A program made the translations under genes and the position numbers. The notes beneath the pieces were generated by a model. It made no database searches and was not told the DNA's origin. It saw only the letters and a program-made list of their open reading frames with translations. Source: Acholoe squamosa (taxonomy: Eukaryota > Annelida > Polychaeta > Phyllodocida > Polynoidae). From it: 64,000 nucleotides of DNA. The DNA lies in NCBI GenBank assembly GCA_949317995.1, contig OX439038.1, forward strand, positions 3,242,001-3,306,000, in the 5' to 3' direction. This document shows positions 1 through 64,000 of the stretch, piece after piece; within the stretch, counting starts at the first letter, position 1, and each line of letters begins with the position of its first letter.

Positions 1-960
1 ACTCTAATGAAAGCGAGGCAAATGCTGCCATCATTGAATCGACGAAAAAGATATCTGTTCCAATCTGTCATATTCTGTCATTATGCCCAGAAGCTACAAC
101 AATTGACCAAGTACTTTCATAAAATAACATGGCTAGCACAAGTTACAGCCTAAAAATTTAGGTACTGATGGTTCTGATTAAGAATGACCAAAAATCCTTT
201 AACTATAGCTAGATTTTATCTGTCAGAAGAACATATTTGAAAATTTAGGCCATAGGGGGTTCAGGTAATTTTGACAAGCCCCACAAAAATGCCCCCAATG
301 CTCGAGAATAAGAGAATTGATGGCGTCGCAGCTTTACTGCCTTATTTGGCAAAACTGCTGGTGTCTGGCATTCACACGCTATAATGTCATGCTGATCAGG
401 CTACCCCCGGATAACATTTGGAACGCAGGTAATAATGGCGTGAGTGTGCAGGGAGAGAATTACTAGAAGTCCACTCAGCCTCTGTTGACCACTTATATGT
501 AGGAATTTTATAGCTCAATCAACTGGCAGAGGTCCAGCATTATTTAGGTTTTTATCCAGTTTGGTGTCATTTGGATGTTAGGAATGTGGTTAAACCAAGG
601 GCAATAAGCAACCGGAATAACATTTATGGAAACTGCCTTGTGCTTGGTTGTTATCAAACAGTGCCTTTACTGTAGCTATTTATGACCACCAGACAACAGG
701 TGGTGTCATTTTGGTAGGTATAAAATGGGATGACTGCTACTAGGACGGTGCTACTTGCTAGGGTAAGGTAATGCTGTAATTCAGAGTGTACTGCTGAGTT
801 AACAGCCATGGAGGAAGACGACAGAGAGAAGGGAACTGTTACTTACCGTTAAAGTTAGCACAATGCTGGAATTTAGCTGGGTTGGATAACTGGGCATGGT
901 TATTTCTCTGCGCCATACTGACCATAATTATGGGTATCAATGGCCCTTAAAGCGTTAAAG
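1..960. other. AT-rich stretch without a recognisable gene
   Basis: No long open frame or known repeat is visible. A TATA-like GGTATAAAATGGG lies near 717-729. About 80 bases downstream an ATG in good context (about 808) opens only a 14-codon frame. This may be chance, or a remnant of a promoter region. Confidence 0.4.
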
Positions 961-1190
961 GCCTTTAATGCATTAATGCATCGTGCCTATTGGTCGCCAT
1001 GATGCACCCATGAAGTGCTGGCGAGAATGCTCACCAGCACTTCATTGGATCATCATGCTGACCCTCTGGAAGTTTATATCCCGTAGGGTCTGCATGATGC
1101 TCCAATGAAGTGCTGGCGAGCAGTCTCGCCAGCACTTCATTGGTGCATCATAACGACCAACAGTCATGACGCACTCCTGTATCAGCAGCA
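961..1190. repeat. Hairpin-rich palindromic repeat (GCTGGCGAG family)
   Basis: Two near-perfect hairpins occur in tandem, about 1010-1046 and 1102-1143. Each has arms reading ATGAAGTGCTGGCGAG and its complement. They are joined by a GATGATGCACC/TGCATCATG module and a CCCGTAGGGTC module. The same modules recur at about 29290-29480, 31440-31810 and 57905-58010, so this is a dispersed family of small non-autonomous, MITE-like elements. No coding capacity is seen. Confidence 0.7.
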
Positions 1191-2119
1191 CTCAAAGGTT
1201 TAAAGGTTTAGTCCCAGAAGAGCCTTTACCACTTTATGACAGACAAAGCATGTCTGCAATCGTTCTGGTACCTGCCCAAGTTAATGGTGTGATTCAAGGT
1301 TTACCAATGCCAGGGCCAAGCAGAGAAGTTGGAGAATGAGAGATTTAATATTCACATGCTCACCCTTAAGCCACTTCCTCTGAACTAATACACCCAGTCC
1401 ATTCAAGGGCTCTTTCCCAATATCCCTACTTAGGCTTTTGAGTTTAATGGTTTCTATTGGCAAAAACATCACAAAATAGGGAGCTTGTCGTTGCAAGACG
1501 AGATCCAATACAGTAAACTTCTCACCCATTGTTCTCTTGGCAGAAATCTTGTGATCCTTATTGTTATTTTTGGCTCCCATTTAACTTAATGGGCCAAAAG
1601 GTTTTATCTTGTTAGACATTAGGAATGTGTTGAGGAATACTTCTTAAGCTGCTTGCTGATGCGACGTCACACTTTACTAAGCAACTCATCCTCCATAGCT
1701 TATGTTGTTTTGTCACTAGTTGTGCTGTTTTAACTCCTGTTGAATTCATGTCAGTCAAGCTGGCTTTTTGAGAACCCGGAAATCCAAAGGGTTTCTCCTT
1801 TTCTCATCCTATCATTTCTTTCCTTCAGGTGGTGAACTGTAATATGCTCATGAATGCTCATCAAGAATAATGAGTATGGAGACCCATGAGAAATCAGCTA
1901 ATGCTATACAATTAAATGGTAAAATATGCTAATAATAATTGCATTGGTATTAGGCACAGCTGGGAACTGTGCAGAAATGTCTTTTCTATGGAGAGTATAA
2001 AACCCAACTAACATCCACTCTCTATCATATACACTCATAGATCACCTTGGATATCAGGCCCTGAAACATGTTTGATGAGCTTGCTTAAGAAAACAGGGCC
2101 ATTTATAAGAGAACAGGGC
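1191..2119. other. No gene recognised
   Basis: A 99-codon minus-strand open frame (1281-1580) has no recognisable domain and its composition does not look like a protein under constraint. A TATA-like GTATAAAAC lies near 1994. Nothing else is supportable. Confidence 0.4.
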
Positions 2120-2386
2120 CTGGAGGCCATTTCTTAACGCACTACGACTGCTGTCCTTTAAATCGTAGTGAGAACCTAATAATTTGGCCATATCAGTACC
2201 ATGCACTAGTAGTTCCTAATGTCTGCACCAGTACGACTGCCCTACTAAACCTTATGTAATTACTGCATAGCTGCTAATCATAGTGAGCAGTCGTAGGGCA
2301 GTTCCTACGATAGCCTGGCTTATCCTTGGCATTTTTAAATTGTAGTGGCTGTGTGCAGTCGTAGTACATTGAGAAATGGCCTCCAG
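2120..2386. mobile_element. MITE, GGAGGCCATTTCT family, full-length copy
   Basis: This is a 267-bp element bounded by CTGGAGGCCATTTCTTAA and its inverted match TTGAGAAATGGCCTCCAG type end. Inside the ends lie further inverted modules, CACTACGACTG and CAGTCGTAGT, and the stretch ATCGTAGTGAGAACCTAA. The two flanks share a direct repeat containing AACAGGGCC, so insertion was into or between short local repeats. Other copies in this window are at 5874, 31489, 31826, 35735, 38222 and 55824. No coding capacity: it must be mobilised by a transposase from elsewhere. Confidence 0.8.
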
Positions 2387-3948
2387 GTATAAGATAACAG
2401 GGCCAGTTATAAATGCCCATTCTAAAGCCATGAGGTGAAAGTTGTGTTAATGTAAATTATGTTTGAAAGGAATGTCCTGTTTTACATTTCATTTGCCGAG
2501 AGCTTGAATAATCAGTATAATTTATTGTTTCTTGTCCAACAGGGGTCCAGGTTCATGTGCATATACCTTAAGTAATTGGTAAGGATGAAGGGAGGCCCTG
2601 AATAATAGAGCAGAACAAAGGGGCAATGAGTGCATCTTGTTAAGAGCACACATTCATACTCCATCAAAAGTGAGCACTCACTACTGTAGCAGTTTCTGAA
2701 TAAAATGTCCAGAATTGCCTACTCTACGTACAGAGCGTCAGGTTCAAGTGACTGCACCTTCATACATTGGCAGATAATTTAGGGGACCCTAGTATTTGCC
2801 TTTGGATGTATTACTAATATAACCCGTAACCTTTTCACCTTCTGTTATTAACAATTGTGTGATATATGGAGATGAAAGCTGTTATATTCAATGTGGAAGC
2901 TCAACTTTCCCTGTGACTATTACTGTACTTTATCACTATAAGCCTCAATGTTATGTGAACTATTATAAGAAATACATAGATAGAACTAAACGACCGTGGT
3001 GTAATAGGTGGCTGATCCACCACGAGAGGAGCTCAGCTTTCCCTGTGACTGTTACTGTACTTTATCGCTATAAGCCTCAATGTTATGTGAAGTATTATAA
3101 AAAAATACAACACATTTCCTGTCATCTTTACATGAACTATGCAAAATGGAAAGAATGAATGTCCTAATATAACCCTTTGGACTGCCACCCCATATCACCA
3201 GATATTCCTTAAGCTACACCTAAATACCATATTCCTAGGTGGTGATCTCATAGCATTTAAAAAAGGATAATAAAAGCGGTTGTATGCATACGGTTCAGCA
3301 GGAGGTCAATGAGAGGCTGTAACTCATGAGGCAATTCTCCATTCAAAGTCTTTTTTTTTTGTCTTTATCTTTTTTTGCAAGCTGTATTTTGTGTGACCGT
3401 GGAAATTATATGATTATGTTGTCTTAATTCTGTGTTTTTTTTTATACTGGCTGCCTAAACTTAATTCTTAATTTGTTTTTTTACTGGCCGCTTGAATCCA
3501 GTTTACCCATTGGGCTTTTTATGGGGCAATTAAGCCAAGTGTCCTCACTTCAAGGTTGATTATTAATTACAGAAAATGATATATCATGGAAAACATCTTA
3601 AACAAATCCTAAAAGTTGGTTTCTGGTATAAAGGGGTTAAATTATGGAAATCCAAGCCTGATGAAGAAAATGTAAACCAAAGGAAATAATGCACACCAAC
3701 TTTTAATATCTCTTTCATCTCATATTCCATTACACAGTTTTGGTATGATATATTTGATACACCTAATTACTAAAGTGCAGGCTTGGTTGGGAAGATATAA
3801 AAGAACGGGATATTTCTTCAGTACTCTGAGTGCAGGTACATTAGCCTTTTGTAGTACATGACACAGGGATTCTAAGTCATATTGATCTAACAGGTCTCTA
3901 ATCTAAAGAACTTTGTATCATGATAAACGCTTTAGTCTGGTGCTACCT
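2387..3948. other. No gene; local tandem duplication and a copy of a dispersed block
   Basis: About 2880-2980 and 3007-3110 are tandem copies of a 130-bp unit sharing TTTCCCTGTGACT and CTATAAGCCTCAATGTTATG. This explains a 99-codon open frame with internally repeated peptide that I do not call as a gene. About 3300-3940 is one copy of a dispersed, diverged block also seen at 6600 and 35640. That copy has a TATAAAAG box at 3796-3803, with GGTACATTAGCC about 30 bases on. Confidence 0.5.
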
Positions 3949-4699
3949 CAGGAGCTTAATTCAAAAGATCCTGGGATCCCAACCCCAGCGATCTTAGTGT
4001 AGGCACATATCATAAGACCTGGCTGGTCTACCCTATGTAATGCAGTGGTTGCAGGCCTGTCCAGAATAGCTAGTCCTGGGATCACTTCACTATTCCATTT
4101 CCACCACTAAGATCACTGCGATCTTAGTGAAAGAAATGCATAGTGGTTTCACCAGGGTACAAGAGCACTTACAGGGAACACTCCTGATTGAAAGAGTGAA
4201 TAGCCTGCTGCATACATAAAGTGGGGAGGGAGGACGTTTGCTGAGTGTCCTTGAGGGCTCTTAGGGCTACTCATGCGTTAAGTGCACTGTAAGGTAATTC
4301 TTCCCTTCTCTCTCTTTGTCCTGGGGGGAGGGCACAATGCTTCTAATAGGCAAGCATAAATCATACATTCATGGGAACAACTCTTGAATACTGTATAGGG
4401 GTCAACTGCACCCTGTGCTCTTTTGTTAGCCCATATGGGGACAGGGAACGATGGTATAAGCACTCTTGTGAAGAAGAGTGACTCCACAGCTATTCCTTTA
4501 TTTTGGGACTCTTACCGCTGTGCCTAGTCAGTACTTCTAGGAATAGTGTAGGAGGGCTGAGGCTAAGATCGATGCGATCTTAGTGCTGGCTAGGATATAT
4601 GAACCCAGTCAACTCTTAAGATCGCTTAATAGGATAAGGCTGATTTATTCCTAAGATCGCTGGGGTCGTGATCCCAGGATCTTTTGAATTAAGCTCCTG
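3949..4699. mobile_element. Non-autonomous TIR element, about 751 bp, copy 1
   Basis: The ends are CAGGAGCTTAATTCAAAAGA on the left and the exact inverted match on the right. The inverted repeat then continues through GATCCTGGGATC and, imperfectly, through CCCCAGCGATCTTAG. Internal ACTAAGATCGC modules recur in both orientations. A second copy lies at 4833-5582. The 69-codon open frame shared by both copies is repeat sequence, not a supported gene. Confidence 0.8.
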
Positions 4700-4832
4700 G
4701 TACTTGTTCTAACAATACTCCTAAACTCACACATACACAATTGAATCAGCATACTAAGTACTTAGTTAACCTGTTAATATAAATGGTGCTATGCAATTAT
4801 CTCTACCACTTTAAAAGGATATGGAATGAAAC

Positions 4833-5582
4833 CTTGAGCTTAATTCAAAAATCCTGGGATCCCAACCCCAGCGATCTTAGTGTAGGCACATATCATAAGA
4901 CCTGACTGGTCGACCCTATGTAATGCAATGGTTGCAGGCCTGTCCAGAATAGCTAGTCCTGGGATCACTTCACTATTCCATTTCCACCACTAAGATCACT
5001 GTGATCTTAGTGAAAGAAATGCATAGTGGTTTCACCTGAGTACAAGAGCACTTACAGGGAACACTCCTGATTGAAATAGTGAATAGCCTGCTGCATACAT
5101 AAAGAGGGGATGGAGGACATTTGCTGAGTGTCCTTGAGGGCTCTTAGGGCTACTCATGCGTTAAGTGCACTGTAAGGTAATTATTCCCTTCTCTCTCTTT
5201 GTCCTGGGGGGAGGGCACAATGCTTCTAATAGGCAAGCATAAATCATGCATTCATGGGAACAACTCTTGAATACTGTACGGGGGTCAAATGCACCCTGTG
5301 CTCTTTTGTTAGCCCATATGGGGACGGGGAACGATTGTATAAGCACTCTTGTGAAGAAGAGTGACTCCATAGCTATTCCTTTATTTTGGGACTCTTACCC
5401 CTGTGCCTAGTCAGTTCTTCTTTGAATAGTGTAGGAGGGCTGAGGCTGAGATTGATGAGATCTTAGTGCTGGCTAGGATATGTGAACCCAGTCAACTCTT
5501 AAGATCGCTTATTAGGATAAGGCTGATTTATTCCTAAGATCGCTGGGGTCGTGATCCCAGGATGTTTTGAATTAAGCTCCTG
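4833..5582. mobile_element. Non-autonomous TIR element, about 750 bp, copy 2
   Basis: This is the same element as at 3949 in the same orientation, separated from it by only about 130 bases. Small differences throughout indicate two old insertions or a local duplication. The flanks are ATGAA-like on both sides, a possible but unproven target duplication. Confidence 0.78.
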
Positions 5583-5873
5583 ATGAAGAGTGATGTTTGA
5601 GGAAAAGCAATTCACTCCAATCCAGTAGAACATATTGCAGTTGTTAATCCCTGAAAGACACGTTGAATGCACCATTGCCTTATCAGCAGCAATTTGTAAG
5701 CATTTCATGGGTAAATGGGGTCAATAAGGCAGTGAAAGGAGGCAAATCTGTCCCTTGAACTGCGCGCCCCCTGGTGTTACAGACTCCTACTAGTTACACA
5801 CATGGTAGGGACTATGGGCTTAGCACAGAACAAGGTTTGTCATTAATGCAGTAAGACTAATGGAAAAAGTGAT

Positions 5874-6004
5874 CTGGAGGCCATTTCTTAACACACTACG
5901 ACTGCTGTCCTTTAAATCGTAGTGAGAACCTAACAATTTGGCCTTAACAGTACCATGCACTATCTGTCCCTAATGTCTGGAACATTGATAGAAATGGCCT
6001 CCAG
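5874..6004. mobile_element. MITE, GGAGGCCATTTCT family, internally deleted copy
   Basis: Both termini of the 2120 family are kept, CTGGAGGCCATTTCTTAA and GAAATGGCCTCCAG. Only about 131 bp remain, because the interior right half is missing relative to the 267-bp copies. Confidence 0.8.
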
Positions 6005-8660
6005 AGGCTGTATGTGATTGGCCTTTTACTGTTTATGTTTCTGAAGCCCATATGACAAGAAAAGAGAACGTGAATTTCCCTGGAAATTCTGACACGCCAT
6101 AACATCTTACACACGAGAAAATTCTCGAGTCTAAATCTCGATAATTTGTCATGAATTTCTTGGGAAAGACTCAGTATATAACCAGGAAAGACTCGGGATA
6201 CTCCCGGGAACTGGACATCTTTTTTTTCCTCTCGGGTATAAGATGTTCAGTGGGAGGTAACTGAAAGTCATGACTCTGAACAAATAGTTCAGGGTGCACT
6301 GTAATAAAGGAATATAATGCTTGTTCAATTGAGTTATGTCTTAAATTTATATAAAGTATTATTCTATAGACAATAAAAAAGAGACAAAAATAGTGTGTAC
6401 TATTCTGCTTCAGTATAAAAACTACCCTAGTTCAGTGCAATGCAATCATTGTTTTATGAGGGCCCCCGGTAAATTTAACATTTATTTCTAAGAGTGTAGT
6501 GATCATGTATGACCTATTACATGGAACTCTTCAAATAGGCTTCAGTCCTCCCATCGTGTCATTTGTTCAGAAATGGACTTTTGAGATGAAAAAAAGGTTT
6601 AACAGGAGTTAAGTGATTGGCTAAGGAACAATTCATGAGCCACTAAAGTCTCCCTGTTTTTTTTGGTTTTTTTTGCAAGCTTGCAACTCCTTGTCTCAAA
6701 TGTAAGTTGAATAAACCTGGTAATCTTTTGATTAGGTTATCTTAATCCTGGGGGCATCTTTGGTCATTGATCTAATTTATTTTATTGGCTCGCTGGGATT
6801 CTCCATGAGGCATGTAAGACAAGCGCCTTCATTGAATTCTACTGTCCAATGTTGATAATTGCTTTCACAGAATAATATATCATCGGAAACATCCCTAAGG
6901 AAACTGTGATATATTAGGCTTTTCAATATTTCCAGAATTCAAGAAATGTACACGCTGGCGAACTAATGAAATATGCAGCACAAAGCAGGTTTTTAATTAT
7001 AGCCAAGTTGTTGGCCAATTAATCTAATATTTGTGACAATGTTCCTACTTTATGAATAGACCATTGACCCAAAGGTACTCAGTCAACCTGTTAGTCATAG
7101 AAGCGTTATGCATAGATCTACACCACTTCAAAGGGACATTGAAATGTCAAAATTATTGAGAGTGTCTTTCCTTAACCCATTAAAGGCTAACAACGAACAA
7201 GCGCCATTATTCCCATCGAGTAGGCAGCACTCAGTTCCTGCAGGACTGAATATGCTCATAGAGTCTTTACGATGCATGGACGTGGCTACCACCATGCATC
7301 ACGATATACAGGAATGAAGCATTTGCAGGCTATCCCAGTGTCAAGAACACAATCAAAGCTGCAGGCTGCTAAGATTGTGTTGGGTAATTACCATCTCATC
7401 ATCAGCAGTGTCCCTGTGTAGTGGTATCCTTAGGTTATTATGTCACACAAAATCAGCCAACGCATTACCTTTGGTTTTACCATAGCAGTGTGCAGCAGTG
7501 TAAGCCTATGTTAACCATAATGAGGCACTGGGCAGGCGATCCGCCAGATCGCCCACCTGGTGATAGAAACACTCTCAAACCTGAGTGTTTAAATAAAAAC
7601 TGTGCATAGAAATAGTGTTTGATTTTCCATGTTATTATTGAAAAGGACCTGGAAACTATGGTAGAACTCTGATCCCTCTGTGTTTGGGTTGGGCACACAG
7701 TGTATTGATCAGTTAAATCTTAGACTCCCCTTATGCTGATGAGAAATGTGCCCAGTTTTGTTGTTTAAAACAATAGGCTCTATATAAAATGGTAGGAATA
7801 GATACCATTTGTTCATATCACAATCTCTAATCCCATGACCTTTTAATGACACAGTGAAAAGAAGTATGCCCTCATAAACCATGATAAAACTTTAAAAACC
7901 ATTCAGCGGGATAATTGTTCCCCAAATAGAAGTGGTGCATAACGCTCTGAATATGCCTGTAGACTGATTCGAACAATGAATGAATTACTGTCAGAAATAT
8001 TGTGATCCAAAGTTTGTCTTACGTAGAGCTTCTTGAGTCCATTGCCCATGTCAGTTATTGGCACCCTGTCCATTAGTTATTCATTGTATGTAGATACACG
8101 ACTGGAAACTTCCAGTGTCTGAGCATGGGTTGTAGTGACCATCTGAGAATATGTACTATAAAGTGGAATGATATGCTTGAGGGTGACCGAGTGACAAAGC
8201 TAAATCCAATAGCCTACAGCTTTGAAAATATTTGGCATCAAATTAACCCAACTGCAATATATACAAAACCAGTTCTATTTGATCTTTCTAACATACTGTC
8301 AGGCAGTATGCCTTGATTGATGTAGGCATATTCTGCTCCGGTAGACACTTTGCATGTGCCGTGACCTTATCAGGACAATTTATATGCATGTTGTGTCTGA
8401 GTGAGGTCAATAAGCCACTGGAATGAGGTGATTCCAGACCCTAATCTCTAAACACCTTGAGGCGACAGTGCCTTAAAGGTTGGAAGCACAAGGGGGACTA
8501 TTGGCTTATTGATGTCCAAAAGGCTAATGGAAAAAGTGATCACAGGCGTGAATGACCTTAATCTATCCTCAAAGCAATCGATGATCTTTACTAAGCCTCA
8601 GATCTTTGCATTGTATTTAAAATGATAAGTTAATGCTCATTAGCAAAGTTATGGTATGTA
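6005..8660. repeat. Diverged paralogous block, copy at 6.6-8.7 kb
   Basis: From about 6600 this aligns by eye with 35640-38650 and in part with 30190-30720. Shared landmarks, in the same order, are CAAGCTTGCAACT, AATAAACCTGG, CCCAAAGGTACTCAGTCA, AAATCAGCCAAC, TATATAAAATGGTAGGAATA and CAGTATGCCTTGATTG. The stretch holds no open frame preserved between copies, so it is non-coding duplication. A small hairpin at 7346-7381 (arms AACACAATC and GATTGTGTT) lies in one of the better conserved parts. About 6100-6240 holds a cluster of CTCGAG-like and CTCGGG motifs of unknown meaning. Confidence 0.65.
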
Positions 8661-8673
8661 CTGGGATTCCAAC

Positions 8674-8716
<43 letters not shown>
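8661..8716. repeat. (TA)n microsatellite
   Basis: An alternating TA run abuts the left side of the deleted transposon copy. It parallels the (TA)n tracts flanking the complete copy. Confidence 0.9.
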
Positions 8717-8720
<4 letters not shown>

Positions 8721-9061
8721 AACTCCTAGGGGGTCAGTTTTTATCGCAGATGCCGTAAAACCTACTAAAAAGGGGGTACGTTAATGATCGTAATCAATCA
8801 AACATGAATAACACCACTAATAAGAGGCCTGGAAACACCAAATATTGTGGCCAGACTGGTACAATACATGACTTTATGTATACCAAAAAGCTAAAGTGAG
8901 GCCCGAAAACTCTTGAAGTTACGCATAGGTGGATAAATTGGAAAATGTGAAAATTTGTGAATTTATTTTACCATTTTTTAACTTTAGCCTAGCTCATTCA
9001 AAATCCTTCATACAATGACTATATTAACTGTCCATTGTCTCTAGTAGACCTACTGTACATA

Positions 9062-9741
9062 ATCAGGTCTAAGCTAAAGAATAGAAATGACCCTGGGTGA
9101 TTTTTGACCCGGAGTCATTTTTGACCCTGCCCCCCACCATCCCCCCACTTACCCTACTTGAAGAATTTTCACCCCAGAGTCATTTTTGACCCTGGGTCAC
9201 TTTTTGACCCAGAGTCATTTATGACCCTCTCCCCCACCCCTCCCCTTCCCCCTCTCTCTGCCTTATCAGTTGACCTAGATAAGTGGCCTCCCCCCTATAC
9301 TGACTTTCAGTTATGAATGGGCAGCAGATTAAGTTTCAAATTGTGTTTTCTCAACTGCTATAGTTCATATCCAAAGGTTATTTTAGATTTAACTAGGATA
9401 CATATTGGTCTTTCTAGTGATGTATGATTGATCAATCTCAAATGTGATACAAACTTATCATTTGCATTATTGTCAGCCCAGAGAGCTATTTTCCCTCATA
9501 CCCACTGCAATAATTAAAACAGAATGCAAAATAAGATGGCTAAAAATTAGTTTGGTATTCTAGACTACCATTATCAATCCTCCTCTTTTCATATATGATG
9601 GTTTTATGATGGATAGATAAAGAAAAATGGTCCCAAAAAGCAAATTAAAATTGCTTTTTCCATAGCAGACAGAGCAGGGTCATTTTTCACCCTGGGTCAT
9701 TTTTCACCCAGGATCATTTTTGGGGTTTTACAGAACCTGAT
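9062..9741. mobile_element. About 680-bp insertion in the deleted copy
   Basis: Absent from the equivalent place in the complete copy (about 14940). It begins ATCAGGT and ends ACCTGAT. Inside both ends are clusters of short repeats of the type GGGTCATTTTTGACCC, which make long imperfect inverted repeats (about 9090-9230 and 9675-9722). The middle is AT-rich and has no coding capacity. It looks like a MITE inserted after the two copies separated. A deletion from the other copy is the alternative. Confidence 0.65.
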
Positions 9742-9820
9742 AATAATTAGAATTGGCCTGATATATCATACCTATACTTCATAGTTGGTGCTTGCATAGA
9801 GGCCATTATATTACACATAT

Positions 9821-11110
9821 TATCATTAACGTACCCTATTTGTTAACCTCTCAAAGAATGGCCACAGCTCATCTATACATCATCATATGCCATTGTTATC
9901 ACATAAACCATCACAAGAGAGGTTGTACTACCTATCTAGAGTCATTTAACCCTGCATAAGGCCCATCTTGGGTGTTTAATATCACTTTGAAAATTAAAAA
10001 TCACAAAATTTCTACACTTCTCGCAAAGCATGCATGCCATGGGGTGCTAAAATGCATCTTTATATACACCAAATAGTATTTTCTCATAAGCCAAACATGT
10101 CTATGATTGAATACAAATAATAGAAACACCATACAAGATGATAGGCTGGCACTATAACAATAGAACTTTAACCATCTCAAAATCCTCCTACCGGTCATTA
10201 ACGTACCCCATTTGCTAACCTATCAAAGAATGGCCACAGCTCACCTATACACTATCATATATCATTGGCATCACACACATAATGAGTAAAGAGGTTGTAC
10301 TACCTATCTAGAGTCATTTAAACATGCATAAGGTCCATCTTGGGTGTCCAATATAATTTTAAAATGGAGCACTGCATTAGTGCATCGTGCCGACACTACA
10401 GTGCTAATGCACTCCTTTTTTGATAATCCACAGATATCATCATCATATAGCATTCAGATACTCTTTTATAATAAGCCACACATCACTACTATTGAATAGA
10501 AATGATACAAAAACCATATCAAGTCACAGATTGAAAAAAATATAATTGTAACATTGTTCATCGCTCGTACCGGTCATTAACGTACCCTAGTCATTAACCT
10601 ATGAAATAATTGCCACAGCTCAACTATACACCATCATATACCATTGGCATTGCACACACATTGACAAAAGATATTGTACTACCTATCTAGAGTCATTTAA
10701 ACATATATAAGTCCCATATTTGGTGTCCAATATCACTTTGAAAATTAAAAATCACAAAATTTCTACACTTTTCGCAACGTCTGCATGTCATGGAGTGCTA
10801 AAATGTATCTTTATATACACCTAATAGTATTTTTTGATAAGCCACACACCTCTACTATTAAATAGAAATGTTAGAAATACCATACCAAGTGATAGGTTGA
10901 AAATATAGAATTTTAACTTTGTTAATGTCAAAATTGCTTGTACCGGTCATTAACGTACCCCAGTCGTTAAGGTATCAAAGAATGGCAACAGCTCAACTCT
11001 ACACCATCATATACCATTGGCATTGCACACACATTGACAAAAGAGATTGTACTACCTATCTTGAGTCATTTAAACATGCATAAGGCCCATCTTGGGTGTC
11101 CAATATCACT
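9821..11110. repeat. Tandem array of about 373-bp units, left arm of deleted copy
   Basis: There are four units, at 9821, 10193, 10572 and 10945. Each starts with the 17-bp motif and runs through AGAATGGCCACAGCTCA, GGTTGTACTACCTATCTAGA, CCCATCTTGGGTGT and TTTCTACACTTCTCGCAA. They are homologous to the array at 15019-17320. Confidence 0.85.
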
Positions 11111-11316
11111 TTTAGAATTAAATATCACAACACTTCTCGCAACCTCCTGTTGCCACACTGAACAAAAATATACCTATAGATATTAAATAAGTAAACAAGG
11201 TACATCTCAGTGCTGTAGTTTGGGCCAGTGGGTGCAGCGGGCAGCCCCAAGCGGGTGAACCCAGGCTTTCTATAGAACAAGCTGCCAGCCACTCCCACTC
11301 GCTCAAACTCCAGCAA

Positions 11317-11556
11317 CTGAGATGTAACACTTATTTGAAACAAACAGAACCATTTAGCACCTATTGGCAAGTCTGTTGTCTTCCTCCTTATGGTGCTTTA
11401 TTAGTTTCATGTTGGCGATTTTGACTGTGTTATCATGAAGGATGTGGCCCCAGACAGTGGAGTTCCCATACCGCTTCTTGTTCACATAGCCAAGGATGGT
11501 ATTATGGTATATAAACTGGACATTGGGCTTGGTTGGGAACTTGTGGCAAGTGAGGT
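11317..11556 (-). pseudogene. C-terminal remnant of the transposase gene
   Basis: About 240 bases match the extreme 3' end of the transposase gene (17324-17563), including the stop codon and the codons for the basic tail. The remnant ends abruptly at the internal deletion junction, so no catalytic residue is present. It shows that this copy derives from a coding element of the same family and did not evolve independently. Confidence 0.85.
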
Positions 11557-12282
11557 GATGCTGATATGGTAATTCATAGTGAGGAAATCAGTAGATTTTA
11601 AGATATACATAAATAAATAGGAAAAAAATATTCATCATGTTCCTATATGCTTACAAATGATGTACAGTAACCCCGAAAGTTCAATCAGCTGATTAATTGC
11701 TAATATGGAAATTTATACTGACAAAATATAAGAAAAATGCTGAAATATACCCACCACAAAAATTCTTTGGAAAAAAAGTATTCAGTATCTAACCAATGGC
11801 ACTTGTGTGAGTTAGAGGTACCATATGGGCATGTCATGGTGAAATATGATGGAGCTATGTGCACTGGAAGTGCCACTTGTGTGGAAAATACAGAATAAGA
11901 AGGGGGGGTACGTTAATGATCGCAAAGGTTTATAACCACTCAGCAGTGGGGGCTTTGTGCAAGGGTGAGCTTACCTGGTCAACACAACAGAGGGGGGACA
12001 TGTCTAACATACCCACCATAAAACATTCCCCTGAATCCAAGATGGTGACCAGTAGGCAGGCATCTTGCCACCGGGGTACGTTAATGACCGACGAGCACTA
12101 TCTCCCTAAATTTGGCCACTATGGCTATGCTTTCGATCCCACAGGAGGATTAACACACCAAAATGCCCAAATAGAGGTAGGAGAAGGAATATAACCCAAA
12201 AAAAACATGGGATAGGCACAATTTTGGCTGTGAGGGGGCCTAAAAGTTATCGACGAGGCAGAAAATTCAAGCCCAAATTGGG

Positions 12283-12840
12283 GTGGGGGGGTCATCTCAA
12301 AACACCCAAACATGGCCCAAAATGCATCTTACACACGTAGGGGGTCCTATTCTAAAGGATTATCAACAATTTAGACCCAAGGGTACATCATCTCGGCCAG
12401 GAGAGGCCAAATTCTGCTTGCCGAGCGAAAAATCATTAACGTACCCCAATTTTAAAAATACAGCCCGGGGTGGCCAAAGCTTCACCCTGGGGCCCCGGGC
12501 TGCATCGCAGGCCTCACCCGGCAACACATTTTACCCCCTAGCATCCAAAATACATCGTTTCGGTACACAAAAAGCGATCTACGGCCCCCCACAGATATCT
12601 CCAACAATATTTCATCGGAATTTCATGGAATTTCCTAACCTTTTTCGCGAATTTGGGGTTCCTTTTGCAGTAGAACTCTGCCTAGGGGTAGCTATAAACA
12701 AGCTGTGACCTCCTCTGAGCTGAAACAAGGTACCCGGATGCAGGCCACTTCCGCCGGGCAACAGGAAGTTGTTTTTCTCTTCCCGCGCTGTTTTTCCCGC
12801 CGCCGATCATTAACGTACCCCGCTTACAAAGAGACCCCCC
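12283..12840. promoter_or_regulatory. GC-rich subterminal block of the deleted copy
   Basis: The counterpart of 24230-24790, discussed there. ACTTCC and GGAAGT lie inverted at about 12747-12769. The long plus-strand open frame across it is not preserved in length between the two copies, so it is not called coding. Confidence 0.5.
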
Positions 12841-13324
12841 ATAAAGCCAAAGCAGACTGTTCAGGCATGATGTATTTACTCTAAAAGTGGCCATAGACTG
12901 TGGGAATTGTATGTATTTGGTTTATTTTATTCTATTTAGAGGCAAAAGCCTGGGGTACGTTAATGATCACGGTGTGCATTGAAAATCACTTATATGTGCC
13001 TGGCAAGGGTAATTTCCGGAGTACATGAAAATTTTTTTTATGGAAGACTCCCCCCTAGGGTACCTCTTAATTGCATATAATAAGAACACTGATAATATTC
13101 CCTAACTAGGTTAGATAGGCTCTATCATTAACATACCCCACGTGAAAATTTATAATTAAATGCATATAGAAGATAAATTATGCCCCAACACCCACCCAAA
13201 CCATATGGAAATCTTAGCTGTGACACCCCACTAAGGAATAAAAATATTATTGGTGGTGTAGAAGTGTTTCCCTTGCTATTATATGCCCAAGAAGCCACCT
13301 GACCAGTAAAACCTGGAATGCCCC

Positions 13325-14468
13325 ACCGTTGGGGGTCAGGGAGTCAAGATGGCAAACCTAGCATTACACTTTAAGACTTTAATTCAATGATAGCCCTATA
13401 TCTTGGCTTTATAAAAAGGTTCATTCAAGTCACTAACTCCCAGGGGGTCAGTTTTTATTGTAGTCACCATAAAATCACAAAATTGATTCGTCACGCAACT
13501 TACACATAACTTATGCAACACACTATATCTTCAAAAATCAGCCTATCATTGCCAAACTACATGTCTAGACTAGTACAATACCCTAGTATGTATAAATGAA
13601 AAAATCATAACTGTGGCTTGAAAACCTCCGAAATTGTCCAATATCTCGTATGGCAGAGATTGAGATTTTTCTAAATCTTTTTGCATGCAATATTAACTTT
13701 GGTCTCAAAGACTCAAAACCTGTAGGATAAGCATAAACATCAATTTATCTTCAACGTGTACACTTCTTGTAACAATCATCATTTTCCACTTATTTAGTAC
13801 TCGTTCTGTATGGTTCACTCTCAAAATGACCTTCCTTATTCTCTAAGCCACATGATGAATCATCTATACATTTTAATATCATGGCCACTGTGTCAATATA
13901 ACCAAACCCAACAGCAATCTAACACACTACAACAATGAGAAACACATAGAGGATGTATTACAACCACAGAAAAAACATTTGAATAGTGAATAATTGTTCA
14001 AAATCAATCACAAAAGATTTAAAATGAGGGCGGGGCTGTTGAAAAGATTGCTTTGCAGGGGCTGGGGAGTAGCAGAATGGCTGGGGGTGCCCTAAAATCA
14101 AAGCCAGGGCCTTATTCTATCATATAAACCACAGATGTGCATGCATTTGGGTGTAGCAGAGAAGCTATTGGACTAGAAATCATTTCATCACGCCCCTTAC
14201 ATCGGGCGAGCAACTCTGGTTTGGGGCAACCAAGGCATGTACAGACTCATTTCCTCTTTTTAAATGGCACCTCATGAACAGATATATGCTATATGATGAG
14301 TTAGATAAGTCAGAAATGATTATTACAGGCTGTACATACAAAAGTGCTGTTTAAGGGGGGTCGGGGTTGACTTGAAAAATGCTTGAATGTGTATTTCCTG
14401 CAAAGAGTGTGTGGTACGCAAAAAACAATTTCTTTACCAAAAGATCCCCTATAAATATATATATATAT
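13325..14468. mobile_element. Diverged left end of a related transposon, then unassigned sequence
   Basis: About 13345-13990 aligns by eye with 14500-14960 of the complete element. Shared landmarks are TGATAGCCCTATATCTTGGC, TTCATTCAAG, AACTCC.AGGGGGTCAGTTTTTAT, CTAGACTAGTACAATA and AAAACCTCCGAAATTG type stretches. It is much more diverged than the two main copies are from each other and has no 17-bp motif. About 14030-14440 is G-rich in places and unassigned. A short (TA)n (about 14454-14468) ends the region. Confidence 0.55.
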
Positions 14469-14495
14469 GGGTCATTCCAGGTTTTACTGGTCAGG
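14469..14495 (+). repeat. Left terminal inverted repeat
   Basis: 27 bp starting GGGTCATTCCAGGTTTTACT. It matches the right end at 25264-25290 exactly, and identity breaks immediately inside. Confidence 0.92.
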
Positions 14496-14651
14496 GGGGG
14501 CCTGGATCAAGAATCTACAAACTCAGTATTTCTTAATAACATTATATTTTATTGATAGCCCTATATCTTGGCTTATTAAAAAGTTTCATTCAAGGATCCA
14601 ACTCCTAGGGGGTCAGTTTTTATCGCAGATGCCGTAAAACCTTCTAAAAAG

Positions 14652-17073
14652 GGGGTACGTTAATGATCGTAATCAAACAAACATGAATAACACCACTAAT
14701 AAGAGGCCTGGAAACACCAAATATTGTGGCCAGACTGGTACAATACATGACTTTATGTATACCAAAAAGCTAAAGTGAGGCCCAAAAACTCTTGAAGTTA
14801 CGCATAGGTGGATAAATTGGAAAATGTGAAAATTTGTGAATTTATTTTACCATTTTTTAACTTTAGCCTAGCTCATTCAAAATCCTTCATACAATGACTA
14901 TATTAACTGTCCATTGTCTCTAGTAGACCTACTGTACATAATAATAAGAATTGGCCTGATATATCCTACCTATACTTCATACTTGGTGCTTGCGTAGAGG
15001 CCATTATATTACACATATTATCATTAACGTACCCTATTTGTTAACCTCTCACAGAATGGCCACCGCTCATCTATACATCATCATATGCCATTTTTATCAC
15101 ATACACCATCACAAGAGAGGTTGTACTACCTATCTAGAGTCATTTAACCCTGCATAAGGCCCATCTTGGGTGTTTAATATCACTTTGAAAATTAAAAATC
15201 ACAAAATTTCTACACTTCTCGCAAAGCATGCATGCCATGGGGTGCTAAAATGCATCTTTATATACACCAAATAGTATTTTCTCATTAGCCAAACATGTCT
15301 ATGATTGAATACAAATAATAGAAACACCATACAAGATGATAGGCTGGCACTATAACAATAGAACTTTAACCATCTCAAAATCCTCCTACCGATCATTAAC
15401 GTACCCCATTTGCTAACCTATCAAAGAATGGCCACAGCTCACCTATACACTATCATATACCATTGGCATCACACACATAATGAGTAAAGAGGTTGTACTA
15501 CCTATCTAGAGTCATTTAAACATACATAAGGCCCATCTTGGGTGTTCAATATCACTTTGAAAATTAAAATCACAACTTTTTCAACACTTCTCACAGCCTT
15601 CGCTTGCAGCAAAGTACAAAAATATACACTTATATACCTTAAATACTCTTTCCTGAGGGTAAATGAGATCATAATACATATACACAGTCATTTAACCATT
15701 GATAAGGGCCATCTTGGGTGTTTAATATCACTTTGGAAATTAAAAATCACAAAATTTCTACACTTCTCGCCACATCTGCATGTCATGGAGTGCTAATATG
15801 TATCTTTATATACACCAAATAGTATTTTTTGATAAGTCACACACCTCTACTATTGAATAGAAATGTTAGAAACACCATACCATGTCATAGGTTGACAATA
15901 TCCAATTTTAACTTTGTTCATCTCTCAATCCTCGTACCGTCATTAACGTACCCTGGTCTTTAACCTCTCACAGAATGGCCACAGCTCATCTATACATCAT
16001 CATATGCCATTTTTATCACATACACCATCACAAGAGAGGTTGTACTACCTATCTAGAGTCATTTAACCCTGCATAAGGCCCATCTTGGGTGTTTAATATC
16101 ACTTTGAAAATTAAAAATCACAAAATTTCTACACTTCTCGCAAAGCATGCATGCCATGGGGTGCTAAAATGCATCTTTATATACACCAAATAGTATTTTC
16201 TCATAAGCCAAACATGTCTATGATTGAATACAAATAATAGAAACACCATACAAGATGATAGGCTGGCACTATAACAATAGAACTTTAACCATCTCAAAAT
16301 CCTCCTACCGGTCATTAACGTACCCCATTTGCTAACCTATCAAAGAATGGCCACAGCTCACATACACACTATCATATACCATTGGCATTGCACACACATT
16401 GACAAAAGAGATTGTACTACCTATCTAGAGTCATTTAAACATGCATAAGGCCCATCTTGGGTGTCCAATATCACTTTTAGAATTAAATATCACAAAGTTT
16501 CTACACTTCTCGCAACATCTGCATGTCATGGAGTGCTAAAATGTATCTTTATATACACCAAATAGTATTTTTTGACAAACCACACACCTCTTCTATTGAA
16601 TAGAAATGTTAGAAATACCAGACCAAGTGATAGGTTGACAATATCGAATTTTAACTTTGTTAATGTCAAAATTGCTCGTACCGATCATTAACGTACCCCA
16701 GTCGTTAACCTATCAAAGAATGGCCACAGCTCAACTCTACACCATCATATGCCATTGGCATTGCACACACATTGACAAAAGAGATTGTACTACCTATCTA
16801 GAGTCATTTAAACATGCATAAGGTCCATCTTGTCTGGCCACTGTGGCTTTGAAAATTAACAAATCACAAAATTTCTACACTTCTCGCAACATCGGCATGT
16901 CATGGAGTGCTAAAATGTATCTTTATATACACCAAATAGTATTTTTTTACAAACCACACACCTCTACTATTGAATAGAAATGTTAGAAACACCAGACCAA
17001 GTGATAGGTTGACAATATCGAATTTTAACTTTGTTAATGTCAAAATTGCTCGTACCGATCATTAACGTACCCC
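14652..17073. promoter_or_regulatory. Seven 17-bp motif copies, left arm of complete element
   Basis: Copies start at 14652(+), 15019(-), 15391(-), 15939(-, one base short), 16310(-), 16683(-) and 17057(-). From 15019 on there is one per tandem unit, all in the same orientation, with spacings of about 372-374 bases and one of 548. They are candidate transposase binding sites, which is inference from distribution only. Confidence 0.75.
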
Positions 17074-17320
17074 AGGCGTTAACCTATCAAAGAATGGCCA
17101 CAGCTCAACTCTACACCATCATATGCCATTGTTATCACATACACCATCACAAGAGAGGTTGTACTACCTATCTAGAGTCATTTAAACATACATAAGGCCC
17201 ATCTTGTACAAAAATATACACTTATATACCTTAAATACTCTTTCCTGAGGGTAAATGAGATCATAATACATATATACAGTCATTTAACCATTGATCCTAA
17301 AAACTCGCTAAAACTCCAGC
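15019..17320. repeat. Tandem array of about 373-bp units, left arm
   Basis: Six units start at 15019, 15391, 15939, 16310, 16683 and 17057; some are recombined or partial. Each carries the 17-bp motif, AGAATGGCCACAGCTCA, TACTACCTATCTAGAGTCA and TCTACACTTCTCGCAA. A 65-codon open frame recurs in several units, but only because the units are copies. The array ends about 40 bases before the transposase stop codon. Confidence 0.88.
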
Positions 17321-17359
17321 AACTGAGATGTAACACTTGTGTGAAACAAACAGAACCAT

Positions 17360-19880
17360 TTAGCAACTATTGGCAAGTCTGTTGTCTTCCTCCTTACGGT
17401 GCTTTATTAGTTTCATGTTGGCCATTTTGACTGTGTTATCATGGAGGATGTGGCCCCAGACGGTGGAGTTCCCATACCGCTTCTTGTTCACATAGCCAAG
17501 GATGGTATTATGGTATATAAACTGGACATTGGGCTTGGTTGGGAACTTGTGGCAAGTGAGGTTTTTCGCCGGATGAATGAGGAACATGACCTCATACATG
17601 TCACTCTCACTGTCCACAGCTAAGACCTTGCCCATGTGCCATGCGTCCTTGGTGGAGTCTGACTCATGCAGGAATGCGCAGGCGACAAACTGTCCCTCTT
17701 GGTACTCATCCTGCACGAATACAGCCGTATCCTCAATGTCCATTGTCGATCCGCCCTCAAAAACGGGAGGTGAGGTTGGTCCGTCCTGTCGCATGTGCTT
17801 TGTGACGGGGGCCTCAACTGCACGCTCCGCAGCACGCTTTCGTGCGGCACACGGAGGCACATTTTCTTTGTTAGCCGTGGCTGGGGCAGGAACCATGTTC
17901 TTGCGGGTGCGCTTGCCAGCCACGACGGGTGAGGGACCCCCTTGGCGCTTGCAGGCAGAGGTGCTAGCGACAGGAGTGGGGAGAGTGTTCCGTACCGAAG
18001 TACCTCGAGTCTGCTTTGGCGGGGGTACATCATCGCCGTCCACCTCAGCAGGGACAGTCCTCTGTCGCGTCTGCCGTGGTGGGGGAGGAGCCTTCTTGTT
18101 GTTGAATTTCATTGGGTGTGTGATCCAGTCTGGACACCCACGAATGGACCTAAGGTCGGCCCAGCAGCACTCGCTGAAGCATGATTTGTGGCGTACAGCG
18201 AGGGACTTCCCGGGTTCGGCGGGCACAGCAGCATGAACTTTCTGGGTGCCCTTGATGGACTCGTCCGCTGCTACTTTGCCGACTGTGAGACGGGCGGTGG
18301 CGATATCCGCAACCGGAACGCAGATGTACTTGACGCGGCCTTCGAGTAGGTTGCCTTCAGCCGCGAAGCGCTCTGCATTCTGGATTAGCGTTCCCCTGTT
18401 GACGAGGTTGTCTGCGTTGCGTTTTGCTGCAGCTCCAACGCCGTCACAGGGGCCCTTTCCGTGTCCCGCCTCGAAGTAGGTCCATGTCGCTTGTAGACCA
18501 CTGACAAGTTCTGCGTGGCGCACCAGTATGGAAAAGATGGAGATGTTCCGATACTGGCTCGATGGGGAGTCCGATGCATAGTGCACCCACGCGACCTGGG
18601 GCAGGTTCTCTTGCAGGAACGCTGCCAGAACTTGAATGAATGCCAGGATCGCACCGGTGTCATGCTTTCTGTCGTCGGTGACGAGGGCCACAGAGTGGTG
18701 TCTGATCTCCCCAGTTGGTCCATGCCGGTAGTGAAGGACTGCTGGGTGGAGCGTAACCGGGTCTTTGGCGTAATAGACACTCTGTGGCCCATCAGGATAC
18801 GAGACAAGCCAATTCTCGGCGAAGTCCATCTGGATGACTGTCTCGTACACTGACAAGGAACTCCTCAGTTCACGCACGATCCGGTGTTGGCTACGGGCCC
18901 GATCGACGTGGTCGGCCATGGACATGAACTCGTCCTTGACCAATGTGATGAACTCCTTTTTGGATTTATCGGTTACCCAAGTGGGCCGGAGCTTCATCAC
19001 CATCTTCTTCTCCTCGGGCTTGCCGTAGATAACCGGAACGTACTTCCACGTCAGGTAGTCTACATGGTCCATCTTCACCGACTGGGTCAGCTGTTGCTCG
19101 AACACGTCCGCAGTGGTGTTCTGGACCAGGGTGTCCACTGAAGTCTTGATGTTAGCTGCCTTCAGCATGAGAGCGAAATTTTGATGTTTCTGGCAGAGGC
19201 AGATTTTCTCATTCTGCAGCTCTACCGGAATTAGATAACTATGTTTACTCCTGATGTTGTAGAAGGTGGTGGACTCCACAGGCCAGGCAGGGTTGGTGTC
19301 AAGGTAGCGCTTGTGGAGGACATACACAAACTCCACCAGGTTCCTTTTCTGTTCTCTGACCTTGACACCATCCAAGTTAACAATGATGGAGTCACCTTTG
19401 CCTGGCATCATGGTGGAGTTTTCCGGTAGGTACAGGAACTCAACGACTGCTGCCTCGCGTGCCTTTGCATTGACAGTGCTTTTATGGGGCTGATCTGAAG
19501 GGGGTGACGCCAGAGACTTGCGGTTGACCTTAATGTCCTTAGCCATCTGGGTGGTGAGACCCTTTGCTTGAAGGTTGGTTTCAGGGAAGGCCTTCCGCAT
19601 GAAGTCTAGTGTGTCTTTGCTGTTGAGAGCCGCCACCCCATCGTAGATAAGATCTTTACACTTTTGCTGCTTCTGTGGTGTAGCAGCTGGACCGGCCGCC
19701 TGTGCCAAATCCGATTGTAGACGCGCCTGCATAGAGGACACCGACTCTCGCGTTGCAGCCAGTGTCCTCTCGAGGTACTTGATGCGGTTAGTTTTAGGTG
19801 TTGTGGTCTTCCTTGTCGTTGTCGGGGGTCGGTTTGCAGGGGTCGTCATCATTTTAGTCTGACCGGTAGGCGGGGAGGTG
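17360..19880 (-). CDS. Transposase exon 4, catalytic and C-terminal domains
   Basis: An 830-codon frame from ATG at 19852, extended nine codons to an acceptor (CCAATTTACAG) at 19881-19882. Numbering from that Met: coiled coil about 20-55; possible zinc ligands C218, C220, H223 in ICLCQKHQN; likely catalytic acids D343 (QMDFAENW), D428 (YASDSPSSQYRN) and D470 (GHGKGPCDGVG); a KGTQKVH strand near 534; Cys-rich CFSECCW near 558; a low-complexity basic linker 585-700 containing ANKENVPP; and a C-terminal SH3/Tudor-like region about 712-815. The TAA stop is followed within 40 bases by the 373-bp array. I see no AATAAA close by. A start at 19852 giving an 830-aa product is possible. Confidence 0.88.
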
Positions 19881-22800
19881 CTGTAAATTGGAAATGAGAA
19901 AGCATTAATAAATTGGTATTTAGAAATTCATTTGAGGCATTAGTCAGCAAAGCGAATATTATGTCACTACATGAGCTAATTTCACTACATGAGCTAAATT
20001 AAATTGTTAATCATTTATGCTTTACTTGTGATATTATGTCATGGTGATAATATTAACCAGTAATTGTAATAACAATACGATGTCATGTACATGAGCTAAT
20101 TCTAAAAAGGTGGCAATACAAGTATAGTCAAATAAGCAGCAACAACTAACATTAAACAAGCAACATCTCAACATGCAACACAACTAGTCTATTCTAATAT
20201 AGCATTCTACTGTATAATTACATTATGCTACTCCTGCTCAACGGAGCGCTTCAAGGTAGCACTGGAAAATGAATGGCAATTATAAGAATTATCTGGACTA
20301 ATAAATAGGTTAGGCTAATAATGTGGACCTTATGTATGTTTAAATGACCCTAGATAGGTAGTACAATCTCTTTTGTCAATGTGTGTGCAATGCCAATGGC
20401 ATATGATGTTGTAGAGTTGAGCTGTGGCCATTCTTTGATAGGTTAACGACTGGGGTACGTTAATGATCGGTACGAGCAATTTTGACATTAACAAAGTTAA
20501 AATTCTATATTTTCAACCTATCACTTGGTCTGGTATTTCTAACATTTCTATTCAATAGTAGAGGTGTGTGGTTTGTCAAAAAATACTATTTGGTGTAAAT
20601 AAAGATACATATTAGCACTCCATGACATGCAGATGTTGCGAGAAGTGTAGAAATTTTGTGATTTTTAATTCTAAAAGTGATATTGGACACCCAAGATGGG
20701 CCTTATGCATGTTTAAATGACTCTAGATAGGTAGTACAACCTCTCTTGTGATGGTGTATGTGATAACAATGGCATATGATGTTGTAGAGTTGAGCTGTGG
20801 CCATTCTTTGATAGGTTAACGACTGGGGTACGTTAATGATCGGTACGAGCAATTTTGACATTAACAAAGTTAAAATTCTATATTTTCAACCTATCACTTG
20901 GTCTGGTATTTCTAACATTTCTATTCAATAGTCGAGGTGTGTGGTTTGTCAAAAAATACTATTTGGTGTAAATAAAGATACATATTAGCACTCCATGACA
21001 TGCAGATGTTGCGAGAAGTGTAGAAATTTTGTGATTTTTAATTCTAAAAGTGATATTGGACACCCAAGATGGGCCTTATGCATGTTTAAATGACTCTAGA
21101 TAGGTAGTACAACCTCTCTTGTGATGGTGTATGTGATAACAATGGCATATGATGTTGTAGAGTTGAGCTGTGGCCATTCTTTGATAGGTTAACGACTGGG
21201 GTACGTTAATGATCGGTACGAGCAATTTTGACATTAACAAAGTTAAAATTCTATATTTTCAACCTATCACTTGGTCTGGTATTTCTAACATTTCTATTCA
21301 ATAGTAGAGGTGTGTGACTTATCAAAAAATACGATTTGGTGTATATAAAGATACATTTTAGCACTCCATGACATGCCGATGTTGCGAGAAGTGTAGAAAT
21401 TTTGTGATTTGTTAATTTTCAAAGCCACAGTGGCCAGACAAGATGGACCTTATGCATGGTAAAAACGACAATTCTACTAACATAGGGTGGATCCACAGAA
21501 AACACAATATCTGCACACAAGTGATTTGATACCTTTAAAGTGATCATAATACTTACACATAATCCTCCGCGAGGGCCAGGTTGCCCGGTGGTGGCGGCGA
21601 AGAGTCGGCCGGCCTCGATCCGGTCGAACGCTGGCTGCGCCTCCTCTTGGGGGAGTCTTTCTGCGCAGCCTGACGGACCGGTCGAGTCGTCCGGCTCTCC
21701 TCTGCCACCTCCGGGGCAACCTGTCCTCGCCCCCCCGCCTCCGTGGTCGCTGCCCTCGGTGCCTCCTCCACGGGCGGTGCTGGTGAGGCCGTCGCGGCGC
21801 TGGACTTGGCCCTGCCAGCTCGGCCTCCTGCCTTGCCCTTCCCGGGTGGTGCTGTGGGTGGTGCTGCCGAGGGTAGTGGTGGTGGTGCCGTGGCCACGAC
21901 GGGCTCTGGGGAGGAGCACCCGGCCAGGCTTTCATCCCCCGACGAGATGAGGATGGCTGTGGCAGGGTCCACTCCAACCACAGGCGCATGAGTCTCCTTG
22001 AATGTAGAGCAAGGGGCAAAACCATTAGTATTTAGTATTGTGGCCATTCTTTGACAGGTTCGAAATTCGATATTGTCAACCTATGACATGGTATGGTGTT
22101 TCTAACAATTCTATTCAATAGTAGAGGTGTGTGACTTATCAAAAAATACTATTTGGTGTATATAAAGATACATTTTAGCACTCCATGACATGCCGATGTT
22201 GCGAGAAGTGTAGAAATTTTGTGATTTTTAATTCTAAATGGCATATGATGTTGTAGAGTTGAGCTGTGGCCATTCTTTGATAGGTTAACGACTGGGGTAC
22301 GTTAATGATCGGTACGAGCAATTTTGACATTAACAAAGTTAAAATTCGATATTGTCAACAAATCACTTGGTAAGGTATTTCTAACATTCTATTCTATAGT
22401 AGAGATGTGTGGCTTACTATAAAAGAGAATGCTATAGTGACATTATAAACTATCCACCTACCTCCTCACTCCCGTCGGGGGACGAGAAGGACACCCGCTG
22501 GTACCTGGGGCGAGGGGCGAAGGGGAGGCGAACGGTCAGCTTCCCGAGCCCCTTGCCCCGGCCCCCTGCGGGTGTCCCTCTTCCCGCTGCCGCAGGTGCC
22601 GGTGCGGAGGCTGCAGCCGGACGTGGAGCCGCCTGCTCCGCTGCAGCCCCGGGAGCCGCCTGCTCTGGCACCAACACCGCAGCAGCGGTCGCAGCTGGGG
22701 TGCCCCTCCCAGTGCCTGCCTGGGCCTTCGGTCTCCCTGTTGGTGTGGGTGGGAGCGGCGGGAGGCCCAGCTTCTTCCGTCTCTGAATTCAGAAAGGGAA

Positions 22801-23339
22801 AGACACATTAAGTAAACTGTCACACTGGCGAGTTACTCGCAGCAGTGTTTTGACTTAGCATTTACAGTATCTGTCCCTTGAAATTTGTATACTTATTAAC
22901 ATTCTTAATCTCATATCACAATAAAATGTTACCACCAGAGTAGCAGATTTTGAGGCACCACAGAGACTGAGAGGACGGAAAATTATCAAACCTTGTTCTC
23001 TTTCAGTCGCTCCCGGTAAGCCTTCTTCCGGGCATGGAGCATCTCGCGCCGCCGCTGCTCCTCAGCAGGGTCTCCCGCCAGTCTCTCCCTGTCCTTTTCT
23101 CGCTGGCGACGCGAGATCTCCGCCCGGTGGGCATCATAGGCGGCCGCCCCCATCTCCTGCCGCAGCCTGGTCTCGTACCGGGCCGAAGCTGCGGCATGGA
23201 GACGGGCCGCCTTCTCCCGGTCCTCCCGGTCCTCCTGCTCCTCCAGGTCTGGAGCATCAGCGGGAGCGTGCTCCCGCACACACCTCTTAGGGCGACGGGG
23301 GGGGTCGCCACCACCGCCACTGGAGGCTACGTCAGCCAT
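17360..23339 (-). CDS. Transposase, four coding exons, about 1209 aa
   Basis: The inferred CDS joins 23339-22992, 22782-22462, 21996-21557 and 19880-17360 on the minus strand. Each junction is GT-AG and keeps frame (phases 0, 0, 2). The result is one uninterrupted reading of 1209 codons plus stop. The order is: basic coiled N-terminus (exon 1), Pro/Ala-rich basic linkers (exons 2-3), then a DDE-like catalytic region and a C-terminal barrel-like domain (exon 4). The fold pattern matches a multi-copy animal transposase family commonly left as uncharacterized proteins (D in DFAEN, D in SDSPSSQYRN, D in GHGKGPCDGVG). The N-terminal RR.REKDRERL...RRREM...RKKAYRERLK pattern is what I recall at the start of that family. 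It is expected to cut and rejoin the element ends in the nucleus. The splicing is inferred, not shown by cDNA. Confidence 0.82.
20320..21455. repeat. Inverted array of 373-bp units within intron 3
   Basis: Three units nearly identical to one another, in opposite orientation to the 15019-17320 array. Motif spacing is exactly 373 bases. The array lies wholly inside the inferred intron between exons 3 and 4, so the splice sites are not disturbed. Very low divergence between neighbours points to recent amplification or gene conversion. Confidence 0.88.
20452..22310. promoter_or_regulatory. Four 17-bp motif copies inside transposase introns
   Basis: GGGGTACGTTAATGATC starts at 20452, 20825, 21198 (exact 373-base spacing, intron 3) and 22294 (intron 2). 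Orientation is opposite to the left arm. The motif therefore points toward the catalytic exon from both sides. Confidence 0.78.
21557..21996 (-). CDS. Transposase exon 3 (146 codons plus 2 bases)
   Basis: Acceptor near ACATTCAAG (or three bases later, same frame). Donor GT|GTAAGT is a consensus 5' splice site. It encodes ETHAPVVGVDPATAILISSG, then long Pro/Ala/Arg/Gly-rich low complexity with a basic KRRRSQRS patch suited to nuclear import. The exon ends two bases into a codon. Exon 4 begins with the one base needed, giving Val and nine more residues before the first Met of the long frame. Without splicing the frame stops one codon later. Confidence 0.7.
22030..22410. repeat. Single 373-bp-type unit within intron 2
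   Basis: A rearranged unit in the same orientation as the intron 3 array, carrying one 17-bp motif (22294). It fills most of the inferred 465-bp intron 2. Confidence 0.82.
22462..22782 (-). CDS. Transposase exon 2 (107 codons)
   Basis: Acceptor TTTCTGAATTCAG and donor GAGGAG|GTAGGT, both in phase 0. Encodes RRKKLGLPPLPPTPTGRPK, then an Ala/Pro-rich low-complexity stretch, then a more ordered part ending RYQRVSFSSPDGSEE. Strikingly GC- and CpG-rich against the AT-rich introns. No enzymatic motif; probably a flexible linker. On its own the frame would look like a meaningless short ORF. The clean in-frame joins to both neighbours are the evidence. Confidence 0.68.
22992..23339 (-). CDS. Transposase exon 1 (116 codons)
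   Basis: Starts MADVASSGGGG. The ATG directly follows a strong acceptor (pyrimidine-rich run ending TTTTTGCAG), so a non-coding 5' exon probably lies upstream. Residues about 32-116 are highly charged and helical, with repeated Arg, Glu and Gln and a basic YRERLKENK end: a likely coiled-coil or DNA-contacting leader. The donor reads AAG|GTTTGA, of moderate strength. An open frame continues upstream through hydrophobic AT-rich sequence but crosses the acceptor, so I prefer the start at 23339. Confidence 0.72.
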
Positions 23340-23835
23340 CTGCAAAAATGAGAAGAAATACATTAAATAAAAAGGTAAATAGTGATTAAACAAGTTCCTA
23401 TATGCTGACAAAGCATGTACAACAAAGCCAAAGATTTTATCAGAGGTTTTTATGCTGATATGGTAATTCATAGTGAGGAAATCAGTAGATTTTAAGATAA
23501 TAAGGAATTTGTTAGTGTTTGAATACTGATAAGATATACATAAATAAATAGGAAAAAAATATTCATCATGTTCCTATATGCTTACAAATGATGTACAGTA
23601 ACCCCGGAAGTTCAATCAGCTGATTAATTGCTAATATGGAAATTTATACTGACAAAATATAAGGAAAATGCTGAAATATACCCACCACAAAAATTCTTTG
23701 GAAAAAAAGTATTCAGTATCTAACTAATGACACTTGTGTGAGTTAGAGGTACCATAGGGGCATGTCATGGTGAAATATGATGGAGCTATGTGCACTGGAA
23801 GTGCCACTTGTGTGGAAAATACAGAATAAGAAGGG
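23340..23835 (-). other. Transposon sequence between first coding exon and right arm
   Basis: An AT-rich stretch beginning with the pyrimidine tract of the exon 1 acceptor. It is probably intron between a non-coding leader exon and exon 1. From 23450 it is shared with the deleted copy at 11557 onward. Confidence 0.5.
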
Positions 23836-23964
23836 GGGGTACGTTAATGATCGCAAAGGTTTATAACCACTCAGCAGTGGTGGCTTTGTGCAAGGGTGAG
23901 CTTACCTGGTCAACACAACAGAGGGGGAACATGTCTAACATACCCACCATAAAACATCCCCCTG

Positions 23965-24003
23965 AAACCAAGATGGCGACCAGTAGGCAGGCATCTTGCC
24001 ACC
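23965..24003. promoter_or_regulatory. YY1-like motif with inverted partner
   Basis: CAAGATGGCGACC at 23969-23981 fits the YY1 consensus. An inverted CATCTTGCCACC follows at 23992-24003, directly abutting a 17-bp motif. YY1 sites are known in transposon promoters such as human L1. In the deleted copy the CpG has decayed to AAGATGGTGACC. The role here is inferred. Confidence 0.45.
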
Positions 24004-24229
24004 GGGGTACGTTAATGACCGACGAACACTATCTTCCTAAATTTGGCCACTATGGCTATGCTTTCGATCCCACAGGAGGATTAACACACCAAAATGCCCA
24101 AATAGAGGTAGGAGAAGGAATATAACCCCAAAAAAACATGGGATAAGCACAATTTTGGCTGTGAGGGGGCCGAAAAGTTCACGACGAGGCAAAAATTTGG
24201 CCATTCAAGCCCAAATTGGGGTGGGGGGT

Positions 24230-24790
24230 CATCTCAAAACACCCAAACATGGCCCAAAATGCATCTTACACACGTAGGGGGTCCTATTCTAAAGGATTAT
24301 CAACAATTTAGACCCAAGGGTACATCATCTCGGCCAGGAGAGGCCAAATTCTGCTTGCCGAGCGAAAAATCATTAACGTACCCCAATTTTGAAAATACAG
24401 CCCGGGGTGGCCAAAGCTTCACCCTGGGGCCCCGGGCTGCATCGCAGGCCTCCCCCGGCAACACATTTTACCCTCTAGCATCCAAAATACATTGTTCCGG
24501 TACACAAAAATTGATCTACGGCCCCCCACAGACATCTGCAACAATATTTCATCGCAATTTCATGGAATTTCGTGGAATTTCCTTACCTTTTTTACGAATT
24601 TCGCGTTGCTTTTGCAGGGGAACTCTGCTTCGGGGTAGCTATAAACAAGCTGTGACCTCCTCTGAGCTGAAACACGGTACCCGGATGCAGGCCACTTCCG
24701 CCGGGCAACAGGAAGTCGTTTTTCTCTTCCCGCGCTGTTTTTCCCGCCGCCGATCATTAACGTACCCCGCTTACGAAGAGACCCCCCATA
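24230..24790 (-). promoter_or_regulatory. CpG-rich promoter-like block upstream of transposase
   Basis: A sharply GC- and CpG-rich block about 1 kb 5' of the first coding exon, in an otherwise AT-rich arm. It has inverted ETS-type motifs ACTTCC (24694-24699) and GGAAGT (24711-24716), and 17-bp motifs at 24368 and 24752. A plus-strand open frame of 229 codons crosses it, but the deleted copy does not preserve its length, so I read this as regulatory DNA and not a gene. The transcription start is not determinable by eye. Confidence 0.5.
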
Positions 24791-25263
24791 CAGCCAAACC
24801 AGACTGTATTTGGCCACAATTCTTGTTCAGGCATGATGTATGTACTCTAAAAGTGACCATAGACTGTGGGAATTGTATGTATTTGGTTTATTTTATTCTA
24901 TTTAGAGGCAAAAGCCCGGGGTACGTTAATGATTGCGGTGTGCATTGAAAATCACTTATATGTGCCTGGCAAGGGTAATTCCCGGAGTACATGAAAAATT
25001 TTTTCATGGAAGACTCCCCCCTAGGGTACCTCTTAATTGCATATAATAAGAACACTGATTATATTCCCTAACCAGGTTAGATAGGCTCTATCATTAACGT
25101 ACCCCACGTGAAAATTTATAATTAAATGCATATAGAAGATAAATTATGCCCCAAGACCCACCCAAACCATATGGAAATCTTAGCTGTGACCCCCCACTAA
25201 GGAATAAAAATATTATTGGTGGTGTAGAAGTGTTTCCCTTGTTATTATATGCCCAAGAAGCCA

Positions 25264-25288
25264 CCTGACCAGTAAAACCTGGAATGAC

Positions 25289-25290
<2 letters not shown>
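25264..25290 (-). repeat. Right terminal inverted repeat
   Basis: Exact inverted match of 14469-14495. It is followed at once by (TA)n. The deleted copy carries the same end at 13298-13324 with one change. Confidence 0.92.

Positions 25291-25331
<41 letters not shown>
25291..25331. repeat. (TA)n microsatellite at transposon right edge
   Basis: About twenty AT repeats directly follow the right TIR. The left TIR is preceded by a similar run. Together they are the target site of the insertion, or were made from it. Confidence 0.92.
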
Positions 25332-25332
<1 letters not shown>

Positions 25333-25787
25333 ACCAGTTAAAGATCAGTCATGCTTAAATGTATCATAACCTGGAAAAGTACTATATACAAAACCGCCCC
25401 AGCCCATATCATATCTATACAACCCTCGACCAAAATTGTGGACCCTGTCTGTATTAACCTTTTCCTTGGATGAAGGCATTGCTCATATTTTGCATAGACA
25501 AGTGTCTCCATGTATCCTTGAGCTATCTTGACCCACTGATGACTAGGTGGAGCCTTGTAGTTTTTGGACTTCTTTTTGATCTTCTCATTGTCATGATATC
25601 ATCAGCGAGCTTATGATAGCCTAATTCTTTAAGTTTACAGAAAAGGTAGCCTTGCTCTACACTACTTAACTCCATCGTATTGCCAAGGACTGGTACGTTA
25701 AACCTACAGGGGTACCAATTGCTTAACAACGAGTGATTACCCCTGTATATGAGACCAGCTGCGGTCATTCTCTGGTGTACTTTACTG

Positions 25788-25831
25788 TCATCGTCTTCAT
25801 CATCATCATCTTCATCATCATCATCATCATC
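25788..25831. repeat. (ATC)n microsatellite coding an acidic linker
   Basis: An interrupted CAT/CTT repeat. On the minus strand it encodes a run of Asp with a few Glu, in frame with the NADAR domain that follows. Confidence 0.8.
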
Positions 25832-26690
25832 GGTACTTACTCATCTCAACATCTTTGTGAGAATTAGTGTTCATGGGTACAATAGGATTACTAGTCACCA
25901 AATTCTTGGGCTTTGGAGTATCTTTTGTACTCTCTGCAGGCTTGTCACATATCACTGGGGTACCATCATCTGAGCCAGGCTTACTTTTGACCTCACTGGA
26001 TGTTTCCACCTTTCTACTTTTAAGTAATGTCAGTGTATCATGGAGCCTATAATTGTGGAAGTAACTACCATCTACTGATTCAACTAGTTTTGGACGATAC
26101 CCTTTCCTAATTGCCAAGTCACAGACCCTTCTTTTCTGAAGTTTAATGTCTTTGGGTTCATCATTTTGAATCAATGCTTGATCTTCCTTGTTCGGAGTCT
26201 GCAATTTCCACTTAATATCCAATAAGCACCTCTTTACTCTCATATTTGAGAAGCATACCTTGATAGGTGCAGTCAAGCTGTCATTGGTACACCTTATATC
26301 CAAGACAGCGTTCCATTGATCATATATAGCTGACACCCATAGCTACACAGAGCCCATCCAGAACGCTGTATAGGTTCCCACCATATTGGTACTGTACACC
26401 TATAACCGTTTCTTCTTTAATACTTAGATCACCCTGGTCTGTAGGATTCTTCAGAACTTAAGTCGTTTGCAACAAGGTTATCAATATCAATTTGTTTCTC
26501 TCTTATGTTTTCTCTTAAAGTGTTGATTTCACTCAGCTTCTCATTGAGATATGTGTCGTCATGGGAGTTACAGCATACCTCTTCCTTTGCACAGCTTCTT
26601 CCTCTAACTAATCAATATCTAATTCATCCAAGATCTGATCCCATAAATGATCAGTACCAATGATTTCCCCATTCTCTAATCTAGACTTTA

Positions 26691-26966
26691 CAGGGTTGCC
26701 AACTCTCACGCAATTGGCTGTATTGTTTACAGCGGCACCCTGTACTTGAGTGTGTGCCAATGCGACCACTAGCGTGAGTCGTCTCTGGCACCTAGCGTTT
26801 GTGGGTAAAAGAAGCTTTTTCTGCTGGTTGCTGTAGTGCTTATTTGTAGGCAGGTACCTCGTGTAGTAATCTTCCCCAGAAAATGGGGACCATCATCCCC
26901 ATACACGAGAGAGGTATTCCCTAGAATCCCGACCAGGCGAGACTGGCGTGAGAGTTGGCAACCCTG
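26691..26966. mobile_element. MITE with 21-bp perfect TIRs, inserted in the LINE ORF1
   Basis: 276 bp. The ends start CAGGGTTGCCAACTCTCACG and are perfectly inverted over 21 bases. It is flanked by CTTTA on both sides (26686-26690 and 26967-26971), a 5-bp target duplication. Termini of this type (GGTTGCCAACTCTCACGC) are familiar from other animal genomes. Perfect ends suggest a younger insertion than the ORF1 it interrupts. Confidence 0.88.
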
Positions 26967-27729
26967 CTTTATATTGTCAATATCTGTTCTTAGCCCAGAT
27001 TACGTGTTAGCACATCTCATCATGTCCTTATTTACAACATCTTTGTATTTGTCAAGCTGCTGGTTCACTGTGGAAGCCACTCACTTTCACACTTTGTCTT
27101 AATTGTAGTAATCTCCCCCTGCATTGATTGGATTAACTTGACATTAGTATCTATACGAGATGTATTACTTGCAACTAATTCTTTGTGTTCATTCAGGCTT
27201 GAGCTAATCTCCCCAATTCTCTGGCCAAGATTATTGTTCATGTTAGCTCTCATCCGTGCTAGTGCACTAATGCTAATAACCTCCTCAAAGTCAGTAGTGG
27301 TGGTAAGTAGTAATTGCACAGGATTCAGGTCATTACCAGTTACAGGTTGATTATGTACAGGAGTTGGTATGTCAACGATGGGCCTACTCACTCCTTGGTT
27401 ACTAGAGTGTACACTCTCACCTGTAGTCAAATCCATGACGTCTTTGAATTTTAATCCAAAATCCGGTCTCTTTGGAGTTTGAACTTGAGAAGGACTTAAG
27501 TTATCTACAGATTCTCTAGAAGACTTCTTTTTTTCTCGTTGTGGGTGTGCTATTTATTGTGTAGCATTTGCCAGGTGTGTCAGCGTAATAATCCCAACCA
27601 GAGGCCTCTGTTGTGGGGACTACTTTCATAATTGATATGACCATCCAATAAAGTCACTTTAAATGATGAGAAATCTCCCAATCCACAAAAACGGATCACT
27701 CAATCCAATGATAGCAGTGCGTTACCAGA

Positions 27730-28110
27730 TAGCTTATGCTACTCTGTGAAAATCCTTTCGTGATAATCGCCTTTCGAGTGTGGAAACCCATTGAGCGCTA
27801 AAAGCAGTCTACTCACTTACGACTCAAGATCTATTCATGGCTCCAGTACACCAATTAGGCTTCCTACACCCACACAGGCCATGGCTCACTGTGTTTGACG
27901 TCATTGGCACATACTTCGAGTGGTGCTTTAAGAGGTGTCAAGTACTTCCTATCAATACTCACGTTCTCTCAATGTGCTAGATATTCTAGTTTTGTGTAGG
28001 GGTCTATTAAGGATGAGGAATGTAGGTTATGTAATCAAGTTGTCATTTGTAACAGAAATAACAATGGATGAGATAGATAATAACGAGCAAGGACAGGAAA
28101 TGATGGCACT
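27730..28110. repeat. Duplicated segment, partner at 50230-50640
   Basis: Near-collinear with 50230-50640. Shared stretches include TTATGCTACTCTGTGAAAAT, CCCATTGAGCGCTAAAAGCA and CCTACACCCACACAGGCCAT. It is well conserved compared with other duplicated blocks here, and no open frame is preserved. Confidence 0.8.
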
Positions 28111-28228
28111 AAGGACTTAGCAAATAGTATCAAAGTGTACCAATGACCTGGGATTGACTTAGCAAATAGTAACAAAGTGTACCAATGACCTGGGAGTGAC
28201 TTAGCAAATGCTAGATGAAACGCGCACC
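28105..28228. repeat. Short tandem repeat, about 50-bp unit
   Basis: About three copies of a unit with GACTTAGCAAATAGTA and AAAGTGTACCAATGACCTGG. The same unit occurs at 48140-48250. Confidence 0.8.
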
Positions 28229-28229
28229 A

Positions 28230-28680
28230 CGTCATAACGCATGTTCACCATGGATGGTGAGAGTGGTGATTACTTAGACTCACCAGTGATGGCAATGCTG
28301 GTGATCACTCACCTTGTTAGATGAAAAGCTCATGGTCATCGAAATTGGTAATCATGCAGCCTCACCTCTGCCAGATCAAAGTATGTTTTGCCAGAGAAGG
28401 TATTGCCATATGTATCTTCCCTCTAACCACAGACAAGGTGTTCATGTAGATACCTCCCTATGTATTTTTCCTGTAACCAGAGCAAAGGTGTTTATGGATA
28501 GTTTTTTTTTTATATTTTAGAGATACCTCTATCAAAATTCAATTGATATTTTCTCTATATAATCTTGTTTGATTCAACTCTGAAGTATTACATGGAAATC
28601 AGTGTGAAACAAAGCACATTTGATACGTATGGGACTTATACTTCATGCCCACACTTCCTAGATGTTGAACAGTGGTGCTG
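28230..28680. repeat. Duplicated segment, partner at 39780-40200
   Basis: Shared stretches include GGCGAGAGTGGTGATCACT-like sequence, GATCAAAGTATGTTTTGC and TTGATTCAACTCTGAAGTAT. The order is the same in both places and continues into the minisatellite in both. Confidence 0.75.
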
Positions 28681-29280
28681 TCTCAGCAACTTTGGCAATG
28701 GTGGTGATAAGTTGCCATTCTGAGTGAGAGTGAGTGACAGATGATGCAATCTTCAGAGAGCATTGACTGGGAGTGACACAAATTCATGCATTGAGTGAGA
28801 CCAATGTTGGCAATGCAGGTGAAAAGCCATTTTGTGTGAGAGTTGATGACAGTGGCACACACTCACACAGCGACTGACATCCATGACATCCATGTCAGTG
28901 ATGGTGGTGAAAAGTCGCCATTTTGAGAGAAGATTAACTAGGAGTGACACAAACTCTCGCAGTGAATGAGAGCCATGAGGCAATGCAGGTGAAAAGTCGC
29001 TGTTCTGAGTCAGAGTTGACAGACAGTGGCACATATTGACAGAGTGAGTGAGATCCTTGTTGGTAATGGTGGTGATAAGCTGCCATTCTGAGTGACAGTT
29101 GACTGGGAGTGGCGCATACTAATGCAGCGAGTTAGATCCATATTAGCGATGTTTGTGAAAAGTCGCCATTCTGAGTGAGAAATGACTGGGAGTGGCACAT
29201 AAGCACACAGTGAGTCAGATCCATGTTAGTGATGGTCGTGATAAGCCGCCATTCTGAGTGAGAGTTGACAGACAGACTGG
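28680..29280. repeat. Minisatellite, about 95-bp units
   Basis: About six degenerate units built from GGTGATAAGTCGCCATTCTG, GTGAGAGTTGACTGGGAGTG and GGCACATACTCACGCAGTGA type modules. The related array at 40205-40640 shares its left border, so the duplication included the array. Open frames across it are repeat artefacts. Confidence 0.82.
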
Positions 29281-29289
29281 ACCCTCCAG

Positions 29290-29480
29290 ACGTATCCACC
29301 CCGTAGGGTTGGTATGATGCAACAATGAAGTGCTGGTGAGTAGCCTCGCCAGCACTTCATTGGTGCATCATGACGACCAATGGGCATCATGCACTCCTGC
29401 ATCAGTGACCTTTAATGGGTTGAGGATCATTATGATGCACTAAAGAAGTACTGGCCAGCAGAGTCACTAGCAGTTTCTTG
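29290..29480. repeat. Palindromic repeat, GCTGGCGAG family
   Basis: Hairpin arms CAATGAAGTGCTGG and CCAGCACTTCATTG lie about 29328-29372, with GATGCACC/GTAGGGT modules as at 961-1190. A decayed second hairpin follows to about 29480. Confidence 0.7.
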
Positions 29481-31010
29481 AGACATCATGCTGACCAATC
29501 TTGCGATATGGTGCCCTCCCACATCAACATGCCTAATCCAAATAGCCAAGCCTGTATGCTTATTGCAGTGACAGGACAGTGAACAAGCTATTGCTCAAAT
29601 GAATCATCAGCTCAGCATAACATTGAGGCTGTTTCTTTAACTCTTTGAAGGCCACTGATGTAGGAATGCATTATCTTTATTGGTTGTTACAATTCTTCAA
29701 TGAATTGCTTACAAATCTGCTCACAGGCACTTCATGGGTGGATCATGCCTCCCCTCCAGAATTGTATCAAGCCAGAAGGACCAGCATGATGCATGGGTGC
29801 CTGACCTGCATATATACAGCCAATCATGTAATTTGTGTGGAAAGGGGGCACCAAGCATTTCTTATCAATCACAAAACTGATGGCATGACCTTTTATTCTA
29901 TCCAGTGACGTAATGCCGTTTTTGACTATTTCAAATTGATGTTTTTCCAATGACTTCTTTCCCACTGTTTCTGGCTTTGCCAGTCATCATAGTTCTTGTG
30001 ATGAAAAAAGTTACATTTCAAAGTAATCTTTCAATTTTGTTTCTTTTTTTGTTTTTGCCACAATCAGCCGTTTGTATATGAGGCATCAGTTCTCTGCAGA
30101 AACAAGGGAAAAAACATAAAACAGATGTCTCTCCATACTTCTAAGTACAAGGTCAGTAGCTCTTTTAAATAGCTTGCAAAGGGATTCTAAATCATATTGA
30201 TCAGACAGGGATGACTGCATAACAAAGCTAAATGCAATAGCCAACAGCTTCGAAAATGATTGGCATTAAATTAACTCAGTTGCAATCTATACAAAATCAG
30301 TTCAAAGGTACCATTTGATCTTTTTAACATACTGTTGGGCAGTATGACTTGATTGGCGTGGGCATATTCTCCTCTGATAAACAATTTGCATGCACCATTA
30401 CCTTAGCGGCAGAATTTGTAAACATGTCATGGCTGAGTGGGGTCAGTAAGCCACCAGAATGAGGTGATTCCAGACCCTAATCCTCACATTCTGTGTGCCT
30501 GTAGCGCCTTTAATGGCTACTTTCCTGCCATACATACCACATTTTGCTCGTATGAAGCACATTTCAGTCTATTTGGGGCATCATTCTGAGAATCGTCTTG
30601 TGTGAGAAGGGGTTCAATAAAGAGGTCATTATGTGCTGTTCCAGAGTTTAATGTTATTGCCTGATAAGGTTTGGTTTTGTTGATTATGTCTCTCCCCATT
30701 AATTTATAAGCAGACACTTAAGCACACTGTATCACATATTTGATATTTTTATATCTTACGTGTGGTAATGTCTAAAGCAATACGTAAGTGAAAACCTCCA
30801 TATCTACCACCTTCCAATCTAGAATTGAGGCATTCAATTGAGCACCAATGCCTTTTTCATTTCCAACCGTCCATTTCAGCTGATCAATTAAATGATACCA
30901 ACAGCAGTTGAGAACAGAAATCAATATAATGAGCATCCGATGATGTTCATAACTCTTCTATACAAAATGCAATTATTTGGTCTTTAACCCTTTATATCAC
31001 ACTTGGGTGG
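29481..31010. other. No gene; partial copies of dispersed blocks
   Basis: About 29930-30110 resembles 55260-55500 (GTCATCATAGTTCTTGTGAT). About 30190-30500 resembles 8150-8480 and 37860-38130, and about 30500-30720 resembles 38680-38870 (GGCTACTTTCCTGCCATACA). No conserved open frame. Confidence 0.6.
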
Positions 31011-31019
31011 AAAGACATT

Positions 31020-31270
31020 GAAAAAGCATGGTTGACACTGTAAAAAAGGAGCTTAGATTTTAAACATGTTAAGGTCTAAACATGTTTAAAGTCCAAACAT
31101 ATTGGATAGGTAGGTGTTCTCTTGGCTATCTATTTAGGATTTAAACACCTTAAATCTAAATGCCTAAACACCTATGCTAAACATGTTTCGATATTTAGCA
31201 TGGAAACTGTCTGAAGTTTAGGTGTTTAGGATATTAACATGTATATGTTTAGGTTTTTAGGTATGAAAGA
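31020..31270. repeat. Cluster of TAAACATGTTTA-type palindromes
   Basis: Short inverted and direct modules, AAACATGTT, TTTAGGTGTTTAG and TAAACACCT, are repeated more than ten times in about 250 bases. This could be a decayed hairpin element. No coding capacity. Confidence 0.55.
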
Positions 31271-31439
31271 CTTGCTAGATGGCAGCTCAGTGCTCGTACC
31301 AAGAGGGACTTATACCTTGAAGATGAAACTTTCTGTACAAAAGAAACCATGCTCATGTTAGGAAAGTTAACTATTGTTTTCCTGTACCTTATGCACTTTG
31401 ACTATATATTGCTTTAGTTCCGACATCTTGGAGTGTATA

Positions 31440-31810
31440 AATCCTGTAGGGTCAGCATGATGCAATGATATAAGGCTGGCGGGCTTCCCTGGAGGCCATT
31501 TCTTAACACACTACGACTGATGTCCCTTAAATCGTAGTGAGAACCTAATAATTTGGCCCTAACAGCACCATGAACTAGTAGTCCCTAATATCTGCACTAG
31601 TATGACTGCCCTACTAAACCTTATGTAATTACTGCATAGCTGTTAATCGTAGTGAGCAGTCGTAGGGAAGTTCCTATGATAGCCTGGCTTATTCTTGGCA
31701 TTTTTAAATCATAGTGGCTGTGTGCAGTCGTAGTACATTGAGAAATGGCCTCCAGAAGGGCTACATTTGTACATCAAGACAACCAATGGGCATGATGCAT
31801 TAATGTGATC
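31440..31810. repeat. Palindromic GCTGGCG-family repeat split by a MITE
   Basis: The left part (GTAGGGTCAGCATGATGCAA, GGCTGGCGGGC) and right part (ACCAATGGGCATGATGCATT) match the 961 and 29290 family. They are separated by the MITE at 31489-31755, a clear nested insertion. Confidence 0.65.
31489..31755. mobile_element. MITE, GGAGGCCATTTCT family, full-length, nested
   Basis: 267 bp, the same length as the copies at 2120 and 55824. Both ends are intact (CTGGAGGCCATTTCTTAA and GAGAAATGGCCTCCAG). It is inserted in an older palindromic repeat. Confidence 0.85.
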
Positions 31811-31825
31811 CTGGTCAGAAAATGT

Positions 31826-31946
31826 CTGGAGGCCACGTGCTACAACTGGATCCTCCTAGTCGTACCAACATTCCCATTGAAATAGCATTAGGATTTTGTA
31901 GTCGTAGTGTTGTGTGCAGTCGTAGTGCCTTAAGAAATGGCCCCCA
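31826..31946. mobile_element. MITE, GGAGGCCATTTCT family, short diverged copy
   Basis: Recognisable ends CTGGAGGCCACGTGCTACAA and TAAGAAATGGCCCCCAT enclose only about 120 bp, with CTAGTCGTACCA and GTGTGCAGTCGTAGT modules inside. Confidence 0.6.
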
Positions 31947-31949
31947 TGT

Positions 31950-34900
31950 AGTCAAGTCAAAGTCTAAAAATGAAAGGCTCCAGGAAACGGTTCCTCAACG
32001 CTGATTGTCAAAGAGGTATTTAGGTATTATGTATTATGCAGATTGGCTGCTCGTGTCCTTGTCATCTAGATCGCTGAAATGGAAAGTAGGTGGATCTAAT
32101 ATCGAGAATCGAGTGGTTCATGCTAGATCAGGAAACAGAGGAAGGCAACTACAATAAAACTGACTGCAACATAGGGCCTCTGCCAATGGTCAATATCCAC
32201 TGTTTGTACTACTGAGACTTACATCTTTAGAGCTAGATTCATGACCAAGCTGTTTGTGCTAAAACGCTACACATTTTTTGGGATGCTACTCTTACTAATG
32301 ACCAATCCAAAATACTCAAACAACCATAACATATTGTCCCACTTTTCAATGCTGATGTAGTTTGTTGTTAATGTTGTTTTTTATTCTGATGATCATTGGT
32401 GTTTTCTTGTGACTAGCTTGAATTTATGTCCTGTTTTTATAGAACAGTCAATGATCTTTTGTGTGGAGAAATACTGTAGGATAAAAAGCTGTGAATCTAC
32501 CCTTGTAAGGAAATGGAATTTAGTCACTCCTTTAAGCTTCTGAACACATCCATGTCTAAAGGTGTTAAAGCTGCCATTGTTACACAGAGCTCCCTGGAAG
32601 CCGTCACTTCATTAAATGCAATTTGTATGAGCTGAGCTTCTGAGAATCTTGTGAACAATACAATAAAGCATCTTAGGATACTGCTTGGTGTCCTCGCCAC
32701 TAAATATGTTGTCACTTTTCAGAAATATTTATGATCCTGTATGTGAACCCTTGGATAAATTGGCAGCCTTTATGGTATTGAATTAGACACATCCCCTCAT
32801 TTTGGTTGAACTTGAGTTCAATCAGTCTAATTCATTATTCAAATTTAACGTCACCTTCCCTCTACAGATCAATGGGTGGTTCTTGTCCACTGGGGTTAAT
32901 TACTTGTTAAAGGTTTCACTCGTCCTGTGTGAGGACATAAAACTGACTTTCATGTTGCTGACCTAGCCAAGTAAAACGTTGCAAAGCCCTGGTAGCATTT
33001 GTTGAAATTTGAAAAGGAAATCTCTTTCGGGATATTTGCCTTCCAAATGAAGGCCATTAACCAGAAAACAACACTGCTTTTCACTGCTTTTGTCTGGTAT
33101 AATCTTTTGCTAATCAAACAATTTCTACTCTTGAAAGTGTAGTGGCCGGTATCACCTTGTATATATTATTGTGGATCATCCAAGCGGTGTGCTTGCATGT
33201 GGCCAGCTCCTATGCTAACCTCTTCTGATAGGAGGAGTTTAGTGATTCATCCGAAGATATAGACATCAATGACATAGGAGGTAACGATATTGATGTAGAT
33301 CCTCTAGAAGAGGATAAGACCAGTTTGTTATCATCCAAATAAATCAAAGATATTCGATTGAGAGTGTTACGCAGTAGAGCTATAACTACTGATGCAGCAA
33401 CTTTGTCACAGTCACTAGATGATGCTCTATCCGAATCAGATTTTAATCTGGGTGGTAGTAGAGCTTTTCATTTAGAAAAAAGGGAGATGCTGAATTATCA
33501 CAAAGTAATGAACAAGAATCACGCAAGTGACTGAGCTCACGCCTTGGATCAGAAACATTGTGAGTCAGGAACATGTTTGGTGGCTCTTTGGCTCGCTTAA
33601 CACAAGAAGCAAAACACAACTCGAGTGATTCGGGTTGAGCAAGGTAGCACAGCAGAGAGGACCCGGAGGTGACCTTTATTCAGAAGGTTTACAGGAAAGA
33701 GTCTAACCTGAATGGGGTCCAGGTCTCTTCTGTGGATCGCCCAGCTTCTTGATAGAAGCTGGGTGCGATGTGTGGTGCTGCCCCCTCACAGATCAGCTAG
33801 GCGGCATAGGCAACATCTATCCGATCTGGAAAGAACTGGCAACATGCAATCACGCCACTCGGAAGATCCACAGTAATATATACAATGTGATACTGGCCCC
33901 TACAAAAGGTACAGAACACTTGTCGGATTAGTGAGAAAAAAAATATTCAACAATTGCAGTGGAACCTGTCCTTAAAACAAGCAGAAAGGGAATATAAAAT
34001 CTGCAGGTTCAAACTACCTGCATTGCAAACTGCTTTCCAGACAAAGCACACCTAATGAAGAATATATATAATGATAATGGTTGCATTAGAATTTTTTGAC
34101 CATCTGACAATATAAATTGTCAAATTCAGATTGAATGGACCTAACTCACAATAGAAGGTACTTCACACCTTTTCAACAGAGACTATTCATGTATTGGTAG
34201 CTCTAATGGCAAAATCATGTCACGATTTCTCTGATATGTCTGTGAAGTCTTATTGAAGTTACAAAGTTTAGAATAAATTATTTTCTAGTCTGAGACTCAC
34301 AGCTTTTTTTTTTATTTCCACTACACAAAGTGAGATGAAAGACATAAAGGAAGATCTCATCAACTCACAGCATCTTACTCTGACATAGTTCAGAAGGCCC
34401 ATTAATCATACACAACAATTTTAAAGATAACAAAAAGTCAATATGCTATGGTATAAAACAAGATGTTTTTATCATTTTTTGCAAGGGGGGAGGTGTTCTG
34501 TCCTTATGCCTCTTATAGTCAGTATTAAATCAGCCCCATATCAGACTCCTAACCAAACTAAGTCTGTAGTAGGTCAAAAATTAGGTATTTTCATTGTGAT
34601 TAGGGTAGGACCTTAATTATCACACTAAATGTCTGTCATTTCCTCAAATTACAATATGTAATTTGTAAAGGAATCACAGGTTTAAAGGAAAGAAAGACCT
34701 CCAAATATGTACAATTGGCCTGAGTAGTGCATACTTATATGATATTCAAAGAAGTAAATACTGGTCAGTTATCTTTGAAGGGTATCATTAATGGTTATTT
34801 GTAAGGAACTATTGCAATATTCCACAGTAATGATGTGATTCAATTGCCTGAATGGAATCCCCTAGGGCCCCCATGGAGACCCTCGTTATTTACAAGGATA

Positions 34901-35097
34901 AGGGGAAGTATTGGCTTAAAGGGTATTTAGGTCTGATGTCAATGTCCATGAAGCTAATAAAAGAGGTGATTACAGTGCCTGACTGAATTAACCTTAATTA
35001 TCCTTGAGGTAACCTTGAACAACTTGGTGTTTGAAATCAATGGCCTCAAAGGACTGAAAGCCCTGAGACAGTTGCGAAACTGTCTGATCTGTTTGGA
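31950..35097. repeat. Segmental duplication, partner at 52150-55150
   Basis: Collinear landmarks: CTGACTGCAACATAG, GAGACTTACATCTTTAGA, GGATGCTACTCTTA, GCATCTTAGGATACTGCTTG, AGAAATATTTATGA, ATCAATGGGTGGTTCTT, GACATAAAACTG, CTTGTCGGATTAGTGA, GATAATGGTTGCATTAG, and GGGGAAGTATTGGCTTAAAG near the end. No open frame is conserved between the two copies, so both are non-coding. This copy has a roughly 770-bp insertion (about 33140-33910) that the partner lacks, and it is cut at about 35098 by a LINE fragment. Confidence 0.78.
33140..33910. mobile_element. Unclassified insertion, about 770 bp
   Basis: Present here and absent from the paralogous site near 53560. It begins near GTGGCCGGTATCACC and ends near CCCCTACAAAAGGTA. 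The first half contains a short stretch whose acidic, Ser-rich translation looks protein-derived but decayed. The second half looks non-coding. I cannot assign a family, and no convincing terminal repeats are seen. Confidence 0.45.
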
Positions 35098-35345
35098 AAG
35101 GGGCAGCACAGGTGCATTGTGCCACAGGGCTCGGCGCTCGGCTTTTAATTATACACATTAACAGTGTAACAAAGATGATATTTTATATTTTATGTATGCC
35201 GATGATATTGCCTTGATGGTTTCTGAAGATGATACTACATGTATATGTCGTCAAATGCAGGAAGATCTCAATAGGGTACACCGGTGGTGTAGCACCTTCA
35301 TGCTAACAATGAACACTTAAAAGACCAAAGCCCTATGGTCTTATG
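35098..35345 (+). pseudogene. LINE reverse transcriptase fragment
   Basis: The translation shows RT block motifs VPQGSALG (from 35119) and, in another frame, FMYADDIALMVSEDD (catalytic YADD at 35195-35206) followed by LNRVHRWCSTFMLTMNT and KTKALWSYG. This is the order found in non-LTR reverse transcriptases, with the final W...N..KT thumb-side motif. Frame change and in-frame stops show it is dead, and only a small part of the RT domain is present. It interrupts the 32-35 kb duplicated block, so it inserted after the duplication. Confidence 0.75.
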
Positions 35346-35640
35346 GTGAGAACCAAAGGTTAAACCTACATTGTAGACAAGGGCTCGGAATTTGATTTGC
35401 ACATCAGAACAGCTGCTCATCAGAGATTGTGCTCTTGTATCATATGTATTTAGAGTAAAAAGAAATTTCAACAGCAACAACAGCATCATGCACAGAAACT
35501 CTCTTTTGAGGTAATTTTACATACGCCTACTAACTTCTGCCAGTGATCCCTGCAGTAACCTCCCGGCCCCCACATAATGTCATTGGAAATGGATTATAAT
35601 GAAAATTAAAAAAGGCCTTACTAAGGTCAGTGATCGACTG
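35346..35640. other. No gene recognised
   Basis: AT-rich sequence after the LINE fragment, possibly its 3' remainder. No tail or target duplication could be defined. Confidence 0.35.
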
Positions 35641-35734
35641 AGCAATAATTCATGAGTGTATTTAAAGCTTGCTTTATTTTTTCAAGCTTGCAACTTTATA
35701 TCCTAAATGTAATTCAAATAAACCTGGCAATGCC

Positions 35735-36002
35735 CTGGAAGGTATTTCTCAAGATGGTACGACTAGACCACTTCCAATTTGTAGTGGGATCCCTCACTCT
35801 TATGCCATTACAGCCCTGCATCTAGTAGTCACTGATGATTGCACCATTACGACTGTCCTACCGAACCCTGTGTAATTACTGCATCAAGGACTGGTCATAG
35901 AGGGCAGTCGTAGAGCAAAACCCAGGATGACCAGTTCTAATTTACAGGGTTTCAAATCGTAGTAGCTGTGTTCTATTTTACCATCTTGAGAAGTACCCTC
36001 CT
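35735..36002. mobile_element. MITE related to the GGAGGCCATTTCT family, subtype 2
   Basis: Ends CTGGAAGGTATTTCTCAAGA and CATCTTGAGAAGTACCCTCC, with GATGGTACGAC just inside. It is inserted between AACCTGGCAATG and GATTATGTT, which are contiguous in the paralogous block at about 6720. That supports the boundaries. Confidence 0.72.
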
Positions 36003-38221
36003 GATTATGTTACTTTAATCATGGTTTTGCTTTTACTGGTCATCAATAAATTCACTTTACTGGCTGACTGAAACAGGGTTATCTGTGTTCTCGTTTAATT
36101 CCAATGTGCAATGCTCATTCTTGCTGTCAGAGAATAATGCACAATGTGGATGTTTGCAGATTTCTCAAATAATAGAGCAGGGATAAAAATTGTCAAAAAA
36201 AAATGTCAATATATAGGCAAAAATCAATTCTATCTTATACCCACACTTATGGTTTGATGGGTCATAATCATACCCCTAACTGTAGGTGTGAATGAAGCTG
36301 TTGTAATGACACATATAACATGCTTAACAACAGGCCCTGGTCACAAAAGATGTCACCTATCACCTACAAAGATAAAGATAAATATATTGCAGAAACTGTC
36401 AAGAAATAATAACTTAAAAATTATATTTTTCTTCTTTTTAGCTTCCTACTCCATGACGTTATATGACGTTATATGAATTTTGCATTGATAGTTTGGATCC
36501 ACCATAATGCACACAATAAAGATTTGATTGAGAGAATATAAAAGAACAACATATTTTCTCTGCGATTCTGAGTGTAGGTACATTAGCTTTTTGAAGCAGT
36601 TTGCACTGAGATTTCAACTCTTATTCATCTAACATATCAGAGACTATTCTGAGATACTGAACATTATATCATAATCAATGTTCCAATAGTCCTCTACCTC
36701 ACATTATGGTTGTAGCAATACTTCCCCTTCACAAATAGACCATTCACCCAAAGGTACTCAGTCAGCCTGTTTGTTGTAGCAGTGTCTACATCACTTCAAA
36801 GGGATATTGAAATGTCAAAGATATTGAGTGTGTCTTTCCTTAACTCATTAAAGGCTGCAGAGAAGGATTGCATCATGCCATTCTCCATTTTTCCTGCAAA
36901 ATGTTCAGCTATCAATTCGCACAACTGTAATGTAATGATGACTGCCTCCTGGATTATATTGTCCTCATTCACTATTGTGCTTCAGAGAGTGTGCGCATAC
37001 TTAAGGACCGACGGTCAAGAACACAATCCTTGCTGCATGCTGCTAAGTTGGTGCAGAGTAATCACCATCTCAGTATTACCAATGTAACATTTCCATCAAC
37101 CTCAGTCTCTGTGTAATTGTATCCTTTGGTTATGTCACACCAACTCAGCCAACACATTAACTTTGGTTTAACCATAGTAGTGTGGAACTGGGCAGGGTGA
37201 GCCTATATGTTAACCAGAATGAGGCACTGGGCAGTGAGGCACTCAGCAGGTGATCTGCTAGATAACAGTAGAAAAAGTCCCAAACCAGAGTGTTTAACTC
37301 AATAATATGCATAAATATAGAGCTCAAATTTCCATGTTATGATTAAATAGGACAAAGAATCTGTGTAGAACTCTGATCCCTCGCTGTGTGTCAAGGTTGA
37401 GCTGCTGAACCACCGCCCAACCCCTCCGCACACTTTAGTCATCAGTTATATCTTACACTCACCGTAATATGCCGATGAGAAATGTGCCCAGTTATTTTGG
37501 TTAAAACAATGGGCCCTATATAAAATGGTAGGAATAAATACAATTAGTCCATATCATACTCTCTGATTCCATGACCTTTTGATGACACAGTGAAAAGGAG
37601 CACAACCCTATAAACCATTATAAAACTTAAGACTTCACTCAGTGGGATGATTGTTCCCTAAATAGAAGTGCTACATAATGCTCTGAATCGGCCTATAGAC
37701 TGATTCAAACAATGAATGAATCACTGTCAGAAATATTGTGATCCAATGTTTCTTTAGCCCATTGGACATGTCATTTATTGGCAAACTGTCCATTTAGATA
37801 CAGGACCGGACACTTCCAGTGTCTGGCCATGGGCTGCAGTGACCAACTGATCATATGTACTATAAGGTGGAATGAAATGCTTGGGGGTGATCGAGTGACA
37901 GAGCTTAATCCTACAGCTTTGAAAATATTTGGCATCAAATAACTGCAATATATACAAAATCAGTCCAAAGGTACCATTTGATCTTTCTACCATACTGTCC
38001 GGCAGTATGCCTTGATTGCCATGACAATATTCTCCTCAGGTAGACAACTTGGATGCATTCTTACCTTATCGGCGCAATTTGTAAGCATGTCATGGCTAAG
38101 TGGGGTCAGTAAGCCACCAGAGTGAGGTGATTCCAGGCCCTAATCGGCAAACACTGTGTGCCTGCAGAGCCTTGGAAGTTGGAAACACAAGGGGAACTAT
38201 TGGCTTAATAGGCAATAAGGT

Positions 38222-38490
38222 CTGGAGGGCATTTCTCAAGATGGTACGCCTGCACACACCCACTATGATTTGAAACCCTTGAAATATGAGTGGGTGATCA
38301 TAGGTAATGCACTACAACTGCTCTGTACGATCGGCACTTAAAGCAGTATTTATATAAGGTTTGGAAGGCCAGTCGTACCAGTGTAATCACTAGTAGCCAC
38401 CAGATGCAGGGCTGTATTGGCACTAGAGTGAGGTATCCCTTTACAATTTGAAGGGGCCCCAGTCATACCATCTTGAGAAGTGCCTTCCTG
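38222..38490. mobile_element. MITE related to the GGAGGCCATTTCT family, subtype 2
   Basis: Ends CTGGAGGGCATTTCTCAAGA and ACCATCTTGAGAAGTGCC. About 269 bp. The interior resembles the 35735 copy in opposite orientation (TAATCACTAGTAGCCACCAG type). Confidence 0.72.
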
Positions 38491-38650
38491 ATATTTATGC
38501 CCAAAAGGCTAATGAAAAAAAGTGATCACAGAATTCATGTGAATGACCTCCCTTAAACCTAAGGGCAATTGATGTTGTTTCCTCAGCCTTTATCTTTATC
38601 TTGTATTCAAAATAATTAGTCGATGCTCATTAGTAAGGTTATAGATGGTC

Positions 38651-39150
38651 TGCCCCCTTATTGGATTAAGGTGCAATTTACCCTTTAATGGCTACTTTCC
38701 TGCCATACAGACCACATTATGCTCGTACAAAGCACATTTCAGTCTATTTGGTGCATCATTCTTAGCATCGTCTTGTGCGAGAAGGGGTTCGATAAAGAGG
38801 TCATTATGAGGGGTCACAAGTGCTGTTCCAGAGTTTAATACTATTGCCTGATTAGGTTTGCCCTAACTTTTGTTGATTATATCACATATATCACAATATA
38901 TCACATATAAGATTTTTTTTTATATCTTATGTGTCTAAAGCAATATGTCAGTGAAAACCTCCATATCTACTGGCTTCCAAACTAAAATTGAGGCACTCAA
39001 TTGGGCACCATTCCCTTTCTCACTTCCGACTATTCATTTTAGCTGATCAATTAAATGATACCAATAGCAGTTGAGAACAAATATCAATATAATGAGCTTC
39101 GAATTATCTCCATAACTCTTCTACACAAATGCACCCAGCAAATTGTTGTG
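38651..39150. other. No gene; duplicated non-coding sequence
   Basis: About 38680-39130 resembles 30500-30980, including ATTCAATTGAGCACC-like and AATGATACCAACAGCAGTTG-like stretches. Confidence 0.55.
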
Positions 39151-39870
39151 ACTCCTTGTCCACCTGTGTGAAGTGACTCACACATGTCGCTAGATGGAAC
39201 ACGATGTCGCTATAGCACAAGATCACCAGGAATAGCAATGGTGGTGATCACATGGCCTCACCTTAGATGGCGAGGATGGTGATCACTCAGACTCACCAGG
39301 GATGGCGATGCTGATGATCAGTCACCTCGCTAGATAAAACACGTGCCTTGTCATAGCGCAAGTTCACCAGGGATGGCGAGTATCATGATCACTCATCCTC
39401 ACCAGGGATGGTGACATGAGTGACCACTCATCCTCACCAGGGATGGCGACATGAGTGATCAGTCACTTCACTAGATGAGACGCACACCACGTCATAACGC
39501 ACATTCACCACGGATGGCAATGATTGTGATCACTCACCTCACTAGATAAAACTCGTACCTCGTGATAGCACAGGTTCACCACAGATGGTGAGGATCTTGA
39601 TCACCCACAGTCACAGGGATTGCGACACGAGTGATCACTCACCTCACTAGATGAAACGCACACCATGCCATAGCGCATGTTCACCACGGTTGGCGAGGAT
39701 CATGATGACTCACACTCACCAGGGATGGCAAGGCGGTTGATCCCTCACCTTACTAGATGAAACGTGCACCACGTCATAGCGCAGGTTCACCATAGATGGC
39801 GAGAGTGGTGATCACTCAGACTCACCAGTGATGGCGACGCTGGTGATCACTCACCTTGTTAGATGAAAAG
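39150..39870. repeat. Minisatellite built on GATCACTCACCTCACTAGATG
   Basis: About seven degenerate units of roughly 70-120 bases containing TCACCTCACTAGATGAAAC, ACGTCATAGCGCA, GTTCACCA.GGATGGCGA and GTGATCACTCA. One terminal unit is also present at 28230-28330. Confidence 0.8.
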
Positions 39871-40204
39871 CTCATGATCATCGACAATGGTAATCATGCA
39901 GCCTCACATCTGCCAGATCAAAGTATGTTTTGCAAGAGAAGGTATTACCATATGTTTCTTCCCTCTAACCACAGACAATGTGTTCATGTTGATATTTCCC
40001 TATGTATTTTTCCTGTAACCAGAGAAAAGGTGTTTATGGATAGTTGCTTTCATTTTAGAGATACCTCTATCTAAATTCAATTGATATTCTCTCTATATAA
40101 TCTTGTTTGATTCAACTCTGAAGTATTACATGGAAATCAGTGTGAAACAAAGCACATTTGATACATATGGGACTTATACTTCATGCCCACACTTCCTAGA
40201 TAGG

Positions 40205-40640
40205 CTACATGTTGAACAGTGGTGCTGTCTCAACAACTTTGGCAATGGTGGTGATAAGTTGCAACTGTGAGTGAGAGGGAGTGACAGATGATGCAATCCT
40301 CAGAGAGCATTGACTTGGAGTGACACAAATTAACGCATTGAGTGAGACCAATGATGGCAATGGTGGTGATAAGTCGCCATTTTGTGTGAGAGTTGATGAC
40401 AGTGGCACACACTCACACAGCAAGTGACATCCATGTCAGCGATGGTGGTAATAAGTCACCATGCTTTGTGAGGGATGACAAGGAGTGGAACATACTCACG
40501 CAGTGAGTGAGATCATGTTGGCGACTGTTGTGATAAATCGCCATGCCATGTGAGACTGACACACTGTGGCAAAAGATGACGCAGTGAGTTATCACTCAGA
40601 AAGGAAGCACCATTGATGACCAATCATGGCGACAGATAAT
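40205..40640. repeat. Minisatellite, partner of 28680-29280
   Basis: Begins with the same unique border (GAACAGTGGTGCTGTCTCA) as the 28680 array and has about four to five units. Unit number has changed since duplication. Confidence 0.8.
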
Positions 40641-42035
40641 GACAATTTGCTGGGCACTTATTTGATCTTTCACCCTTTATATCTCACTTGGGTGGAAAGA
40701 CAATGAAAAAGTATGGCTTACATATCGCATACAACTGTTGTAAGTTGATGCGGTGAACATCACTGGACACATACACCCTCCCTCATTCCCCAGTTGGTCA
40801 ATGGTTTTGAGTACTAAACTACTCTGCAGAGTTTGTAAGCTTAGCAGAAAGTGACTTTAGAGATACCTTGGTTATTTGATCAGAGTGTCTAGAAAGCCTT
40901 TACAGAGGATGCTTAAATTTATCCCAGGTTATGATACATGTATGCCTTAGGGATCTTTAAATGGTGGATACAAAAAAGAGTTTGTCACTGTATTCTCCAT
41001 CTTCACTACAGGCTGTCATACAGCATGAGGTGTATATCTCACTTATGCCTAATTTGTAATTCAGGAAGCGAATCTATATTATCAATATAGAAATAGTAGA
41101 GTATCCTGCTTTTGGTTAAAACATACATAGAAAACAAAATAAATAATGAAATTTTTACCAACTTATAGTTGAGAGTTATAGTTGTGGTCAGAGCCAACAT
41201 TTGCTTTATACAGTACTAGATGCCTTATTCATGAAACAGGGTCAAAGGCCATTTCAGTAGCATATCGAGTTTCATCATATTTTATGATTTGATTCAGAGG
41301 TTGACATTCCACAAGGCTATAGACCAAGGTCATGAGAGAAATCTATCCACCTTTGAATGAAATATCTTGATTTCATTACCATGACCACTAGTGCATTTTT
41401 TTTTTCTGAATCTAAACATGAAGGAAGAGACACTCAGTGCTGGCCGAGATGAGGAAGAAAATCATAATGATTATTATAAATCACATCCTAATGTGACCAT
41501 TCCCTTGACATCAAATAGCAATACTGTGGTTTCTTCTCCTCTTTTTTCTGAAATGACTTTGATTTAAAAAGATCAGAAATGCTGTTGAGCAATGCTGATT
41601 CACATCGTGTTGTTTCATGGCACTATGCAACCTTACCCCGTGTAACATCATTTCTTACCAATGTCTGCCTCATCATCTGTTGGGTCATGAACTTTGATCA
41701 TATGTAACTTAGGGCAGTATTCATTTGTTGAGTCTCTCTAATAAAAGGACTTTGAGACCTCTGACAAGCACCCAGGCCAAATTAGTCCTGTACAGAGCAT
41801 TGCTGGGATGTTTGCTTTCCAACACAAAACTTGAATAGACCAAAATTGGACCCATCCTGAGCATAAAACTTTGATATAGAAGATATGAAAATTACATAAT
41901 ATTGATCTAACAAATCCCAAACCATTCTCACACAAATAGAATTATATTCAAAGTTTAGGATATCTACCCTCATATACTGGTTGAAACAATACTACTCCTC
42001 CCTCACAAATTGATGCACTATCGAACCAAAGGCAC
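40641..42035. other. No gene recognised
   Basis: AT-rich sequence. About 41850-42030 is a weak copy of the 3880/36600 block (CATATTGATCTAAC). Two overlapping short minus-strand frames near 41740-41970 show no domain. Confidence 0.45.
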
Positions 42036-42039
42036 TTAG

Positions 42040-42420
42040 TTACCCTGGAGGGTGTTGCTTCTATAGTAAAAAGAATAGCTGGCCAAAAATGCCCTCATTT
42101 CCAGTCCTTTCATTTCATGTAGCTTTAACTTGTCCCTTCTGTTGCTCACAAGTGGGCATTCAAGTATGGTGCTAAAAAAGGGTGATTTGAGTAGGTACCT
42201 AGTTGGGAGAAGTCAGTCATTATAATATGCTATAGAGTGTGTGACATGAGTAGGTACCTGATAGTGCAGCTCTCTCTATTTTAAACAAGGCAGGTGACTT
42301 TTCAGACTAATGTGGTGAGCGCCAGTTGAATAGTGAAGCAGAGCGTGACTTCTTTTGAAAAAAGAGTACCTACTGACAGCTCTTTTTACCATAGGAGCAA
42401 CACGCTCCTGTTAGTCTAAA
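42040..42420. mobile_element. Small TIR element, GGAGGGTGTTGCT family
   Basis: The left end GGAGGGTGTTGCTTCTATAG and right end ACCATAGGAGCAACACGCTC are inverted. The inner inverted modules are GTAAAAAGA and TCTTTTTAC. GAGTAGGTACCTAGTTGG and GAGTAGGTACCTGATAG occur inside as a direct pair. Related copies lie at 48370-49115. Confidence 0.72.
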
Positions 42421-42900
42421 CAGTGCTGTATACCACACCAAAGGCAGATTGATATTTTAAAGGTATTGACTGCATCCTGCCCTAACCATTTTGAAGGCTG
42501 CTCATGTTGGAGGTCATTACTCTCTGGGACTCTGGGAGTGTATCATCCCTGTAGGGCCTGAATGTAGCTCGGCTGCATCAATTCAGCTCTATAGTGTTTT
42601 ACAATACATTTTGGGGCCTTAGGGGGTGTCATTAACTTTCAAAATTTGTTTGAATCATGTTGATATTCCTATTAGAAGTGAAATGGTGGTGGTCTAAGCT
42701 AAACACATGGGTATAAACTCCCGTGATAAGGAAGATACAGCTTTGATAACATAGCATTCATATTCTCAAAAATGATAATTTGATCAAACTTTAAACATGC
42801 ATATTTCAGGAAACCCTTCATCAATTGAGATGAAATAAAATGCATATTGTAGCTATTCTTTTGTATTTTCAAATTCTGAAAATAGAATGATCCACATGGT
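42421..42900. other. No gene recognised
   Basis: A CTCTGGGACTCTGGGAG repeat near 42520 and AT-rich sequence. Nothing supportable. Confidence 0.35.
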
Positions 42901-42920
42901 CACATGGTACAATTTCCATT

Positions 42921-42987
42921 GGTAACCATGGCAACCATATTCATGCAAAAAATCACTATTTTCAGTACTTTGGTTGCCATGGTAACC
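42921..42987. promoter_or_regulatory. Inverted pair of X-box (RFX-type) palindromes
   Basis: GGTAACCATGGCAACC at 42921-42936 and GGTTGCCATGGTAACC at 42972-42987. Each is two RFX half-sites with an AT spacer, and the second is the exact reverse complement of the first. RFX factors bind GTTRCCAT-GGYAAC boxes, typically at ciliary gene promoters. A simpler reading is that they are the arms of a small palindromic element. No adjacent gene is recognised. Confidence 0.6.
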
Positions 42988-43329
42988 AGTATATTTGTTG
43001 AAAATGGACCAAATGCACAGAAATAATTTCTACCATATTTCCTTGCATGGAAAAATCTCAAAAGTAGGTTTTCACGCATTTTTTTATGATTTTTTTTATT
43101 AAATACTATTTATCATGTTTAGAGGGTCACGATATATAAGAAATCAAAGATAGACTCCAATAATTTCCCTAAGAGACATGAAGGCATGCCTGGTATAGAC
43201 ATGCCTTTCCACTCAGATTGGCCATCTGTATTAGCTATACCAGAAGCAGACAGTATATCTGGGCAATATTAGTCGGCACAGCTGTAATATATTATTGACT
43301 GCATTCTCGGTCATATTACCCGTGCATAG

Positions 43330-43786
43330 TCTCACCATGTTAAGAAACGGCCCCAGAGTGCAGGATCTGGGGATTAGAACACACTCCAGGCAGCATGCAG
43401 CTAAGACTGTGTCAGGTCATTAAGAGCTCATCATTACCAATTCAAGAGATGCGTTAACTTGGCGTACCTCTGTAATTGTATCCTTAGGTTATGTCACCAC
43501 AAATCAGCCAACACCATAAGTTTGGACCTAAGAATCCCTGCTGAGAGGCAGAATGTAGGTCTGAGAGGTGTCCATAGTCATATCTAAATGTGGCAGAGAC
43601 CACAATTACAGTGCTTGGGGCTTAAAGCACATTGCTGCCAGAGTGTACCTAAGATGGTGTTGAATAATTACCACCTCATTATTAGAATTGCAGCAGGAGG
43701 TCATTAACTCCAGTGCGTCTTTGTAATTGTATCCTCAGGATACATACCACCAGACTAGAACTAACTATGACTGCTCCCTCTCAACA
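43330..43786. repeat. Two further diverged copies of the 7.3-kb conserved stretch
   Basis: About 43365-43530 and 43600-43760 resemble 7340-7480 and 37015-37160. Shared features are AGCTAAGA.TGTGT, TCATCATTACCA, TGTAATTGTATCCT and AATCAGCCAACA. The hairpin arms are partly kept in the first copy. Confidence 0.55.
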
Positions 43787-44167
43787 TTAAACCAACGTCA
43801 GCCCCATATGTAAAATAAAATGTGTGCGCCCATCTCTCACGCCTGAAACACATGTTTAAAAGTGTGCATATTATATAACATAAAATATATGAATATTTTA
43901 CTTACTAATAATGTCTTGGTGTGCCATCCAGAAAATCTTGTTCCAGCCCCACAACTTGTACTTTGTGTGTCCTTCTTTGTGCTCGATGATGTACATAAGT
44001 CTTGCTCCGTGTCTGTATGAGGAATCACCCACCCCTGTCCACATTTGCACCATCATACCCCAGTGCAAGAGCAAGTGAGATGGGAGACCATTTACAAATG
44101 CAAAGGTGCACACCATTACCCTTGGCCAATCTTGATATTCTGTGTCCAAAAAAACCTCCTTATAGCC
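43787..44167 (-). CDS. Unidentified gene fragment, two putative 3' exons
   Basis: Exon 44167-43906 opens after an acceptor-like GTGGCCTAG. It encodes about 87 residues rich in aromatic residues (KEVFLDTEYQDWPR, CTFAFVNGLPSHLLLHWG, KLWGWNKIFW) and ends at a consensus donor A|GTAAGT. A 63-base AT-rich gap ends in GTGTTTCAG at 43843. The next exon (43842-43787) continues in frame (SVRDGRTHFILHMGL) to a stop. I do not recognise the protein. The rich splice signals and low-degeneracy composition argue for a real exon, possibly from a transposon gene. Upstream exons were not found: a SINE lies there. Confidence 0.4.
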
Positions 44168-44249
44168 CTAGGCCACAACTTGGCTGGGCCTATCAGCTCC
44201 TGGATGTCTGACCACAAAGAATAGAGCATATCTGGTTTGCCATTCCCAT

Positions 44250-44475
44250 ACCTTTGTAGGGGTCGGCGAAAACGTTTAAGGAAACCGGGAGTCAAACCCG
44301 GGACCTCTCAGCCTTCAGACGATTGCTCTACCACTGAGCTACTTCCCCGTACAACATTTCCTACCTTCCACACACGCCTGGACTGGGGTGACACAGAGAG
44401 GATACATGTGATTACACAATGACCGGCCCCTGAGAGTCAGCACATCATGCGCGGGGAAATCACATTTCCCTACAC
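44250..44475 (-). repeat. tRNA-Ala-like SINE, copy 1
   Basis: The minus strand shows GGGGAAGTAGCTCAGTGGTA (A box), then B box GGTTTGACTCC with a perfect T stem (CCGGG/CCCGG). The 5' end is typical of tRNA-Ala. The anticodon stem pairs poorly (about three of five) and the loop would read GAA, so this is not a functional tRNA. About 110 bases of non-tRNA sequence precede it, common to both copies. It was probably transcribed by RNA polymerase III through the internal boxes. Confidence 0.7.
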
Positions 44476-44689
44476 AGCCCCCAACCAGCTTCGACCACCG
44501 CTGACCAGCAACCCGGCTCTCCTCCCAACCAGATGATTGGGCTTTATCAAGCAGTGCGAGGCATTCCCGATTCCATGGTCAACTGCCGGTACAAGTACCG
44601 GGTGGTCGAAGCGCCTGCCGTGTCACACCAGGCCAGGTACCGAGTTCCGTAGCCCCCCCTCACGTGGGTCAGGACCACTCGGTTTCCCT

Positions 44690-44920
44690 ACCATTGTAGG
44701 GGTCGGTGAAAACGTTTAGGGAAACCGGGAGTCAAACCCGGGACCTCTCAGCCTTCAGACGATTGCTCTACCACTGAGCTACATCCCCGTACAACATTTC
44801 CTACCTTCCACCCACGCCTGGACTGGGATGACACAGAGAGGGGACATGTGATTAAACAACGACCGGCCCCTGAGACTCAGCACATCACGCGCGGGCAAAT
44901 CACATTTCCCTACACTTTTC
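44690..44920 (-). repeat. tRNA-Ala-like SINE, copy 2
   Basis: Nearly identical to the copy at 44250, offset about 440 bases in the same orientation, with GGGGATGTAGCTCAGTGGTA at its tRNA-like 5' end. The spacer between the copies (44476-44689) contains part of a separate GC-rich SINE-like body. The pair may be a dimeric SINE or a tandem duplication. Confidence 0.7.
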
Positions 44921-45168
44921 TAACATTTCGTTAGACATTATGTTCTCTTGTAAATTCACTACTGGCTGTCCATTTTCCTCATCTCCAGAATCCCCCAAAG
45001 TGTCCCACATATCTCCCTGCACTGCCATGTTGCTGACACAATAAATGTCCCTAAAGTGTGACAGTGCACATCATGAACATTCCTTTTTATATTGCCATGC
45101 CTCCTTAAAATGCTTTTGACACCTCCATGGCCTTAGTTCTTCAAGGATACAATAATGGGTGCCCAATA

Positions 45169-45206
<38 letters not shown>

Positions 45207-46060
45207 TTGAGCACTTTTGTCCTAAAGAGGGGTCTCTTTTTTGCACGCCAAACAATTAAAGCCACAATCAAAATGTGGTGCCAGCAGAGTTACCTCACAT
45301 GGTTTTTACATTACATTGCCACATTGCCTCGTGAGCGTTTCCCTTGCGTGCCCTGATTCAGAATGCAAATAAAAAAAATTTCCAATATATGTGACCATCC
45401 TGTATCCTTCAATTTTATGGCAACATGCACAGGTAGTTTGGTACATAGAGTAAAAGAGGGGGGAGGGGGTCAGGTGGGCAGGGTTACAACCTCCTATATA
45501 GCCACAACTTATTTACATGGACCTTATTTGAGACAGCTTGTCCAGCGGTCATGCAGTAAGGCCCAAGAGTGTTGCACTTAAATGAAATGTACATCCTTTG
45601 TGTGTGCATTTTCAGTAAGGTTCCATCCCTCCCCCTCCCGCCTCCCATTCCGCCAGTACCCTAATATTTTCTGCACCATATTTCCCAGGTAAAATAGGGG
45701 GGAGGTGGTGCCTACAGTGTGGGGGGTAGAAGGAGTGGGGCGGCACTGCCGCGGCTGGGGCTTCGCACATCCCAGCTATTATTTGAAGGAAGGGAGGGGG
45801 GCAACCAAGCAGAAACATACAATTAAAAAATGATTGACAGCCAGGTAGAATCTACCAGTTTTCAGAGTGAGGCATGCACCGCAAGAACAAAATAGGAGCG
45901 GGCTAGACCCATGCAGACTCTGTGAATGTATCATGTTCAAATAAAATAATGAACTGTATGCTGTCTTAGACACCCTTAGTGACAGCACTGTTTAAGATAA
46001 TGTGGTTAAAAGGATAGTGTAAACTAAGCTTTTTAAAAAATTGGGGTAAAACACTACTAC
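44921..46060. other. No gene; (ATT)n at 45170-45205
   Basis: A perfect ATT microsatellite of about 12 units. About 45450-45800 has G- and C-rich runs without inverted repeats. Short open frames there are low-complexity artefacts. Confidence 0.55.
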
Positions 46061-46079
46061 ACATCAACTTAAAGAGCGA

Positions 46080-46830
46080 CATATATAACCGCTAAGGGGT
46101 TTACCCCCTCCGCTAGCATATTATACGAGTTTAGCCCCCTAGGGGGCTTATCCCATGGCGCCTTTCGGGGGCCTTAAAAACTGGGGTATATATAACACAG
46201 GAATAAAGTAAGTATTACCCCAAAAAGACTCCAAGCCCCTTTTTTTTCCTCTCTCCCAAAAAGATGTCCTTTTCCTTGCAACTTGCTTTCCTTGAATGTT
46301 TTTAAATTCTATGGTGATTTGGGGTGAAGTTTGAGGTGCCATCCCTCTATATACTACGAGTTAAGCCCCCTCCGCTAGCATATTATACAAGTCTAGCCCC
46401 CTAGGGGGCTAATCCCATGGCCCCTTTGGCGGGCCTTAAAAACAAGGGTATATAGCACAGGAATAAAGTATACAACATGTATTACCCCAAAAAGACTCCA
46501 AGCTCCTTTTTCTCTCCTCACTTCCCAAAAGAGGCCCTTTTTCCGGGACCCTGCTTCCCTTAGATGTCCCTATATATACTATGAGTTTAGCCCCCGAGGG
46601 GGCTATTCTCCAGGCGCCTTTGGCGTGCCTTAAAATGAGGGGTAATTGAAGTGAAAACAAATATGTATTACCCCAACAAAATTTTCTCTCCTCTCTCCCC
46701 GAAAGAGGCCCTTTGCCCAGGACCCTGCTCCCTTGGATGTTTTTACATTCTATGGATATATGGTGTTAAGTTAGAGGTGCTGTCCTTATATATACTATGA
46801 GTTTAGGCCCCTAGGGGGCTAATCCCTTTT
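46080..46830. repeat. Tandem repeats carrying TAGCCCCCTAGGGGGCTA palindromes
   Basis: Four degenerate units, with palindromes at 46132, 46394 (perfect over 18 bases), 46588 and 46804. Each is preceded by ATACTATGAGTT and most are followed by CATGGCGCCTTTGG.GGGCCTTAAAA, AGGAATAAAGTA and TATTACCCCAA..AGACTCC. Unit length varies (about 190-270). No coding capacity; function unknown. Confidence 0.78.
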
Positions 46831-47390
46831 CTCAAGCCTTCACTGAATAACCCTGAGTCATATAGGTGATATTATACTTAAAGTGCAAAAGAAATTAAAG
46901 TGTGAGCACATTATATGGTTATTCAGTAAATGCTGCCACCTATCGGCTACAAAAGGGTGGTTCAATGTACCTGCAAGGGGCACGCTTTTGTGATTTCAGC
47001 GGAGATCTTTTCTGTATTTTAAGAGGGGGCTAAAGCAATACATAGCCCAATACATTAAAGTTGATAGAGAAAGATCTAGATGGGACAAGCTAGATGAACA
47101 TAAAGTGGGCAGTAAATTTGCTTGTATCAAGAAATGATGGGATTAGCCTTGAAAAACGCTATCCACAGTTACAATAAGAAAGTGTTTGAATTGTAGCGAG
47201 TAAGTTTCCGAAGACTTCTCTATACTGTGAGCACTGATCTAAGGCTTTAGTAGAGGAGTCATAGTTCTGTAAGCAGACTGTGACCACCATACAGAGTATG
47301 TAGGGCTCTAATCTCACCTTATAAATAGTGGCCAGGATATAGTTTGAATGGGAACAGTCATTGGAAGTTGACAAATGTCCCTTAGCCAGG
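46831..47390. other. No gene recognised
   Basis: AT-rich sequence. An 86-codon minus-strand frame at 47159-47419 runs into the repeat that follows and is not supported. Confidence 0.4.
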
Positions 47391-48125
47391 CAGCATAGAA
47401 AGGTGACATGTCCATACACTTATATATTTCAAATGCATAATTCATTTAAGTAACCAGCCTACATATATTTGATAATATGTCATAACCCCGATGCACATGC
47501 TGAATATTAATGGTGAAGTAATTAGCAGTAATGTGTAACATTGAAAAAAACAACATTTATGTCACCTTTCTACATGTGTAGAAACATGTAGAAAGATGAC
47601 AGCAATGAATAGATATCTCTCAGACCTGTCAAAAATATGAAACCTTAATGTTTCTTACTCATTTTGTAGCAGAATGTTTGTCTATTGTTTTCCATTTAAG
47701 TGTGACCATAAATCCTGTTTCATGGGTTTGGATGAGAAGTTTTATACATGTTACCTTTCTATGCGGCAAAGCTTACGCTCAAATATTTCAAATGTATCAT
47801 TCATTTAAGTATCAACCTTACATACATTTGATAATTAGTCATAACCCCCATTCATATATATGCCAAATATCAAAGTTGAGGTGATAAGCTGTAATGTGTA
47901 AAATGAAGAGAAAGTAGTTATGTCACCTTTCTATGTGCATAGAAACAGTGTAGAAAGGTGACGGTCTAATAAAGGGTGTTTTTTCAAGCAAAATATACAT
48001 ATTCAAAAAAGAAAAAATTATAGATCATGATTCTCCAGCATGTGGAGGATACTCCTGAACCATTTGTTATTATTAAATATGAAAATAAAATTTTGAGTTT
48101 CTAATCGCGTAGAAAGGTGACTCTG
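47390..48125. repeat. Tandem unit (about 360 bp) bounded by GTCACCTTTCTA inverted repeats
   Basis: TAGAAAGGTGACATG (about 47396), GTCACCTTTCTACATG (47560), ACATGTAGAAAGATGACAG (about 47584), GTTACCTTTCTATG (47749), GTCACCTTTCTATG (47920), GTAGAAAGGTGACGG (47950) and CGTAGAAAGGTGACTC (48109). Between them two copies of one interior (TTTCAAATG, CATTCATTTAAGTA, TCATAACCCC) repeat. It looks like a small TIR element that has been tandemly multiplied. Confidence 0.75.
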
Positions 48126-48139
48126 CACAATTTCGGTGA

Positions 48140-48250
48140 GACACAGTCACCAATGACATGGGAGTCACTTAGCAAATAGTACCAAAGTGTACCAATGACC
48201 GGGGAGTGACTTAGCAAATAGTACCAAAGTCTGACACTGAGCTGGGAGTA
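48140..48250. repeat. Short tandem repeat, same unit as 28105-28228
   Basis: About 2.5 units with CACTTAGCAAATAGTACCAA and AAGTGTACCAATGACC, 20 kb from the other array. Confidence 0.75.
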
Positions 48251-48369
48251 ACTTTGGGCTACTGAAGCTCTCAGATTCTACAATCTATAACACTATTAAA
48301 ATTACTGTATGATGATTATAGAGTATGTTCTATGTCTGCTTACTGGAATTGGGATTTATGCCAGAGATG

Positions 48370-49115
48370 ATCAGGAGGGTGTTGCTCCTTTTGTAAAAAG
48401 AACTGTGAGTATGTGCCCTCTTTTCTAAACAAGTCATGCACTACTTCACCTAAGTACTTGCACTCACCACATTAGTCTGATAAGTCACCTGCCTTGTTTT
48501 AAGTAGAGAGAGCTGCACTACCAGGTACCTACTCATGTCACACGCTCTATACTTTATTATACTGACTGACTTCTGCCAACTAGGTACCTACTCAAATCCC
48601 CCTTTTTTAGCACCGTACTTCAATGACCACTTGTGAGCAACAAAGGGGACAATTCATAGCTACATGGAAAGAAAGGACTGGAAAAGAGGGCATTTTTAGC
48701 CAGCTCTTCCTTTTACTATAGGAGTAACACCCTCCAGGGGTTATTGTAGGTCTTAGACATAGAGAGGCACTCAAAGACCTACAGAGCCAGTGCACAATAC
48801 TCACAGTTTTTTTTTACAAAAGGAGCAACACCCTCCTGATCATCTCTGGCATAAATCCCAATACGGTGCTGAAAAAGGGGGATTTGAGTAGGTACCTAGT
48901 TGGCAGAAGTCAGTCAGTATAATAAACTATAGAGCGTGTGACATGAGTAGGTACCTGGTAGTGCAGCTCTCTCTATTTTAAAGAAGGCAGGTGACTTTTC
49001 AGACTAATGTGGTGAGTGAAAGTACTTAGGTGAAGCAGTGCACGACTTGTTTAGAAAAGAGGGCACATACTCACAGCTCTTTTTACAATAGGAGCAACAC
49101 CCTCCTGAGCCAATG
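48370..49115. mobile_element. Head-to-head pair of GGAGGGTGTTGCT-family elements
   Basis: The first copy (about 48376-48740) runs opposite to the second (about 48790-49113). Both share GAGTAGGTACCTAGTTGG, GTGACATGAGTAGGTACCTG and GCAGCTCTCTCTATTTTAA with the element at 42040. The central part repeats CATCTCTGGCATAAATCCCA in both orientations. The whole could fold as one long hairpin. Confidence 0.75.
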
Positions 49116-50229
49116 TGAACCAAAAAGGAAGATTTGGATGGGACTTCCTGGACCTACCTAACACTCAACCTATTGCATGAAATGGCCAATGAATCACCCT
49201 GGCCAATAGGATCTGAAACAAATTTATTGTCCTTGTATTTTATTTGGGAACATATATTTCATGCAGACATTCTCTTCCTCTAGACCAGTGTCGATATTAC
49301 CTGTGAGCAGCCAGTCCATTAATTATTCATTGTGTTCAGATATGAGACGGGCTTCTTAAAAGCAGCAAGTGAGTTTCGATTGAATGGTCTGTACAATCAC
49401 CACTCAAACAGTCTATGTTAAGGCCAAAGGACTGCAACTACAGCATCACCATTTATGCATAGTGTGCTCTTAGAGTCACCACATCAAAGGGTTCCCACAA
49501 TGATTTGAAGGGGGAGGGGCAGTCACAACGGGTTTAGTAATAATCCAAATAATTAAAAGTTTTGCTCTTACTATTGATAAAAATGAAACACTTATGATGA
49601 ATTAACCTGTTTACTAAATCAACCAAGTAAATATGCAATGTACATAGAAACACTGTAAGAGCAAAAGCTGAGATCCTGTTAAGCATGTATACTTATTGTC
49701 TGTTTTGCATTGACATTGCAGCTGACTATTCATGGTTCTAGGAATTAGGTTCATTGTGTTGTATTATACATAAAAGAACATCAATCAGACATCCTACACC
49801 TACACAGTCCATAGTTCCCATGTCTTACGTCATTGACACATAGGTTGCGGGGTGCTCTTCAAAGATGTCAACTGCTTCTTGACAGTATACAGTTTTTTTT
49901 AATTTACTAATTGCTTCCTCACCTCTGTTCTAATTACATCCACCACACCAAAACATCCTAACAATGATTTGCAGATAGACACTCATGGTAATTTAAAGAA
50001 CAGACTGATGCTCTTACTTCGGAAACAAATTATCTGATCAGGATGAAATGAAACCTTTTGCATGTAATGAGAATATGACCATTATTTGTCCTTTCTGAAC
50101 TAAATCAATGACAGCAAACAGCACTGATCCTGCTAAGCATACTTTTTAACCACTTTGCTCTGTAATTGCCATCATCTATTCATAACCCCCGGCATTAGGT
50201 TCATTTCTATCTTAGGTACATAAAAAGTA
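49116..50229. other. No gene recognised
   Basis: AT-rich, with no open frame above 60 codons and no clear repeat. Confidence 0.45.
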
Positions 50230-50640
50230 CACTTATGCTACTCTGTGAAAATCCTTTCGTGAAATTGCCTTTCGAGTGTGGTAACCCATTGAGCGCTAAA
50301 AGCAGTCTACTCACTTACGACTCAAGATCTATTCATGGCTTCAGTACACTAATTAGGCTTCCTACACCCACACAGGCCATGGCTCACTGTGTTTGACGTC
50401 ATTGGCACATACGTCGAGTGGTGCTCTGAGAGGAGTCAAGTACTTCTTATCGCATTATCTCAATGTACTAGTTGCTTTCACACCTCTACTCTGGTTTTGT
50501 GCGAGGGTCTATAAGAGACGTGTAATGTACTAGTAGGTTCTGCAATAAAGCTGTCAATAATAACAGAAATTATTATGGATGAGGTACATGATTGACTAGC
50601 AAGGACAGGAAATGATGGCATGAAGGAGTTAACAAAGAGT
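50230..50640. repeat. Duplicated segment, partner of 27730-28110
   Basis: Nearly the same sequence as at 27730, 22.5 kb away, including GGCCATGGCTCACTGTGTTT. Flanks differ. Confidence 0.8.
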
Positions 50641-52149
50641 TCCAAAGTCAAGCGGCTTTCGTCAGGGTCCCTGATGACAACATATTATGGTTTGAATTGT
50701 CAAAGGAACTCTGTGTAACTTTGCGACCTTCATTTATGCCCGCAGTGCTAGTCAGGGCCACCTTTCTGAAAATCCCACTTTGTAAGGCATTTTTGAGTAG
50801 AATTTGGCATCTGGTTGATTCTATGTAATTTTGGTGTGCTTAATCCAAATCTGCCAGATGCCATTTGATATTTTCACCCCTGAAATTCTAAAAACAAAAT
50901 GGTTGCCATGTTTGGCTGAACTTTTTAGATGTAAGTAGATATAAGGTAATGTGGACTGTTGCAAATGGTGATATAAGCCTGAAAATGAATATGCTAAATC
51001 TTCAGAGGTAACCTTTCATATCTGTGTCATTAGATTTTTTTAAATCCACAATGGTGGCCATTTTTCGTGATGGCCACCTTAATCAAAGGCAAAACTTGTT
51101 TCTTCCATACAAACGGATGTAGTTATTCAACCAACTTGATCGTGGTGTCAATTTCTATGTTTCCAAGCCTGCTGAGGCTGATTAAGTAACTTATAATCAC
51201 TCTAGAGCAGTTCAATAGCATGCAAATAGGAAGTTGACATATATGTTACCACTAATAGATTCTATCAGACAGTGTAATTTTGTCATAAGTTTGCAATCTG
51301 CAGGACTGACAAAAAGACTCTAATTTGAATTTGATGTGCTTAGAATGATACAGGAATTGGAATTTGGTTTAAAATGCAAATAAATCTATGGACACTGTAT
51401 GGAATTTTGCAAGGTCCCCTGGTAAAATTATCATTCAAAATCCAGCTAGCCTGCCAAAATACCCTCACAGCTAGCCCATAAGGGTTTTTTGGTGAACATT
51501 TATCTTTATTGCTGATGGAGGTTAGCGTATACATACATACACACATCTTTTGAATGATTCATGGTATGTATAGCATGCATATAACAGTATATGAATATAT
51601 AAACGCCATCGTGAAAAGGCGAATTCACTTTCATATTATGGTACACACTATCTTTCTACATTTGCTCTTTTAATATGTGTGTTATGAATAGTCTCTCCCC
51701 TAGCAATAAAAAATAGGTAAGCCTTCTAGCCACCCAAAGGTGTAGTGGTAGACAACTCTAGGCCTACCTAATGACAGATCAGCTAGCTACAAAGTCTATC
51801 AATGAGAGAAAATAAAATCCTGGAAATAATGAGGGTCTTGAATGGTTATCAATCAAATCTTGTGGACATTAAATTGCATCTAAGTACCCACAGGTACAAG
51901 TGACCTCATCAAGGATTTTGTGCCTAGTTTGAATAGATAATGTGAGGCGGCTAGCTACCTTTCTACTTGTATTTCATTCCAACATATTACCCCACAGTAT
52001 CCAACACTTTTCCTATATATTGAATGCTAGTCCACAAAGTAGCAGGAGACAACTGAAATGAGCAATGAGTTGTTGCTCTATCGTTTTTGGAATTTCTCCA
52101 GGGACACAGTGGGATTCATGGAAGTGTCTGCTAACCATGTCAAAGGCTG
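50641..52149. other. No gene recognised
   Basis: AT-rich. A minus-strand 68-codon frame at 51340-51546 shows no domain. Confidence 0.45.
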
Positions 52150-55100
52150 GAAATGAAAGGGTCCAGGAATAGATTCCTTACAGAAGGCTGATTGGCAAAG
52201 AGCTGATGAGGCACCCTCTGAGCCTCATGTTGATTGGCTGGATGTCACTGTGTATTAGCTTGCTTAAACAGAAAGTAGCTGGAGTCAACTGGTTCCACGA
52301 TCTCACTAAACAGAGTGAGGCTTTTACAATAAAGCTGACTGCAACATAGATCCCCTGCAAACTTTGCAATATTCACTCTTTGTACTGGTGAGACTTACAT
52401 CTTTAGAACTAGATTGATTTCCAAACTGTTTATGCTAAAACACTACGCATTATTTCGGATGCTACTCTTAATACTGACCTTAATTGTACAGCGTTCATCT
52501 CATTTTGTATCTTCATCTACTTCATCATTAAAATGTGTACCAGAATTGATTGAAACCAGGGGAAAGTAAGGTAGCACCCCATTTATTGCCATAATTATAC
52601 CACAGTATGTAACCTGTGATTTAAAATTATTTTCAAACATAAAAAAGGCATCTAAGTCCTCCTATAACCATAACCTCTTGTCCCTTCTTTTCAACTCTAA
52701 TTTCTTCTTACTCTTATTTATGTTGTTATAATTCTGGCCACCATCAGTGTTTTATTGTTGCTGGCTTGAATTTATTCACTGTCTTTGTGGAACGGCCAAT
52801 GCTCTCCTGTTGTGCTGAGAAATATCCTAGGATACAAAGCTGTAAAAGGGATTGTATCTACCAAAGTACAGAAATGGAAAGCAATTACCCAGTAATCACT
52901 TTCATGTCTAGAAGCTTTCATTCTGAACACGAGGCCAAAACCTTTGGCACAGCTACCTTGATTGAGCAAATCTTACTTGAACGAGTCAAAACTTTCCATT
53001 CATCAAAGGCAATTTGTATGGGCTCTGCTTCTGAGAACCTTGTGAACAATACAATAAGTCACCTTAGGATACTGCTTGGTGCCCCAGACACTAATTCTGA
53101 TGTCACTTCTCAGAAATATTTATGAATGACGCTTAATATTTTATTTCAATTTCCTTCATTGCTTTAAAGGTATTTGGACCCTTTATGGCATCATTTTTAA
53201 ACTTCCCCTTATTTTGGTTGAACTTGAGTTGAATCAGCCCAATTCATCAATTCAAATTTAACTCCACCGTCTGTCTGTGGATCAATGGGTGGTTCTTATT
53301 CACTGGTGTTAATTACTTGTTAATGGTTTCACAAAATCTGTGTGAGGACATAAAACTGTGACTTTCATGTTGCTGAACTAGCCACGTAAAACATGGTGAA
53401 GCCCTGGTAACATTTGGGGAAATTTGAAAAAAGAAATCTCTTTCAGGAAATATGCCTTCCAAATAAAGGCATTGATGTGTTTAAAGAGCTGGTTTCACTT
53501 CTTTTGTTGAGAATAATCTCTTTCTTATCCACCAATTTCTACACTTGAAATGTATAGAACGCTTGTCGGATTAGTGAAAAAAAAATCTAAAATCTCAATC
53601 AATGCAGTGGAATCTGACCTTAAAACAAAGAAAGGGACAGTGTACGTGATACTACAGCCTGTTGACATACATAAGAAAGACATTAGGTTGGCCTATGAGC
53701 TAATTACCCTGAATTGAAATCCCATGTCATCCATCTTTACACACACTCTTTACTTATGAAAGAGAGCTCAGTCATTAGGATTCATGAGGCACTTCCCTTT
53801 TCTTACTGCTAAGAAGAACTTAAAAGTTCAAATGATGCTTTACTGATTCCCTGCGTTGATATCATTTATAAATATTCCAGACAGCTGATCTAAACTCGTA
53901 AGTTCATAAAAATTGGTAATCGCATATGCAGTTCTAAGACTACCATAGTAAATGAAGGAATGCAGTGCTCATAAGAAACTTTCAAAGCATGTCCACCTTC
54001 GTATCATATCCATCAAATCGATATAGTAGTAATGGGTCAGGGCTATCACAAGGTGAGTACTTACGCTCAGACTATAAAGAAACTGCCTGCATAACCAAGA
54101 AGTCTGGCGCATGAGCAAGGTTTTAATACACAATTTCCTGACATATTACTTCTAATATGATAATGATGGTTGCATTAGCGTGCTTTATTTTTTTTACAAT
54201 TTTACACTATTAATTGGTCAACTCGGGTTGAATGGACCAGATTTACAATAGAAAATACCTTACACCTTGTTAATGGAGACTATTCATGTCTTTGAAGCTC
54301 TATAGACAAAAATCATGTCAGGATTTTTATGACATGTCTGTAAAGTCTTCTTGAAGATATAAAGCTGACAACAAATGGTATTCCAGTCTTAGACTGGACA
54401 TGTTTTTTATTTCCACTACACCGAGTGAGATAAAAGACATAAGGGCAGATCTCATCAACTTACAGCATCTTACTTCGACATGTTTTAGCAGGCTATTATT
54501 CATATACAGCAATTTTAAAGATAAACAAAAGTCAATATGCTGGGGTATAAAATAAGAAGTTGTTTCGAAGGGGGCGTCCTGTTCTTATGCCTCTTTTAGT
54601 CAGTGTTTAATCAGCCCCACAGCAGACTCCTCAAGATAAAAGAGATTATAATGGGTCAAAAATTAGGTTTTTTCATTGTAACTAGGGAAGGATCTTGAAT
54701 ACCAGACTAAATGTGTGTCATTATCCTTAATTTCAATATGTGATTTGTAAAGCAGGCATAGGTTTGAAGGAAGGTAGGATCTCCAAATGTGTACACCTTA
54801 CCTAAATAGTTAGGGGAAAGAATACTGGTCAGCCGCTAATGGGCATTTATTTGAGAAACTAGTCCAATATACGGTAGCAATGATGCGATTCAATTGACTA
54901 AATTGCTTTCCCTAAGGCACCCAGGAGGCCCTCGTCCTTCAAAGGGATAAGGGGAAGTATTGGCTTAAAGGGTATTACGGCCTGACATTAATGTCCATGA
55001 GGCTAACAGAAAAGGTGATTACAGGCTTACGCTGAATGGACTTAGATTATCCTAAAGGCAGTATAAGTTCATGACCTCGACCAACTTGGTGTTTGCAATC

Positions 55101-55150
55101 AATGACCCTCAATGGTCTAATCCCATCAATGAAAGCCCTGAGACGTACGC
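52150..55150. repeat. Segmental duplication, partner of 31950-35097
   Basis: Collinear with the 32-35 kb block and lacking its 770-bp insertion and LINE fragment. It has its own extra stretch at about 53640-54160. A plus-strand 119-codon frame (52766-53125) is not conserved in the partner, so it is not called as a gene. Confidence 0.78.
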
Positions 55151-55823
55151 AAAACTGTCTGCTCTGTGTAAAAAGGGGAAACTCATATTCTTGAGATGAC
55201 ACTCTTTTAAAACAGCGTTTGCTTTATCTAATAAAACAATGCAATTCTTTGTCTGATTCAAGTTGATGCTTATCCAAGGACTCCTTTCCCTTTTGATCTT
55301 CAACCTTTCAGAAATTAAAACGCTACCAGTATAAAGATAACCAGGGTACTAATTTTGTGAAAGAAAATTTCTTGACCAGTCATCATAGTTCTTGTGATAA
55401 AAAAGGTTACCTTTCAAAGTAATGTAATCTTGCAGATGTGTGTTTTTATTCTTTTTTTTTTGCAAATATCATCCGTCTGTATATATATAAGGCATCACTC
55501 ACCCAGGAACAATGTGTTTCTCAACATTCGAGGATTTGAACATGGCAAATCACCTGCAGCACTATTAAGAGATGGAACTATTTGAAAGTGATAAAGAAGG
55601 GTCAGCTTTCATTACCTTATAATGAACTGCACTCATCAGACACCATCAGGTTGCTACATAATTTCTTATTAGTGAATTGTGTTCCTACCTGTTGACAATA
55701 TTGATACAAGTAGATATAAGATAAGGTAAATTGTTTCCATACTTTGTTAAAATAGTCTTATCCACAAGCACTGCATAATAACCAAACGGTACATCACCAT
55801 TAGCTTGACACGCCCAGGCCTAC
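55151..55823. other. No gene recognised
   Basis: About 55260-55500 resembles 29930-30110. The rest is unassigned AT-rich DNA. Confidence 0.45.
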
Positions 55824-56090
55824 CAGGAGGCCATTTCTTAACACACTATGACTGCTGTCCTTTAAATCGTAGTGAGAACCTAACAGTTTGGCCTTAATAG
55901 TACCATACACTATTAGTCCCTAATGTCAGCACCAGTACGACTGCCCTACTAAACCTAATGTAATTACTGCATAGCTGCTTATCGTAGTGAGCAGTCTTAG
56001 GGCAGTTTCTACGATAGCCTGGCTCATTCATTGCATTTTAAAATTGTAGTGGCTATGTGTAGTCGTAGTACATTGAGAAATGGCCTCCTG
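55824..56090. mobile_element. MITE, GGAGGCCATTTCT family, full-length copy
   Basis: 267 bp from CAGGAGGCCATTTCTTAA to GAGAAATGGCCTCCTG, with the same interior as 2120 and 31489. Confidence 0.85.
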
Positions 56091-56660
56091 AGGTACACCG
56101 ATTAGTAGCGAAGCAATTAGGAAACTATATCCTTAGGAGGTCCACCTCACCAATCTCCTGTTGTGGCACTAATTGGGTGTAACACCTCGGTTCTTGCATG
56201 CTATAGATATAAAGGCACCACATTAGCAAGAATCAAACAAGTGTTTCCCAACGTATATGGTGAAGCAATTAGGGAACTTCATATCCCCATAGCTTAAAAC
56301 ATGAAAAGCAGATACCATCACCAAAAGCCTCTGCCAGGACTAATTGGCTGGTAACATGTAAGCTTCTGAATGTTTTGTCATGTTGCCACATGGGAGACTT
56401 CGTCATAGTTAGCGACCATATACCTCTGTGCACCTAATTATCTTCTCCCCACCCCTTGCCATGCAGAAACCCATAGAGAAGCATACAAGGGTTGTAATTC
56501 TTGCACCTTCTGTTGCGTTACGAATATGACAAGGGTATTTTCCTTATTATTCATTTTACATGGTCATACTTCCGCTTCAAATTTGATGATCTTAGTGAAT
56601 AAGTGCTTTAATATAAATTGAAGCTGATCTCATTTAAGATTCCCCCCTCCCCATTGCAAC
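56091..56660. other. No gene; weak local repeat
   Basis: AAGCAATTAGG.AACT.ATATCC occurs twice (about 56113 and 56264), followed by similar text, suggesting an old tandem duplication of about 150 bases. Confidence 0.4.
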
Positions 56661-56668
56661 TACTGTAT

Positions 56669-56823
56669 TCATTCTAATAAGCGCACGTGCTCTAATAAGC
56701 GCTCAACCTTTTGGGACCTCAAATCGTGCAAATGTAGTACAATAACAGAGATTTTGAGGGCAAAAACAATGTTTCTGAGGGCAAAAACAGCGAATTTTAG
56801 GCTTTAGGGGGTGCGATTATTAG
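56669..56823. mobile_element. Small MITE with ATTCTAATAAGCGCAC ends
   Basis: Left ATTCTAATAAGCGCACG and right GGTGCGATTATTAGAAT are imperfectly inverted. CTAATAAGCGCTC repeats just inside the left end. This end type is common in invertebrate genomes. Confidence 0.6.
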
Positions 56824-57900
56824 AATTAATTTTGTATTGATGTTTTGACCATCTAAGAATTAAATTTCACCCATGCGTTGTGGTTGCCCCCTCCATATTA
56901 CAACGCTGTTGAGAGTGCTTATAGATAATGTTCAACCTTAAGTTACAGAAAGTCTAGATTGACATAAAAGTCATAATGGAAGAAGACCATAACTCATTAT
57001 CAGCGTATTAACACCTAGTGAACATAATGAGATGAGATGAGGATAAGATGATGTATAGACAACAATAATAGTTTTCATATAAAGGATTTAATATAATCTT
57101 TCCTAATTTCTTATTTAAAACGTACTATTGTTTCTAGGTATATTTCGACTTTAACATATTCCATCTACAGCAGGCCCCATAGAATGCACTCCTGATAAAT
57201 ATTGGTTTTAAGCAGTCTGGTATACTGATTTTTTTTCCCAGTCTGCAATCTGGTTGGGATATTATGATAGTCTACTAAAACTGGAATTTGTGCCAATCTA
57301 TATGCATAAAAGAGAAAATGCTCATCTCTCATTCTTGCCAGTTCATAGCACCCATCGACCTCTTGTATTTGTTGGGTAGTCATGATTGGATTTTCTTCTA
57401 ATTTGACTTTGTGAACAATTATCAATGCCCAATTATGGGGTCAGATATGTTTTTGTGGCGATTGCCTTGGGAATAAGCACCATGCTGAGTCAAGTAAGCA
57501 ATAGATGCCCTCACCAGGTCACAAACGTCACCTTTGACCTATGTGTACCCTGAGGGGGTTTACATGGTTAGCTACAAATGTTTGTCTATCCTTTCATTTC
57601 TCCTGGTAGCAAACCGATGCTTCCCGATGATAAAGGTTTTGTATATTGCAATTTTTATATTTGACATCTCTCTTTAGAATAAGTCTTTTGGGATGCTCTT
57701 AAGGCACTCCCAATTCAATTCCATTAAAAATTAAAAAAAGACCACAAAAACAGGAGCGTCTTTGTCCTTGGTTATTCCAGCCATTCATTTTATTCGATCA
57801 ATTAGATATTACCACCATAATTCCCAATTGGAAAACAAATGTGAGTCGGACTGTCTCGATAGCTTTTGCTCATTCTATGATAAATTTCCTTTGTTAAGCC
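56824..57900. other. No gene recognised
   Basis: An 86-codon minus-strand frame (57165-57425) includes RLAQIPVLVDYHNIPTR but no domain I know. Otherwise AT-rich. Confidence 0.35.
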
Positions 57901-57904
57901 TTTA

Positions 57905-58030
57905 AAAGTCGCTGATGCATTAATGCATCATGCCCATTGGTCGTCATGATGCATGAATACAGCTCTAATGAATGCAGCATCATGCCGACCCTACAGGAGT
58001 AATATGCTCTCGGGGTTTCAACATGATGCT
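57905..58030. repeat. Partial palindromic repeat, GATGATGCACC family
   Basis: Shares GCATTAATGCATCATGCC, TTGGTCGTCATGATGCA and GCATCATGCCGACCCTA with the 961 element, but the GCTGGCGAG hairpins are lost. Confidence 0.6.
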
Positions 58031-58366
58031 TCAATCGGTGAATTAGAGTTTATAAAGCATGAAGACACAGTCTATAATAATGTGAGCAAGGTTCATCAAT
58101 TTGCAAAAAATACCCTTGTTTGAGTACAAAAGAACTACACATAGAAACTTCTTGTAAAAAGCTTGAAGCAAGACGAGATCTACTTATTCATGCTTTTAAA
58201 TGGATACATTTGCCTTTTATTGTGGAACAAAGAAACATTAATACAAGATGCAACTTATCATAGTATCAAAAAGGGGGAGGGGGTGGGAGGGAAAAAACAA
58301 ATCATTCCCTAGACAAAAGTAGCACTGGTGCTTTGATGGGTGCACATGTTGCTATAACTTACGTAG

Positions 58367-58844
58367 CTCAGCACTCTGGACACAAAAATGAAGGGAGCAT
58401 CGCCCATTATAGTTCTGCAAACCATGCACAGCAGAAGAGTAAGGAGCTATATTATTTCTGGCACCGCACATGGAGAGGGGTTAAAATGAAAATAACAATG
58501 CCTTACCTCAGCCGCCGGGCAGTGGGGATCATCTTCAGGTCACTGGCATCAAACGTAAATCCACAGAAAATGATCCAAGCTTTGCCAATACAAAGTCCAG
58601 CACCTCAGTACCCATGATTGATAACACACCCTCCAAGAAGAAGAAGAAGAAGAAGAAGAAGAAGAAGAAGAAGAAGAAGAAGAAGAAGAAGAAGAAGAAG
58701 AAGAAGAAGAAGAAGAAGAAGAAGAAGAAGAAGAAGAAGAAGAAGAAGAAGAAGAAGAAGAAGAAGAAGAAGAAGAAGAAGAAGAAGAAGAAGAAGAAGA
58801 AGAAGAAGAAGAAGAAGAAGAAGAAGAAGAAGAAGAAGAAGAAG

Positions 58845-58875
<31 letters not shown>

Positions 58876-59098
58876 TGATCCACAAATAGTCCCTTACAAC
58901 ACGGCCTCTTCTACGTCGGTACATCTGGACAATATTCTAAGGCTGGCTTCCTCAGTCCAAGGGATGTTTGCACACACCTCCATTACAGGGAATATCAATC
59001 TGACAATAAACTATGATGTATCCTCTTCTCAGAGTGCTTCACTCAACATGTCACCCATTATTCCACAAATTAAAGATGATGAAGCTCCTCCTTGTTGA
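58367..59098 (+). pseudogene. 3' end of a Crypton-like tyrosine recombinase gene
   Basis: An exon at 58367-58438 follows TTACGTAG and encodes QHSGHKNEGSIAHYSSANHA plus QQK, ending at donor A|GTAAGG. It matches the tail pattern of Crypton-type tyrosine recombinases (GHK/R, nucleophile Tyr at 58408-58410, then QQ). The next part opens after TTACCTCAG at 58512: GIKRKSTENDPSFANTKSST and IDNTPSKKK, running into the (AAG)80 tract. After the tract another frame reads VDPQIVPYNTASS and MFAHTSITGNINLTINYD to a stop at 59096-59098. This glycine/asparagine strand tail is what I recall for the family. The frame changes across the AAG tract and the phase to the upstream exon is unclear, so it is probably broken. 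Upstream exons were not found. Confidence 0.45.
58635..58874 (+). repeat. (AAG)80 microsatellite
   Basis: 240 uninterrupted bases of AAG. All single-residue open frames on either strand here (Lys, Arg, Glu, Phe, Leu, Ser) are its translations and not genes. The tract sits inside a probable coding exon. Its true length may differ from the assembled one. Confidence 0.97.
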
Positions 59099-59149
59099 AT
59101 TTGCCACCCACCATATTTGGCGGAAAAGTTTCAAGTGTCCTGGATGTTC

Positions 59150-59161
59150 AATAAAAATAAA
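59150..59161 (+). terminator. Polyadenylation signals of the Crypton-like gene
   Basis: Two adjacent AATAAA hexamers lie 52-63 bases after the stop codon and are followed by a T/G-rich stretch. This very short 3' UTR supports a real plus-strand 3' end here. Confidence 0.55.
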
Positions 59162-59199
59162 AATGTTGAAGTCCTTGTTGAAAAAACGTTGTCTTTTCA

Positions 59200-59690
59200 C
59201 CCTTATTGTATAGACATTTAATGAAAAGAAGTCTTGGTGGTAATTAAAGGTAGTAATAACCTTGACATTTATACAAAATTGAATTTTGAAATTGATACGA
59301 AAATCTTTGGCGCTGCTTGGGTAATTTCAGGGTGCAAAAAGGCATGTACGGGGGTGACAAGAAATAGTCCATGGCTTCCTGGCTTGTTTTAATTTTATTT
59401 TTTACATTTAACTGACTACTACAGCAATGTCATTTGAATACATTTAATTACAGATTAATTCTAAAGCTATTAGATATCTCAGATATGAAGTATTTCAAAA
59501 ATTAAAAACAATAATATGGAGAAGATGCAAAACAACGGTTGACCGTGTGGCTAGCCCTCGGCTTAGGAATCTATAACGAGGTCAGGAGGTCCAGCAAGTT
59601 GTCATGGCAGATGGAAACAAATCGAGACGACATTACAGTAAATGTGGTTGTGTTACTCTATTTAATAGCAAATTAACCTCGTAGGGGCAT
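59200..59690. other. No gene recognised
   Basis: AT-rich sequence with no repeats that I can define. Confidence 0.4.
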
Positions 59691-59694
59691 AGCA

Positions 59695-59840
59695 CAAATG
59701 CAAATGACAATTTGCATGTGATAATCTAGCATCACATTCCCCTCAGAAAGTCCGCCTATGAGGCGTCGTTCAATACGGCAGACTTACTTCTGTGAATACG
59801 ATGCTAAATTATCACATGCTCATTGACATTAATTTTGCTT
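59695..59840. repeat. Palindromic MITE-like repeat
   Basis: Left GCATGTGATAATCTAGCATC and right GATGCTAAATTATCACATGC are inverted, and the match continues outward through TTTGC/GCAAA-type ends. About 145 bp. Confidence 0.7.
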
Positions 59841-59849
59841 ATATATCTA

Positions 59850-60280
59850 ACACCACTCAGGCCATACATGGCGGCTAGATGTGGAATGTGGGAGCTGCTC
59901 GAGTCTGCTTATTATAGCTCACCGAGCGAAGTTATTCCTTGAAGAAGACTGATAGAAGAGAAGTGTTTTGGTGCATGTGGCTTCCCAGATAATTGATGAG
60001 TGCCTACATAAGGTGATCATTAGGTCACTGAGAGATTTGCGGCTGATGGGTGCAGACAATAGTAAGCTATATCTCACACCACTCAGGATGTTCTTAGTAG
60101 CTGAAACATGGAAGGTGGAAGTCTGCGTATTATAGCTTATCAGGCAGACACATATCCCCCAGTGATAACTTTTCTGTGCTAAAAATAAGCCAGCAACTAC
60201 AAAAACATTTTCAGGAAAAGAATATGTGTCTGAATGTATACAGTTGAATCCTGACAGAACAGGCAAAATAAGCAACAGCT
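59850..60280. repeat. Local tandem duplication, about 210-bp unit
   Basis: ACACCACTCAGG, ATGTGGAA/AGGTGGAA, GTCTGC.TATTATAGCT and CAC/CAG blocks recur in the same order at about 59850 and 60075. Confidence 0.6.
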
Positions 60281-60739
60281 GTTCCTACCTTATGAAATCT
60301 CTCACATAGGCTGAGGATATCTAGCTTATAAATATATTACAAATTGATAGGGGGGGTGGTCGAGAACAGGGGAACATGGCAGTCTGTCAATAGTTGCACC
60401 CGGTCCTGTCCCTAACTCGTGACACATTGAATGGACAAAGAAGAGTCATTGTGTAATCTGTAAAGGGACACACACTTTCTATCACAGGATGACATTAAAT
60501 TGGGAACTCTATAATCAAGTGGTTGGTACAGAGGATCGGTTACTTGAGTCAGATATACATACATGCTTTCTCCTCATTTCAACTGTCAAGTTCATTGAAT
60601 CTCATTTGGCAACTTGTGCACTGAGCGTGTGAGTAATGGATACTTATTGCTATTTTGACAGCTGAGGTCATAATGATTGTGAGAAATCTATACCACACAA
60701 TTGCTCAGAAGAATGTCTCAGTGGCTGTACACATGTGCA

Positions 60740-61110
60740 CCAGGGCCCTGTTTCTATACTTTTCAAAAATGAATGGCACCATCCATGCCCACTAATGCAA
60801 AGCTAAAAGTGCAGATGGAGCAAAAACTGCTTTCTGTTTCTTAACTTGAGTTCTACTCTCCTGCTCTATTGACGAGAGCTGGCTAGGACAACTTAAGAAA
60901 CACTAATGCAATGGTGCCATCCACCTCTAGTGCACCTCTCACTGGTATATCCTTAGGGCCTTCCACCTATTTATTTGTGCCTTATATCTTATGTGTAATC
61001 AATTGAATTACATGGATCCTGTTTCTATAGTAGGCTGTGGATGGCACCATTTGCATTAGTGTTTCTTAAGTTGCTCTCTCCAAAATAGATTAGTTTGAGT
61101 TCTATTTGAG
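60740..61110. repeat. Inverted modules around ATGGTGCCAT
   Basis: GGCACCATCCATGCCCACTA with ATGCAAAG (about 60776), ACTAATGCAATGGTGCCATC (about 60902) and GGCACCATTTGCATTAGTGT (about 61034), together with CTTAACTTGAG and TTCTTAAGTTG. It is compatible with one or two decayed hairpin elements. Confidence 0.5.
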
Positions 61111-64000
61111 CTCATTTTAGCCAACTGCCTAAACCCAAATAAATAAAGCAAGAAGTGGCACTGTTTCTAAACCTAAGAATGTAGCTCAAACTGAGTCCCA
61201 TCTGCTCCATTGATGAAGGCAAAATTGTTGCTTTTCAAACAATTTTTCCGCCAACCCTTATAGGTGGTCGGCACAACTTTAAATAAGTGAAATACACATG
61301 AAAACTTGGATGATTCATTTGACACAGAGCGGATAGGAAAGAAGAGATATAACCTTACAATAATAATAAAGGTCATTACCACTTGATACATTCTAAAGTT
61401 GTTTTTCTTCTTGAATATATTTTCTGCCTGATAATTTCATTCCAGCCTTGCCATGTAAAACAAAAACAATAATAGATAATGGAATTCAATATTAGATACA
61501 GCCACAGTAATTTAGTGCCTTGTCTAAATTAATTCATGAATCGTTTGCTCTATTCAGGCAACCACTGGAGCCACAGAATGACATAAAATCACTTGAACAT
61601 GGGCTGTCCATATAAAAAATATTCATATCCATTTTAGATCTATATTTAGAGTAATCTTGATGGGAAGTGAAAGACATGGAAACGTCAATTGTAAGGAAGC
61701 TTTAACAAAGAAGGGGTTGTGACAACTTTGCTGATGCCCAGAGGTTAAAGTGGTGTGAGCAGTCATATATAATAACTGTCATCTCTGCATGATTGTTTAA
61801 TCGTGCAAAGATACGTATGCTACTTTCTAGGTAAACTGTGGCATAGTGTATAGGTACTTTTAGATGATATTTGATGAGGTACAGCAATTCAAGCCAAAAC
61901 ACAATGCCATCTTTCTGGTTTCTCAACTCTTTGGTCATTCCATTCCCAGCACAAAACCTCCCATGTTTCTACAATAATTATAATATGATACTCTAAAGTA
62001 GAAACGGAAAAGTTGTCTGGCCCTTTTGAAGAGGGAGTCACAGGACTGTGTTGTAACTAATTAGCACATGACACCTTCCCTTCCTAACCAGCAGAAGCAA
62101 TCTTACACCTCGGGTGTTACACCTGAACACACCCCTAAATAATAGTCTGTCTCACTATCTTGGCAATCAGAGACTTCATGGTGTCCAATAAATAAGCAAT
62201 ATTTGGACCATAAATTCGTGCCCTTTTCAGATTTGTAAGAAATTAAAGCCCCAAAAAAAAACTCTTTTTATGGTTTAAATCCCCACCAGTTAAATATCAA
62301 AGAGGAAATAAACATAAGCTACCTATCTAATGGTACTAACAAAATGAAGTTTACACTGGCCAAAACTAAGTAAAAAGTCATGTCTACAACAGTGTCAATC
62401 ATATTATCTATTTTCTTTAAACTTATAGAATTGGTGAAAATGAGTATGAAGTTAAATAAATATAGAAAGCAGTGTGTTATCTTGTCAATTCAGTGCAATA
62501 GTCACGAGAAAAGTCCATGATCTAGCTAGACAAAGAGTATGACATGTTTGAAGAGAATCAGCAGTATGGACAAAAGAAAGCAGCCTTTAAGAGGTTATCC
62601 GCCTATTCATAGCTCTCTGAGGTATGTCAAACAGGAAAAAGCCCTAAGGAACGAGCGGCTGATGATAAGCATCTCACGCAAAATTGCCATTTGTAGTGCG
62701 CAAGCAGCCCATAACTAATTATCCTTTATCCATCCCTGACTCCGACCTTCCACTGGTTCACTTGTTGGTACATCTTGAGCAGCACCAGCACCAGGGTCCA
62801 GTTTTATAGTCAAGTTTTACTGCTATAAAATCGACATCACCTGTGCTCATTTAGTCATAAATGGCTTAAGCTTAGGTCTGAAGTGATCAAAAATAGTTCT
62901 CCCAAATAAGGATTCGTCAGTATTGAATCAAATAGATACTTGATCAAGGTGAGGAATATGTACATTGTACATTGTTATACACATAGGAAAACTGTCAACT
63001 GAAATAAAATGTGGTGACTCTTATATCTGAATAGTCTGTAAATTTTAACTATGGTAGACTGACTAACATCTAAATACTTATTGGCATTACCCACAATTTG
63101 ACTTAATTAAGAAATAATTCTGAATACATTCTACTCTATCAGTGCTCATCACTAAGGTTTCATGTAAAGCATGAACATCTAAAATATTCTCACCGGAAAC
63201 TGAAATGGCTCCAATAAACCTCATCCAATGATTTCAAAAACTTATTTGTCCAAGATGTTGTCATCATTTCCCTAAAGGGCCATCAGCAGTCCTAGGTCAC
63301 CCAGAAAGAGACATCTGATCCCCTATTCTGTTAACCTTCTGGGAATAGCTTATGCATCTGACTTTCTTCTGCTTTCAGCTACTGAGGCCTTCAGTGGGGT
63401 AAGTCTTAAAGGTACTATTAAGGTTCTGTGACCTACAGAAGGATATTCGGTTTGGTAACTGGAAACAGATTTTTATCCAGTAGCTGATTGCCCTCAGTTC
63501 AGTCTCTATGGGCTTTCACATAGAAGCAAATTGGGCTATTCACTTTTCAAATTTGTCACAGGTTGGAAACTCTTTCTGGTGAATGTGTAAGGATAAGACT
63601 TGTAATTGGCTCAGAAGTTGTTGTCCAAATTCTGGTTAGGCATTTGGTACCTGTATTAACAATATGGATGGTTTAATCAAGATGTGTTCTCCATGCTCAT
63701 TTTAATTTGAGTGTATCATATTTTGAAAATATGTATACAAAAGGGACACAACAGTCCATGATCCCTTTAATGATCTTCTTTTATCTCTTTTCATCATGAA
63801 CATCCACACTGCAGTCAACCTTTGGTCATAAGATAAATTCTCAGTCAAAATCAGTTTTATTCTTTGTCTCATTCACCTTCTGGCATATGAACAGGGAGGT
63901 ATCACCAAAGGCTAAGGAGGTAAAAAAGGTACTTTACGTCCAACTGAGTACAACTAAGCTAACGTCCATTCTCCACCAACCGATATCGCCCCTCTATCTG
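61111..64000. other. No gene recognised
   Basis: AT-rich DNA with short open frames only. At 63379-63398 a 20-base interval lies between a strong acceptor (TTTCTTCTGCTTTCAG) and a consensus donor (GGTAAGT), which could be a microexon or coincidence. No repeat families recognised. Confidence 0.4.

Follow-up and report, generated by a model that had tools for sequence, protein, structure and literature searches.

A 17-bp motif dispersed through a DNA transposon family of the annelid Acholoe squamosa, and an exon that differs along with it as a candidate reader

The 64,000-bp stretch of the Acholoe squamosa genome analysed here (the window) holds, at 14469–25290, a complete 10,822-bp DNA transposon with 27-bp terminal inverted repeats (TIRs), inserted in (TA)n. 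Next to it lies a second, truncated copy, closed by a one-mismatch TIR at 13298–13324; the window also holds Wnt genes (46 exon matches), a gene family not known outside animals, as fits an animal host. A single gene is predicted in the complete element from sequence alone, and 17 copies of a 17-mer, ATCATTAACGTACCCC (M1), are found within its borders. The original prediction for this DNA had claimed perfect 27-bp TIRs in (TA)n, one intact spliced transposase gene, and 17 motif copies with none outside the two element copies. All three claims stand: the two TIRs match exactly and both ends lie in (TA)n, the predicted gene has four exons with GT-AG borders and one 1,209-aa frame, and a scan of the window at up to three mismatches gave 28 M1 matches against 0.10 expected, 17 in the complete element and 11 in the truncated copy, with none elsewhere in the 64 kb. 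The features other than individual motif sites are as follows.

About 8773–13324, + strand: second M1 element, truncated, with 11 sites and one right TIR
14469–14495, + strand: left TIR, 27 bp, within (TA)n, exact match to the right TIR
17360–19880, − strand: exon 4, putative transposase core (DFAENW ... SDSPSSQYRN ... GHGKGPCDGVG), open frame
21557–21996, − strand: exon 3, linker, GT-AG borders, frame kept
22462–22782, − strand: exon 2, Pro/Ala-rich linker, GT-AG borders, frame kept
22992–23339, − strand: exon 1, 116 aa, candidate motif reader from splice sites, divergence and a structure model
25264–25290, − strand: right TIR, 27 bp, within (TA)n, exact match to the left TIR

The family is well represented in the genome. 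With two mismatches or fewer allowed, 442 TIRs are present (control, 0), five two-ended copies share 96.9–99.1% identity, and a protein search that scored 54 of 1,770 candidates, which makes its counts lower bounds, gave at least 57 rows, of which at least 50 are full-length exon 4 at 98–100% and at least 44 of these are free of stops. By a flank criterion of at least 10 of 12 bases, (TA)n adjoins 29 of the 35 ends that match the M1 TIR with four mismatches at most, and 11 of another 14 ends that match the relatives' TIR at the same threshold; the nine ends that fail it include interrupted TA runs and decayed ends. Insertion in (TA)n hides the length of the target duplication (2-bp TA or other). 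With TIRs, many dispersed near-identical insertions and a transposase-like gene, the M1 element is best explained as a TIR DNA transposon, autonomous and with (TA)n as its insertion target, and its family would be young and probably recently active. A similar preference for TA microsatellites is described for MuTAnT of Medicago, which differs in being a plant MULE with a mudrA-like transposase and in whose abstract no dispersed motif is mentioned (PMC4486113).

What kind of transposase might this be? Assignment to a known superfamily by sequence was ruled out by the lack of Pfam and PDB sequence matches: exons 1, 3 and 4, the exons scanned, matched no Pfam family (E ≤ 1), and exon 4 found no match among PDB sequences, a Tc1/mariner DDE/D domain included. 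Exon 1 gave one chance hit in PDB sequences (E 0.27), and the exon 1 of the sister type M2, described below, gave at E ≤ 10 a sole, sub-cut-off Pfam hit (DUF7302, E 0.5). Six peptide patterns matched nothing in viral contigs, and one residue string of the element, with four similar strings, turned up in none of the open-access papers searched. A single-sequence structure model of exon 4 (pLDDT 34) was too low in confidence to use on the question of an RNase H-like fold. For exon 1, an AlphaFold model built on two sequences predicts three helices (residues 32–63, 65–88 and 91–115; pLDDT 80, pTM 0.41) and matched no PDB fold; since the model rests on two sequences and found no fold match, a DNA-binding fold for exon 1 is only a candidate.

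The 17 M1 sites of the complete element are listed below; M2, M3 and M4 denote the motifs of sister subfamilies, to which we return.

14652–14667, − strand: 183 bp from the left end, motif match; L031 has M2 at the matching position
15020–15035, + strand: 3' flank repeat, motif match
15392–15407, + strand: 3' flank repeat, motif match
15939–15954, + strand: 374-bp array
16311–16326, + strand: 374-bp array
16684–16699, + strand: 374-bp array
17058–17073, + strand: 374-bp array
20452–20467, − strand: intron 3 array (373 bp)
20825–20840, − strand: intron 3 array
21198–21213, − strand: intron 3 array
22294–22309, − strand: intron 2, array-like context
23836–23851, − strand: unique context upstream of exon 1; M2, M3 and M4 copies have a different motif at the homologous position
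24004–24019, − strand: unique context; M2, M3 and M4 copies have a different motif at the homologous position
24369–24384, + strand: unique context; another motif in M2 and M4 copies, and a hybrid-looking ATCAGTAATTTACCCC in the M3 copy L057
24753–24768, + strand: unique context; M2 and M3 copies have a different motif here, and the M4 copy a decayed site
24918–24933, − strand: unique context; four motif types found at this position
25090–25105, + strand: 185 bp from the right end, in the opposite orientation to the left-most site; another motif in M2 and M3 copies

The exact 17-mer is present at 10 of these sites, and the other seven differ by one to three bases, confined to the first two letters or the last. 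Coding exons make up 34% of the element yet hold none of the 17 sites, a count to which we attach no probability because the repeat copies are not independent. Ten sites lie within 373/374-bp repeats or in a context like theirs (the 3' flank and intron 3 arrays, a single intron 2 copy, and diverged units at 15020 and 15392), as one might expect if the motif had no function and had been spread by tandem duplication and conversion. The seven sites in non-repeat contexts speak against that account: their 16-mers share a mean pairwise identity of 98%, with TCATTAACGTACCCC (15 bp) invariant, whereas their 40-bp flanks are at 26–27%, the level of chance. As described below, motif types also switch together while the flanks remain alignable, and we regard functionless spread as very improbable.

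Across the 1.48-Gb genome the exact 17-mer occurs 1,232 times (615 and 617 by strand), and the reversed pattern 0 times on either strand. Random density genome-wide, which would have undone the original prediction, is not what the search found, and a motif arising by chance or common to the whole genome is excluded by these counts and by those in the window. We sampled 16 stretches for M1 on two chromosomes, namely seven clusters on C1 (all those among the matches listed) and nine on C2, and all 16 contain at least one TIR of the element. Conversely, every one of the 23 exact TIRs among the matches listed for C1 and for C2 below 96.078 Mb has an exact 17-mer within about 530 bp, so that insertions with the same ends and no motif, the other observation that could have overturned the prediction, are absent from the sample. 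M1 is confined to its element family in this sample. Each of the 12 M1 elements examined with both ends (the window, E1, E3, E7, E22, L012, L015, L016, L024, L025, L027 and L028) carries 9–18 M1 sites, and the seven shortened ones among them (2.9–5.4 kb) all retain the outermost sites.

The element has sisters in which the same positions are occupied by other motifs. The M2 motif, TTCACTCACGCCTCA (606 genome copies; control, 0), was first met within stretch L021, in a non-autonomous relative whose backbone is alignable to the main element and whose sites read TTCACTCACGCCTCA or near it. Two decayed autonomous-type M2 copies, A2 (L029 and L030) and L032, have exon-4 pieces at 71–85% protein identity, except one 18-residue piece at 94%, and lack M1 sites even when three mismatches are allowed. 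The M3 motif, ATCAGTAACGNTCC, is found in L038–L043, L053, L054 and L057 (T form genome-wide, 479; control, 7), with a second half less uniform than in M1 or M2 sites, and the M4 motif, ATCAGTATAGTCCCC, is found at one locus only, L058. On the promoter side of exon 1 there are six positions outside the repeats, and at these the flanks can be aligned between types and the site differs by type, in a noncoding backbone of 68–80% identity. Some positions have been lost: A2 is missing the two outermost, L057 the one at 24918, and L058 the one at 25090, with its 24753 site decayed. In the L057 site at 24369, the first half resembles M3 and the second half M1.

Site typing at up to two mismatches, for which the reversed-motif control gave four hits (all M3) in 262 kb, found a single type in 44 of 48 stretches: M1 in 19 (184 sites), M2 in 15 (113 sites), M3 in nine (30 sites) and M4 in one (4 sites). 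The stretches were picked by motif, so these per-type numbers are not frequencies; purity is unaffected by the choice. Two stretches, L045 and L046, have no typed site, and two have one odd hit each: E7, with 13 M1 sites and an M2-like hit outside the element, and L050, with four M2 sites and one M3-like. Within the M2 subfamily, variant 2b (TTCACTCACGCTTCA) is one base from 2a, and the 2b stretches L048 and L049 contain 2a- and 2b-type sites together, as expected of stepwise change.

One exon differs between types far more than its surroundings. In the exon-1 core, M1/M2 nucleotide identity is 54.8–56.0%, within the reach of codon shuffles (mean 52.4%, maximum 59.3%), and two M2 copies share 91.3%; the corresponding values for the first half of exon 4 are 87.9–89.2% (M1/M2) and 93.3% (M2/M2), and portions of exons 2 and 3 can be aligned at 79% and 71%, similar to noncoding DNA. 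With lenient gaps, exon 1 scored 73% and shuffles 74%, but identities were inflated throughout, and the stricter comparison is the one used. At the protein level, exon 1 is 41% identical between M1 and M2 over about 110 aligned residues, with most identities at both ends and at scattered charged positions, so the two proteins are not unrelated. Taking nucleotide identity over exon 1 residues of about 12–88 against that of noncoding DNA, the six between-type pairs read 57/70.8, 66/80.4, 59/77.3, 55/69.1, 49/68.4 and 66/78.2%, placing exon 1 12–19 points lower in all six, in a comparison that used separate alignment programs for exon 1 and for noncoding DNA, that has a single decayed exon 1 for each of M3 and M4, and whose pairs are non-independent, motif and exon-1 similarity also tracking backbone similarity. 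L053 and L054 lack the M3 exon 1. Within M2, A2 and L055 (whose exon 1 has no stops) are 91% identical in exon 1 and 94.4% in the adjoining 1,132 bp. The genome has M2-type exon 1 at 13 places, including a mere 44-bp piece, and this exon adjoins M2 sites at all four checkable places (C1, C2, C4:9.70 Mb and C12).

Between M1 and A2, we estimate a dN of 0.63 and a dS of 1.5 for exon 1, the latter rough because near saturation, and a dN of 0.07–0.10 and a dS of 0.30 for exon 4. Where both copies encode an identical amino acid, the codons differ at 18 of 29 positions in the exon-1 core, compared with 125 of 663 in exon 4 (Fisher P 8e-7), and no 29-codon window of exon 4 exceeds 38%. In other words, synonymous sites too look older in exon 1, and this is better explained by the exon having been exchanged with a more distant lineage than by positive selection alone; the raised synonymous change would point either to an exon 1 that predates its neighbours (exchange) or to a mutation hotspot there. 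Fast change of exon 1 could also have another cause, such as escape from a host repressor.

Who, then, reads the motif: the element or its host? A host factor might bind it as a promoter, enhancer or insulator, with the subfamilies having taken up different host factors, and the six M1 sites upstream of exon 1 (23836–25105), like the strictness of the 15-bp site, would suit such a role. However, four motif types occupy the same positions, the motif changes along with an exon of the element, and the stretches fetched for M1 hold no motif outside elements; we consider a host reader improbable. For a site that is the same in unrelated contexts and that changes as a set with one exon, the best explanation is that the product of that exon recognises it, and we lean, with somewhat more confidence than doubt, towards M1 as the recognition site of the element's own protein, read by the N-terminal helical domain. 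The co-change of exon 1 and motif lends indirect support to this domain as the reader, in line with the N-terminal domain that the original prediction had proposed for binding tests, and our data suggest that each family reads only its own address. The exon-1-encoded domain would read the motif of its own family; inverted sites near both ends, and extra copies through the noncoding DNA, would recruit the protein to ends, arrays and introns; and the protein would mobilise, and perhaps also de-silence or activate, only DNA bearing its address. In the sister subfamilies, reader exon and sites would have changed in concert, with little change to the likeness of catalytic exon and backbone. We propose more tentatively, at slightly less than even confidence, that at least four co-resident families split by switching a private address across their noncoding DNA, with an exchangeable reader exon and a shared catalytic exon. 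If true, such a modular specificity code would stop families from mobilising or de-silencing one another.

As for what binding would do, we favour recruitment for transposition first and anti-silencing or activation second. Were anti-silencing the primary role, the protein would bind the arrays and remove silent marks or drive transcription, and transposition would need the ends only. The layout matches that of the VANC21 motifs, which lie in noncoding DNA, introns and tandem repeats and differ between related families, as the available portion of the source describes (PMC5735166). The host appears to methylate CpG (CpG observed/expected 0.40 in the window), and M1, M2 and M3 have a CpG at the same place; in the older types no position is lost more often, with C9 lost in 22% of 77 M2 sites and, among 26 M3 sites, C9 in 23% and G10 in 27%. 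Such loss is as expected of a methylated site, making a methylation-sensitive reader possible. On the other hand, M4 has no CpG, the outer letters of M1 sites vary more than the CpG, and sites 183–185 bp from both ends are kept in non-autonomous copies unable to make the whole protein, which suggests a cis requirement for movement. We judge anti-silencing as the primary role to be rather unlikely, and recruitment for transposition remains our preferred role.

The closest known system, by analogy, is VANDAL/VANC, a group of Arabidopsis MULEs. In the available portions of the sources, VANDAL21 and VANDAL6, with VANC21 and VANC6, share with our element a short family-specific motif in many noncoding, intron and tandem-repeat copies, a different motif in related families, and co-evolution of motif and element protein (PMC5735166, PMC10398659). 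For example, VANC21 binds YAGTATTAY in noncoding VANDAL21 DNA, with introns and tandem repeats among the places bound, and the motifs of VANC6 are different ones (PMC5735166). The original prediction took the motif to be the family's own site, spread even over introns, and the organisation to be undescribed; the family-specific site is upheld by its association with the TIRs, whereas intron dispersal has this plant precedent. The systems differ in that the plant reader, as described there, is a separate VANC protein alongside a MULE-type transposase, and here we see one gene, matching no Pfam family in exons 1, 3 and 4, whose exon 1 is the candidate reader; in that the VANC motif is 9 bp and those here 14–16 bp; and in that motifs here switch at fixed aligned positions, outside repeats too. 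What is new relative to VANDAL/VANC is the animal host, the unclassified transposase and the in-place switching of motifs, and searches of open-access papers, judged by titles and the starts of abstracts, brought up no animal element with dispersed, switchable sites. We may be looking at an animal counterpart to sequence-specific anti-silencing or family-specific mobilisation in plants, with one short exon singled out as the putative specificity domain, a region that the VANC paper, in its available portion, left to future study (PMC5735166). Four natural motif/exon pairs in one genome would make it directly testable how a self-recognition code changes at many sites at once. Repeated short subterminal sites for an element's own protein are familiar from maize Ac/Ds, hAT and CACTA elements. 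Our element likewise has repeated short sites near both ends, but here they run through introns and across the whole 10.8 kb.

Two other copies of exon 4, the exon that encodes the transposase core, are unevenly related to that of the main element; in a protein search, both C4:80572568-80575114 and C13:28183498-28186044, on two sequences of the same host genome, were 98% identical to it over residues 1-370 and 93-94% identical over residues 357-830, and from these sequence comparisons the two copies are possibly mosaics. The C-terminal end of the transposase (exon 4 residues ~720-790, window ~17485-17695) is predicted by a low-confidence model to be beta-rich; it has what we take to be the look of a Tudor-type chromatin reader, a resemblance only, and this end is without a match in Pfam. 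The CpG observed/expected ratio is 0.67 in the main element versus 0.40 in the window, the pattern to be expected if the host methylates CpG and the element is young.

Several other copies in the genome deserve mention. At L056:186-461, a copy of the M1 type, part of exon 1, which encodes the candidate motif reader, has turned into an ED/LEDQ repeat run. At L021:572-3164, a fragment of an M1 element adjoins an element of the M2 sister subfamily, within (TA)n runs. Among M2 sites, a 19-bp tandem doubles those of L031 and L055 at the position homologous to the M1 site at window position 24004, upstream of exon 1, and at C4:15368991-15369081 successive exact M2 sites are spaced 19-38 bp apart.
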